A DNA stretch of 64,000 nucleotides from Cochliopodium minus. Its lineage: Eukaryota; Discosea; Himatismenida; Cochliopodiidae. The DNA is taken from positions 27,613 to 91,612 of the forward strand of contig JAMYWO010000167.1 in the NCBI GenBank assembly GCA_024220525.1. The letters are read 5' to 3'. Positions 1-64,000 of the stretch are shown one piece after another. The notes under the pieces were generated by a model that did no database searches, was not told the DNA's origin, and worked only from the letters and a program-made list of their open reading frames with translations. A program made the translations under genes and the position numbers. Numbering within the stretch: the stretch's first letter is position 1; each line of letters opens with the position of its first letter.

Positions 1-946
1 AAAGAAAGCATTTTTCGTAAATCCTATTTAAAATTATTGGTGATTTTAATTGTTTGAAATTTCTTTTGAAATAAATTTACCTTTCGACCAATTTGGTCAA
101 CATCACAATTACATCGCATTTTGTTTCCCAAATCATTTTCCAATAGTCATTTGTGGTCGATGGTAAAGGACCTTGACTTGCTATGTAATCATTTTTGTTT
201 ATTCCCTTTTGGAGGAGTTAAAATTAAATGATTATAGGGATTAATTTAAATTTTGCAGTGGAATTTTGAATGGAAAAATAAAATGAATTTGTTTTTGAAT
301 ATTAATTTTTTACATCAACATAATTGGCATTTATATAATCACTCCCTTCTTCCTTATTATCTTCATCAACCTCAAGAATCACTCTTGTATTATCCACTTA
401 AATAAAGATATTAATAAAAAATTTTGAAGTGAAAAAAAAGATTCTATGTTGAAGGAAAATGAAATTTTATATAAATGAAATTACATGGAAGAATATTTGT
501 ATATCTATTTTTTGGGAAATTGAATGGCTTTACTGCATGGCTAAAATCATTATAATAATGATTATCACTTTGTTTTTCCAAGGTAAAAAATTCTTCATCA
601 AATCCTTCTATCGTCAATCTCTCTATATGTTCTCTTAATTTATCTCCAGGAATATCATCACCTATTGTATGATGGGGTTCGCTATTTTCATTGTTTTGAT
701 TATTGCCTATATTGTTATTATTGCCATTATCTCCATTATTTTCGTTAATAATAGAATTATTTTCAGTATTATTTTGTTTTTCTAATTCTTGTTGTTTTTT
801 AATTTCCCTATCTCTTTCTTGTTGTTTTTGGAAATAATCTTTAATATTGATAGAATTTCCCTCTTCAATTGAATCCTTTGTATTTGTTGATTTCAAATTA
901 ATATTATTTATTAATTTCTAAATTTTACGCTATCAGAATCTGACAT
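1..946 (-). CDS. Protein tyrosine phosphatase (classical PTP domain), partial
   Basis: The gene runs off the left edge. Five exons can be assembled on the minus strand: 946-929, 875-485, 396-314, 205-81 and 23-1. They join in frame at GT-AG borders. The start is the ATG at 946-944, because the open frame upstream of 875 otherwise lacks an ATG and meets a stop. The N-terminus is acidic and Asn-rich with a Gln/Glu/Lys stretch. The PTP domain then begins: [46 protein letters not shown] and [11 protein letters not shown] are the classical motifs before the catalytic loop. The HCSAGxGR active-site loop lies outside the window, so catalytic competence cannot be judged. No membrane segment is visible in the seen part, which suggests a cytosolic non-receptor PTP. 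Identification as a PTP is firm; the subfamily is not assigned. Confidence 0.93.
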
Positions 947-1215
947 AATCCTTGAATAAAAAAATGATATTGGATAAATAGGCAATAGTACTCTTTTTTT
1001 TTAAATTTTTTTTATAACAATCTTAATTATAATCTCAATTCAAAAAAATAAATAAATTACCATAATTTTAATATTTTATATTTAAAATGGTAACCAATGA
1101 TCTCTTATACTCAAAATATTTATCCTAATAGATATTTTGTTGTCTTGGTCAAATCACAAAGATTTATATTTCCTTTTTGTATTTTTAAAATAAAAAAACT
1201 GAATCAATCAAAAAC

Positions 1216-2446
1216 ATGAAAAGAGAAATTCCAATAGATTTAAGTAATTATTTATTACTTCAATATGCCAAATTTTATTGTATTGATTTGAGTAATAAGT
1301 TGGAAAATAAGACAATAGAAAATTTGGTTGATAGAGATTTTGAAATATTAAAACGAGTGATTATTCAATCTTGTCATAGACCATTTGAAGAAAGGGCAAA
1401 TAAAAAACATTTGACAAATAAAGATTTTGATAGCACAGATATAACAACACATATCAAAACCGTAAATAATTGGAATCATGCATATTGTTCACATGCGAAA
1501 GTGCATCATGGTGAAAGTAAGACCCAATTCGGAGAAAAATGTGGTTTGAAAGTTTGTGGGCTTGTGAAATATAAAGGTTTTCTTCTTTTTTTCTCTTTTT
1601 TTTTGTTTCAAAATAATCCCTTTAAACAAAGGAACATTCTGGCCCGATGCCATTGAAATAAATGAACCAAAACATATCTATTCCATCTTCAGTTTGGCAT
1701 GTGAATCACAAAAAGTACTGTTAAAGAGAATAGGAAATAAAGAAGAAATCTTTGAAAAATTAAAGAAATGCGAAATCTTGGGGGTAAAAAACTTCTCAAA
1801 GAATGACCAAAAACAATTCAAAAACAAATTTGAGAAACAATTGAAAAATCTGAAAGAGATACCAAGAAGTGAAGTGAAAACAATCTTCATGGATATCGAC
1901 GATATTAAAAAAGCAAAGTTGATTTGGTCTTTCGGAGAATTTCAGCTTGCAAGTTGGATGATCAACTTATTAACTTCCATAAGAAAAAGAATAAACTGCA
2001 AAACAGAAGTTACAGAAAAAATAGATCCTTTCCATTGTTGTTCTATTTGTTATTTTTTCTCCGAACACTTGCTCATTAATGTCATTTGTGCTTCTTTGTG
2101 TAACGGTCTTGACAACTTTACTCCAGAGTGCCTTCAAAAACTTCAAGAAAAGTTCAAGTTTACCAACACTATCATTGATAAAATCAAAGCTCAAATAAAT
2201 CCTACTAACTACCACCATTTTGCTGAAAAAATTTCCTCTCTTTTGTTTGAATCTTCTGACAATGATACTCCTCAAGAACCCAACATTGACATCAACGAAA
2301 ACAACAATTATTTCCCTATTAACGTTGACGAAAATTTGGTCAATATTAACCAAGAATGGTCTAAAATGGAACTTGTTCAACTTGCTCTCTTTTCCGCTGC
2401 TGCTCGTGATTTAGTATCATCTCTCCTTACTTTGAACATATATTAA
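1216..2446 (+). CDS. Uncharacterised protein with Cys/His motif, two exons
   Basis: I do not recognise this family. Two exons, 1216-1576 and 1632-2446, join in phase at a 55-nt GT-AG intron and give about 391 residues. The start is the first ATG of the long frame. Around residues 85-125 there is a region with several Cys and His (CSHAKVHHGES, then EKCGLKVCG) that could bind a metal. The middle is Lys-rich and helical. Near residues 240-270 there is a Cys-rich hydrophobic stretch (HCCSICYFFSEHLL). The C-terminus has an Asn-rich linker and a final hydrophobic helix. There is no clear signal peptide. The regular codon pattern and clean splice joint support a real gene, but the function is unknown. 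Confidence 0.7.
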
Positions 2447-2592
2447 ATTTCAATCTATTATTTTATTTTTAATCAAAAAACCTCTTTTTCAAACAATCTC
2501 CAAAGCTTCTTTTCATTCGGGATGAGATGCCCAAGTATTATACTTGTCGATCAAAACAATTTAAAAAAAAATTAAAAAAATAATTAAGGATT

Positions 2593-4072
2593 ATGCAACG
2601 AAGAGAAAATAATATATTGGATAATAATAGATATTATTCAATCATTTCAATCATATTGATTGCCATTTTCTTTGTCAATATATTATTTATTAATGATCGC
2701 AAAAATAATTTGGAAATCAATAAAATTGTTCAAAGAGTAAGTTCCTGTTCACCTCTACTAACATTATTTAATTGTTATTGAATTTATTTTCAGTATAATG
2801 GAATGATTGAAGAGATTAAACAAGAATATGATAAAAAGTATGAAAATAATTTGGCAACAATACCTCCTATTGGAATCAAAGCTCTATCCACAAAAACATC
2901 AGCTCCCAATAACAAAAAATCTCAAATCATCACACAAACAACAAATGATAAAATACCTATCTTGATTCTATGTTATAATAGACCAGATTATTTGGAGAGA
3001 ACAGTGGAAAATATTTTGAAATATATCCCTGAAAATGGTGAATATTTCTTGATTATCTCACAAGATGGAAATGATCAAAAAGTGGTGGATATGATAGAAA
3101 ATAATTTATCAAAGAAAATCTATAAGAAAACTTCATTTCATTTCATTCAGGTACCTTTTTTTGTTAATACACGAACTCAAATAAATATTTAATTATTTAA
3201 TTGAAGAAAATAAAAAAAATAAAATCAAAACAATTTAACTTTTTGAAACTTGAAAATAGAATCTTGATAGATCATTACCAAAAGCACCATCAAATCTAGT
3301 GGCATATTATTATATATCACAACATTATAAATTCGCAATATCAACTGTATTCAAAAAATTTAATCCAAAGGGGATAATAATATTGGAAGATGACATGTTG
3401 ATTTCGCCAGATTTTTTTGATTATTTCACCAAGGTATCTGATATAGTGTTGAAAGATGAAAGTTTATATTGTGCTTCCGCATGGAATGATAATGGGAAGC
3501 ATATCTTTTCTTGGGATCCCAATACAGTTGTAAGAACATCCTTCTTCCCAGGATTGGGATGGTATTTATCGAGTAGAGTGTGGAAAGATTTGGATCATAA
3601 ATGGCCAGATGCTTTTTGGGATGATTGGCTAAGAGATGAAATGAAAGAACACAAAAAGTTTTGTCTTTATCCTGAAGTTTCTAGAACTTTTACTTTTGGA
3701 GAATTTGGTTCTTCTGGTGGTCAATTTTTTCACGAATTCCTCAAAAAAATTAAATTAAATAACGAATCTATCGAATGGGATAAATTGGATCTATCTTATC
3801 TTGATCCTCAAATTTGGGATGATAAGATTATGGCGAATATCTCATCTGCTACATTGGTGGATAAAATAGATGTAAATTTATTTGAGGATTATACTGTAAA
3901 AAAGAATCACAAAATCTATTACGATAGTGAATCTCATTTCATCTCCATCGTTTCTGGCACTGGTGTCATCTCTGAATTCAAGGCAGGAAACCCTAGAGAT
4001 TCTTATAAAGGGATTTTGCAACTTGGAATGAGATATGCAAAGTTTTATATTGTTCCTTCCAGTTTAAAATAA
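2593..4072 (+). CDS. MGAT1: Alpha-1,3-mannosyl-glycoprotein 2-beta-N-acetylglucosaminyltransferase (GnT-I, GT13)
   Basis: Three exons (2593-2736, 2794-3150, 3260-4072) give 437 residues, close to the animal enzyme length of about 445. The enzyme transfers GlcNAc from UDP-GlcNAc to Man5GlcNAc2 in the Golgi and so opens hybrid and complex N-glycan synthesis. A type II signal anchor is visible near residues 15-35 (SIILIAIFFVNILFI). The catalytic domain starts at IPILILCYNRPDYLERTV. The metal-binding EDD (the DxD equivalent) lies in IIILEDDMLISPDFF at about 3377-3421. Further family signatures are SAWNDNGK, TSFFPGLGWYL, WPDAFWDDW and SRTFTFGEFGSSGGQFF. All expected catalytic-core motifs appear intact. 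POMGNT1 is a related alternative, but the length and motif order favour MGAT1. Confidence 0.92.
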
Positions 4073-4139
4073 ATTCAATCTTTTATAATTTTTAAGTGAA
4101 TTCCTCTTTACATGAGATTCTTTTTTATTAGTCTTAAAT

Positions 4140-4151
4140 TTTGGCGCCAAA
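4140..4151. promoter_or_regulatory. Perfect palindromic E2F/DP-type site
   Basis: TTTGGCGCCAAA lies 33 nt upstream of the ATG of the Csm1-like gene, in intergenic DNA otherwise almost free of G and C. It matches the E2F consensus TTTSGCGC on both strands. The position just before a chromosome-segregation gene suggests cell-cycle control; that role is inference. Confidence 0.6.
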
Positions 4152-4183
4152 TATTTATATAATTTATAAAAAAAAAAATTGAA

Positions 4184-4798
4184 ATGAAAAACAAAAAGGG
4201 AGATAAAAGCGAGGAAGGATCTCCAATTACCAAAAAAAAATACAATCAATTAAAACAACAATACGATGAATTACAAAAATTGATGCAGGAAAAACCAAAA
4301 TTGATTGAAAATGTTAAAAAATATGAAGCAAATTTTGAGAATAAATCACAGGAACTCATCCATTCCCTCAATGAAGAGATATCTCATTATAAAAATTTGG
4401 AAATAGAAAAAGAAAAGCAATTGAAAGAAAGCAATTCCATAATTTCAATCTATAAATTATTAACAGCAACTGAAATTAATAATAAGGGAGATAATGAATT
4501 TGAATGCAGATCCTACGATAAATTTAAAGATTTGGCCTTGGAATTCAAATTAAACCTTTTAAAGGATGAAAATGATTCACTGAAATATCAGCCACTTTTT
4601 ACTTCTCCTTACATCAAAACATCCCAATATCTTATCGAGGAAATCACCTTTAAAAAGGAAATGTGCCCTTTTTTTATGAGGGAAGTATTGGTCCGAACCA
4701 CAAAGAGAGAAATCCCCAGTCAGCTCAACGAAGATGATAAGAGCAATAAAAGAAAAAAGAGAGATGAATCCTCTCCAAACATAAACGAGGAAAATTAA
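4184..4798 (+). CDS. CSM1: Csm1/Pcs1-like (monopolin) kinetochore/nucleolar protein
   Basis: Single exon, 204 residues. The N-terminal half, about residues 15-95, is a coiled coil (heptads rich in Leu, Glu and Lys). The C-terminal half looks like the RWD-type globular domain of Csm1/Pcs1: IYKLLTATEI, then FECRSYD, FKLNLLKDENDSLKY, and the signature YLIEEITFKKEMCPFFMREV, which resembles the (P)xYLxxEISF...FFxKV end of Csm1. A basic tail (KRKKRDE) could be a nuclear signal. In yeasts Csm1/Pcs1 forms V-shaped homodimers that crosslink kinetochores and organise rDNA. Family assignment rests on short motifs plus the coiled-coil/RWD layout; other RWD kinetochore proteins (Spc24/25) are alternatives. 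The E2F palindrome upstream fits a cell-cycle gene. Confidence 0.6.
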   Translation: MKNKKGDKSEEGSPITKKKYNQLKQQYDELQKLMQEKPKLIENVKKYEANFENKSQELIHSLNEEISHYKNLEIEKEKQLKESNSIISIYKLLTATEINNKGDNEFECRSYDKFKDLALEFKLNLLKDENDSLKYQPLFTSPYIKTSQYLIEEITFKKEMCPFFMREVLVRTTKREIPSQLNEDDKSNKRKKRDESSPNINEEN

Positions 4799-4965
4799 TC
4801 CTATCTTTTTCTTTTTTTTTTTTGAAATGTTTATTCAATAATTCCTTTTTAATTAAAGAATTGTTCTTCATAATATGTTTATACTGACTCAACAATCAAA
4901 TGAATAGTATAATCTTTCTTAATAAAACTGCTACTAGAGATGTTAAAGAATAAATAAAAAAAAAA

Positions 4966-6347
4966 ATGAAGAATAAAAAAATTTTCCTTCTTCCTATATC
5001 TATTTGTTCTGCTTTTCTATTCAAAAACTTTGTTATGGAAAACAAGATATTCATTCCAAATGAATTTTATGACAATTTCCACAATGATTATGGTAAAATT
5101 ATTTGATTTTTTAACACACTCGAATGATCAATTTGAATCAACAACCAATAATATTGGAAAATAGAAAAAGCATTGAGATATATTCTCATCAATTTGGCTA
5201 TTGATAAACAAGAAAAGGAAAAAGATTTGATAAAGAGGACTTGGTATGGTTTTGAAAGTGAGAATAACAATTTGCTCGAAAATAGAAAAATTGGTGAAAA
5301 GAGGGAAGAAAATTGCTTTAGATTTTGCACTTTTAATTGTAATCAAATGAAGGATATCCAAAATAACAATTCAGGTGCAAAGATATTGCATACTATAAAA
5401 TGTATAGATTCAGATGTTATAGCTTTGCAAGGTAAATTTAATAATATTTTAATGATTAATCATTAAAATTGATTATTATAATATTAGAGGTTCTTTTTTT
5501 TTTCTTAATTGGTTAGAAAGACTTTACTAATGAACCAAACAGGTAGTTTTACCAGGTAAAAAACTAAAGTTTTTTTTCACTGTTAAAAAATAATTTGGAA
5601 AAAGACAACGATTATGGAAAAAATTTTTTCTATGAAATGACTAAAATGGGGTACAAACACGTTGTTTACCAAGGAGAATATTTTTCAACAGAACTGAATT
5701 GTAGTGTAGGAAACTCTATTTTCTCTAAACTAGAAATAAAAGAAAGCAGGAAAATGGAAAACGTATATACCAACAAAAATGCTCTTTTCATCAAAGTTAA
5801 TGTCCCTAATTTTGAAAATGGAAAAGAAAAAGAAATTCCCATCTCTTTTTGCTCAACCAGACTCGCAAAATATCCAACCAAAAAAATGATAGAAGATGCT
5901 CAAAAAAACAATGTGCCACCTGACGTATTTTGTTCTCCTTCTCAACTTTCTTATTTTCTCCAAAACGTTCAATCTCCTAATTCCAATCTTTTTCCAAACC
6001 TTTTTGTTTTAGGATCTTTGAATTCTTTGTCCAATTTTTCTTACAATTCGAATCCTAACATGGAAACTCTCAAAAAAAGCATCCTTCTTTCTTCCGGTAC
6101 TCACAAAACTCAAATCAAACAGTTTTCTCTTTCTTTGGTGGAGAATGACCTTGACAATATCCAAAATTATACACGTTCTAGAACTCTGTATCATCCTCCT
6201 TATTCTCACTTTTCTGGTAGATTGATCGATTATGTTTTCGTACATAAAAAATCTTGGTCCAATCAGATTTGGGTCAAAGATATTTTTCTTTACCATACTA
6301 ATTGTTCTGATCATTTGCCTTTGATTGTTGATCTTTATTCTATTTGA
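4966..6347 (+). CDS. Endonuclease/exonuclease/phosphatase-fold protein
   Basis: A multi-exon gene: exon 1 4966-5092, exon 2 from 5165 to about 5431, a short exon near 5525-5545, and the main exon from about 5573 to 6347. The best phase-consistent model places a very short (about 27 nt) last intron at the poly-T tract, so the joint near 5546-5572 is uncertain. The N-terminus has a hydrophobic stretch (KIFLLPISICSAFLF) that could be a signal or anchor. EEP-fold marks are FCTFNCNQMK (first strand with metal-binding Asn), DSDVIALQ (where the metal-binding Glu of LQE is replaced, here LQD), GRLIDYVFVHKK, and the terminal CSDHLPLIVDL carrying the catalytic Asp-His pair. The substrate is unknown: sphingomyelinase-, deadenylase- and nuclease-like members share this fold. 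Confidence 0.75.
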
Positions 6348-6448
6348 TTCAAAATTGATTAAATTATATAATTTATAAAATTATTTTTATATTTTCATTT
6401 TTTCCTTTCAAAATAAAAAAAAAAAATTGGATCTATCTTTAATCTCGA

Positions 6449-9400
6449 ATGGAAATTAATTTCAATGATTGTAATTTCAATATATCCTTAACTTGTTTTC
6501 AAATAATACTCCTCAAAAATTCAATCCTAATTTTAAATTTAAATATCCTTTGTTTAAAGTGGAACAAAAAGAATTTATTGAATTGCTAGCATCAGAGAGA
6601 ACATTTCTTTTATCATTAAAAGACTACATAAAAGTAATGATTTTTCAAAGATTTTTCTATCAAAATAAATTATATCAAATTAGAGCTATAAAATCCCTAT
6701 TGAAGATTCATCGATATTCAATCAAAAAGAAATTACCTCCATATTTGGCCCTATAGATGAAATAATCAAATTACACTCTTCTTTCTTGATGGGCATTAAA
6801 AAAGGGATGGAAATCAATAAATCTAGAATTACCATGTCTTCGTTGGATGTCAATTTCAAGTTATTTGTAAAATTAGAATGTGTTCTTTATCTAATTCCTC
6901 CAACATTAAATTATATTCGAATAAATTTTTATAGTTGAGCCTCTCTTTGAAAACATATAAAGAATATGTCAGTTTTCATTCTGGGATACAAAACAATTTG
7001 GTGATTTTATCCAAACAGAAGAAGGAATTGATCCAAATAATCGAAAAATGTGGCAATGAAACATTCACAGGAGAAATTGGTAAAAAAAAAAATTTGTTTA
7101 AAATATTCAAATTCAAATACTTTATTTTACCTCTTTTATAGGTTATTTATCTTATGCTGTGATGCCCATTCAAAGATTTCCCAGATATTCAATCATTTTG
7201 AAGAGCACCTTGAAAGATGTGGATACAGAAAGCGAAGATCATAAGATCATGTCTGACATCATCCAACAAATCGATACCTTTTGTCAAAAAATAAGCATGT
7301 ACGAAGAAAAGAAGCAAGTTTCAAGATTGGATCAAATGAAAAAGTAAATCAAAATTAAAATAATCCCTTTTCTCCTCTCCTAAGCGTTTCTTTTATTATT
7401 TCTTTTTCTTTTTAAATTTTAATAAAGATCTGGGGATGTTTCACAGCTCAGAAAATCTATCAACAAAGATTTGTTGGGGTTTGAAAAGAGGAAAGTGGAA
7501 CATATGTGGAAAATTAAAAAGACCAAAATATCTAGGTGGTGTATTTGCTGCAAAAAAGAGATTGAAGCTAAAGAGATTGGAAACAAATGCAAAAACTGTG
7601 AATTATACGTGGTAAAAAACAAGATGGAATAATTAAAAAAAATTATAAATTAAAAATTATAAATTATAAATTAAAAATTATAAATTATAAATTAAAAATT
7701 ATAAATTATTCATAAAAAAAAATTATTTGTTGAAAATGTTTCTTAGAAGTAAAATTATTAATGTAATAAAAAAAAAATAATTTGTTCAAAAAATAAATTG
7801 TTTCCAATAGCACGAACTGTGTAAATTCAGTACCCCACACAACTGTGCGGGAAAATTGATAGAGAAAAATTTGACGTTAGAAGAGGAGAACAGGCGCCTT
7901 TTAAGAGAGATACATGAGGCTTCTTATTTTTACAACAACAAGTATGTTCCCATCTATCTTTTTCTATTTAGTGACATGCTTGTTATCACAAAACCTTCTA
8001 CCAAAATTTTTACTGTGCTTCAAGTTTTAAAATGGTCCATAAACAATTTTTTTTAACTATTTAATTTTTTTTAATTATTTAATTTTTTTTAACTATTTAA
8101 TTTTTTTAATTATTTAATTTTATTTAAAAAATTTTTAATTTTAAATTTTGTTAATTATCTTTTAATTAAAATTAATTTTTTATCTAAAGGCTGAGTGTCG
8201 CTACAGACAAAGAAATAATCATTTCAAAGAAAAGTAGTTTTTTTTTAAATATTTTTTTTTCAAATATAACCTTTTTTTTTTTTTAAAAAAAAATTAGATG
8301 AGAGTGATCTTTCATTTTCTAATCCAAGAAACCAGAACGAAGAACACATTATCAATTTTCATAAATCTGCAATAAGGGTACAAAAACATTTTTTATTGAA
8401 TTTTTAATTTTTATTTTTTATATTTGTTTTTTTTTTTTTTTTTGAATTTAAATTTTCTTTTATTCAAATTTTTGTTCTAATTATTTATTTAGGATTCGTG
8501 GGAGTTGTCGATCAAAAAGGCTATAGAATTGCACAAAATGGAGGAGAAGAAGAGAAAGGGAGGAAGAGAGAGAAACGTGGAGGAAGAAAGATTGGAAGCG
8601 GGGAAATCCATTCAAATCTCCAAGATCTCCCAAATCTATTTCAATCATTCCTCTTCTTCTTTATTCAATGATCTTGATTCTCTTTTCCCTGAAAATAATG
8701 ACGGAAATAATAATAATAATAATAAAAATAATAATAACGGAAATAACAACATTTTCCATACACTTGGGAGCAGCAGCAATACCAAATTGTTCAGTTCTTC
8801 CACTCCTAATTTTTACACCTCCAAACCTTCTTCCTCTTCCACCTCCTCCACCCCTAGCATCACCAGCTACTTTAAAGATAGCCCCAACAATGACCTCAAC
8901 AGAATAAAAACCAATCCTAATCAAGATAGCGACAATCAAAATAAACAAGATAATAATAATAACAAACAAGATAGCAATAACAAACAAGATAATAATAATA
9001 ATAATAACAACAAACAAAATAATATTCCCTTTAATAATGATAATAAAGATATTGATGAGAATAACAAGAATAGAGAAATTAATTTTCTGAATGATAATGG
9101 GATGAATAGAAATAACATTTTAAAAAGCAAGATGAATACTATGAATGATGGGAAGAATGACCAGAAAAAATCGATAATGTATTTCGACTACAATGAGGAT
9201 GATGAGGATGGCGATGACTCTATTCTTTCTGACTACGATCTCAACCAAAGTGATAGTAACTTGATCAACAACGAAATCACTTCACCACGTAAAGATTTCC
9301 TTAACAACAGAAGTAACAGTAACATCAGCATTAAAAGAAGTAACAGCAACATCAGCATTAAAAGCAACAATGAAAAATTAAAAAATAAAACCTCCTCTTC

Positions 9401-10380
9401 CTCTTCTTCCTCTTCTTCTCCTTCTTCTTCAAACAATCAAAGAAATAAAAACAGTATGAGTGTAGGTGTTTTAAGCAACAAAAGTATTAACAATAAAAAC
9501 AAAAATTATGTGGAGACAACCAGTCACAGAAGCAGTGGTAACACAATGCAGGAAAGCAAAAAAGACCAAAAAACAAGCAGCAACAATAATTCATACGGGG
9601 GTAGCAATTCGTATGGAGGGAACAATGTGTATGGTGGCATTGTCTATTCAACTCCCTCTTCTTCTTCTTCTCCCTCTCCTTCTTCTTCCAACCCTTCTTC
9701 TCCCAGCAAAACGAAAAGCTACAGTAGCATTGGAAGTAAGAGTGGCAGTAGAGATGTGCACAGCACGAGTCGGGCAAACAGTAAAAACAAAAAAGGAAAC
9801 TACATTTCTTCCAATTCTCTCATCATTTCTTCCAATCCCCTTTTTGATTCTTCCCCCAAAAATGAGAAAAATGAGAAAAGTGGCAACAGTGGTAGCAATA
9901 CAAGCAACAATGGTAGTCCAATAACGATTCGAAATAATCCTCTTTATTGCTCTGAAAATACCGATATTTCTTTCCAAAAAAAAAATGGGGAGAACAAAAA
10001 CAACATTAATAACAATCTTGTTGATAACCTCAATTCTACCAATGAAAACAACGAAACAAATGGAGGGAAAAGATCTTCCACTTCTCCTCAAAGCACAAGT
10101 AGCCTTTCTTCTCTAAATGTTGGTTCTCCTTCAAAGGGGACTGTCACAAAAGATTATACCTCCAACTCTGTTTTAAAGAAGTACAAATGTTCCAATCTTT
10201 GTTCAAATTATTCAGAGAACAAATGTTCAAAATGTTACCTCCCCATTTGCGATAAATGTAATTTTTTTTTTAAATTTGTTAAAATTTTCACTTATTTTGG
10301 TTAAAGGTTGGGAGGCGACACATAATTTTCCATACTTTTCAAATCACAAACTTGTTGCCATTTATAATGTTAAGAATTAA
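6449..10380 (+). CDS. RhoGEF: DH - C1 - PH - Ser/Asn-rich linker - B-box-like zinc finger
   Basis: About ten exons. The first, MEINFND..., starts at ATG 6449; splicing to 'TG GAA' after the AG near 6560 restores the frame and removes a stop-containing stretch. The DH domain is marked by EFIELLASERTFLLSLKDYI, SLDVNFKLF and the last conserved helix VMPIQRFPRYSIILK (exon at about 7142-7347). It is followed by a C1-type Cys/His cluster (WCICC, CKNC, HELC, HNC; about 7530-7845) and a PH-like segment (VPIYLFLFSDMLVIT ... SWELSIKKAIELH). About 500 residues of Ser/Asn homopolymers follow (8700-10150). The C-terminus, KCSKCYLPICDKCWEATHNF, resembles a B-box and becomes complete only when the intron at about 10258-10306 is removed. 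Expected role: GDP/GTP exchange on Rho/Rac at membranes. Confidence 0.87.
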
Positions 10381-10455
10381 TTTGTTATTTTTTGTTTTAT
10401 TAAAAAAATGTAAAATAATATCTTTTTTAATTTTAATTGTGTCAATAAATTCTTT

Positions 10456-11921
10456 TCAATGGCGCCATTTCTTACTGTGACCATCCTCCATAACTGGTTC
10501 TAGGAATCCTCGAAATTTTTTCCCATCAAAACTCCATCTTGCTCCATAACCAAGTCTATTTCTTATTTCATAAACATTTTCTTGCTTTTTTTAAAAAAAT
10601 TAAAGAAAAATGAACAAAATTTAAGAGGAAAGATTACAGGCAAAGTATGCAAGTTAATCCAAACAGCATCGTTAATAATCTTAAAAAGAGCATCCAAAGC
10701 TTTTAAATTAATAATAACAGTGCTTCCACTTGCTTTACCCCACCAACTGTTTGAATCCCTTATTGCATGTTTACTGTATTGTTTTCCTCCAACAGATAAA
10801 CTTGAATGTCCTTTTGAAGGAATCAACAACTTTATGAATGAAATATTAATTAAAAAAAAATTGTTATTAGTAGAATTTACTTTGTTGAAAACATGTACTA
10901 GCTCATTGTACGAAGGAGGAAAAGAGTTTATTGATTGAAAGGTAGTTCGTAAACGAAGAATAGTGAATATTCCTTTTTTATGTATGCTTTCAAAAAAAGA
11001 GTTCAAAAACTCAAATTTCTCAGACTGAGAGGAGGAAGAATAAGTGTTTGCAAATTTTAGAAGATATGGTGTTCCTTCTTCCATGTCTTGAGGTTCATGA
11101 ATTTTGAGAAGGTTTTGAGAAGAGAAGTGGAGAGGAAATTTTTGAGCTAAAATCCAATTATACATCACCTTCCCTATTTCCACATAAAAAGGCTTCTTCG
11201 GAAGAAAACTTCCTATGAATATACTCCCTTCTACTGCTCCCTTATCATAGATTGATTCTCCTTCCTCTACTTCTTCTTCTCCTTCCTTTTCTTTATTTCC
11301 TGATTTCTCTTCCTCTTCTTTGTTTTCCAATTTATCTTGTTTATTGTTTCCCTCTTTGATTTTTATTAATTCAATTTTCTCTTCAATATTGTGGGGATTT
11401 TCTTTTTTATTCTTTTTTTTATAATTATTTTGTTTTTCTTCTTCCTTAAGCAATTGGGAAGAATATTGTGTTGTTTCTTGGATTAATTTTGCAATTGCTT
11501 TAATGACAGTCTTTGCCTTGCTGGGAAATGATGGCATCTTTACAACTTTTTCATCCATTCCTAATTCACAAATCTTTGATGCACATAATTCTGTGAGGGA
11601 TGGAGGATTGAAAGAAATATCATCTTTTTCTATCAATTTTTTGCAAGTATTCAAATTTAAAACTTTTTCGTTTTGATTTTCAATCTGCGAAAATTTCAAT
11701 ATCTCTTCTTCTTTCTCTTCTTCTTTCTCTTCTTCTTTCATTTCCTCTATCTTTTTTTTAAAAAACATATGCAATAATTCACAAAGAGAATTAAAATCCA
11801 ATCCATATTTTTCAATTTTATAGGTTCCTAATTCTTTTGCACTTCTCTTATATTTGGATTCAAATCTGGTGATTATTTCTTGTTTAATTTGGTTATATCC
11901 TTTGTTTAATTGGTTTTTCAT
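10456..11921 (-). CDS. Conserved uncharacterised protein with GYGARWS/MEDGH...WRH C-terminal signature
   Basis: Two exons: a long one from ATG 11921 to about 10640, then 10583 to 10456 after a short intron. The acceptor that keeps phase gives QENVYEIRNRLGYGARWSF, so the published-style open frame ending KKMFMK is intron read-through. About 465 residues. The middle (about 130-250) is a Lys/Glu-rich spacer. The C-terminus carries motifs I recall from a widespread family without known function: GGKQYSKHAIRDSNSWWG, LGYGARWSFDGKKFRGFLEP and MEDGHSKKWRH. The density of invariant Arg, Trp, His and Asp suggests an enzyme active site or ligand pocket, but no reaction is known to me. No signal peptide or membrane helix is seen. 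Confidence 0.8.
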
Positions 11922-11987
11922 TTTTATTTTTCTAAATAAATAAACATTAAAAATTTTTATTGTGAAAGATTTAATTAAAAATTTTTT

Positions 11988-14579
11988 TCAATACAAAATG
12001 GATTGATCTGATTCGTTTTGTGTCTTCAAAAATTCTTCGATTAAACTATCATCAGTCTTGTTCAAAACAAGATCTTGTTTATCTTGATTCATTCTTTTGA
12101 GATAACCCATTACAATACTCTCTTCTTCAAATTTGTTAAGAACAAAGTCTTTTTCGGACATGTTTTGTTTAAGATATTCTCTGATGAAGCTCTCTTCTTC
12201 TATTCTACTAATCTCAAAATCTTCTTTCTTTGGATTAAAAAAAGCACCCAAAAGACTTTCATCAATTTTTTCAAGCACTATATCCTTCTCTTCTTTGTTT
12301 TTGGAAGTAATTGTTGAGATTTTGGGTAGTTTTTTAGTTTTTTTTTCTTCAGTAAACGATTCGTTCTCATGAGATTCTTCTTTTTCTTCATCACTTGTTG
12401 AATCATCTTTTTCTGAAAATCTTGAAGAACTTTTGGAGAGAGATTTGTTTTGTGTTTGAGAAAGCTTTTTGATTCCTTTGAGAAGAGATTTGTTTTTGGT
12501 GGAATTTGTTGAAACTTTTGATGGTTTTTTGGTTGATACTTCTTCAGAAGAGGATTCATGATCAAAAGATTCTTCGGAAGTTTGTTCTCTCTTGTTTATT
12601 TGTGATTTGTTTTTAGGAAGAGATGCCGATTTCTTGTTGGATGTATTTAATGTTTTAGAAGTGTTTTTGGCTGATATTTCTTCAGAAGAGGATTTATGTT
12701 CTTCTTTTTCTTCACTTGTTGAATCATCTTTTTCTGAAAATCTCGAAGAACTTTTGGAGTGAGATTTGTTTTGTATTTGAGAAAGTTTTTTGGTTCCTTT
12801 GAGAAGAGTTTTGTTTTTGGTGGAATTTGTTGAAACTTTAGATGGTTTTTTGGTTGATACTTCTTCAGAAGAGGATTCATGCTCAAAAGATCCTTCCTCT
12901 TCAGATGTTTGTTCTCTCTTGTTTATTTGTGATTTGTTTTTAGAGAGTGATGTGGATTTCTTGGTAAATTTCTTGGTGGATGTATTTAATGTTTTAGAAG
13001 TGTTTTTGGTTGCTTTTTCTTTATAGTCAGAAGATTCTTCTTTTTCTTCATCACTTGTTGAATCATCTTTTGTATGTTTTGAAACACTTTTGGAGAGAGA
13101 TTTGTTTTGTGTTTGAGAAAGTTTTTTGGTTCCTTTGAGAAGAGATTTGTTTTTGGTGGAATTTGTTGAAACTTTAGATGGGTTTTTGGTTGATACTTCT
13201 TCAGAAGAGGATTCATGCTCAAAAGATTCTTCTTCGGAAGTTTGTTCTCTTTTGTTTATTTGTGATTTGTTTTTAGGGAGAGATGTCGATTTCTTCTTGG
13301 TGGATGTATTTAATATTTTAGAAGTGTTTTTGGTAGATATTTCTTCTTCATAATAAGATCCGTTCTCATGAGATTCTTCTTTTTCTTCATCACTTGTTGA
13401 ATCATCTTTTTCTGAAAATCTCGAAGAACTTTTGGAGAGAGATTTGTTTTGTGTTTGAGAAAGCTTTTTGATTCCTTTGAGAAGAGATTTGTTTTTGGTG
13501 GAATTTGTTGAAACTTTTGATGGTTTTTTGGTTGATACTTCTTCAGATGAGGATTCGTTCTCAAAAGATTCTTCTTCGGAAGTTTGTTCTCTTTTGTTTA
13601 TTTGTGATTTGTTTTTAGGGAGTGATGTGGATTTCTTGGTAGATTTCTTGGTGGATGTATTTAATGTTTTAGAAGTGTTTTTGGTTGGTTTTTCTTCATA
13701 TTCTGATGTTTCTTCTTTTTCCTCATCTCTTGTTGAATCATCTCTTGTATGTTTTGAAGCACTTTTGGAGAGAGATTCGTTTTTGGTCCAAAGAAAAGAA
13801 CCATCTTGAACCAAAGATTTGGAATTATCAATAGATTGATTTATTGATTCCAAGCAATCATACGATAGTTCGTGAGTATTCTTGGTTTTGATTTGAGAAT
13901 AGGTTATTTCCTTGGAGTTAGATTTATCTTTGGTAGAGTAATTAGATATTTTGGATTTATCTCTAGATAAAGATTTCAGATTATTTTGCATGGGTGTTTG
14001 TGAAAGCAAAGAAATGTTTGTTCTTGTATTAGTGGGAGGATTTGGTTTTTTATTAGTGAAGATTATAGAGTGATCAAATTGCCTGCTATCAATATGTTTA
14101 CCACGAGAGGATAAAGATCGTTTGATATTAGAAATCTCCTGAAGAGATTTTCCAACATATTTCGTTTTTGGTGTTTGGAATTCATTTTGTATTTTTGGAT
14201 TCTCTTTTCTTCTAGGCGCCTGATTAATTCTCAGTTTGGATTGTGTTTTATTGAAGATATCATTCAAATTGTTTCTTGATGATGGTATAATGAAGCTTTC
14301 TTTCATAAAGGAACTCTGATCAATTGGATTTTCTGTGGTAGAATTGGTATGACTTGTTTTGTCAAACCGAAATGTTTTGTCAATCAAAGTTTTATTTGCT
14401 TTTTCCGGTGATGCTTCTTCAAAAGTTAAATCATATTTATCAATTTCATGAAAATATTCCACAGTATTCTCAGTAAATTTTTGTATTTTTAATTTTTCAT
14501 CAAGATCATCATTTTCTGTTGGATCATCTAGATTTAGTATTTTGTTTTTGGAAGTAAATTTATTAATTTTTTTTTCCAT
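11988..14579 (-). CDS. Long Ser/Thr/Lys-rich tandem-repeat protein
   Basis: A single exon of 863 residues starting at ATG 14579. The N-terminal 270 residues are polar and unstructured, with basic patches and phospho-acceptor Ser/Thr. Residues about 270-745 hold four tandem copies of a 105-112 residue unit plus a partial fifth. Each unit contains KNTSKTLNTS, KNKSQINKREQTSEE, SSSEEVSTK, PSKVSTNSTKNK and LLKGxKKLSQ. The C-terminal 100 residues hold about four shorter repeats (xxVLxKxxEESxxxxYLK). No enzyme domain is recognised. The alternation of basic and Ser/Glu blocks resembles chromatin- or nucleolus-associated scaffold proteins with many CK2-like sites (SEEE, SDEE). An E2F-like site lies 55-67 nt upstream, hinting at cell-cycle expression. 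Function is inferred only. Confidence 0.8.
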   Translation of the reverse strand: MEKKINKFTSKNKILNLDDPTENDDLDEKLKIQKFTENTVEYFHEIDKYDLTFEEASPEKANKTLIDKTFRFDKTSHTNSTTENPIDQSSFMKESFIIPSSRNNLNDIFNKTQSKLRINQAPRRKENPKIQNEFQTPKTKYVGKSLQEISNIKRSLSSRGKHIDSRQFDHSIIFTNKKPNPPTNTRTNISLLSQTPMQNNLKSLSRDKSKISNYSTKDKSNSKEITYSQIKTKNTHELSYDCLESINQSIDNSKSLVQDGSFLWTKNESLSKSASKHTRDDSTRDEEKEETSEYEEKPTKNTSKTLNTSTKKSTKKSTSLPKNKSQINKREQTSEEESFENESSSEEVSTKKPSKVSTNSTKNKSLLKGIKKLSQTQNKSLSKSSSRFSEKDDSTSDEEKEESHENGSYYEEEISTKNTSKILNTSTKKKSTSLPKNKSQINKREQTSEEESFEHESSSEEVSTKNPSKVSTNSTKNKSLLKGTKKLSQTQNKSLSKSVSKHTKDDSTSDEEKEESSDYKEKATKNTSKTLNTSTKKFTKKSTSLSKNKSQINKREQTSEEEGSFEHESSSEEVSTKKPSKVSTNSTKNKTLLKGTKKLSQIQNKSHSKSSSRFSEKDDSTSEEKEEHKSSSEEISAKNTSKTLNTSNKKSASLPKNKSQINKREQTSEESFDHESSSEEVSTKKPSKVSTNSTKNKSLLKGIKKLSQTQNKSLSKSSSRFSEKDDSTSDEEKEESHENESFTEEKKTKKLPKISTITSKNKEEKDIVLEKIDESLLGAFFNPKKEDFEISRIEEESFIREYLKQNMSEKDFVLNKFEEESIVMGYLKRMNQDKQDLVLNKTDDSLIEEFLKTQNESDQSILY
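12345..13785 (-). repeat. Tandem ~330-bp coding repeats (4 full copies plus part of a fifth)
   Basis: Within the Ser/Lys-rich gene, near-identical units follow each other. Units 1 and 3 begin with a SK(A/V)SKHT(R/K)DDST block, while units 2, 4 and the partial 5 begin with SKSSSRFSEKDDST. Copies differ by a few substitutions and small in-frame indels. Confidence 0.9.
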
Positions 14580-14633
14580 TTTTTTTTTATTTTATTTAAT
14601 AACGATATTGTTTTTTTTAAAAATTAATTTGAA

Positions 14634-14646
14634 TTTTGGCGCAAAA
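14634..14646. promoter_or_regulatory. E2F-like site TTTTGGCGC in divergent promoter
   Basis: TTTTGGCGCAAAA lies in the 237-bp divergent intergenic region, 55 nt upstream of the repeat-protein ATG (minus) and about 170 nt upstream of the WDR77-like ATG (plus). It is a near-palindromic match to the E2F core in DNA otherwise poor in GC. Confidence 0.5.
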
Positions 14647-14816
14647 AAAAAACTTTTTTTTATCAAATTTGGGAATATTACCAAATCTATTTCAATTTTT
14701 TTTTGACAATAATTTTAAAGGAAAAGTGATGATCATTTTCGACTTGATTCAAAGAGGAAAATTATATTTCTTAATAATTTAAAATAAAAAAAATTGAGAA
14801 AAATTAAATAATAAAA

Positions 14817-15852
14817 ATGGAAGTGTTGAATGGATTTGAAATAATTTCAAAATTTGAGAATAATCATTTCATTGATAGTATACAATATTCTCCTTTCGAA
14901 GAATCACAAATTGCTGTTGGTACATCTTCATTGACAGGAGAAATATGGGATGGAGAGGTAATAATTTTGGAGAAAGGAAAAAGAGTGGCATCAACAAAAA
15001 CCGATTCTGGAGTGACTTCTGTTCATTATGCAGGAACCAAAGAAAAACCAATTATCCTTGCATCTTGTGATGATAGCAATCTTCTTGTTTTATCTGCAAA
15101 AATTTCCTCAAAAACAAATTTATATCCGCTCAGCACTTTAGTCGGCCATGATGATATAATCACTTCTGTGGATGTATTCTTGCCAAAACAAACAGCCTAT
15201 ACCTCAAGTTGGGATAAAACGTAAAAATTGAATTTATTCATTTTATTATTTTCATCCCTTTCCAATATTCAAAAGAATAAGAATATGGGATCTCCAAAAT
15301 GGTTCCACAATCGGAGTGTTGAAGGGTAATTAAATTATAAAGAAAATTTAATGCTTGAATTCATTATTTTGTAAAGGACATGGAGAGATTGTCAATAAAT
15401 TGAGTTGCAGTGAAGAAAATAAATTGGCATCAGTTTCCAAAGATGAAAATATAATTGTTTGGGATGCAAATAATGGAAAAATTTCCCAAAAAATTGCAAG
15501 CACATCAAATTGTAATTTGAATACTGTAAAATGGGACGGAGAAAACAGAATAATAGCCGGAAATGAAATTGGAGAAATAATTTTGATTGATTTGAGACAA
15601 ACAGATTCCGTTTTATCCAAACAAACCATTTCAAGGGCTCCCATTAAAGCATTGAATACCAATAAAGATTTCATTTCTGTTGGAAGTGATGATTCCAATG
15701 TTTATCTCTTGAAAAAGGATAATCTTTCGTCAAAAATTCAGTTCTCCCATGATGATTTTGTCAGGGCTATTGATTTCGATCCTTTCCAAAATAATCAATT
15801 ATCAACAGGAAGTTATGATAAATCCATTTATACCTTCAAATATTCTTTCTGA
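14817..15852 (+). CDS. WDR77: WD40 protein resembling methylosome subunit MEP50/WDR77
   Basis: Three exons (14817-15220, 15276-15325, 15377-15852), phase-consistent, 309 residues. This is about 30 shorter than human MEP50 (342). WD-repeat signatures are SSWDKTIRIWDLQNG, LASVSKDENIIVWDAN, IIAGNEIGEIILIDLR and LSTGSYDKSIYTF. Two features point to MEP50: the first blade has the GTSSLTGEIWDGEVIIL pattern, paralleling the GASSLSGxxWAG of animal MEP50, and the last blade has SHDDFVRAIDFDPF, paralleling AHRDFVRDATWSP. MEP50 is the obligate partner of arginine methyltransferase PRMT5, presenting substrates such as Sm proteins and histones. Another WD40 protein remains possible because beta-propellers are hard to tell apart. 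Confidence 0.72.
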
Positions 15853-16061
15853 AATATTATTTATTAAATTATTCAAAATTTTCATTGTGTGGTTCTTATA
15901 TATATCTAATTTGGAGTTATTGGAAAAGTCCTCAAAATAATTTCAAAGAGGACTGAGCAATAAATAAAAAAAAAAGAGGATTTACTTCAAGACACTTTTT
16001 GAAAATGTAATCAATATTTCATAAAGTTTTATTAAAAATAAATTTTTGATAATTTTGTAAG

Positions 16062-17360
16062 GATTGGGAGTTCTGTAAAGATATTCACTGGGAATGCTCA
16101 TTTTGATTTGGCAAATAGAATTTGTAGAAGGTAAATTGTTTTGTTTAATTTATTAAGAATCTTTTTTTAATTATCAATAAGAATGGGCAAAAATTTGGCA
16201 AAAGCAGAAGTTGGAAAATTTTCTAATGGTGAAACATCAGTAATGATTCATGGTATAAACATCACTTTTTTACAAAAATATCTTTTTTATTTTCAAAAAG
16301 AATCAATCAGAAATGATGATGTTTTCATTATCCAACCAACTTGCACTCCAAATCCAAATGATTTTCTTATGGAATTGTTGATTATGGCTGATGCTATGAA
16401 AAGGGGAAGTGCAGCTAGAATTACAGCTGTTATTCCACAGTAAATAAATTAAATAATTCTTCTTTCATTAAATTGAAAAAAAAAAAATCAATAAATAGCT
16501 TTGGGTATGCAAGGCAAGATAAAAAGGATAAATCACGTGCTCCTATTACGTAAACCCAAATAAAAACATTTTTTATTTATTTGAAACACAAAAATATTTT
16601 GCGAAAATAAAATAAAAGTGGAAAATTAGTTGCAAAATTGTTCGAAGAAAGTGGGATTGATAGAGTAATCACACTTGATTTGCATGCGAGCCAGATACAA
16701 GGGTTTTTTGATATACCGGTTGATAATCTTTTTGCCGAGCCTCTATTTATACAATACATCAAAACTAATTACATGGGGCACAGAGAAGATAATGAGAAAA
16801 ACAATCAAGATAGTGATCACAAAATCTTGGAAAGTAATTCTCTCGTAGTTGTTTCTCCAGATGCAGGAGGAGTGAAAAGAGCAAAAGCAATAGCAGATAA
16901 AATTGATTGTGGTTTGGCAATCATTCACAAGGAAAGAAAGAAAGCAAATGAAGTTTCTGAAATGACCCTTGTGGGAGATGTTAAAGGAAAAATCGCAATT
17001 CTTGTTGATGATATGGTTGATACTTGCGGTACCCTTGTTACTGCTGCTTACACTCTTCAACAAGCTGGTGCTAGTTGTATTTATGCCATCGCTACCCATC
17101 CTGTTTTATCTGGAAATGCTGTTGAAGTTTTGAACAAGTGCGAAGCTCTCAAAGAAATTGTCGTCACCAATTCCATTCCTCACAAAGACAAAAAAGCTAA
17201 ATGCCCTAAAATTAAAACCATTGATATCTCTCCACTTTTTGCTGAGGTCATTAGAAGAACCCACAATGGTGAGAGTATCAGTGCCATGTTTGAATCTGTG
17301 TATGTTTTTCTTTTTATTTCATTTCTTTTCAATTCATTTTTTCTTTAACTTAGTTGGTAA
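16062..17360 (+). CDS. PRPS: Ribose-phosphate pyrophosphokinase (PRPP synthetase)
   Basis: At least five exons; recognisable exons begin near 16062, 16182, 16301, 16499 and 16621, and the last codons lie after the intron ending at 17351 (...FESVW). It makes PRPP from ribose 5-phosphate and ATP for purine, pyrimidine, NAD and His synthesis. Motifs: [13 protein letters not shown] (N-terminal strand), [43 protein letters not shown] (the ATP-binding flexible loop), [34 protein letters not shown] and the PRPP loop [13 protein letters not shown] 20-residue acidic/Asn insertion follows YIKTNYMG, relative to the usual enzyme. No ATG precedes the first recognisable exon in frame, so the start is unresolved and a small upstream exon is likely missing from this model. 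Confidence 0.92.
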
Positions 17361-17486
17361 TACAAATCAAACTTTAATATATTGAAAAAATCACATTAAA
17401 CTTTTTCTTTGACCGCATATTCTCATTATTGAAGTTACCAATATTGAATTTATATAAATAAATTGAAGATTTTTAATCAATTCTGA

Positions 17487-19052
17487 TTAGATATCAGTGA
17501 ATCCTGGCATGAAGAATTTAGAAGCGAATTGATGTACCTCATTTTTGAGAGAGGTAATGTCCCATGTTTCCAATTTTTCAAGAAAGTCTTTACTTTTTGT
17601 GTTTCCTACAGACTCAACAATTTTAAGAGCAACTTCAACAGCCTTGTGGAGAAACTCTGCAACTTTTTCAAAGTCTGTTTCTTTTAGACCTCTGGTAGTC
17701 ATGGCAGGAGTTCCCAATCTAATACCACCAGGATAAAGAGCACTGGTGTCACCATATATGGTGTTTTTGTTTGCAGAGATTTCAATTTTTTCTAAAAGTT
17801 TTTCGAGTTTATCTCCAGTGAGTTTTTGAGGTCTAAGATCCCAAAGCAACAAATGATTATCAGTTCCTCCGGTAACAATTGAGTAGCCATGTTTTTTGAG
17901 AGATTCAGAAAGAATGTGAGAATTTAATTTGACTTGCTTAATGTAGTTTTTAAATTCTGGTTGCATTACTTCTTTCAAAGCTACTGCTATTGCTGCAATT
18001 GTGTTTTCGTGGGGTCCTCCTTGATGTCCAGGAAAAACAGCAAAGTTGATTTTGTTTTCCAAATCATAGAGCTCTTTTTTTCCATTCACCTCGCTTCTCA
18101 CTCCCTTCCTGAAAAAGATGATTCCTCCTCTTGGTCCTCTCAATGTTTTGTGGGTGGTACTAGTTACTACATCGCAAAAGTCAAATGGGTTGTTGCATTC
18201 TTTTGCTGCAACAATTCCAGAAATATGAGCCATATCACAAACCAAAAAACATCCTTCTTTGTCTGCTATTTCTCTCATTCTTTTGTAATCCCAATCTCTT
18301 GGATAGGCACTTCCTCCTGCAACTATCACTTGAGGATGAAAAAGAGATGCGTTTTTTTGTAATTGATCATAGTCTATCAATCCTGTCTCTCCATCTACGG
18401 TGTATGGCATTGTTGAAAAATATGTTGATACTGCTGAAATTGATTTTTGTTTTGTTCTGTATCCGTGAGATAAATGTCCTCCACTGGGCAAATCCAATCC
18501 TAAAAAAGTTACGAAAAGAATTAATTCTTTCATATCATTATAGGAAACAAATTTTACCCATAATTCTACCGCCAGGTCCCACCAAAGCAGTAAAAACTTC
18601 AAAATTTGCAGGGGAACCACTATATGGCTGAACATTTACCCCCCATTTTTCAGGATCAAGATCAAAAGCTTTTAGAGCTCTATCAATGCAAATTTGTTCA
18701 ATTTTATCAATTACTTGATTTCCTCCATAATATCTTTTGAATGGCAATCCTTCAGAATATTTATTTGTTGCGCATGAACCGAGAGCTTGGAGCACAGCTT
18801 TTGAAACGAAATTCTTTGTTTCAAAAAAAAAAAATTAAGAATTAAAGAAGAGATATTTAATAATTTTTTGGGAAATAAAGTATCAAAAATTAATCAATTT
18901 TACTTCAGAAGCAATTAATTCTATTCCATTTAATTGTCTATCTTTTTCCTCTCTTAATAACACTCTCAATTCCTTATCAACTATTTCCAAATCTTAAAGA
19001 ATATTATTTAGTGGATAAAAATAATTGTAATCCGGTTTTTACCTTCATTCAT
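17487..19052 (-). CDS. SHMT: Serine hydroxymethyltransferase
   Basis: Four exons: 19052-19043 (ATG AAT GAA G), 18992-18904, 18813-18558 and 18499-17487, all in phase, giving 455 residues. It converts serine and tetrahydrofolate to glycine and 5,10-methylene-THF using PLP. Motifs: [58 protein letters not shown], and the PLP-lysine segment [14 protein letters not shown] at about 18118-18160. Near the C-terminus [15 protein letters not shown] is intact. The protein starts directly at the folate-enzyme core with no mitochondrial presequence, so a cytosolic isoform is likely. The ATG-containing first exon is only 10 nt long, as in other genes of this window with tiny first exons. Confidence 0.95.
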
Positions 19053-19207
19053 TTCAAAGCTATTTTCTATCAATTTTTTTTATTTTTTTTTTTATTTAAT
19101 AGATTGCAATAGAGTTTGATGTATTGTAATCTCTTTTAAGAGAAATGAGTTGATTAATAAAGTGAAAATAAATTAGACTTAAAATTAATTTATTAAAATT
19201 TTTCAAA

Positions 19208-19535
19208 TCAATTCTTTTCTCCAACAAGTGTGACTGGTTTACCAATCTTTTTAATTGCATTTGTGATATCTTCTGTATTGGCTGTTCCAGTTACATAAAC
19301 TTTTTTTTGTTCAAGATTTACATCAACTTTTTCCACTCCTATTTAAAAATATTGGACAAATTTACTAAAAAAAAAATTTATTGTTATTCAAAATGGTTTA
19401 TACCATTTGTTTTTCCAAGTATAGTTCTCACTGCCTTTTCGCAACCTCCACAGGTCATTCCAACATCATATTCATAAGTTTTCTAAAGAAAGATTAATTA
19501 GAATTATTTAAAATAGTATCAGAATTTACGCTCAT
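19208..19535 (-). CDS. ATOX1: Copper chaperone, Atox1/HMA type
   Basis: A small three-exon gene. Exon 1 encodes only Met-Ser (19535-19530). The second gives KTYEYDVGMTCGGCEKAVRT and the third VEKVDVNLEQKKVYVTG through KPVTLVGEKN and a TGA at 19210-19208. The product is about 69 residues, a complete HMA fold (beta-alpha-beta-beta-alpha-beta). The metal site MTCGGC is the canonical MxCxxC that carries Cu(I). In yeast and animals such proteins pass copper to P-type ATPases in the secretory pathway. The gene is too fragmented by introns to appear as one long frame. All residues needed for copper binding are present. Confidence 0.9.
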
Positions 19536-19640
19536 TTTTGTTTTAAAATTCAATTTTTTTTTATTTTTTGCCTAATTCAATATGATATTAAATAAAAAGG
19601 AAAGGTGTTAAAAATAAAAAAAAAAAATTGTTTATATCAA

Positions 19641-21756
19641 ATGAAATGTTTTGAGAATTTGTCAAAAAGGTAATTAAAATGAATAGAAATTGGATTCAAA
19701 TAATAATTTTATTACAAAAGATTTGTTGGATTAATATGTATAATTGCGGTGGTCATTATCTGGGTGGGAAGCAGTGATTTGATTCAGCTCATTTTGGTCT
19801 CTGAAAACTTCAATTCACCATTTTTTTGTAATAAAGAGAATTATTGAAATTTTTTTTTTTATTTTATATATTAGTGACCTATTTTAATACAAGCTTATTT
19901 TCAATATATCTTTTGGGGGTTTGGAATTTTTTGAAAAATTGTTTTTTTTTTTTGAAAAAGATTTATAATTTCAAATTAGTTTTTGTTCTTTGGAAAATGG
20001 TGGAGGGTTACTCCATATTCACCTCCTTCTTTCATGTTTTGGTTAAAAAAGTCTCACGATTCTTTTTCACCTCTTATTTACACTCAAATTCCCTCTGATG
20101 ATATTGATAACAACATCAACATTGACAATCGTAATTATGATCCCCTTGTTTCATTTATTTTATATTATATTTTTAAATTAATTTTTAATTATAATTTTAA
20201 ACTGTTTTAATTTTCATATTTTTAAATTATTTAAATTATATTTTAAAATTATATTTTTATTTTTGATTGAAAATAAAGAAGATGAAAATACAAGAACTAA
20301 AAATGAAATAAACCAGATTGTAATTCCCCCTCAATTTATTCATTCCAATAACCTCCCTCTCGATCATCTTAAGAATAACAATAGTCATAATACTATTAAG
20401 AGTAATAATAATAGTAGTAGTAATAGTACTGATCTCAATAAATATATCATCAACAATGAGTCTATTTTTAACAATGACTACATTATTAATGATGATAATA
20501 ATGAAAATGATAATCATGACAATAATAATAACAATAATAATAACAATAATGATAAAAATAAAAATAGTAACAAATACAATATTGTTGATAAAAAAAATGA
20601 AGAAAATGATGAGAATGATAAATATAAAGAAAATAAACTAATTGATATTAAAGAAGAAGAGAATAAAAAAATAGGGCTGAGAGATTGTATAAAAAACAAG
20701 AAAAACAAAGAAAAAACAAAAAATAAAAATAAAAACATAAAAAAAATGTATAGTGCAAGAAAAGTAATGATAATTGCTTTCTTCTTTTGTCCTTTATGGT
20801 TTGCAGCTAACTATACGTAAAAAAATAATTATCATAAAATTTTATTTGTTTTTTTTTTTAATTTTAAATAGATTTAATTTATCACTCACAATGACGAGTG
20901 TATCATCTAATACTATTCTTTCCACAACTTCATCTTTTTTCACATTGATTCTCGGGTTTTTGTGGGCAGTAGAAATATGTTCATTGAATAAGGTAAAAAA
21001 TTAAATTAAAAATTAAAAATTAAAATTTTGAAAGATTTTTGGAATTTTTTTAACTGTTGGGGGTGTTATAATGGTAAGTTTAACAGATTCAAACTCTGGA
21101 GGAGGAAGAAGTACAATCATAGGGGATGCAATTAGTTTACTATCAGCTATTTTTTATGCTTTTTATGTCATTTATTTGAAAAAGAAGATAACTGACGAAA
21201 GAAAATTGTTCATGGTAACACTCTTTAAAAAAATGAAACACTCTAAAAAAATGTTCTATTAAAGAAAAATATTTTAATCATTATATTTTTAAAGCCCATG
21301 TTCTTTGGATTTGTTGGAATTTTCAATATTTTAATTATGTTCCCCTTTTTCTTGATATTGAATTACACTGGTTTCGAAAGATTCTCATTTCCTGACAAAC
21401 ATGTTCTTTTATTTTTATTTGTCAATGGGTTGATTGGAACTATGCTGAGCGATTACATTTGGATGCTCAGTGTCTTGTTGTTGTCTCCTGTTATAGCTAC
21501 AGTCGGCCTTTCAGTTAATTTTTTTAATTATTTTTATTTTATATTTTAATCTTTTTGCATTATATAATATTTATAGCTCACTATTCCTATTGCTCTCATT
21601 TCAGATGCTATTATTAAGAAAAAACACTTCGGTGCATATTACATTTTGGGATCAATAATGGTGATAATAGGGTTTTGTTTGGTGAATATTAACTTTGGGG
21701 AAATATTATCCAAAAAGAAAAAAGATAGACAATTCACCAATGAATTTGTTAATTGA
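19641..21756 (+). CDS. SLC35F5: SLC35F5-like multi-pass transporter (DMT superfamily)
   Basis: About eight exons. The best start is ATG 19641: MKCFENLSKR, spliced at about 19669 to the exon beginning TTTGTTGGA, restores RFVGLICIIAVVIIWVGSSDL as TM1. Later segments: YFNTSLFSIYLLG, KWWRVTPYS, a 160-residue Asn/Lys/Glu-rich cytosolic loop (20263-20750), then IIAFFFCPLWFAANYTF, LSTTSSFFTLILGFLWA, IMVSLTDSNSGGGRS, the hallmark MFFGFVGIFNILIMFPFF, NYTGFERFSFP, NGLIGTMLSDYIWM and LTIPIALISDAI. The motif order matches SLC35F5 closely. The substrate is unknown; the family belongs with nucleotide-sugar and related carriers of endomembranes. The extended Asn-rich loop is lineage-specific. Confidence 0.85.
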
Positions 21757-21907
21757 TTCATTTATTATTAAAATTAATTCAAAACTATCCTTAATCAGAA
21801 TGACTCATGAGTTACAAGATGATTTAATTAAAGTTATAAATGATAATACATTATATTTCAAAATTTATTTTAAACACTTAAAAAAACAATTAATTTGATT
21901 GAGATTT

Positions 21908-22866
21908 TCAATCATGATTTTCGATATGATTTTCATTTATTGAAGAATCTTCCGATTCCTCTTTGCTGTTATGATTTTGTTCGATAATGGAGTTTCTTTT
22001 CCCACTCCATTGCATTACAGTGGTCCTAATTTTGATTGATTTGGAATCTTCTGAAAGCCAAAGCAAAATTTGTTTCTTAATTTTTGAATTTTTTGGGTCC
22101 ATGCTTGGTTTTTTGAGTACTTTCCTATTTTTGTTCATTATGTGCACAATTGAATAAAATATAAATAATATTAATTGGAAGAAAGGATATTTTTTTATAC
22201 CTGAAAGCTTTTTCTATATCTCTTTCTAGATCCTCTGAATCGTCATTAATCCAATTTTGGACCTTCTTTTTAATGATTTTGGCTTTTTTATTGATAGCAG
22301 GCATTTCATTGATGCATTTCATGACATCTTCATTACTCTTTACCTTTTGCTTTTCAATTCTATTGATATCTTCCATTCTATTGTTCTCATTATTTTCATC
22401 TTCTATTATTTCTTCTTCTTTATTTTCATTATTCTTTCCCCACCATTCTTTATGAAAAATTTTTTAAATGAATGAAAGCTTTATAAGAGGAAATATTCAA
22501 TTACCTTTTACTTTTTCTTTTATTTTATAAGCTTGATCGCATCTTGGAGATTCTCTCATAACTACTTGAATTACTTGCTCCATTGATAATTGCCAATTTT
22601 GAGATCCTCCTAACCATTTTTGAACAGATGTTTTAATAGTTTCACTGGTATCATTAAATGTTGGATATTGTTGAATTGTAAAAATATCATCAGATTTATT
22701 CAATTTTTCCCCGGACCATATCTTCACCTTTTCTTCTATTCTATCCCTTTTGAATTTTATTTGCTTTTCTAAAAAGAAATGAATAATGAATAAAATGTCT
22801 TAAATATTTATTACCCTTTATTTTATGAGTTGGATTAATTGGTGAAATATCAAATTCTTCATCCAT
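21908..22866 (-). CDS. Uncharacterised protein with repeated Trp-containing helical modules
   Basis: Four or five exons on the minus strand from ATG 22866 (MDEEFDISPINPTHKIKG) to a TGA at 21910-21908. I do not recognise the family. The protein is charged and helical, and a similar module recurs: RIEEKVKIWSGE, TIKTSVQKWLGG, IIKKKVQNWIND, KIKKQILLWLSED and IRTTVMQWSG. Each is an amphipathic helix ending in a conserved Trp, followed by a short acidic or Gly turn. Exon borders fall roughly between modules, which suggests growth by exon duplication. There is no signal peptide, membrane helix or enzyme motif. The reading frame is supported by consistent splice sites and by conservation between modules. 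Confidence 0.62.
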
Positions 22867-23246
22867 TTTTTTTTTTTTTTTTTTTATAATTAATAGTGTG
22901 TCTTTCTTTCCAAAAGAAATTTTTGTCAAATAATAATCAAAGACTTATGAAATTCATTTTTGTATTAATTATTCTTTAAGCAAATTTGAATTGAATGGAA
23001 ATTTAAATAAATTTATATTTAATGAAAATCATTGTTCTGCATTGAAATTAAAGATTTACAACCTTCAGATAATTAGAATTTTGATAATTATTCCCTGAAT
23101 ATTTTCTTCCTTGGATCATTTGCAAAAAGGAAAATTAAAAAGTGAACTTTTTGTTGATTCAAATAGGATCAAAAAACAAATATTTTTAAAAAAATAAAAA
23201 AAATTGTGAGAAATTAAATAGAAATAAAAATAATATAAAAGTAAAG
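22867..23246. other. Divergent intergenic region
   Basis: About 380 bases between the Trp-module gene (minus) and the PinX1-like gene (plus). It is AT-rich with poly-T and poly-A tracts and presumably holds both promoters. I see no coding exon, RNA gene or distinct motif. Confidence 0.5.
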
Positions 23247-24002
23247 ATGTTTATTGATTCTGATAGGAAAAATAGAGAAAGGACATCAATTGATCCCAAC
23301 AATTTGACTTGGAAGAATAGTTCCAATTTTGGAAAAAAAATGATGATGAATCAAGGTTGGAATGAAGGAGAAGGATTAGGAGCTAATAAAAATGGCACAA
23401 CTTCTCATATTGATATAAGAGTGAAAAAAAATAGCAGAGGATTGGGATCTGCAAAAGAAGATGAAAATTGGTTAAAAACAAACTTTGATTATATGCAAGT
23501 TTTAAACAAATTGAATCACAATTTTTCGGAAAATAAAGAATCCAATGATGATCTATCAAAACCATCAACAACTAAATTCCATAGATATAATAGAGTGATC
23601 AAAGCCAAGAATGTTTCTCAATATTCTTCAGATGATCTTACCGCGATTTTAGGTGGTTCAACAAACAAACCAGTAGAGGAGGTTAAATTTGCACCAAGCA
23701 GCACACCAAATTATTTTGGATTTGTAAAATCATCCAAAACACTTGTTTCTTCTGAATTAGAATCCATCGGAAAAACAAAAGAAGAAAAAACAGAGATTCA
23801 AAATGAAAATTCTCCCCAAATCAACAATGAAATTATTGAAGAACAAACCACATTAAACACAGAGAATTCTCCTTCTTTGACAAAAGAAGAAAAAAGATTG
23901 AAAAAAGAAAAAAAGAGAGAGAAAAAAAGAAAAAGAAGAGAAAAAAGAGAGAAAAAGAAAGAAAAGAAGGAAATGAAAGAAAGAAAAAAGACTAAATTAT
24001 AA
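23247..24002 (+). CDS. PINX1: PinX1-like G-patch protein
   Basis: A single exon of 251 residues. The N-terminus matches PinX1/Gno1: RTSIDPNNLTWKNSSNFGKK, then the G-patch MMNQGWNEGEGLGANKNG (about residues 32-50), SHIDIRVKKNSRGLGS and DENWLKTNFDYMQVLNKLN. A second conserved stretch, RYNRVIKAKNVSQYSSDDLTAILG, follows (about 110-135). The last 50 residues are almost all Lys, Arg and Glu, a nucleolar-type basic tail. In yeast and animals PinX1 activates the DEAH helicase Prp43/DHX15 in ribosome biogenesis and can bind telomerase. The G-patch glycines and aromatic residue are intact. The identification is firm because the motif outside the G-patch also matches. Confidence 0.88.
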   Translation: MFIDSDRKNRERTSIDPNNLTWKNSSNFGKKMMMNQGWNEGEGLGANKNGTTSHIDIRVKKNSRGLGSAKEDENWLKTNFDYMQVLNKLNHNFSENKESNDDLSKPSTTKFHRYNRVIKAKNVSQYSSDDLTAILGGSTNKPVEEVKFAPSSTPNYFGFVKSSKTLVSSELESIGKTKEEKTEIQNENSPQINNEIIEEQTTLNTENSPSLTKEEKRLKKEKKREKKRKRREKREKKKEKKEMKERKKTKL

Positions 24003-24092
24003 CTAAATTATTTATTGAAGCTTTCTTCTTTTTTATTTTAAATTAAAGAAAATTATTTTATCAAAATTAATTGCGCAAAAATAAAAAAAAAA

Positions 24093-27000
24093 ATGAATTT
24101 AGTACCTTCGATTGAATTATCTCAATCAATGAAAGGTCCATTTTGTGAATTACCTATGAATGTACTTATATCCAGAGATGAAAATAAAGAAAATTTATAT
24201 TCACAAGAAAAATCAAGCAATTCAGAATCATCAGAAGGATATTGCAATGAGGATAGTATTGAACAAATAGATAAAAATTCTGGATATTATGATTCAACTT
24301 ATGGTGATAAGTATAATACCTTGAATGAGAGCTCAGAGGATGGAATACAAAAAGATAAAGATACCTTTATAAGGGATTGGAATCAAGAATATCAAAGTTT
24401 ATTGACAAAAATATTCTTTAGTTGCCCACAAGAAGATGAATTGCTTATTTATTTCAATCAACTTGCAAATTTATCAAATGATTTCTCCAAATTTGCAAAA
24501 TCTTATGGAAAAATTATTATCTCTGAAATCATGTTACCCACTCATCTCAAAACCATCAAACCAATTTCCCTCGGTGGTAAAGCGGGAGGAGAAAAATATG
24601 TTAATTTTTTTTTTTAATCTAATTTGAAAAGCATTTGAATAATAATTAATAATTCTTTATTAATTTATTTATCAGATTATTCTTTCTTAATTTATTTATC
24701 AAATTATTATAAAGGTAAATTCTGGAATTTTGTTTAAATTTGCAAACGATGTATTCAAAATATATGATAACGAAGATGGTTGTCACAAAGCAGGAGGGAA
24801 TGAGTTGAAATCAATGTTGTCTATGCAATCTTGTTGTGGTGCAGAATTAAGTTTTCCTTTAATTTGTGTCATTGATTACCTTGGTATACTTTTTTTTTTT
24901 TTAAAAAAAGTACAAAGTTTGTTAAACTAATTTTGCTTGATGTAATCAGGATTTAGGTATTCAAAAAGTTATTTTTCTTTTAAATTAAAACTTTCCAAAA
25001 TTAAAAAGATTGATTGCTATGTCCATTCTTCCTTTGCAAACACTTGTTTATGGTTCACAGGATGGTAAACATTTTTTTTTTTTGTTAATTATTTTTTTTG
25101 TATTTTATAATTTTTTGTATTTGTAAATTTCTTTTTATTTTAAAAAACTAATTATTTAAATTGTTTAGGGGGTAAACAGAAATGAAAGTTTTTTTTTTTT
25201 TGTTTATAAAAATAATGTTTAAAAGGGAGGACAGTGTTTACTTCAGATTCCAATTTTAATGATATTATGGAAAGCGTGGGAAAGGTAGAACAAACTATTT
25301 CATATGTTTACTTTAAATTTAATAGACTTAACATATAAATATTTTTTTTTTGTAAAAATAGAAAATGAATTTAAAAGAACACTTGGCGGGAATGGGGAAA
25401 AACAAGAAAATGATATATTTTCCAACAGACATAGAAGGACATATAGGAAAAGATGGAAGAAGATATGTCATTGATTTTTCACGTATTTATCCTCCTGAAT
25501 ATCCTGATTTCAATTTAAATCCTAAATCTTCTGTTTTGTATCAAATGTTACGCCCCGAATTTGTCAAACATTATCAACGTCCTCTTTCTTCTGATTCTTG
25601 CACTAAATTTGGAAAATCTAATCATCTTTTCAACAACAAAGAAATTTATGATGTATTCCCTTTTTTTTTTTAAAAATTAATTTCTTCCTTAATTTATTTT
25701 TTAAAATTATTTCCTTTCAATTATTTTTTATTTATTAATAATTTTATTTTTCAATTTTTTTTGTCATTTTTCTCGACAAGGCAACATTATATCTCTATCA
25801 ACAAATAATACCAGCATTCTCGAAAGAAATAGACAAACTAACAATAGATCATTTGGAATCTTATCGTCTTTCTGAAAAAATTCATCAATCTGGAATCAAC
25901 ATGAGACATTTAGGTTTTTTTTTTAAAATCATTATCAATTATTACATTGTATTTTATTTTATTTAAAATAATGTAATTTTATAAAATAGGAAGAGTGAGA
26001 AGTCATTGTCAGAATGGTTTGATAAAAAGATATTTGTAACCTTTTTTTTTTTTCGACAAATGTTTTTTTATTTTTTATTTTTATTCAAGATTGTTAGAAA
26101 TGGTGATGAGATGGTAAACCTAGATTTAAATCTTTTTTATTTATTATTATTTAAAAACAATAATTCATTTTTTATTAAATATTCATTTTTATTTTATTTA
26201 ATAATTTATAAATTTTTTTTTTTTATTTTATTTTTATTTGATAAATATAGTATAAAGAATGAACTGAGAAAGGAAATAAGAAATTTAGTGAAATCATGGA
26301 AAATGCATTGTTCAAATTCAGTGTATCAAAAACAAGTAATTGATTATTTCAACAAAATAATCAGTAAATCAAAAGAGTCTTATCAATATTGGCAATTTCA
26401 TTTGAAAAAATTTCTTCTTCAAAAATTTTATTCTTCTTTATCTGATCATGAAAATGACGAAAAATTTGATTTAAGGGGTTATACTATTTCTTTTTTTTTC
26501 CCCTCTTCTTTCTTTCCCCCTTCTCTTTCTTCCCTCCCCTCTTCTCTCCTCTCCCCTCTCTCTAATACCTCTCTCCAAAACCCTCCTCACTTTACTACTA
26601 ATAAAATATTATACCCTAATACCAACACTAATACCAACAATAATACCAATACTAATACCAACAATACTATTAATAACACAAATAATAATACTAATAATAA
26701 TATCAACACAATGAATAATGGTACAATGAATAACTTTAATAATAGGATGATAAATGGAAAGATGGTGATGATGAATGGAAATGGAAATGGAAAGAATGTA
26801 GGGGGAAATAAAGAAAAAAAGATAATATTTAATATGTTTATGAATAAATTTCAAAAATACAATTCAATCACTTTTTCTTCTCATGTGGTAGAAAGTTTAA
26901 AATTGAATGATAATTTTGTTGTTGTCTTTTCTGATTTAAAAAAGGGTCTCCGTGTTTCTATCAAAAATCCCAATATCATTTCTTATGCTGAAGCGATGAC

Positions 27001-28391
27001 TCTCATGATTTCCTCTAAACAAAGGTAATTTATTTAAAATTTTAAAATTTATGAAGTGTTTATCATCTTTTAATTAATAAATAAAATAAATAAAATAAAT
27101 AAAATAAATAAAATAAATAAAATAAATAAAATAAATAAAATAAATAAAATAAATAAAATAAATAAAATAAATAAAATAAATAAAATAAATAAAATAAATA
27201 AAATAAATAAAATAAATAAAATAAATAAAATAAATAAAATAAATAAAATAAATAAAATAAATAAATAAATGTAGAGATTTTCCAGAAGCTGATAGATTAT
27301 TTTTACTTGCAAACAAGAAATTTGAAGAAGCTTGCTCTTCTTTTCCAAATGAACAAATTACTAATAGTTGGGGAAATGGTACATTATATTTTATTGTATT
27401 ATATTATTATTATATTATTATTATATTATTATTTTATTATTATTATATTATTATTTTATTATTATTATATTATTATTATATTATTATATTATTATTTTAT
27501 TATTATTATATTATTATATATTATTATATTATTATTTTATTATTATTATATTATTATTATATTATTATATTATTATTATATTAATTTTATTTTATAAAAA
27601 TAATAAAAACAGCTTTGGTATATCAAGCATTCAGGAAAAAAGATTCATCAAGAATGAAATTATTATATTTGGCAATAGAAAAATATCAATCCACCCAAAA
27701 CTCTTATTCCCTCATTTCTCTATCTGATTATTTACTTCAAATTTCTTCTCCCAAAAATTTTTATTTTTCCAATTCTTCCTTTTTGTTTGATGACATTAGT
27801 AACACCAACAATATTAACACTTTTAATAATAATAATAATAATAATAACAATAAAAATAGTAATAATAATAATTTGGATAATAATGAAAGTAATAATGATT
27901 CAGAAAACACAAGTATGAATGAGAGTAATCATAGTAGCAGTAGTGTATATAATAGCAGTGATACCATCAACAGTTTTAATGATAATGACAGTTTTAATGA
28001 TAATGATAATAATAGTTTTCGTAATAATGATAGTTTTCATAATCTCTCTTTTTCTTCTTTAAATATCAACAGCACTACTTCTTTAAACACCAACAAAACA
28101 TCTTCTTCTTTAAATAATAGTACCAATGGTTATAGCAACCTTAATCAAATAAACAATAATACAAACTCCATTCATGGTTACGCAAGTATCAACAATACTA
28201 CTACCACTTTTGTTAATAACAAGATTACTATTAATCATGGAAATACTATCTTGAATAATAGTTATGAAAATCTGAATATTGATAACAGTATTCATAATAT
28301 GAATAACAGTATAGATAATGTGAATAATAATATGAATAATAGTGTGAATATGAGTAAGAATGGGATGGACAATAGTTTNTTTATAATTTAA
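24093..28391 (+). CDS. CLU-domain protein with Asn-rich and TPR-like C-terminal part, truncated at an assembly gap
   Basis: A multi-exon gene, from ATG 24093 to the N at 28379. The N-terminal 100 residues are Ser/Asp/Glu-rich. The CLU-type domain follows: SGILFKFANDVFKIYD, AGGNELKSMLSM, LPLQTLVYGSQDG, GGRTVFTSDSNFNDIM, IYFPTDIEGHIGKDGRRYVI with DFSRIYPPEYP, and MLRPEFVKHY, then GINMRHLG. This resembles the CLU/TIF31 central domain found in CLUH and in many protist TPR proteins. Later exons hold Asn-rich tracts, a helical segment (ADRLFLLANKKFEEA, ALVYQAFR, LLYLAIEKY) that looks TPR-like, and another poly-Asn region that runs into the gap. CLUH regulates mRNAs for mitochondrial proteins, but this is not a clear CLUH orthologue. 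The 3' end is missing. Confidence 0.72.
27076..27271. repeat. 9-bp microsatellite in an intron
   Basis: About 22 copies of a 9-base unit (ATAAATAAA type) fill the intron between the exons ending at 27027 and starting near 27273 of the CLU-domain gene. Confidence 0.95.
27374..27592. repeat. TTA/TATTATTA-type microsatellite in an intron
   Basis: An imperfect array of TTATTATATTATTA words fills the next intron of the same gene. Long open frames across it are an effect of the repeat, not coding. Confidence 0.93.
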
Positions 28392-29766
28392 ATTTATTTC
28401 GATTATTTTAATTTATTTTCACACGATTTTTTTTTTATTTAAATTATTTTAAATTTATTTTAAATTTATTTTTATTTTAAATTTACTTTAATTTTTTAAA
28501 TTTATTTAAATTTATTTTAAATTTCTTTAAATTTATTTAAATTTTTAAAATTTATTTTCACTTATTTCATTTTATTTTACCCTTTGACCCATAAACAATA
28601 AATAGATTTACCACTAGTGGTAGAAATAGTTCTCAAATGAGTGAAATTTTTTATATCCCAAACCTTGCCAAAAATAAAAAAAATTTAAAAATAAAAAATT
28701 TAAAAATCAAAAATAATAAAAAATTTTTCATTGATGGTGTTGTGTAAAACAGAAAAGAGATAATTATCTGAGATGAACATGGCTCTCACCCAATGGTGAT
28801 GTCCTGACAAAATTTTAATGCACTCATACTTTTTAGCATCACACTCTAATTTGCAAGTAACTCCCCGAAAAATGTTAAAAGTATAAAAAATGATTTTAAA
28901 ATAAAATTTAAAACAAAAAATATTTGAAAAATTAATAAAATATTGAAAAATAAATTAAAAAAAAAATTTAAAAAATATTGTAAAAAATTAAAAATAAATT
29001 TAAAATTAACACATATATAATTAGAGATGTTCAAAACTTTACAACAGTTCAAAATTTGTTAGTTATAAATTAATATCCGCTAACAAAGTTGTAATTTTTG
29101 GACATGTCTAATATATAATCACACATATGCAATGCATAGTGTCCCTTAAAGCTGTATCCTTGTTTCCCTGTCATTATGTCCCGCATTCAGAAACATATGC
29201 AATCATTTTAATGATTAATTTCCAAATAAATTTATTTAGAAATAAGACTTCAATTATTTATTTATATATTTTCAATAGTCCACATTCCAAAGACTGATAG
29301 GAAACTTAATGAATTATTTCGATGATATTTTCATTGGCTAGTTTCGCTTCAATAAACCTCACAATAACTTATTCAAAAGAAATATAAATAAAAAGGAGGC
29401 AAAAACTAATCATAAATGGAAGACTGGAGATAGAATTTTAATTGAATTAAACTGGATAATATGCATATATAATGGAATATATCAATAATATTACTTGAAT
29501 CAAATTACGGAATCTTCAAACATAAATCAAATAAAAGCAATCAATTGTTTTCAATATAGGATTTGAAATCAATATAAAAATTGGTGAAACTTTTGCATAT
29601 GTTGAAAATGAAACATTTGGTCAAGATATTTCGTGGTCTGTATTCTTTGCGCAGATATCTAAAGATAATTTGAAATTCAATTGGATATTCCCCATTTTAT
29701 TTTTATTATAGGTCTTTTAAATAGAAGATTCTTTTAATAATATTATATAAAGTTGTTTTTATTCCN
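28379..29766. other. Gap-bounded block (single N at each end) without a complete gene
   Basis: This 1.39-kb block lies between Ns at 28379 and 29766. Its first 77 bases (28380-28456) are identical to 63924-64000. It holds very AT-rich spacer, one probable WD40 exon on the minus strand (28751-28845), and a possible exon at about 29569-29697 (plus), which reads GETFAYVENETFGQDISWSV. No complete gene can be assembled from it. It may be a misplaced contig. Confidence 0.7.
28751..28845 (-). CDS. Isolated WD40-repeat exon fragment
   Basis: Read on the minus strand after an AG acceptor, this exon encodes CIKILSGHHHWVRAMFISDN followed by YLFS, a typical WD40 D-A strand (GHxxWVRxMxxxxxxLFS). It has no partners nearby. 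The partial WD40 gene at 63595-64000 has the same style of repeat and the same strand, so this may be one of its upstream exons, displaced by assembly. Confidence 0.55.
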
Positions 29767-29838
29767 TTAAATAAATTAAATAAATTAAATAAATTAAATA
29801 AATTAAATAAATTAAATAAATTAAATAAATTAAATAAA
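29767..29838. repeat. TTAAATAAA 9-bp microsatellite at assembly gap
   Basis: About eight tandem TTAAATAAA units start immediately after the N at 29766. The gap is therefore likely a repeat-induced assembly break. Confidence 0.93.
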
Positions 29839-29853
29839 TTTAAAAAAAAAACT

Positions 29854-31441
29854 TTACAACAAAGAATCAGAACAATACTCAATAGCAGAATGGACATAAG
29901 CAGATTGAAAAGATTGGGGATCAACAGAACCCTTTACATGGGGCAAAAGATAGTGACAAACATACTCCAAATCGCCTTCTTTATCGTTCACGAAAGATTC
30001 ATGGTTGAGGGAGAATGAGAGAACAAAGTGTTTCACCAGATTCTCGCAGATGTAGAGGGGATCTTTGATTGTGATTGGGTTTTCATTGAGGGATGATCTT
30101 TGGTAGATGTTTGTCAACGTTTTTATTGATTCGTGTGCTTCCAACCTATTTTTGTTTTATCAAGGTGGAAATTTCAAAAACAAATAAATTAATTGTTTAA
30201 TATTTTTTTTTTTTTCAGAATTTCAAATTGATCCAAAAATAAAAATGTTAACAATCAAAAAAAAATTTGAAAGATAATTTAAACAATCTTGATAAACTTA
30301 ATGAAAAAGCTCGAAAAAAAAAATTAAAAACTATGAAACCTAATTGACCCAATTAACTTCAAGAAACATTAGTCTAATGTTTCCTGATAAATCAAAATTC
30401 AAAATATGATTATAAAATTGAACAAAAAATATGAAGATCACATTTTAATTCATAATAAAAAAATTTCTGAAAAAAAAAATTTGTTTACCAAGAAAAGAGA
30501 TAAATATCATTGTGAGAGATCTCAGCATACTCCCACAAAATATTGGAAGCTTTTTTAATGGAATCGGGGAAATATTCTCCGAGAAATTTTAAGCAGGAGA
30601 TGCAGCGGTAATTGGCGAGTTGAGCCCTATATTTTTTTTTTTTTAATGTGCATTTCATTTTTTTTTGGAGATGTTTTATCATCGCTTTTATGATCCCCAA
30701 CGAATAGTACAATTCTAGTTCTTTGTATTCGTTAGAACAGTTGTAACTATATAAAAATAATGAATGAAAGAAAATTTTTGTATTAATGTCAGTTTTTTTA
30801 TTAATTTTTATAAATCATTTTTATTAAAAATATATATTTCCAATATGATATCAGATCTGAATGATCGATGAATAATTCAATTATCTTTAAATTTATTTCA
30901 ATGATTATTTAAAACACAAAATTTTTTACGTATTTGGATTATTATTTTTCCTTTCAAGTTTCCATATTCTCAATCTCAAATAGATTCCTTTTAAGATTCG
31001 ATAAGTTCTCTCCAATTCAGGCCCAACGCATCCTTCCTTGGAGAATTGCTTCCAAAATTCTTTTTTTAGCTCTGCATTTCTAGACCTGTAGTTTGGATCC
31101 TCAGTAGAAAGGCTCAAGGTAGATGGATTTATCATGATTCTCAAATCAAATAGGGTCTTCATATTCTCAATGATTGTATTATTTTTGAGGATATCCCTGA
31201 AAAAAATTATTAAGAAATCATGAAATGATATGAAATAATGAAAAAAAGATCATTTTTATAAATTGATTTGCTTTTTATTTGTTTTATTATATAATCTAAA
31301 TTCACCTAGAGTTTTGAAATGAATGTGTCATCAATGCTATGAAGGGAGGCACCCTATAATTCCTATATGCTCCATAATCTTTCAATTTTTCAATCAATTC
31401 ATCAATATCAAGCTGAAATTTGCTTTTATTATCCTTCATAT
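29854..31441 (-). CDS. Uncharacterised all-helical protein, four exons
   Basis: The gene reads from ATG 31441 (MKDNKSKFQLDIDELIEKLK) through exons near 31441-31309, 31198-30929, 30748-30489 and 30145-29854 (stop TAA). All joins use GT-AG sites. I do not recognise the family. The product is about 310 residues, rich in Leu, Tyr and charged helices: ENMKTLFDLRIMINPSTLSL, ELERTYRILKGIYLRLRIWK, YRCISCLKFLGEYFPDSIKK, LVKHFVLSFSLNHESF. The regular spacing of amphipathic helices suggests a HEAT/ARM-like solenoid. There is no signal peptide or membrane segment. The 3' end lies only about 15 nt from the gap-side microsatellite, but the C-terminus looks natural because it closes with a stop after a helix. 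Confidence 0.65.
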
Positions 31442-31597
31442 TTGTTTTTAAAAATAAACTCAATTTTTTTTTTTTATTTATGATCTATCAATAAAAATGA
31501 TATAAGAATAGAATAGATTGAATCAAATAAGAATTTGAAGTTTATAATACTTTGGGTTTAATTTATACTATTTATATATTTTTTTTTTTTAGAAATC

Positions 31598-32696
31598 TCA
31601 AATCAAACACAACCCTCCCTTTTTCTTTTGTCTCACATCCCCCAAATCAACAGTGAGATCCTTTTGTTTAGGTTTTTCGCCAGAATTTAAAATGCTGGTG
31701 GCAATCGAAAGGAAAGCCTCATCGACATTAATTTTGTTTTTAGCGGAGACTTCAAGAAATTTAGCATTGATTCCACTCGCATATTCTTGGGCCTCACTCT
31801 TTTCAATTACCCTGTAATCTAATTCACATTTATTTCCCAAAATCATCACTTGAAGATTATCGTTTTTCCCAGAATATTTATCGATTTCACTTTTCCATAA
31901 TGTCAATTTTTCAAAACTTTCTCTATTTGTCACATCATACACCAAAATTATCCCTGAAAATTTAAGAAAAAATAATTAATATTGCCTATCTCTCTCGAGA
32001 TATATAAGTTAAATTTCAATTTTTTAGAAAATATATCAAATTTTTGATTTTATACCAGATGCACCACGATAGTATGAAGCAGTTATAGTTTGGAATCTCT
32101 ATAAATAGAGGATGAAATATTAAAGATATATTTTTAATTAGCCGAAAAAAAATTCATATAAACACTCTTTTTAAAGATTTTACTTCTTGCCCTGCTGTAT
32201 CCCAACACTATTAAGTATCCAAGAGGAAAATTTAATATATATTTGAACATTAAATTCATTATACCTCCATCTTTATCTTTTTCCCTTGTATATCTACAAT
32301 TTTTGTTTTGAAATCTACTCCAATCTAAATATATTTTGTTTCAAAAATAAAATAATAGAAAAATAAAAATATAATTTATATTTTCGTTGTAATGATTCAA
32401 ATTTTTACGGTCGATATGAAACTATCTATATTTATCAAATGGAAAATTAAATTATATCAACAAAATTTGATGTTTTATTCAAAAAATAGAAACCTGTGAA
32501 GGTATTATCTGTATATCTTAGTAGAAGACAACTCTTTCCAACTCCACTATCCTATCATCCATTATGAATTTCAATTATATGACGGAAATATTGTATTTTT
32601 ATTACCCCTTTTCAATTAAATATGAAAAAAAAAGTTTATAATAATATCTTCATTACCAATGATCAGTATTTTAATCAACTCATCATATACCTCCAT
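31598..32696 (-). CDS. Rab-family small GTPase with unusual G4 motif and C-terminus
   Basis: About seven exons from ATG 32696. Assembled motifs: ILIIGDSGVGKSCLLLRYTD (G1), FISTIGVDFK (switch I, with a 17-nt exon carrying DSFIST near 32407-32423), CWDTAGQERFQTITASYYRG (G3/switch II, typical of Rab1/8/10/13), VYDVTNRESFEKL, MILGNKCELD (G4) and FLEVSAKN (G5). Rab family features dominate. Two oddities are visible: G4 reads NKCE where almost all Rabs have NKxD, and the end is KKKGGLCLI, a single Cys two residues from the C-terminus rather than CC, CxC or CaaX. Membrane trafficking is the expected role. The gene is convergently arranged with the unknown gene downstream. Confidence 0.9.
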
Positions 32697-32933
32697 TTGA
32701 AATATCTTTATTTAAATTAAGATTCTCTATAAAAATAATATTCTCTTTAAAAATATTGAACAATTTTTTTTTTTTTTTAACCAATAAACTTGAATAGATC
32801 TTCTCAAGAAATTGGGCAAAAAGAGGAATAAACATCATTTTTTCATATGGAACTGAATAAGGTCTATAAACCTTTTATAATTTTTATGGAAGTATAAAAA
32901 ATAAAATAAAAATAGAACTTACATTGAATACAA

Positions 32934-34165
32934 ATGTTTATTTTTTCATGGATAAATAGCATATGTTCATATATATTCAAATCCTTTCCAAAATCCCTAA
33001 ATGATATTTTGCCGATTCAAATAATAACATTATTGAGCAAAAAACAGAGCTTATTGGACAACAATAATATTCAAACAATACATCATACTTCAAGCCTTTT
33101 CAGAAGGGAAAGCAGAGCAGATATTAGAAAAGAAAACAACAAAAGATATATCAACTATTATCTTATATTGGAAAAAATAACTGATAGCACAACATGCTCA
33201 ATAAGAACTGCAAAGAATATGAATGATGGGAAAATTTATGTAAAATTTTACACCTCACTTCTTTTTCTTCTATGAATTTAAGAAATTTTATAAAATCTTT
33301 TTTTTTTAGGTGATGAAAATATACAAGAGATCCTTCTTGAATAAGAAAAGGATGACCAAAAATGGGATCAAATCAATGTTGAAAAATGTTGAGAATGAAA
33401 TTAATATAATGCAAAAACTCGATCATCCAAATATACTCAAGATAATAGAGGTAATAGATGATCCAACCTGCGAGAAATTATATCTTGGTAATCATGTGAA
33501 ATATAAAATTTTATTTTTTATTAATTTACCTGAAAAAATCTTTCTAGTTCTCGAATATTCACAATTAGGATCTTTGATGTCTCATGATCTTCAACCAAAT
33601 CCAAAATTATCATGGAATAATGAAGATATAAAAAAATATTTCATTGATATTGCCCAAGGATTGAAACACAGTAAAATTCCTCCTCATCTCTTTAGAGGAA
33701 ATTTGATCGAAACTTAATTATTTCTTTCATATAGTTCATCAGAAGAAAATCTATCACAAAGATATAAAGCCAGAGAATTTATTGATGGTGAATGATAGAG
33801 TGAAAATTAGCGATTTTGGTATTTCCCAGGAGTTTAAGGATGAAGACGATATAATCAATGAGAGTTCAGGTACCCAAGCATTTCTCTCTGCAGAGTTGTG
33901 CCATTCTGATACTGTGGAAAATGCAAGGGGAAGAGATTGCGACATTTGGGCTCTTGGTGTTACTTTATATTGTATCACATTAAAGAAATTACCTTTCACC
34001 GGAAATAATCATTTTGAATTGTATCAAAATATTTGCAATCAAGAACCCCAATTTCCTTCTGATTTTGATGTTAATTTGAAAGATCTCATCTTGAGACTTT
34101 TAGCAAAGGATCCTCTCAAAAGAATTCAACTTGATGATGCTCTAAATCATCCTTGGTTAAAATGA
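32934..34165 (+). CDS. Protein kinase, CaMKK/SNF1-activating-kinase-like, with altered motifs
   Basis: Four exons. The N-terminal 75 residues are hydrophobic and basic without a known domain. Kinase motifs: YLILEKITDSTTCSIRTA takes the place of the Gly-rich loop, VMKIYKR (VAIK lysine), a helix-C Glu in NVENEINIMQKLDHPNIL, EVIDDP...LYLVLEYSQLGSL (hinge, a CaMKK-like phrase), IYHKDIKPENLLM (catalytic loop, HKD for HRD), KISDFGIS, SSGTQAFLSAEL (APE-like SAE), RDCDIWALGVTLYC, and KDPLKRIQLDDALNHPWL at the end. The catalytic Lys, Asp, DFG and Glu are present, so it may be active despite the loop lacking all three glycines. The domain ends right at the C-terminus, with no regulatory tail. Confidence 0.88.
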
Positions 34166-34390
34166 TTGTTGTATAAAATTCTTTTTACAGTATATTAATA
34201 AAGTTTTTGAAATTCATTTTTTTTATTTTTAAATTCACAAAGAGAATTTTTTTTTTTACTCTCTTTGATTATTTTTTTTTCTTTTTCATTAAGAATCAAG
34301 AACATCATTTTGAATTTGATCGATTTCAAAACATCAATAGGAATTCAAAATTATTTATTTTTTTGGATTTACAATTATTTATATAAAATA

Positions 34391-36658
34391 TCATACAAAA
34401 GGATTTTCTTCAAATTTGACAAACTTGTGGGCTAGTGTGAAAGAGTTTGAGCAAGATTCAAGTTGTTTCAAAGTTTGAGATAGATACCATTCACTGCAAG
34501 AATCTACAGGATCTTTGGAGCTTGATTGGTAACAGAAGAAGAAGATGGAATCAGTATCTTTGTTCCAATCTTCGTTGGAGTAACAAAGGTAATAAAAGAG
34601 ACTAGAATCTTCTTTGATTTGTCCAACACTATCTTCTTCAATATTAGAACCAGTATAACTGCAAGAATATTCTCCAAACTTGAAAGTCTTTTTTTTCTTA
34701 TAGTGTATTTGGAGCTGATCGAAGAAAGAGCAAGTATCAATGCCTATATCTTTGGATAAAACGTGATTGTGATCTTTGTTTCCAACAAAGATAAAGATAG
34801 ATCCACTCAAGAGTTTGAGATAATCAAAGTAAGATTGGAAATTGAGAGAATGTTCAACGTAACGAAGAGGATAGAAACCCTTTAGATCATTCAAACGACC
34901 AATGCAAAGGAAATCATCGACTTTTTGGATGAAAGAGATTTTATCACCAGATTTTGCATTGAGAAGGTTTTTTGGGACTTCCCCTTCAAAAGGGAAGTTA
35001 GAAAAAGGATACAAAACAGAAGCAGTGACGAAAATTTTGAGATCCAAAGTAGCGTTTTTATCATCATCCCTTGGGAGAACTTCAATAGGACCAAAAGTCT
35101 TGATAGGATTGTTATAACTTGCTTTCGAATTGAAGTTTAGCTTGTAAGTCCCTGGTTTCATACTGTTCTTGATGGGAAAATTGAGGGAGTGTTCCGTTTC
35201 CAAGGAACAGGTTTCTCTGTAGTCCAGATACTTGTCAGAATTAATGGGGCAGATAGAAATCCAGTCACTGTATGACATATCCACTGACAAAATTCTCCAA
35301 TCTATTTTGAGGAACTCTCCCAACTTTACGATTGTCTCACTACGAAAGTAATCTTTGTTTTCTACGACAAAAACGTTTGAAACAGAAGTCTCCACCCAAT
35401 TTGACCCGAAAGGCATGTATTTGACCACATAGTTTCCAGGTTGGCGAGGTTTTTTGAAGGATAACTCATTGGAAGTGTAGTATTTCCATTCGAGACAACC
35501 AGATTTGTTACTGGTTACAACTTGAGGAAAAATGCCAACTGAATCCCAAGTAGAGATGTTGGAGATATCGTTGAATGGAGTGACATTTGCAATCACTTGG
35601 TTGTTTTCCTCCCTAAGATCAATGGTGACAGATTTGCCAACACTGACAGGATCGCTCACAAAGAGATGCGATGTATTCTCTCCTCTGTAGAAACGAAATT
35701 CATAAAGACCTATCTCCTTTGGTGCATTTATTTTGTATTCTCCCTCTTTTTGTTTACATACTATTTTATGCAAGGGTTCAAGAGATGATTTCTGATCATT
35801 TGAGGATCCAAACATCATATGAAAGCCAATCATATCATTTTCTCCGGCATCTCCCAAATCATAAGAATATTTTACCGAGATTGGAGCACCAGCATTTGTG
35901 GAAGATGTAGAGGTTCTCATTTTGACAATCAATGTAGGTTCTATCGTTTCTTTTTCTATTTTGATCTGTTTTTTGATTTTGTTCTTTTTCTCTTCCAATT
36001 TGCGCTCCCTTTCTATCTTATCCTTTCTTATTTCCTCTTCTCTTCTTTTCTTTGCTTGCATCTCCCACATCTTTAAATTATTTTTTGCTTCCAAATTCAT
36101 TCTTTGCAAATCCATTTTTAATTGCTCATTTTGCGCATCTTTGATTAGATTTTCCATTTCTATCAAGATGCTCTGCTTTTTGAGATGATTCTCATTCTCC
36201 ATCTTTTTATCTTTTTCCATCTCCACCTTGATATTATCTTCAATCTCCATTTTCATTTTTTGGTTCTTTTCGATCATCTTGTTATTGAATTCCAAAAATG
36301 AACTATTCATACTTTCATTGAATTTCTCCAATTTCTCTTTGTCTATTTCTTCATTTTTCAATTTTTCTTTGTATTCTTGATTTATTTTATCAATTTGTCT
36401 CCTTTTCGCTATTTCATTCTTCTTTAATCTATCCTCCACTGAAATCGTCTTATTCAATAGTATTTTTTTAGTCTCTAACTCTCTATTTGTTTGTATCCCT
36501 TGCTTCATCAATTCATCATTATCACATGTTGTTTCGAGAGATTTAATTAAAACCCCTTTCAAAAAAAATATAAATAATAAGAATTTGTTATGAAATGTTA
36601 TGATCAAAAACATATATTTACCCATTTTATTCAAAGCTGAATTATTATTCATTTGCAT
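34391..36658 (-). CDS. Coiled-coil protein with three Ig-like (SKICH-type) domains and an SH3 domain
   Basis: Start ATG 36658. One intron near the 5' end (about 36619-36558) removes a hydrophobic stretch that would otherwise look like a membrane helix. Residues about 30-240 are a strong coiled coil of Lys/Glu/Met heptads. Three beta-sandwich units follow, with SKICH/CALCOCO-like phrases: SVKYSYDLG...DMIGFHM with GLYEFRFYRGEN; STWDSVGIFPQVV with GNYVVKYMPFGSN; and YSDWISICPI with GTYKLNFNSK. An SH3 domain comes next (SVLYPFSNFPFEGEVPKNLL, ISFIQKVDDFLCIGRLNDL, GFYPLRYVEH). The last 120 residues are unassigned. The layout suggests a cargo or receptor scaffold, as in autophagy-linked SKICH proteins, but this is inference. 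Confidence 0.7.
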   Translation of the reverse strand: MQMNNNSALNKMGKYMFLIITFHNKFLLFIFFLKGVLIKSLETTCDNDELMKQGIQTNRELETKKILLNKTISVEDRLKKNEIAKRRQIDKINQEYKEKLKNEEIDKEKLEKFNESMNSSFLEFNNKMIEKNQKMKMEIEDNIKVEMEKDKKMENENHLKKQSILIEMENLIKDAQNEQLKMDLQRMNLEAKNNLKMWEMQAKKRREEEIRKDKIERERKLEEKKNKIKKQIKIEKETIEPTLIVKMRTSTSSTNAGAPISVKYSYDLGDAGENDMIGFHMMFGSSNDQKSSLEPLHKIVCKQKEGEYKINAPKEIGLYEFRFYRGENTSHLFVSDPVSVGKSVTIDLREENNQVIANVTPFNDISNISTWDSVGIFPQVVTSNKSGCLEWKYYTSNELSFKKPRQPGNYVVKYMPFGSNWVETSVSNVFVVENKDYFRSETIVKLGEFLKIDWRILSVDMSYSDWISICPINSDKYLDYRETCSLETEHSLNFPIKNSMKPGTYKLNFNSKASYNNPIKTFGPIEVLPRDDDKNATLDLKIFVTASVLYPFSNFPFEGEVPKNLLNAKSGDKISFIQKVDDFLCIGRLNDLKGFYPLRYVEHSLNFQSYFDYLKLLSGSIFIFVGNKDHNHVLSKDIGIDTCSFFDQLQIHYKKKKTFKFGEYSCSYTGSNIEEDSVGQIKEDSSLFYYLCYSNEDWNKDTDSIFFFCYQSSSKDPVDSCSEWYLSQTLKQLESCSNSFTLAHKFVKFEENPFV

Positions 36659-37187
36659 TTTTTTTTTTATTTTGAGATTAATTTTAGGACAAGATGAATG
36701 AAAATGATTAAAGAGAATTTCACTATATTTTAAAGTATAGAGTTTTATATGTTTTCTCTTTAATTAGTTTTATGGTAAGGTTTTTTATATTTGCATTTTA
36801 TTGTAAAAATTGTTTGACATTGTTTGAAAGGATGGAATTTTAAAAAAAAAATAATGTTATTTTGAGTTTAACAGTATAGATTATTTATCTAATTTATAAC
36901 ACGTAATGTGTTATATGAAAATAATTTTTTTTTAACCTAAAAAATAAATAAAATTTCATAAAATTGAGAACAATAAAAAAATAAAAAAAACCAACACAAA
37001 AGACTTTTTAACTTTCCCCAAAAAATAAATAAAAAATTAAGGTAATAAAAAAAAATCTTCATTTTTCCTTAATCTTTTTTCTTTTTTTTTCTTCAAATAT
37101 TATTAAAAAATAATAATATTCAAATAAAACTCATAAAAAAAAAAAAAATTTCTCACTTCCAGAATTCAAAAAAAAAATATAATTAGA
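36659..37187. other. Long intergenic region upstream of the bZIP gene
   Basis: About 530 bases of very AT-rich sequence between divergent genes. It contains poly-A/T runs and one inverted repeat with an ACGT core (36896-36914). No exon or RNA gene is seen. Confidence 0.5.
36896..36914. promoter_or_regulatory. Inverted repeat with ACGT core, about 270 nt upstream of bZIP ATG
   Basis: ATAACAC-GTAAT-GTGTTAT is a 7-bp inverted repeat with a 5-nt centre and includes the bZIP core ACGT. It might be a binding site for a bZIP dimer, perhaps autoregulatory. Evidence is positional only. Confidence 0.3.
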
Positions 37188-38483
37188 ATGCAGACAATAT
37201 TTGAAGAAGATGGAGAAGAATTCTTCTTTATGAATCAAAATAATCTTGGTTCATCAATTTCAGATTTATTTTTCTCTGATAACATAATGAATAGCGAAGA
37301 ACTTACTGGATCTCCAAGTGATTCCCAATCACCTCCAAGCTATATGACCATCCCTACAATTCAACCAAACTTGGTATTCAAGCAAGAGAATAATTCACCA
37401 ATACAAGGATTTGAACCAGAAAATAACAAAAGAAAAAGAACCAAAGCAGAGAAAGAAAATAAAGAAAAAGGAAAATCTGTGCCAAAGAAAATCAGAAAAA
37501 AACATCCTGAAATGCAAACCTCTGTTACCCTTTCTAGAGAAAAACTTTTGACCACATCCACTGAAGATTTTAACAAATGGGTGGATGAAATGAAATCTCA
37601 ACGAGCTCTTACACAAGAAGAAGTTAGTGATATTCGTCGCCAAAAGAGATTGATTAGAAACAGAGAATCTGCACAAGCATCAAGAGATAGGAAGAAGAAT
37701 GAATTCATCTTACTCGAAAAACAAATCAAACAATTAAAGGAAGAGAACCAAATGGCAATGAAAGAAATAACAGAAATGAGATACAAAATTAATAATCTTG
37801 AGACTGAAAATTTGTACATGAAAACTACCATCCAACATAATCCTGTCTTGAATGAAATCTATACTGGAATAGATAACATTCCCACCAAAAATCATACCAC
37901 TACTTCTAATTCTTCTTATATAAATTCAAAAACTGTCAAAAATGCAGGAGTATGTCTCTTCTTACTCATCTTCTCATTTGGACTCTTCTTCAATGTTCAA
38001 AACACTATGAATCAAACCCAACCAAAAGTATACAATCCTAAACTCATCCCTTCTGCCAATCTACTCCCAATTACTGGTACATCTTCATCTCCTAATAACC
38101 TCAGAACTTTGGGTTCCAATGCTCGTAGACTCTTGACACACATCAACAACATGGATTCTTTTAAACCGCCTCAAACCTTGTCTGTTATGCAACCTGTCGA
38201 ACAAGTTTCCCCTGTTTTTGTCAAATCTGAACCTACTATCACTAATGAAACCATGATCGAACAAAAAAAGAATGAAGAAATTTCTTTGCAACCAAATATC
38301 CATCTCTATTGTATGAATGCAAAAGAATATTTGATCAATCCAACCAAAGATGCCAACGATCTCACTATTAGTTTGAATATTCCAAAACATATCCTTTCCA
38401 AAAATAGTCCTATCCACAATCACATTAATTCAAATGATGATATCGTAGAGGTTTTGTGCAAAATTGTTCCTCATAAAATTTGA
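37188..38483 (+). CDS. Membrane-anchored bZIP transcription factor (ATF6/bZIP28-like)
   Basis: A single exon, 431 residues. The N-terminus is acidic and Ser-rich, as in an activation domain, followed by basic clusters (KRKRTKAEKE, KKIRKK) fit for nuclear import. The bZIP lies at about residues 150-215: basic region NRESAQASRDRKK, then Leu/Ile heptads. A single hydrophobic segment spans about 253-270 (VCLFLLIFSFGLFF), so the N-terminal factor would be cytosolic and the 160-residue C-terminus lumenal. In the lumenal part, residues 313-316 read RRLL, a site-1-protease-like sequence about 43 residues after the membrane. A conserved-looking block (IHLYCMNAKEYLI) follows. This architecture is that of ER-stress sensors cleaved in the Golgi; the role here is inference from the layout. 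Confidence 0.85.
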   Translation: MQTIFEEDGEEFFFMNQNNLGSSISDLFFSDNIMNSEELTGSPSDSQSPPSYMTIPTIQPNLVFKQENNSPIQGFEPENNKRKRTKAEKENKEKGKSVPKKIRKKHPEMQTSVTLSREKLLTTSTEDFNKWVDEMKSQRALTQEEVSDIRRQKRLIRNRESAQASRDRKKNEFILLEKQIKQLKEENQMAMKEITEMRYKINNLETENLYMKTTIQHNPVLNEIYTGIDNIPTKNHTTTSNSSYINSKTVKNAGVCLFLLIFSFGLFFNVQNTMNQTQPKVYNPKLIPSANLLPITGTSSSPNNLRTLGSNARRLLTHINNMDSFKPPQTLSVMQPVEQVSPVFVKSEPTITNETMIEQKKNEEISLQPNIHLYCMNAKEYLINPTKDANDLTISLNIPKHILSKNSPIHNHINSNDDIVEVLCKIVPHKI

Positions 38484-38616
38484 TTTCAAAATTTGTTCAT
38501 AAAGGGCCATGTTGTCCTTTTGTACAAAGAAAAATTTAAAATAAATTATTTTTGATAAATGAAATAATCATTTTTGTATTTTTGGAAAGAGAAATAAAAA
38601 AAAATTGTCAAGGGAG

Positions 38617-41600
38617 ATGAATGAAATCTCATCCACAATCCTTAATTATGAGACTTCAATCAAAAAAGAAAAACTAACGACAAAAAGAAAGGTTATTATA
38701 ATTAAATTCTTTTTCCCAATATTTCCTCAAATTTTTTTGAAATAGGAATGTTTTGATAGTTTTTTCAATTATATTCAAGTACAATCAACACAAATACAAT
38801 TGAATAAGAATACAAAAGATATTGAGAATGATGATGAAAATTTGGTTGATTGGAACAAAATTATAGACATATCAATTTATTTTGTTTCAAAACAGATGGA
38901 ATCATTCAAACCAACAACAAAACTCACTTCAAATAAATCAAATGCTTTTTCAATTATCAAAAATATTGTGATAATAGCAGATTCAACAGGATATTTGCTC
39001 CATAAATCTATTGAGAAAATATTTCATCATATACACACTACACTGTTGAGGTATACCAAATATTATGAATCATGGGCAAAAGATCTTTTTGTTGAATACA
39101 GTTTACTTTTGGAGATTTTGGCAAAAGGATATTCCACATTTATCATCAAATACTTTTTGAGTGAATTTTTTTTTCTTTCTCTCCAAAAATCAAAAAAGAA
39201 TTATTAATTTTTTTGAAAGATTTTTTAGAATTATTTGCACATTTACTGAAAGAAGAAAATGTACAAAACAAAAAACCATTAGCAAAAACTTTTCTGTCAT
39301 TGGTGACTTATTTTCCATTCGATATGGATGACTATTTTGTGTCTGTTAACATAAAAGATTTTTGGGGGAACATTTTTTCTCCTGGAGTGTTCAACGCACA
39401 TCAAACGCTAATTCTGGAAGCTATGATCACTTTTGCGAGAAAATGCACTATCAACTCAAAGTCGAAAGTGCTTGCACTGTTTGATGGTCTTCATGAAAAT
39501 TTCATACACGAACTCAAAAGAACAAAAGATAAACAGTTAAAAGTAACTTCAATCATAAATTTATATTTTCTAAATTTTTTTTTCTGCTCCATTTTTACAG
39601 ACATTGTTGATTTCTTTTTTTCGATTGTACGTCTTGATTTCCAAAACAGAGAACAACGCACTTAATATTGCAAACAGTTTGTATTTGTCTTTATTTTCTG
39701 AGCTCGATTCCTCTGTCTCCTCTCTCAAAACCAAATCACATAGACAAAAATCTGAAAACATTTTTACATTCGAGTCCAAAAATTTTGACATATTCTCACT
39801 CCAAACAGACCTCTTCACCATAGTAAAACTATTTTTTCTTAACATGATTTATTTCAAATTAAAGGATTTATATTTATAATTTATTTTTAAATTTTTATTT
39901 ATAAACAGATTGAAAAAAATGGATCAGTTCTAAAAGAAATCAAAGAGGAAGAGGAAGAACAAGATTCTAACAAAATAAGAAAGTTGGACAAAAACGTGTG
40001 GGAGAATTTGATAGAATCAAAGAGGGAAGACACAACAAGATACTTGCTCCTCTACTTCCTCACCCTCAAAAACGACTTTAATGTCCCACTTAATGTGTAC
40101 CCTCAGTTATTAAATAAAATGCAAAAAGTTTTGAGAGAAAATATTCAAAACAATGATTATAATTTGACGATTGTTGTGCTGAGATGCTTAAAAAATTTGA
40201 CTCTTCACCATTTTGGTTTGCTCAAAAAAGATACGAGCGCTAAAAACGAAGTTTTCCAAGAAATCGAGTCCAACTGGAACTTGATTTGGGATGCTTTCAT
40301 TCTCAAAATACCCAGCTGGGATTGTTCTGTTTATACTTTTGTGTTTGATGTGATGGAGTCCATGCTCGTTAACAAATTGTGTAACAATATTTCCCAGGAT
40401 AGTCTTTGGAAGTTATCTATTTTCACCATTGAGAACGAGTCTTCTTCTATTCGCCAAGTCACCCAGTTTTTGTACACTTTTCTGAGGCTCCATGATCTTT
40501 CTTATGAGAACGAGATTTTGTTGCGAGAAAACCTTGCTAATTGGTTGATCAAGTCAATCCAAGTTTGGAATCCCAACAAGACAGGAATCTATGAAAACTT
40601 TGTTCACGAGATAGATCCTCAATTGATTTTTTTCACTTTGCATGCTCTCATCTTCAATGGTTGGAGCAAAGACATCACCTCTCCACAAAAACTACCTGAG
40701 GAATTAAATTCTCCTCTCTTTCAATCTTCAAATGCAAATAAGAGTGAGGAGTTTAAAGATGATTATGAACAGCTCAATACCATTCTCAATATTTCTCCAC
40801 ATCAAATGCCTTCCATTTTGAAGATTCTTAAAATAGAGTTGTTCAAATCCTCTTTTAATTATGTCAAATCCACTTCCAGAAACTTCATTCCCATTTCTTT
40901 CAGGCCATATCTGGAAGAAAAATTGATCATTTTTTTGACTGAATTGAGTAACTCAATTTTGGATGAGGGTTCTTCTATTTTGGACAAAAAAAAGAAGACA
41001 GTTGGTCTTCATGGTCAACTTGGGTTTTTGTATCTTTCTCTTTTAAAGTCTGTTTCCTTGGCTGAAGTCATCTTGCATTTCTTGCAGTACCCAAAATCAA
41101 TGAACAACTTCAAAGTGATTAGCAAAAGTCTAATGAAGATCCTCCATCCAGTAATAATTTTAATCATTATTTTCAAATTCTTATCTTTAAATAGCATTTA
41201 AAATTCATTCTGGATAATCTCTCCAATTTTTGCTTGGAAGAATTTAATACAAAGAACAAACGTTGTAAAGTCATCCTTGGATTCTTCAATCGCCTGGTCG
41301 TCTTTTTCAGGTACAATCCCAAAATATTTGATACAGATACCTCCTATTTTGAAAATCTGATGGAGACTATGAAAGTCATTTCGAACATTCCTAAGCAACA
41401 AAATCTTGCCACTTCAATAGCTTTTGATTCTGAAATCGAGATTGTCAATCAAAACAATCAGAATATCAATCAGATTCTTTATCAAACTGTCCAAATCTTA
41501 TCCACTTTGGGATATTTCTATAGACCTGATGTTGTCAGCGAGATCGTTTTGGGTATTCTCAATCAGACTGATTCTCCCGAAATCCAAGTGTATATCTTTT

Positions 41601-44600
41601 CTCAAATAATCAATTTTGGGACGATGGATGATATATTACTTTCTCTCCAATCCATCAAAAAGATGTCAGTAAACTTCATTCTGATGCACGATACAAGTAA
41701 TCGAAATCTCAATTCTTTTGTGAAATTTTTCATAGATCTTTTTTTTTTTTTTCATAGATCTCAGAAAGAAAATTCTTCACGCTCTCGAAAACTTTGCAGT
41801 GGTCATGGAGAAAAGAAAGAACAACGACAAAGACTTTTTCAAGGAACAGACAAACGAAGTTTTTAAAATCTGCATTTATACACTCAAGAACATTTTTGCA
41901 GAATTCTACAAAAAGTCACAACTAAATTGGGAAACAAGGCTCTTGTTTACACTGACGCTGAAGAATTTTATAAGATATCATCTGCAATTCTTTGAGAGTT
42001 CAAAGTGTGATGATTACATGATCAATATCTTCATTAGAATGCTACTCAAAGACAAGAACCATCTCGTAAGATTATACATGGCTGAGGCAATAACCATTTT
42101 GTTCAAGATTTATGACGATCAAACATCTATCTTTGATGAAATTTACAAATTTTTGGGGCAATTACTAAGTGGTAAAGAAAATTAATAAACCTTCATTCTT
42201 ATGGAAGAATTTTTAATTTCATTTAGGTGAGGAAAAATATGAAGCTATTGAGTTTAAATCTACCTCGTTGCTTACCCTGTTTGAAATCGCTTGTGTGAGC
42301 GAAATAAATGAACCAAGGATCATTTTTATCTTTTGTGATAGATTTTTCCAGGACGAAAGCTCCAGGGTCTTCATCAAAAGCCACATCAAAAACATTTCCA
42401 AGAAATTCCACTTTCCATCTGTATCTCATTATTTCCAACAACACGTATTATATCTTTTACAAGAGTGGTACAAAACAAACAGAACTTTAGAAGAGTTTCC
42501 TTATACCCTTTTTAATTATGAAGATTATGAGGAATTTTTGAAAATAAATTCCTCATATATCATACCTCTTTCTATTTTCATGAAAAACAAGTCCACTTTC
42601 GAGAATTTTTCTAAAATCCTCCACACTTCTCCTGAGGCTCTCATTGCCCAAAATTGGGGGAAAATTTTTGCATACGTTTGGCCATTGTTGATAATCAGTA
42701 ATAGCAGCAAAAATAATGATGAAATTCAAAAAGCAAAATCTCATACCCAATTTATCTACTCTTTTGTCAAAGAAAAAGGTATATAATTTATTTTCATATA
42801 TCATTTAATATTTATTTTTTTAATAGATGTCCAAAATTTGATAAAAACAAAGATTTTTGAAATATCAATTGAATTGTTCAATATAACTGACTTTTGCGAA
42901 GATGTTGAAATCCTCCCTCCTTTTTACTCTGCCAAAGTGGTCAAGAACACTTTTGAATATCTAGGAAACGGGTTTCAATTAGGGATAGAGAGTTTGCTCT
43001 TTGATCAACCCGATACCATGCAAAGAATCATTCTTTTTTTGAACGAAAAAGTATTTTTGTCAAGGCAGTCGTCCAAAGAACATATCCTCCAGCTTTTTGA
43101 GATGTTATTGGGATTCATCCAAACAAAGATACATACCAAGATATCTACTACCAGAGATCTCATCCATTTCCTCATCAGAATCCTGAATTCAGAGCTAAAT
43201 TCTGCTACCCGTTGCATTGTGCTACTTAGCAAGCTTTGTAAGATATTGATCCAATCTGATCCTAGTGTGCTAGAAAAATTTCTCACTTTGATAGTCACTG
43301 TTTTGAATTCTATGATTGACGAAAATGTAGAAGCTTTAAATCTGATGAATTTTTTGATTATCGAAAACAAAAATGTTCTGATCAATGGTATCTCAGAGTT
43401 GGTTAGATTTGTTGATAAACCAAAACTCAATGAGGTACTGGATTTCGCTAAAAAAACAAAGGGATGGTGTTTGGAGAAAGAGATACTAAATTTCATCAAA
43501 ATTTCCAATACTTCTTCTTTTTACAGAACCATTGCATCTCGCCATCTCAAGAAACAACTAGAAGCAAACAAAGAGGAGTTTTATAAATTGTACGAATCTG
43601 ATCAACAGCTCATCTCTAATCTAATTTGGAAGTTGATAGAGTTTTCCTCTCCTTCTCAGGAAGAATCTACCATACTCGCAGCTGCAAGATGTTTAGGGGA
43701 AATAGGATTCCTCAATATCGATATAGTTGCCTTTAAAAATAAGAATGTCAATTCTTTGCCTCTACCTGTAAGTACTTACACTCGAAATCCAACTATTTTT
43801 TTTTTTAAAATCAATAATTTAATTAGTTGTTGGTTGTGAAATCTTTAAACAATTTTTTGATTGATTCCAATATCGAGATTTTGAAAATAGCATCCGAAAG
43901 CATGAGAAAGTTTTTATCCATTCAAGATGGCATCAATGCAATTTCTCAGCTAGAGAATTTTACAAATTTTGATTTAGAGTTTGGAGAAGACTTCATGCAG
44001 TACTTGGCACCTTTCAAAAGAAGCAAAAGTTTGGCCAAACAAGGAGTTGACAAAACTTTTGTCATATGCAAAATAGAAATTTCAGATGAGAGTTTATGGC
44101 AAACAGAAGGAAAATTGTATGCTGAATGGATCTCCAATCTTACTGGGAAATTATGTGAATTTGTTGACGGAGAAATCTTTAACATCTGTGCTCCAATGTG
44201 CTTTGTTAAATCTGGATTTGCTGAATCGATCTTCCCTCATCTCATTTTTTATATCACAAAAACGATGGGAGGAGAAATATCTGAAATCATTTCCAAGAAT
44301 ATAATGAAATACGTAATAGAACCAACTGCTAAACTGAAAAATTTTTCATCCCAACAAAATTTTCAGTCTTTTGAAAGCACTTTCGAAGAAAATGGCAAAA
44401 ATGTAAATAAATCCTGTGTTCAGATCATCCTGTATACACTCAACTTTTTGAGGATTCAAGTTGCAAATGAACTTGCCGAAAATCTTGACTTTGAAGGTGT
44501 TCCAAAGACCCCAACAAAGAACATGTTGGAATACGAGAAACTTCCTTTTTGGAAAAACATTGACTTTCTCACTGTTTCACAAGCTGCTCAAGTATGCAAT

Positions 44601-47600
44601 AACTTTACCACTTCCATTTTGTACATCGAGCTTGCTTACCAACAAAAATTCGGAGATATCAACCTAAATGAGGAAATCTCCAAAATCAAAAAAGAAAAAG
44701 AAGATGATATCATTTATTTGAAACTTCTCTTGGAGGCTTACAGTAATATTGATGAACCAGATAACATTTATGGAGTTAGAATTAACGATATTGAATCTCA
44801 AATAAAGATAAATGAGCATGAAGGGAACTGGACAAAGGCACTTTCTAGCTATGATAAAATTCTCTACTCTGATTCGATTGTCAACAGCTTAGTTCAGCCG
44901 ATTACCCTCCAAAAACAAGATAGTTTCAGAAACACTAGTATCAATTTCTACTCTGAAGAAGATCCTTATTCTCTGAAAAACCAATCAAGGGTAGGTGTCT
45001 TGAAATGTCTTCACAATCTTGGCCAGTTTCACCTCTTGGAACACACCCTAAGAGCTTATGGTAACATAAATAGCGAAATCATTTCAGAATACCAATACCA
45101 AACAGCCTGGAGAAACTCCAATTTCCACATCGAAATGAAAAACACGCCCCAAAATCTTGAAAGTAAAGTTATTGGTTTCAATTTTGGCGCTTTTAATTGT
45201 TTAAAGTCTTTGAAAGAAGGAGATGAGTATTCTTTTAAGCAGTTTCTTGAAAAATGTTATTTTTCTTCGGTGACACACATCTCTACACTAGAAAGTTCCA
45301 AAAAAATTTTGCAATCATTGTCAAAGCTAAATTTTTTCAGAGAAATTGAAAATTCTTGGTCCAGCATGTACAATGAAAAAAGAATCGAGAATGGAATTGA
45401 CAAAATAGAAATTGAATGGAATAGAATTGCCTCCTACAAAGGGTATTACGATCTAATAGAACCCATCATCGTGTTGAGAGGGACACTATCGAGAATAATG
45501 TGTGGAGATAAACATTTATTTCAATATCTTATTGATTATGCTTCTTGGGCGAGAAAAAATGGCAAATTTACCATCGCATCAAACTGTATTTATCAACTCA
45601 AACTTTTAAGATCCAAAACCAAAAAGACACAAACAATTAACTTGGATGAAGAAAACATCAAGAAAATCTCTTTTTCTTCAGAGATTGCTTCCAGGCACAA
45701 CGGAGAAGAAATAGCAATAGGATATGAAGAAGCGAAAATACTGTGGAAAAGTGGGGAGACTGATAATTCACTTTATGTTCTCAAGGGCCTCCTATCACAT
45801 CCTAATCTGACTTCTGATAACAAATGGAACACAAAGGTTCTGATGAATGTGGGAAACTATCTGAGTTTAAGAAAAACAGAGACACATGATACGATCTCGG
45901 ATTATTTAGGCAAGGCGATTGTCAATTCAAGGAATGATGCACAATTAAGATCGAAATCCAATTACATTTATGCCAAATATTGCGATTCCAAATACAGTGA
46001 TATATTGATTAAGAAACAATCTGTTGATTGGACTTACTCGCAAGATTTGTTGAGACAAAAAGAAAAGGATATCCAAAAGTACCAAAAATTGTTAGAGAAT
46101 CCAAAGACTCTGACTGAAGAAAATAAAAACGATATAAGAAGACATCTCTCGAGTGCTCAAAAGCAGTACGCCATTGATAAAAAAGAGATTGATGAAATTG
46201 AAAAGAAAATGGAGGAATATCTGAAAGAAGCGTTGCTCCATTACATCAAATCTATAGATTGTGGTGATGATCACGATGAAGTAGTTTTTAGGATCTGTTC
46301 CTTGTGGTTTGACAACAACAAAAATGACAATACAAGTGTTATTTTGAACAAAAACATCAAAAATGTTAGCGGGCATAAATTCATCAAGCTATTTTATCAA
46401 CTTGCCAGCAGATTGTGCAGTCAAGATACTAATTTTGGTAAGGTTTTGTTCGCACTAAACTCTAAAATCTCCATTTGTTATCCTCACCATTCTCTCTATC
46501 AATTACTTGCATTGTCAAATGGAAGAGAAGTACCAGAAAAGAACTCGGTCAAAGGAAAAAACAACATTTTTGTTGATGAAGCCAAAATAAAAGTTGCCCA
46601 ACAACTCATCGGCCATCTCAGTAACAAAAACAAATATCTCAAAAGTGTCATCGACCAAATGACTGCTTTATCTAACGCCTACATTGAACTTGCTTTTTAT
46701 CAAATCCCCACCAATCATTCAAAAGAGAGGAACAAAGCACTTCAATTAGTCGGAAAGATCGTTTCAATAAAAGATTTGCATTTTGCATCTGTTGCAACTT
46801 TGGATGTTCCCCTTCACAACGAAGAGACTCTCAAATCGGTCGATAAAAACTTTTTTCCTACTGCTTTGAAGTTGATTTCCGTTTCAAGATTTGAGAAGAC
46901 CTACAAACTTGTTGGTGGGTTGAATTTGCCCAAAGTTATTGATTGCATTGGATCCAATGGCCAAAAATACAAACAACTAGTAAAAGGTAATGATGATTTA
47001 AGACAAGATGCTATCATGCAACAGTTTTTCATCATGGTAACTTTACTTTTTGAAAATATTTGTTTAAAAAAAAATATAAATAAATTTTTTTTTTAAATAG
47101 GTGAACCATTTGCTCTCAAAAGATCCTAAATCAAGATTAAGAGGATTGACAGTTAGAAATTATAAAGTGATACCTTTAACCCCTTGTGCAGGAATTGTTG
47201 AATGGGTCAACAACACTCAACAAGTAAACCTTTTGTTTTTTGTTTTTAATTTTTTAATTATCTTAATTCTTCAAGATTGGAGGGTGGTTAGTTGGAGTAA
47301 ATACTAATTGGGAAAGACAGAACTGTGCTCATGCAAGATATAGGCCAAATGATATTCCTTCTATGGAAGCAAGAAGAATACTTTCAGAAAGAAATGATAA
47401 ACCAAAAGCATACAGCGAAATCTGTTCAAAATTTAAACCTGTTTTCCATCATTTCTTTTTGGAATATTGGCCAGAACCTCATGAATGGTTTGAAAAGAGA
47501 CTGAGCTACATAAGAAGTATTGCGTCCAATTCCATGGTGGGCTATATTGTAGGTTTGGGAGACAGGCACTCTCAAAACATTTTGATAGACATGAAAACAG

Positions 47601-48085
47601 CAGAAGTGATCCACATAGACTTGGGTGTTGCTTTTGAGCAGGGAAAACAGTTGAGAGTTCCTGAAATTGTTCCATTTCGTTTAACAAGGGACATTGTGGA
47701 TGGGATGGGAATCAATGGAACGGAGGGAGTATTCAGGAGGTGTTGTGAAGAGACTTTGAGAGTTTTGAGAGAAAATCACGAGTGCTTGTCAAATATTGTT
47801 GAAGTTTTCATTCATGATCCTTTGTACAAATGGACTATTTCCCCTCTTAAAGCTATTAATTTACAAAAAAACCAAGGAGGAAGTGATATTCAAATAAACT
47901 CTGAAAACAATCATATGATCAATGATGAAGCCAAAAACGTCATTTTTAGAATCAATCAAAAGTTAAAAGGTTATGAATATGGGGAAGCTTTTAGTGTTGA
48001 AACACAAGTCAAGCTATTGATACAGGAAGCCCAAGACCCAGATAAATTGTGCAAAATGTACCCTGGATGGGCTCCCTTTTTATAA
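38617..48085 (+). CDS. ATM: ATM/Tel1 PI3K-related protein kinase
   Basis: A very large gene of about twelve exons and roughly 2900 residues, beginning at ATG 38617 (MNEISSTILNYETSIKKEKL). This start segment resembles the TAN motif of ATM/Tel1. A HEAT-solenoid region follows to about 43.8 kb, and the FAT domain lies in the long exon 43827-47040. The kinase domain carries GLNLPKVIDCIGSNGQKYKQ, GNDDLRQDAIMQQFF, VGLGDRHSQNILID (catalytic loop), VIHIDLGVAFEQGK (DFG-equivalent DLG) and FRLTRDIVDGMGINGTEGVF. That last phrase is diagnostic of ATM as opposed to ATR or TOR. The FATC ends LIQEAQDPDKLCKMYPGWAP at the C-terminus. It should act in the nucleus as the double-strand-break checkpoint kinase. 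All catalytic residues are intact. Exon borders in the N-terminal half (39.1-39.95 kb) are approximate. Confidence 0.93.
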
Positions 48086-48182
48086 TTTTAAGATTATTTA
48101 TTCACAAATTAAAATATTCGAAATATATACTGTAAATTTTTTTCTTTGTTTCTGAATTTTCCTAATAAAATTTAGAGAAAAA

Positions 48183-48280
48183 TATTTTGAGAACACAAAT
48201 TGATAAGTAATAAAAATGCAGAGCTATCCAAGAAATTATCTTTTTTTATATCTTTTATTTAACAAATCTTTTTAAATTCT
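48183..48280. promoter_or_regulatory. Promoter block shared with the second peroxidase gene
   Basis: Upstream of peroxidase copy 1, TTTTGAGAACACAAATTGAT and, 30-40 nt on, TATCTTTTATTTAACAAATC recur almost unchanged upstream of copy 2 (50417-50510), while the sequence between differs. This suggests duplicated promoter elements. Confidence 0.55.
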
Positions 48281-48312
48281 CATAAACTTTAAATAAGAAA
48301 ATAAAAAAAAAT

Positions 48313-50272
48313 ATGAAATTTTTGATATTTCTTTGTTTGATAGTTTTTGCATTGGCACAAACTACACCAGAATATAGATCAATTGATGGAACTGGAAATA
48401 ATAAAGCCAATCCAACATGGGGAAGTCAAGGAATTCCTCTCGAGAGAAAGATGCCCATCAGATATGCAAATGGATTTTCAACAGTAAAAAAAAAATATAA
48501 ATTAAATTTTTTTCTTTGATTTCTTTGATTTCTTTTTTATAGCCTACAGGAGGATTGAATTCAAATCTTTTATCACCAAGAGCAATATCCAATGCCATTG
48601 CAGGAAGAACACCCGAACAAAATATCCCATCAGAACTCTCCAATTCAATCTTGACAACATTTTGGGCCCAATTAATGGATCATGATTTGACGTTTTCTCC
48701 AGATTTCAAAGATGCAACAGGACAATGTCTTGTACACTTTGATATTGATATCCCCAAGGGTAAAAAAAAAAATTTTTAATTTAATAACTTTTTAAATCTA
48801 ATATTAAATTCCTGTTGTTGATTATTAATTTTTGAATAGGTGATTTCTTTTTTGATAGTGAAGGAGTTGGTGGTAAAAAGATGGAATTTTGCAGAGCTAT
48901 AAATATTACTGGATCAGGAACAAATGCAAGCAATCCATTGAAATTCGCCAACAGAATATCTGCTTGGATTGATGCAACTATGGTTTATGGAAATACAGAT
49001 GCCAGAGCTAAAGCATTGAGATCATTCAAAGATGGTTTGTTGAACACATCTGCTGGATTAGATGGAGACTATTTGCCTTTGAATGATAATGGACAAGGGG
49101 GTGTAATCATCACAATGGGAAATGCAGTAATCAAATTTCCAGACACCAAATTGTTTATGGCAGGAGATCCAAGAGCGAATGAAAATCCAATCTTGCTTTC
49201 TCTTCATACAATGTTGGTTAGAGAACATAACAGAATGGCCAGATTATTGCCTGCAAAAATGACAGATGAAGAAAAATATCAACAAGCAAGAAAGATGTTG
49301 ATTGCTTTCGTTCAAAAGATCACCTATGAAGATTTTCTTCCAACCATCTTGGGAACAACTTTGCCAAAATATACAGGTTACAAAAGTGATGTAAACCCAA
49401 ACATTTTTGAATTCTTTTCCACTGCTGCTTACAGATTTGGTCACGATCAATTAACTAATGTAATTCTTCGTTTGGATCCTCTTGGAAAATCCATCAAAGA
49501 AGGACCTGCTTTGCTGAGAGATGTCTTTTTTGATATGGATGCTTTCAAAAAAGTGGGAGCTTCTGCTTATTTGAGAGGTGCTTCTGTCAATCCTCAAAGA
49601 ATCATCGATTCTGTCCTCGAAGATGATGTAAGAGTCTTTTTGTTTGGAAAAGGACCTGCTTCTGCTTTAGACTTGGTTGCAAGAAACATTCAAAGAGCTA
49701 GAGATATTGGTATGGGATTCTACAACGAAGCAAGAAAAGCATATAATTTGCCTACTTGTGATACTTTTGCTTGTGTCAACGACAATCCTGAAATCGTAAC
49801 AATCTTGAACAATTTGTATGGAAAAGATAATGTCACTTTTCTTGACTGCTTTGTTGGAGGTCTTTTGGAAAAGAAAGCAAACTCTAAATCTAAATTGGGA
49901 CTCCTTTTTGCCACTGCTATTTCTGATCAATTTCAAAGAATCAGAGATGGTGATAGATTTTGGTATCAAAACCCTGGTGTATTGACCAAAGCTGAACTGA
50001 AAGAAGTTGAAGGAACAAAAATCTCAGATATAATGCTCAGAACTACTGATTCAAAGGTTGTTCCTGTTGATGCATTTAATAGAAGAAATGTTCCTCCTGA
50101 ACAAGTTTTCAATCCTCAAGAAAACACCAAATGGATCATTGCAATCATTGTTTTGACAATTGTTGCTGGTATCTGTATCATCGTTATCATTGGTCTTTGC
50201 TTCGCAAAGAGTAACAGTAGAAAAGTTGACGATAATCAGTTGTATGACAAGCTAACAGACAACCACAATTAA
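48313..50272 (+). CDS. Animal-type haem peroxidase, membrane-anchored, copy 1
   Basis: Three exons (48313-48483, 48543-48759, 48840-50272), 606 residues. A signal peptide is evident (MKFLIFLCLIVFALAQ). Peroxidase motifs: FWAQLMDHDLTFSP (distal His, with Gln before it and Asp after it for the haem ester), WIDATMVYGNTDARAKALRS, GDPRANENPILLSLHTMLV followed by REHNRMARLL (distal Arg and the Glu for the second haem ester), and AAYRFGHDQL (proximal His). Near the C-terminus a single membrane helix (IIAIIVLTIVAGICIIVIIG) and a short basic-acidic tail follow. It should therefore be an ectoenzyme or phagosomal/secretory membrane enzyme using H2O2. Relatives include peroxinectins and myeloperoxidase; the membrane anchor is less usual. 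All catalytic residues are present. Confidence 0.93.
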
Positions 50273-50416
50273 TTACTTGGGGAAAATAAATCAAAATAAA
50301 TTAAAAATTTTTGATTTCAATAAATTTTTTCAAAAAATAAAATGTTAAAACTTTATTATTTATTTAAATTTTCAGTTGAGATATCTAAAGAAGGAATAAA
50401 GATTAGTTTGAGAAAT

Positions 50417-50510
50417 AATTTTGAGAACACAAATTGATAAGGAATAAAATGGAAAAGTAAAAAATAATTGTTTTTTATATCTTTTATTTAACAAATCTTT
50501 TTAAATTCCT
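50417..50510. promoter_or_regulatory. Promoter block shared with the first peroxidase gene
   Basis: This is the counterpart of 48183-48280: the same two conserved blocks at similar spacing before the start codon of peroxidase copy 2. Confidence 0.55.
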
Positions 50511-50547
50511 TCAAACTATTTTAATAAATAAAAAATAAAATAAAAAA

Positions 50548-52507
50548 ATGAAATTTTTAATATTTCTTTGTTTGATAGTTTTTGCATTGGCACAAACTAC
50601 ACCAGAATATAGATCAATTGATGGAACTGGAAATAATAAAGCCAATCCAACATGGGGAAGTCAAGGAATTCCTCTCGAGAGAAAGATGCCCATCAGATAT
50701 GCAAATGGATTTTCAACAGTAAAAAAAAAATATAAATTAAATTTTTTTCTTTGATTTCTTTGATTTCTTTTTTATAGCCTACAGGAGGATTGAATTCAAA
50801 TCTTTTATCACCAAGAGCAATATCCAATGCCATTGCAGGAAGAACACCCGAACAAAATATCCCATCAGAACTCTCCAATTCAATCTTGACAACATTTTGG
50901 GCCCAATTAATGGATCATGATTTGACGTTTTCTCCAGATTTCAAAGATGCAACAGGACAATGTCTTGTACACTTTGATATTGATATCCCCAAGGGTAAAA
51001 AAAAAAATTTTTAATTTAATAACTTTTTAAATCTAATATTAAATTCCTGTTGTTGATTATTAATTTTTGAATAGGTGATTTCTTTTTTGATAGTGAAGGA
51101 GTTGGTGGTAAAAAGATGGAATTTTGCAGAGCTGTAAATATTACTGGATCAGGAACAAATGCAAGCAATCCATTGAAATTCTCCAACACATTGACTGCTT
51201 GGGTTGATGCAAGTATGGTTTATGGACAAACAGATGCCAGAGCTAAAGCATTAAGATCATTCAAAGATGGTTTGTTGAACACATCTGCTGGAGTAGATGG
51301 AGACTATATGCCTTTGAATGATAATGGACAAGGAGGTGTAATCATCACAATGGGAAATTCTGCAAAGAAATTTCCAGACACCAAATTGTTTATGTCAGGA
51401 GATCCAAGAGCGAATGAAAATCCAATCTTGCTTTCTCTTCATACAATGTTGGTTAGAGAACATAACAGAATGGCCAGATTATTGCCTGCAAAAATGACAG
51501 ATGAAGAAAAATATCAACAAGCAAGAAAGATGTTGATTGCTTTCGTTCAAAAGATCACCTATGAAGATTTTCTTCCAACCATCTTGGGAACAACTTTGCC
51601 AAAATATACAGGTTACAAAAGTGATGTAAACCCAAACATTTTTGAATTCTTTTCCACTGCTGCTTACAGATTTGGTCATGATCAATTAACTGATGTCATT
51701 CTTCGTTTGGATCCTCTTGGACAATCCATCAAAGAAGGACCTGCTTTGCTGAGAGATGTCTTTTTTGATATGGATGCTTTCAAAAAAGTGGGTGCTTCTG
51801 CTTATTTGAGAGGTGCTTCTGTCAATCCTCAAAGAATCATCGATTCTGTTATCGAAGATGATGTAAGAGTCTTTTTGTTTGGAAAAGGACCTGCTTCTGC
51901 TTTTGACTTGGTTGCAAGAAACTTGCAAAGAGCTAGAGATATTGGTATGGGATTCTACAACGAAGCAAGAAAAGCATACAATTTGCCTACTTGTGATACT
52001 TTTGCTTGTGTCAACGACAATCCTGAAATCGTAACAATCTTGAACAATTTGTATGGAAAAGATAATGTCACTTTTCTTGACTGCTTTGTTGGAGGTCTTT
52101 TGGAAAAGAAAGCAAACTCTAAATCTAAATTGGGACTCCTTTTTGCCACTGCTATTTCTGATCAATTTCAAAGAATCAGAGATGGTGATAGATTTTGGTA
52201 TCAAAACCCTGGTGTATTGACCAAAGCTGAACTGAAAGAAGTTGAAGGAACAAAAATCTCAGATATAATGCTCAGAACTACTGATTCAAAGGTTGTTCCT
52301 GTTGATGCATTTAATAGAAGAAATGTTCCTCCTGAACAAGTTTTCAATCCTCAAGAAAACACCAAATGGATCATCGCAATCATTGTTTTGACAATTGTTG
52401 CTGGTATCTGTATCATCGTTATCATTGGTCTTTGCTTTGCAAAGAGTAACAATAGAAAAGTTGACGATAATCAGTTGTATGACAAGCTAACAGACAACCA
52501 CAATTAA
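50548..52507 (+). CDS. Animal-type haem peroxidase, membrane-anchored, copy 2
   Basis: A tandem duplicate of the preceding gene at a constant offset of 2235 bases, with exons 50548-50718, 50778-50994 and 51075-52507. It also has 606 residues and the same signal peptide, active-site residues and C-terminal anchor. Exons 1 and 2, both introns and the start of exon 3 are essentially identical to copy 1. Amino-acid changes cluster in one block of exon 3 (FSNTLTAWVDASMVYGQTDA versus FANRISAWIDATMVYGNTDA, and NSAKKFPD versus NAVIKFPD), with scattered others later (DQLTDVILRLDPLGQS). The changed block lies beside the distal Arg segment and could tune substrate access. No disabling change is seen, so both copies look functional. 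Confidence 0.93.
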
Positions 52508-52593
52508 TTACATGGGGAAAATAAACCAAAATAAATTAAAAATTTTTGATTTCAATAAATTTTTTTTAAAAAAATAAAATGTTTAAAACTTTA

Positions 52594-54929
52594 TTATTTA
52601 TTTAAATTTTTAGTTCTTTTCCTTTCTTCTTCTAGTTCTCTTTCAATTTCTTCTTTGATTTGTTTTTCTAGCTCTTCATCTTCTGTATCATACTTTTCTT
52701 CCTCTGTATCAAAATTTTCTTCTTTTAAATCTTCGTCCCCATCCTCTATCTCTTTAGCAGTTTGCTTTAGATCATTTGAAACTGAAACATAAATGTTATC
52801 TATTTTTTCTATTTCTATTTTGGTATCGTTATTTTTGGTCTGTTCTCCTTCTCCTTGATTCTCCTGTGAAGAGATACCCAAAGAAAAAGGATACTTGAAA
52901 AAGGTATCTCTTTGATTAGAATTTGTGGAAGAAAGATACACATTATCAAGATAAAAATTAAGATGTTTTCGGAGAGATTGATTTTCCTCTTTTAAAGAAA
53001 CATTTTCTAAAGAAAAATTTATAAAAAAAACTTTAAATATTTTGAATTATTACCAAAATCTGATTTCATTTTTTTTTCTTTGTTGAAATCAGAGACTACT
53101 TTAAGTTTTTCGTGTTCTTGAAGAAGAAATTTGTGAGCACGAGTTTCTTTGAGAAGATCTTCATCCAATTTACTGAGTAGCTTTGCAAGGGTCCTGTTTT
53201 CTTTTTTCTGTTTTTCCATTTTCTCCCTATTTTTTTCTATTTCCAACTCCAATTCGTTTACTCTTGACAGCTGACTCTTTATTCGACTTATTTTTTTTTT
53301 AAATAAATTTTCAAATGAAAGTTTATTTTTTATTTTAATACCTGTTGTCTTCATTGGAAGTGTTTATGTTGTTTCTTGATTCGAATTTTAAAAGAAATTT
53401 TAAGTGAGAAATCTCCTCTTGGTTCTGCTTTATTATATTTTCAAATCCCTATTAAGGAAACATTAAAATTTTTTTTTGCAACATTTTGAAAAGATACCTG
53501 AACACGGAGGGACTCTGAACTAAGGGAATTGTTTAATTGTAAAACAGATTTTTCTTGAAGGTTGTTTAGGGATTTTAGCTCTTCTATTTCGTTTTGGTGA
53601 TTGACGGAATGACTGTTGGATTGTTCCAGTAGAGACCTCAGGTGATCAATCTCATATTTCAATTTGTTTTTCTCTATTTGTTCTGCATTTATTTCTAGTT
53701 AATTTTTAAGAAAAAAAATTGTAAAAACCATTAGAAAAAAATTTATTAAAAAAAAATTGTCAAAAAATAAAAATATTAATAAGAAATAAAAATAAACAAT
53801 ATTTTTTTTTGAAAAAAATAAACAATATATTTTTTTTAAAAAAAAAAATGGAATAAAAAATAAATAAAATATTTAATTCAAAAATAATTCCTGTAAAATA
53901 AAAGAAATAACAAATTTGAATTTTAATTTTAAAAAACCTTGTTGAAGAAAACTGATTTCTTCTTCAACTTCCAGGAAGAGCTGGGATTTATCATTGTAAC
54001 GAGTAGCTAAATCGTTGTACTGAATAGAAAGAGAAGAGTATGCTTTTTTGAGTTTCTCTAACTGCAAATCATTTTCGAGCATTTTTCTTTTCAGATTTTC
54101 ATTTTTTATTTCCTCCATTTCGTTGGCAAGTTTTCTCGTGCTTTTTTTTTCTACAGATAAATTTTTTTCTAAGTGTTTTATGTTCCTTTCTTTCTTCAAT
54201 ATTTCTTCTTTTAATCCTTTGATTTCTTTTTTGGAAAAAATTTTTTTTTTTGTGAGATTTTTCACTCCCTTTTTTAAAGTTTTTTTTATTTTTTTTTTGT
54301 GAGTTTAAACCTAAATCTTTTTGGGAGATGGTGTTTGTCAAATTTTTTTCTTTTTTCTTCATTTCTTTGGTGAGATGGCCTATTTCTGATTTCAATTCTA
54401 TTTCCAAGTTCTTGTTTTCTTGTTTTTCTAAATGTATTTCCACATTACTTTTTTTTTTTTGGATAGGATAAAATTTAATTTTTTTTTATTTTTGGAATAA
54501 AGAAATATAATTTATTGATCCTTTATCATTTTTTATTAGTTTTTGGTTGATCTCAATATATAACAGTTATCTTTCTTTATAAAAAAGTTTTTAATTTTCG
54601 AACCTTTTTTTCAATAAGCTCAATTGATCTTGCAATTCATTGATTTTCTTTTCCGATTCGCTCTCCTTGGATTTATTTTTGTCTTTAGAATTGAATTCTT
54701 CGATGAGAATTTCCAATTCTTTGACTCTATCTTCCAAGATTGATTTTCCTTTTTTCTCCTTTTGGATATTCTCTTTGAAGATCTCAATTTCATACTCAAG
54801 ATCTTCCACTTGTTCGATCAAATCATTCTCATTCAAAGAAGAGGCCAATTTTTTTAATAATTCGAAATATTTTGTTTCATTTTCTCCCAACAAAGAAGAA
54901 AATTTTTTGAGTTCATTCAAAATCTCCAT
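52594..54929 (-). CDS. Coiled-coil protein, multi-exon
   Basis: The gene starts at ATG 54929 (MEILNELKKFSSLLGENETK) and continues through exons near 54929-54600, 54440-54100, 54060-53935, 53662-53500, 53340-53050 and 53000-52594. Almost the whole product is heptad coiled coil (Lys/Glu/Leu), ending in a Glu-rich tail (EERKRTKNLNK). No globular domain is recognised; golgin- or kinetochore-fibre-like scaffolds look similar. Around 54220-54300, A-runs on the coding strand separate two overlapping frames (SQKKNKKNFKKG versus VKNLTKKKIFSKKE). Either a short intron or a homopolymer error lies there. The fragments read as one gene because they share strand, composition and splice signals, but that assembly is moderately certain only. 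Confidence 0.6.
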
Positions 54930-55016
54930 TTGAAATAATCAAAGGAGGTATGAGAAATCTATTTTTTTTATATTTATAATTTTTAATGCAATCAATTTTA
55001 TTGCTTTTCAAAAATT

Positions 55017-56406
55017 TTATTTGTTTGTGTAGACTTGACAGGAACGGGCGAGCTCTGAACAAAATAAAAAAGAGTTGTTTTGGAACAACATAGGGAAAGC
55101 AGTGTTGTTGACAGTCCAGAGAAGAGCTTTTAAAAAAATAAATTTGTGTAAAAAAAATTTAAAAAAAATTTACATCCACTATCAAGATCGACAGCATTTC
55201 CACCGTAATAAAGGGCATTGTCGGGGATCGAAATAACAGTTCTAAAATAAAAGTTTGGAGTGGAGATTTTCCAATTTATTGCGTTGTTAGAGGGATTCAC
55301 TGAAACGATTTGAGAAGAATAAGAAAGAATCAAATTGTCCCCCCTGGCTGAAGTGATGAATGTGGGTACTTGAGTAGTGTTCCAAACGAAATTTCCAGTG
55401 TTGACATCAAGACCGAACAAAAACTTTGTTGTTAAGTTTAAACACATTTGAAAAATGTAGAACTTTCCTGTTAACAAAGGCCATGGTGTTGCTACCATAG
55501 CATAATTGGGGTAGTCTTTTCGAATTATTGTTTTTCCATTGGTAGCGTTGATGGACATAAAGTAGGAAATGCTATTATTTTTTTTAATTAATTAATTTAA
55601 AAGTAAATAAAAGAACAAACTCACCAAAAATTTGCATTTGGGAAATCATTGTATGAAAAATATATGGTGTCTTCTTTTGTGTTCATCAAAATATTGGAAG
55701 CAGTGAAAAAATTCCCCAAGGTATTTATTTCCCAATTGATTTTTCCATTAATTCCATTTACACTTAGAACTCTTAATTGGCCATTATTCACAGCACTAGG
55801 ATTGAAAGCCACATAAACATTCTAAAATGAAACACTTTTTATTTTGATATTTAAAAAATTAAAATTGTACTTGGTTTGTGTCGACAATGATATTGTTAAA
55901 AACATACAAATTGAGTTTAGTATCCTTGGAAAGTATTATTTCCCATTGTTTGGTATAATTGCTTGTTGAGAAAGCGAACATTTTATTTGTAGATACTTGA
56001 TCGTATATTGTTTGCACTAAAAATAGGGAGTCTTGACCCACTGCCAATAATTGGATGCTTGAAAAACTTTCAAATGATATGTTGGTTTTAACTAATAAAT
56101 TTGATTTTATTTTATTTGGAAAATAATTAATTTACTATTATAATTTTTATCATAAACCAGTATGCAATGATTTTGATTGTTTATATGAAATAAATGAAAC
56201 AAGAAATCTCCATTGTATCCAACAAGAGATCCGATAATATCATGGGGGAAGCTAATATTCCATTCTAAAATTTTTGGTGGATTTGATCCTCCACTGTATG
56301 GCACTGTCTTTGTGTTTTGGGCGTTGAAGAAATATGAAGGCCATCCAACATTTTGTGAGAAGGAAATAACAATGAATAGAGAAATATAAAAAAATATTTT
56401 TGTCAT
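55017..56406 (-). CDS. Secreted PQQ-type beta-propeller protein
   Basis: Five or more exons from ATG 56406 to a TAA at 55019-55017. The final exon, NNTAFPMLFQNNSFLFC through QVYTNK, follows an intron at about 55170-55134. A signal peptide is clear (MTKIFFYISLFIVISFSQ). Repeated blades read INGKINWEINTLGNFFTASN, LDVNTGNFVWNTTQ, SSQIVSVNPSNNAINWKIS and LFLVQTIYDQVSTNKMFAFS, the G-x-x-x-W-pattern of PQQ-like propellers. No PQQ-dehydrogenase catalytic motifs are seen, so it is probably a binding or adhesive extracellular protein. It ends with a Cys-containing tail (FCSELARSCQ). The ligand is unknown. Confidence 0.75.
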
Positions 56407-56576
56407 TTTTTTTAAAATTTATTTATTTGTGACCAATTGAATATAAAAGGGTTCCTTTTTTTAGATACAATGGAGTGCTTGTAAAATGGTTATTTAAGTG
56501 GAAATAACCTGGAATAATGATTCCTTCGCGGAGGAATTTTAATTTTTCCCATATAATTCAAATTTAACATTATTTA

Positions 56577-57627
56577 TAGGATATAAACGGCGTTGGGATA
56601 CTTTCTAACTGGTGGTAGTTACGCCTATGTGGCTGAGGAGGGTAAGGGAAATTGAATTGTACTTCTGCTTTATCACAAATTCTCAAGGTTTTGGTACACC
56701 TTTGATCAAATAAAAAAAAAAAATGAAAAATATTAACAAAATATCAAAAAATAACACCTTGAACAATAAATTATTAATGGGAAACGTTTATGCTGAATAT
56801 ATCAAGAAAAAAGGAAAGGGATATTATTATTTGAATGTAATTGGAAACAATATGAATATATCAAAGCATTCATTGATCAATACAGCTATCAAAAAACATC
56901 CAAGCTAAAATTCTAATTCCTCTCAAACTATGTCTCAATTAAGAAAGATCAAACAACACTCAAAAAACCATTAATGTCACCCCTGAGTTTGAGAGATCTA
57001 ACAGAACCAATCTCCTTCTTATTTTGCACTCTCAAAGAAATGGATGAAATAAATGAAAGATTCAACATGGGAATAGTTCAATTTATGCCAGAGTTAAAGA
57101 TAAGCGAAGAAATCAAAAAGTATACCTTTGAACAATCAGGAGCTCATATTGGAATCATTCATCATTATTACAGAAACATCTATCTTCATTTCAGAGATGC
57201 AAGGAGGTACATAACTGGAAGCATGGAGATAAATGATGGAGATATCCTTGAATACCTGAGATCATCTGATTTCACAATAGATCTTTCAACATATAGAGGA
57301 TTCAAAAATTATAAATACCTCACTAAAGATATTGAGGCAAGAAAGATTCTGATAGAACTATTTCATTCGGATGATGATCACTTTGTTACTGTTTCTCAAC
57401 AAAACACGATTATTTCAGAGAACAAATTAAAAAAGATTTCTTCTAAAAATAATGGAAACAAAAACAACTATTATTTCTCTGCGCTCCTGCCTTTTCTCTT
57501 TATTTTTGTTTTATATCTATTTTTGTTTGTTTGGAGATTCTCTTTATTACATTGTCATTTAGAAAAAAATCTTTTTTCAATAAAATTGTTTATTTATTCA
57601 AAAACTTATTTTTTTAAAATTTTTTAA
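56577..57627 (+). pseudogene. Probably degenerate gene, possibly AAA/STAND ATPase-related
   Basis: Three protein-like stretches occur in order but in different frames: LGYFLTGGSYAYVAEEGKGN (56594-56653, ending in TGA), NVYAEYIKKKGKGYYYLNVI (ORF from 56723), and the main open frame from 56974, MSPLSLRDLTEPISFLF through the end at 57627. Stop codons and frame changes separate them and no GT-AG introns explain these. The main frame contains EEIKKYTFEQSGAHIGIIHH, reminiscent of the C-terminal lid/winged-helix of AAA-type ATPases (TxGHPGLI). The last 70 residues include a membrane-like stretch (LLPFLFIFVLYLFLFVW). It may instead be a live gene with an undetected start after 56940. Local GC is higher than its surroundings at 56580-56700. 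Confidence 0.4.
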
Positions 57628-57634
57628 AAAGTTA

Positions 57635-60600
57635 TTATTTAGATGGATCAAGAGAGACCACCGAAATGATGCTGGAAATTTTTTCATATTTTTTCAACAA
57701 ATCTTGGGTACATTTAAAATGTCTTCCGTTGGTAATTAGGGCGAGTTTTTGATGATTAGAAATCCCTTTTATCTCAGCATTAAATGAAATGGAGAAGAAT
57801 TCAAATTTTAGTTTTTTATAGATTTCAATTAATTTGCTTTCAGATCTGGAAATACAAGAATCTTCCCCATCTGAAAGAAAAATTGCTCTGCAAGTGTATT
57901 GACTATCGTTTCTTTCTAGAACCTTGCCCATTTCAATGAAACATTTTTCAAAATTGGTTTTGACTCCCAAAGTGCGCACAAGTTGCAAGAAACTAAAGTT
58001 ATACCCAGTATTAGATTCCAAAGTTTCAACAATATCTTTATCCATTATGCTCTTTTTTTCGAGAATAGTCTTTGATTCTGAAGCAAATAAAATAATAGTG
58101 ATCAAATCATCAGGATGTTTCGACTTTCTATTGTTTATCATCTCTGAAAAAGAAGATAACACTTTTTTCCAATTTTTTCCATACATTGAACCAGAAAGAT
58201 CCATCAAAAATATTAAATGAAACTTATGGCAACAAGTCAAGAAATGGCCATCTGAACTCAATGTTCCTATTCTGTTAATTGGTTTTTCAAGTAAGGGTTG
58301 ATGAAAGATTGGTTCTTGGCAATACTCAATTTTTTTACAAACAGAACACCGTGCTCCACATTTTTCAAAGATCAAATTTTTTCCACAAGGATCTTTGAAA
58401 TTTACTCCAGACCAAAAATCTTTATGTGAGCACTCATCTTTTTCTTCGAAAATCTTTGAATGACGATTCTTCGATTCTTTGTCCTCATGATTGCAAGGAA
58501 CTAAATGAACATGACCTCTCCCAGAAGACAAACAAAAAGATTCACATGTTTCTGAAATTGCCCTTTCTCCAACTCTAAACTTTCTTAATCTTCCATTGCT
58601 ATTAAAATCAAATATTATTTGATCTGAAATAAATTTTTTTTTGATCGATCCATGCACGAGATCATGTTCTCCAGAATGACCATGTCCATTGGGATGTGCA
58701 CAATAAAAGTCGCAATTTGGACATTTTTCACTGCATTTGTGATTTAATTCACAACTGTGTTCACCTTTGTGACAAAAAAGACCTGGAGGAATTTTCTTGT
58801 TACATTTTTTAATGACTGACGTTTGAACTCCTCTAAAGTGATAAGTGAAAGTCTCCAATTCTCCAACAAAATCTAAATCTCCTCCTTGGACAATTTTAGA
58901 ATCACAAATTCCATCTTTATTTTCACAATCAAAACAACATTCGTGTTCTCCTTTATCGCAATGATGTATTTCTGATGGAAGATCTTCATTATGATAACTT
59001 AATTCAGGGAGATTATTCTCAATTCTATAATCTCTTGAAATACCTATGTATCCATGGAAATGATCATTTGAAGTACATTTGAAAGTACATCCTAATACTT
59101 GACAAAACTCTATGCAATGATCAAGTGAGCATTTGTGAATCTTATGATCAATTTTTGAATCTATCACACAAAGTTTCCTACACATTGGATTTGAGCATTT
59201 CAAATCACAGTTGTGTACTTCCGAAACACATTCGTGGTCATCTGAATGATTGATTTTTCTGGCACAAAATTTATTACAACCAGTTTTTATGTGTAGTCTG
59301 CAAAGTTCCTCGCATTTATGTTTACTTTTTCCACAATCATGTTCTCCTGAATGATGTAGCTCCAATCCACATTTTACGTTCGGACACACATCACAATTTA
59401 ATTTACACAGATGATCAGTTTTACAAGAATGAAGATTTCCATGATTTTGGACTTTGGCACAAGAAGAAAAGCATTTGGAACATTTTTCTTGACAAATTTC
59501 AAATTCTGAAACTAGTTCAGATGAGAGAACTCGAAATTTTTTGTGAATCAACATCGATTGTATCAATTTTTCTTCTTTTTTCAAGTTATCAATCGAAAAT
59601 TGGATCCATTGTTGAACTCTTTTTAGTCTGTTTTTAACAACCAAAATCAGGAATGCATTCATATCTTTAGAAAAGTCTTTATCTTCAACATCAAATCCAA
59701 AATTTCTAAACAAAAGAGAAAAATCTTCTTCGAAATCTTCATTTTTCTTCAAAATATTTTCTTCCACTATTTTCAGTTTAATTTCTGAATCAACATAAAT
59801 GATATTCTTTCCATTAAATTCACACTCAATGTTATCCTTTAAATCATTTTCTTTCAAAGTTTCGATCGAAAAAACACTAAGTGACAATTCAGAAAGTTTT
59901 CCATATGCAACAGCTTTTTCAATATTCAAACACAATTTTTTATCCATCAACTCAATCGAATGTTCATCTAATTCCCAATCATGCAAAGAAATCTTCGATA
60001 AAAGTAAGGAGAGAAATTCTTTAAACTCTTGTCCATTATTGAAAATAGGATTGATCTTGTCAATGTATTTTTCAGAGAATAATTGGATATTTCGATAAAA
60101 TTTTTTGTTGAGAGAGGGAAAGGCGACATGTGACAGCTTACCAGAATAAAGTTGGTTAAAAAAATTGTCACTTTTATATTTTTCAGTTATTTGTATCGTT
60201 TTTTCTTGGAACTCTTTTATCACCTCATTACCTTCTCCAGGTACATCTTTTATGGTAGTTATAAAACTTCCCTTGAACAACCTGTCATTATTTCCCTTTT
60301 GAATGTATTTAACAGACTGTTGGAAACTGTTGAACAAAATTTCTAAATCACTTTCAAAGCGTATTTCAGATTTAAAAATGGTCAAATTGCTCACTGCTGC
60401 ATTTAAAATGCAAAGATAAGAATCTTCTTTCAAATGTCTTTCAATAGAGCCAATTCCCTCAAAATCGAGAATGATAAAAAGCTTATTTTGAAAAATCCTC
60501 ATACTCATCCAACATCCATCAGTACACCTCATCCCAGAAATTCCAAAAGAAGTACCAAAAAGGTGATTATGAAAATAACTTTTCCCTGTGGATTGCTTTC

Positions 60601-63417
60601 CCATCGTGGATATTATTACGATTTCTCCTTTCCACACTTTTAAAATGAGTTCATATAATCCAAAAGAAATAACTTTGGAGATGTCAATAGTATCTTGACC
60701 TTCGGTAGATAGCCCAAATTTCAGATTGACACCATCTTTCATCAAAATCAATTGGTTTCCGTTTACACTCGCAATTTGAATTGGTAGAGAACAAAACAGT
60801 TCTTCTAACCACTTTCCAAATATTATTTCTTTTTTCAGAAGCTTTTCAAAATTTTCAGGTTTGTCCTTCTTGAAAACGGTGTATTTAAACTTTACAAAAT
60901 TTGGAAATTCCTTTCCATAATCAGAGCTGAGATTTATATTTGTGTCTTTCATAAAGTTTTTCATTTTTTTCTTGAATTCATCATCTTCATTCATTGACAA
61001 GATTTCAATTTCAATTTTTTTTTTTTTTTGGTAAGGAGACTTGAGTGAAAACTTTTCAAAAAATTGTACTAGAGAATTCAGGATGTGAAAATCTTTTTGA
61101 CTCTCATTGGAATAAGAACTAGTGATTTGAAATCCTTGTTCACTCTTTGAAAAGATCGAAAACTTTGAAATTGTAACTTGTTTGTCATTCCTTACACTTA
61201 ATAATTGGTTTTGGAAACTCCCATAGGAAATTGCAAGAGTTTTGTTCAAATTATAGTTATTCACTTCATAGTGATCAAAGACGAGACCAAGATTTCCAAA
61301 TTTAATAATTTCCAAATCAGAAGTAAACAAAGAAAGAAATTTGTAAGTTTCAGTTATCAAAAATAAAACTCCTTTGTTACTAAAAACGTGGAGAATTTTG
61401 TTTTCCAACTTCTTGTGAGAACAAAACTGTTTGTTTTCATAATCAAACAATTTCAACAAATCACCTTCGAAAATCGCCACAAGAGAAGTGTTTTTTACAA
61501 AGTGATAGAAGGTAGTTTGAGAAAACTTCAATTCAAAATTTGGGATGTAATTGGGATGGTAAACCCTGAATTCGTTTTCAAAGTTGTATTGGAATAGTTT
61601 GCTATTACCTTTATCACAAGTTACAATGAGAAGTGTTTTTTTATCAAAACAATATTCCGCTGAAAGAATTTGGAAATTAAAGTTGTTCAAAGCCTTTGTT
61701 TCACTCTTGTCATTTATGAAGATATTACTCTTTGAGTCTACTTCAGTGATGTAAAGAAGAATTTTTGGTTTCACTATCCATGCATGCGTAATACTTTGGT
61801 TCACATCAATTGAAAAATCAATGTTTTCGTGATCTACTGGTTTCGGAATTATCAATTCTTCAGCCAATGCAGTGTCTATTTTGGGAGGGAGATAGCATAA
61901 AACTCTATAACTCTTTTTTTTGAGATTAGAGACAGGTATGTAGGTCATGTGGATATTCTTTCCCGAAAAGAAAAAATGATGTGCAGTTCTTATAGTGGTG
62001 ATGCTCTTTATGTGAAAAGTGATGTCGTGTTTTGATTTTGGGAGATAGTTTTGGTAAAGATTAATTTTTTGAAATTGTCTTTCGATTGAAGAATAATTAT
62101 TCAAGAAAATTTTAAAACAAGATTTCTCATATTCTTCAAAAAACTTGAATTCAATCTTACTCGTCTTATTATTTGTTGCATGCAATATTAATTTTTTTTG
62201 AACTTCAGAATTGTAATAAGAAGACATGTTATCAATAATCCCATCATAATAATCAATCACATAGGAAGAAAAGTTATTGTTGTAAATTTTCGATTTTTTC
62301 AAATAATCATAAAAGAAGTATGTCTCAGAGAAAGGAGGGATTTGATTTTTTCGAAATAATTTTGGTATTTCTTTTTCTTTTCAACATCAATATTAATTCC
62401 CTCTTTACTAATATTTGAGGAAATATCCACAAGATAATAATGAAAACTATTTTTCATCAGTTCTTCATAGGGAATATAATCTCTTTTGTTTATATCTTCT
62501 TTGTATTTCAAATACTTGTTATAATTATCTTTGTCAAGAATTAATTCCAAAAAAAGATCAATTTGATCATCATTTTCTTGAATAGAGTCTATATTTATTA
62601 TATATTTTGACATATTTCCGCCAATCTATTTCTCATTTCTTCAATGTTTAAATCTATGTACATTTTCCAGTTTGTATTTTGTTTCATTTGCTTATTTTCA
62701 TTCTCCGTACAAACACCAAAGCCAGAATAACCAGGAACAATGATAAACTTTTTGACATCGAATTCAAAGGTATGGTGTTGATTTGAAAAGATTATTTCAT
62801 TCTTATCAATTGATTTGTTTGTCATTATATTATCCACTGAATTCAAATCCTCTTTTTCCATTTTGCTTGGTATTCCATGTGTTAATATTTTGATATCTGT
62901 GCACAATCTGCTATATATTTTCATTATTGTTGCCAAGGAGGATATTTTATTTTCATTCAATTCAAGTGATTTATCCCAATGAACCACAAAATAGCAATTA
63001 TCAGATGTGATGATATACACCCCCACATCTTTATTCATCAATTCATTGCATGCAATATTATTGTATTGAAAATATTTAATGATACTTTCATAGTCTCCAA
63101 CTATTCCAATGCATCTCTTCATATTCTTCTTATCGAGCAGTGGAAACTGAACAATATTTTCTTCCAAATAACATGAATTTTTTTCGACTGATTCAATAAA
63201 TTTGAAAATTTCTTCTTGATTGGCTTTGAATTTTTCCACATAATGGGATAATTGTTGATCAACAACTATATTGAAAAGAATAAAGATTTTTGGTTCCAAT
63301 ATCCCATCTTTATTATTGCTGATCACTTAATTTCAATAAATTAAGAAATTTATTAAAGAAATTTAATATAATTTTACCCAAATGTTCATCTTGCATGTGT
63401 TCTTTCAGTTCTTTCAT
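57635..63417 (-). CDS. Giant GTPase (VLIG/GBP-like) with Cys/His-rich repeats and C-terminal VWA domain
   Basis: The first exon is MKELKEHMQDEHL from ATG 63417; the rest is three overlapping frames (63326-62598, 62613-62299, 62302-57635) that read as one protein of about 1900 residues. The frame breaks are at about 62600 (a 23-nt GT-AG intron would fix it) and at an A-run near 62350. The GTPase core has MGKQSTGKSYFHNHLFG (P-loop, about 60575-60604), GMRCTDGCW (switch I Thr), ILDFEGIGS (G3) and TTIKD (G4 TxxD), as in VLIG/GBP-type GTPases. About 400 residues of Cys/His repeats follow (58300-59560; for example LHHSGEHDC, CAHPNGHGHSGEH). The VWA domain has FLMDLSGSMYG (MIDAS DxSxS) and LSDGEDSC. 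The N-terminal 600 residues look beta-propeller-like. Its function is unknown; its vertebrate relatives are interferon-inducible. Confidence 0.82.
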
Positions 63418-63594
63418 TTCCTTTTTTTTTTTTTTTAAAGAAGATTTTCATTTTTTTTAAAGAAGATTTTTGTTAAATGTTATGAATAATTAACTCTTCA
63501 CTTTTCTTTCAACAAAAAAATAAAGAATTAATTTCCAAAATTCTTTTAATGAAAAATATAAAAAAAAAAAAGAAGAAGGGTGTGGGAAATAATT

Positions 63595-64000
63595 TCATTT
63601 CCAAATAAGAATAGAATTATCAGAACTGGCAGAATAAATGACACCACCAGAAACGCAAACTGCTTCAACTTTACAAATATGTCCAGTCAAAGTTTGGATT
63701 GGTCTGTCCAAGTTCCAGATCTTTACAGTGTTGTCGTAGCTCCCACTAAAAAAATATTGATCCTCTAAGCAAACCATGTAAACAGTGCCTATACTGATCC
63801 GAAAAGTTCTCTTTCACATTCTGATCTCCTAAGGTCCCACACTTGAATCATATTTTCATATGATGCACTAAAAAGCAAAAATCTATTGCAAAATAAAAGT
63901 ATTCTTTAGTGTTACATTTCAACTTTATAATTTAAATTTATTTCGATTATTTTAATTTATTTTCACACGATTTTTTTTTTATTTAAATTATTTTAAATTT
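63595..64000 (-). CDS. WD40-repeat protein, 3' part only
   Basis: The gene enters from the right edge. The last exon reads YMVCLEDQYFFSGSYDNTVK then IWNLDRPIQTLTGHICKVEA and ends SASSDNSILIWK. An exon at about 63890-63790 reads FSASYENMIQVWDLRRSECE. These are classical WD40 blades of the SGSYDxTVKIW type, like TRAF7 or F-box WD40 proteins. Between these two stretches the frame changes (about 63790-63810) without a splice site, so there is a sequencing indel or a real break. The same 77 bases as at 28380-28456 end the window. Only two blades are visible, so subfamily and function cannot be given. Confidence 0.8.

Follow-up and report, generated by a model that had tools for sequence, protein, structure and literature searches.

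A GBP-class GTPase, a Cys/His-rich stretch and a VWA domain in one large protein of Cochliopodium minus

A minus-strand gene and its 5' limit

The minus strand of the window, the whole 64,000-nucleotide stretch of this AT-rich eukaryote genome that was analysed, carries a gene whose secure open reading frame (ORF) spans 1,555 codons from a TTG and 1,581 codons from stop to stop; its first ATG, at 62227, would give 1,530 residues. A strand-rich stretch, a GTPase domain, a Cys/His-rich stretch and a VWA domain with a complete MIDAS follow one another along this frame, which bears out the motifs and the order that the original prediction had assigned to one protein. The GTPase and the VWA domain share one uninterrupted frame, so a VWA encoded by a separate gene is not seen at the sequence level. 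Residue numbers refer to a provisional joined model of 1,891 residues; numbers in the secure ORF are lower by 336.

57635..62302, minus strand: secure ORF, 1,555 codons from TTG, stop codon included at its end
57638..58222, minus strand: C-terminal VWA domain, from residue 1697 (Pfam VWA_2 E 3.5e-8, VWA E 3.7e-7)
57860..57874, minus strand: second Asp of the MIDAS, SDGED, residues 1813-1817
58184..58201, minus strand: MIDAS DLSGSM (DxSxS), residues 1704-1709
58223..59515, minus strand: Cys/His-rich stretch of 431 residues, 1266-1696, with 47 C and 37 H
58631..58735, minus strand: sixth Cys/His unit, separate and incomplete, similar to the five tandem units
59036..59494, minus strand: five tandem units of 27-35 residues, C-x3-C-x(2-7)-C-x(3-4)-C-...-H-...-H-x-C-x(3-4)-H, the fifth incomplete
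59903..60670, minus strand: GTPase domain, approximate limits (Pfam URGCP, RHD3 and GBP profiles; PDB GBPs)
60245..60259, minus strand: G4, TTIKD, residues 1018-1022
60455..60466, minus strand: G3, DFEG, residues 949-952
60509..60529, minus strand: G2/switch I, RCTDGCW, residues 928-934
60578..60601, minus strand: G1/P-loop, GKQSTGKS, residues 904-911
61118..61912, minus strand: strand-rich region, approximate limits, no family match

This build, a GBP-related GTPase with Cys/His repeats and a VWA domain in one protein, is real and unusual. Neither a membrane helix nor a CaaX motif was seen in it, because the highest 19-residue hydropathy mean is 1.18 and the C-terminus reads SLDPSK. What the locus encodes is very probably a large GTPase of the GBP/RHD3/URGCP class, soluble and probably cytosolic, from a single genuine protein-coding gene; this identity rests on the secure ORF, and the joins to upstream sequence play no part in it.

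The N-terminus had been described as propeller-like, a claim that we do not uphold. The strand-rich N-terminal piece matches no Pfam family even with the E limit set at 10, its best internal match in an hhalign self-comparison (E 0.2) is not significant, and its AlphaFold model, built without an alignment (mean pLDDT 32.4), is of no use, like a second such model from this analysis (32.2); the region can be called strand-rich only.

The original prediction also carried the gene to 63417. Its extent is secure from 57635 to 62302, and the join to 63417, through the putative members listed here, is unproven.

62303..62408, minus strand: frame-switch zone, holding a 32-nt GT-AG stretch (62377-62408) that is a doubtful intron
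62409..62588, minus strand: possible exon 3, a stop-free sense frame, codon score 0.237
62589..62611, minus strand: frame junction, a 23-nt GT-AG stretch, a possible but unproven micro-intron
62612..63325, minus strand: possible exon 2, the sole stop-free sense frame, codon score 0.142
63378..63417, minus strand: possible exon 1, with an ATG at 63417, frame codon score 0.442

Possible exon 1 is followed by a 52-nt GT-AG stretch, a putative intron that makes this first exon plausible. An antisense frame over possible exon 2 scores 0.135 but has 9 stops, and one over possible exon 3 scores 0.191 with 2 stops; possible exon 2 contains no known domain, and its sole Pfam match (Med11, E 0.064) is at chance level. 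The exon-2 frame meets three stops in the 23-nt stretch, which is identical in a related copy on C70. The frame of possible exon 3 remains coding-like down to 62303: over the 34 codons of 62303-62408 it has a mean codon score of 0.278 without stops, against 0.046 and 4 stops in the main frame, and over the 24 codons of 62303-62376, where a putative fourth exon would start, it scores 0.219-0.230 against 0.010-0.022. Only near 62300 does the main frame take over the coding signal, and the extension to 63417 is therefore insecure and the joined model provisional.

The upstream part may thus be another gene or the broken 5' end of the GTPase gene. We give slightly less than even weight to a protein start at the ATG at 62227 or close to it, with a separate gene, or a frame-broken 5' end of this one, in the upstream ORFs (62299-63417). 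The upstream frame, coding-like beyond the proposed 32-nt intron to 62303 and then closed by a stop, argues for it, as do the very short junctions of 23 and 32 nt and the broken state of the C70 copy; against it, the upstream and main frames follow one another head to tail on the same strand, and no stop interrupts the main frame in the 26 codons ahead of its first TTG, so some coding sequence before the TTG is possible. This choice of gene limits is compatible with every functional reading of the GTPase-VWA protein considered below.

The GTPase domain

The motifs G1 to G4 stand in canonical order, without circular permutation, and they align with those of relatives in the same genome, which has a Sey1 on C101 and a separate, stronger GBP match (179 bits) on C215. 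G1 pairs with GSQSTGKS of Sey1, G2 with QCTKGIW of Sey1 and ACTKGIY of the GBP, and the D, E and G of G3 are invariant in all three; G4 aligns with WLVRD of the GBP, the Sey1 exon used ending before G4. Identity to this Sey1 piece is 33%.

Taken alone, the G domain scores 37.1 bits with the URGCP profile, 26.5 with RHD3 and 23.5 with GBP. Only the GBP cut-off of 21.1 bits is passed (with 25 bits in a genome search); a scan of the whole ORF, with matches reported to E 1, does not include the GBP profile. The URGCP_GTPase cut-off of 55 is missed, with matches confined to profile positions 187-265 of 396, and so is the RHD3_GTPase cut-off of 42.4, against 164.9 bits for the Sey1 of the same genome as control. 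All 13 PDB sequences matched at E up to 1 are GBP1, GBP2 or GBP5 (E 2.2e-4 to 3.3e-3). A C-terminal helical GBP domain has no Pfam match, either in the whole ORF at E up to 1 or in pieces at E up to 10.

By these Pfam and PDB matches the GTPase is of the GBP/RHD3/URGCP class. The class named in the predicted VLIG/GBP type thus stands, and membership of VLIG, with the URGCP cut-off missed, is not borne out; an unrelated P-loop family is not seen.

The Cys/His-rich stretch and the VWA domain

Some 400 residues of Cys/His repeats had been predicted, in good agreement with the 431-residue stretch found here. Its 84 C and H residues compare with at most 20 in any preceding window of 431 residues, and the remaining 1,461 residues of the joined model have 21 C and 33 H. 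Seven Cys/His patterns were counted in the stretch and in 2,000 shuffled versions of it. No shuffle equalled the counts of four patterns: C-x3-C (14), H-x-C-x3-C (5), GEH (4) and H-x-GEH-x-C (2). Not clearly enriched were C-x2-C (5, shuffle mean 4.94), C-x3-H-x-C (2, reached in 149 of 2,000 shuffles) and C-x2-C-x3-C (2, reached in 177 of 2,000). The internal matches of the stretch in an hhalign self-comparison are weak, at E 0.005 and 0.009. No Pfam family lies above its cut-off in the stretch; the only match, L51_S25 at E 0.22, is at chance level, and NF-X1 or other known zinc fingers, considered for the repeat, find no better match. We infer that the array binds metal. In a genome search with an E limit of 10, the stretch finds only itself among the best candidates scored.

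The VWA domain passes the cut-offs of both VWA_2 (34.5 against 27 bits) and VWA (31 against 23.8 bits), and with the Thr at residue 1785, within TNFEKC, its MIDAS has DxSxS, T and D all present, intact as predicted. The genome has further VWA domains, 25 exon-level matches being listed. In BLASTP the VWA domain matches those of an RRM-VWA protein (60.1 bits), Hsp70-like-VWA (50.4 and 30.4) and SecA-like-VWA (47.4) proteins, two C2 genes (37.7 and 34.7) and two Cys-rich secreted-type proteins (23.9 and 15.4). A tree of nine rows, the GTPase protein and 8 of 12 loci (C542, L056, L060 and L061 being left out), groups it with the RRM, Hsp70-like and SecA-like VWAs (support 100/99), on a long branch (1.76) and with no firm place inside the group. 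The SecA link is direct, SecA_DEAD and VWA lying in one 2,627-residue frame on C294; the Hsp70 link is one of neighbouring ORFs, of which one was tested (DnaK, E 0.0085) and the others judged by eye. Since the nearest of the eight VWAs compared sit on RRM, Hsp70-like and SecA-like proteins, the domain may be a shared target-capture module of this genome.

Copies of the whole gene number at least one full and one broken partial (on C70). Searches of IMG/VR and with a DNA pattern found no relatives in other genomes: the whole ORF drew 10 IMG/VR stretches and the Cys/His-VWA part 2, none confirmed. The degenerate pattern, for C-x3-C-x3-G-[R/S]-G-H-x-H-x3-C, drew 3 viral stretches, whose large frames resemble phage proteins, and 26 prokaryote stretches, all attributed to chance; in a tblastn of the joined protein against 47 loci, 3 of these 29 stretches had matches, at the chance-level E of 0.06, 0.15 and 0.65. 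Public databases probably include similar Cys/His-VWA proteins of fungi and other protists. NCBIfam and PADLOC gave no match, the bacterial SSU family and a conserved rRNA string drew none either, and no description of a GTPase-Cys/His-VWA architecture was found in the open-access PMC literature.

Proposed mechanism and known systems

The best overall explanation, which we advance tentatively, is a soluble, GTP-switched scaffold encoded by a gene of the GBP/RHD3/URGCP class. The mechanism judged likeliest is a shade more tentative. GTP binding would cause the G domains to pair, as in GBP and atlastin, and paired domains would cluster the protein into a scaffold that holds a target through its Cys/His array and VWA, the MIDAS binding an acidic or extended partner peptide; the GTP cycle would gather or remodel what is held. 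The VWA would come from the genome's pool of C-terminal VWAs, also found on SecA-like and, as neighbouring ORFs, Hsp70-like engines, so VWA target capture coupled to NTPase work could be a shared plan. GTP hydrolysis and pairing we infer, as we do the target and any defence role. Points that count against this explanation are the long branch of the VWA, the useless structure models, the failure of the searches described above to find a relative in another genome, and the URGCP and RHD3 cut-offs that the G domain misses.

Rather less probable is NTP-driven protein remodelling or quality control, with the VWA as substrate clamp and the GTPase in place of a SecA-like or Hsp70-like engine. The resemblance of the VWA to domains on such proteins favours it; the Hsp70 link through neighbouring ORFs weakens it, and we know of no GBP-class GTPase that acts as an unfoldase. 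A published precedent for VWA capture with NTPase work, which favours the scaffold mechanism as well, is the VWA acting as co-chaperone in MoxR systems (PMC7159879). Cell-autonomous defence, in which the GTPase would coat intracellular bacteria, viruses or vacuoles recognised by the Cys/His array and VWA, appears unlikely. It would suit a GTPase class common to GBP, and Dictyostelium Gnbp was detected in the proteome of Legionella vacuoles (PMC8565484). Yet no CaaX was seen, the much stronger GBP match is a separate one, and the gene is not expanded by these lower-bound counts, a weak argument against its being an arms-race gene. A membrane tether or fusion factor like atlastin or Sey1 is very unlikely: the RHD3 score and the identity to Sey1 speak for it, and the missed RHD3 cut-off, the far higher score of the Sey1 control and the lack of a transmembrane stretch speak against it. 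Both immune and tethering roles come from family names alone, the immune role being a guess.

Work on GBP-class GTPases has centred on immune scaffolding in animals and plants. As a soluble scaffold, a protist member with a Cys/His array and a VWA clamp would show aiming without a lipid anchor, and related VWAs on SecA-like and Hsp70-like proteins hint at a general, testable capture module. More speculatively, and improbably as a whole, these could be a modular set of giant machines that share a C-terminal VWA clamp of one kind and differ in the engine joined to it, a GBP-class GTPase, a SecA-like translocase or an Hsp70-like chaperone. They would seize proteins that are foreign or damaged and then dismantle or sequester them, as the eukaryotic equivalent of prokaryotic NTPase-VWA conflict systems, and the Cys/His array would be a new metal-binding repeat extending recognition in the GTPase member.

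Among known systems, GBP (PF02263) shares G1-G3, an [R/K]D G4, the passed cut-off and all the PDB matches, but the GTPase protein has no match to the helical GBP domain and adds the Cys/His array and VWA. VLIG/URGCP (PF25683) gives the best profile score and is likewise large, although the protein falls below its cut-off; RCT-G in switch I, which we take to be a VLIG motif, is common to both. VLIG proteins have a different G4-region motif, and to our knowledge neither a Cys/His array nor a VWA. RHD3/Sey1/atlastin proteins share QSTGKS, CT-G-W and D-EG, whereas the GTPase protein has no membrane segment and is below the RHD3 cut-off. In the MoxR-VWA ternary conflict systems of prokaryotes (PMC7159879), a VWA with MIDAS is coupled to an NTPase engine, as here, but that engine is AAA+ and encoded by a separate gene, whereas the GTPase here is part of the VWA protein itself. 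For the layout, the published analogue is cpRAS-VWA (PMC2430557), known from a few metazoans and scattered protists, in which a possible Cys zinc finger stands directly before a C-terminal VWA. The likeness is one of layout: its GTPase is a circularly permuted RAS (G3-G4-G5-G1-G2), whereas the protein described here keeps the order G1-G2-G3-G4 and places 431 Cys/His-rich residues before its VWA.

Domain content and limits of the gene

The original prediction placed one protein over 57635..63417, and every domain named in that finding falls inside a single secure open reading frame (ORF), while the upstream join is provisional.

57635-62302, minus strand: secure ORF, 1,555 codons (1,581 stop to stop; first ATG at 62227)

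A provisional joined model of 1,891 residues begins at ATG 63417 and crosses three GT-AG junctions, with lengths of 52, 23 and 32 nt. The segments upstream of 62409 lack stops and are coding-like in their own frames by codon scores. The coding signal of the upstream frame persists as far as 62303 (score 0.278 across 34 stop-free codons); the main frame has a score of 0.046 and four stops in that zone, and takes over only from about 62300. The part upstream of the secure ORF may therefore belong to a separate gene, or form a 5' end whose frame is broken.

Ten ORFs of the window were scanned, and GNT-I, SHMT, phosphoribosyl synthetase, bZIP and animal haem peroxidase are among their matches. Together with the broken-up coding regions, these matches point to a eukaryote. 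Two tandem, very similar ORFs of the animal haem peroxidase type occupy 48881-52507 (the first by domain scan, the second by eye).

The predicted GTPase motifs are present in canonical order: G1 GKQSTGKS, G2 RCTDGCW, G3 DFEG and G4 TTIKD, the last fitting the predicted TxKD. Of the proposed GBP/VLIG assignment, the GBP side held: the G domain alone exceeds the Pfam cut-off for GBP (23.5 bits against 21.1), and all 13 PDB sequences at E <=1 are GBP1, GBP2 or GBP5 (E 2.2e-4 to 3.3e-3). It falls below the cut-offs for URGCP_GTPase (37.1 against 55) and RHD3 (26.5 against 42.4).

The expected 400 or so residues of Cys/His repeats correspond to residues 1266-1696 (joined numbering), a 431-residue stretch with 84 Cys and His, where earlier windows of that length hold <=20. 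Six units can be aligned as C-x3-C-x(2-7)-C-x(3-4)-C-...-H-...-H-x-C-x(3-4)-H, units five and six being incomplete. Seven spacing patterns were picked after inspection of this sequence. For four of them, none of 2,000 shuffled versions of the stretch attained the observed count: C-x3-C (14; shuffle mean 4.96), H-x-C-x3-C (5; 0.43), GEH (4; 0.21) and H-x-GEH-x-C (2; 0.00). No clear enrichment was seen for C-x2-C (5 against 4.94), C-x3-H-x-C (2 against 0.42; reached in 149 shuffles) or C-x2-C-x3-C (2 against 0.51; reached in 177). The array, which would be expected to bind metal, matches no Pfam family above cut-off, and a genome search with it, in which the best candidates were scored, found no second array. 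The C-terminal 195 residues pass two Pfam VWA cut-offs and retain a complete MIDAS (DxSxS, Thr and Asp), as anticipated.

The propeller-like N-terminus was not borne out and is a guess: domain scans gave no family above cut-off before the GTPase, AlphaFold without an alignment predicted strands at a pLDDT of 32.4, and no significant internal repeat was found in the region. The protein is probably soluble and not prenylated, since mean hydropathy is <=1.18 in every 19-residue window and the C-terminus is SLDPSK.

Relatives in the genome and a broken copy

The 44.65 Mb assembly (598 contigs) contains a separate GBP match of 179.2 bits on contig C215, in two exon pieces with one TAG within the longer alignment, and a Sey1 piece on C101 (RHD3, 164.9 bits; Sey1 structure matched at 7.7e-37). 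Searches with the URGCP profile and with the G domain (E <=10) each returned the gene under study and Sey1 only. The gene is thus a third, separate class member in this genome, within the limits of searches that give lower bounds.

Among the 25 exon-level VWA matches listed in the genome, eight other domains were compared with our own. By BLASTP the best of these eight was an RRM-VWA protein (60.1 bits); Hsp70-like-VWA scored 50.4 and 30.4, SecA-like-VWA 47.4, and two genes on C2 gave 37.7 and 34.7. The lowest scores, 23.9 and 15.4, came from two Cys-rich proteins of secreted type. The nine-row tree parts two groups with support 100/99; our row is long-branched and its place within its group is not fixed. 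Giant ORFs with a SecA-DEAD-like region occur at two loci: on C294 (L062:386-8266), SecA_DEAD and a C-terminal VWA share a single 2,627-residue frame, and on C2 (L065) another such VWA has a SecA-like ORF on its upstream side. Four SecA_DEAD matches were found in all (C174, C294, C100, C2). On C42, one Hsp70-like segment sits in an adjacent ORF whose best solved match is DnaK (E 0.0085), and the other Hsp70-like labels were assigned by eye; these Hsp70-like-VWA proteins are putative fusions.

The VWA domains adjoining Hsp70-like ORFs are at L004 and L054 (C42) and L052 (C542), one with the DnaK match and the rest by eye, and a VWA domain is fused to an RRM domain at L003 (C43). Loci L050, L053, L056, L061 and L063 are large Cys-rich VWA ORFs, secreted-looking by eye; L063 has a Dictyostelium CTDC repeat match below cut-off.

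Part of the gene recurs on contig C70.

Window 62853-63894: homologous stretch, 85.7% identity
Window 62420-62752: homologous stretch, 98.2% identity
Window 57384-57808: homologous stretch, 96.0% identity

Between the last two, about 4.6 kb is replaced by different sequence, most of whose ORFs run on the opposite strand; the N-terminal part carries deletions, and tblastn detected no GTPase and no Cys/His array in the copy. The stretch was duplicated jointly with the end of a neighbour read by eye as a WD40 protein, and the copy is broken; its high identity suggests a recent duplication.

This partial duplicate, with its unrelated interior, lies within C70:38500-48400 (L013). The window covers 27613-91612 of contig C167, so that window and contig stop at the same point, inside the WD40-like gene (window 63600-64000), whose end is also on C70. 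A 23-nt GT-AG stretch at window 62589-62611, which would be a very short intron, is identical in the C70 copy.

Possible function and known counterparts

Pairing of GBPs and atlastins is driven by GTP binding (PMC8565484), and in MoxR systems a peptide is caught by a VWA domain and the captured protein changed by an NTPase (PMC7159879). Combining the two, the most economical reading would be a GTP-switched scaffold, with the GTPase as the switch and the two C-terminal modules holding a target. The immune role originally proposed is one possible setting for such a protein; a remodelling or quality-control factor would be as much supported, by the VWA domains that sit on chaperone-like engines.

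Similar unnamed fungal and protist proteins are present in databases. Searches of open-access papers turned up no GBP-class GTPase with this arrangement. The layout itself has already been published for the cpRAS proteins, which combine a GTPase, a possible Cys zinc finger and a C-terminal VWA and occur in scattered protists as well as in a small number of metazoans (PMC2430557). The gene described here shares that layout with the cpRAS-VWA proteins, whereas their GTPase belongs to another branch.
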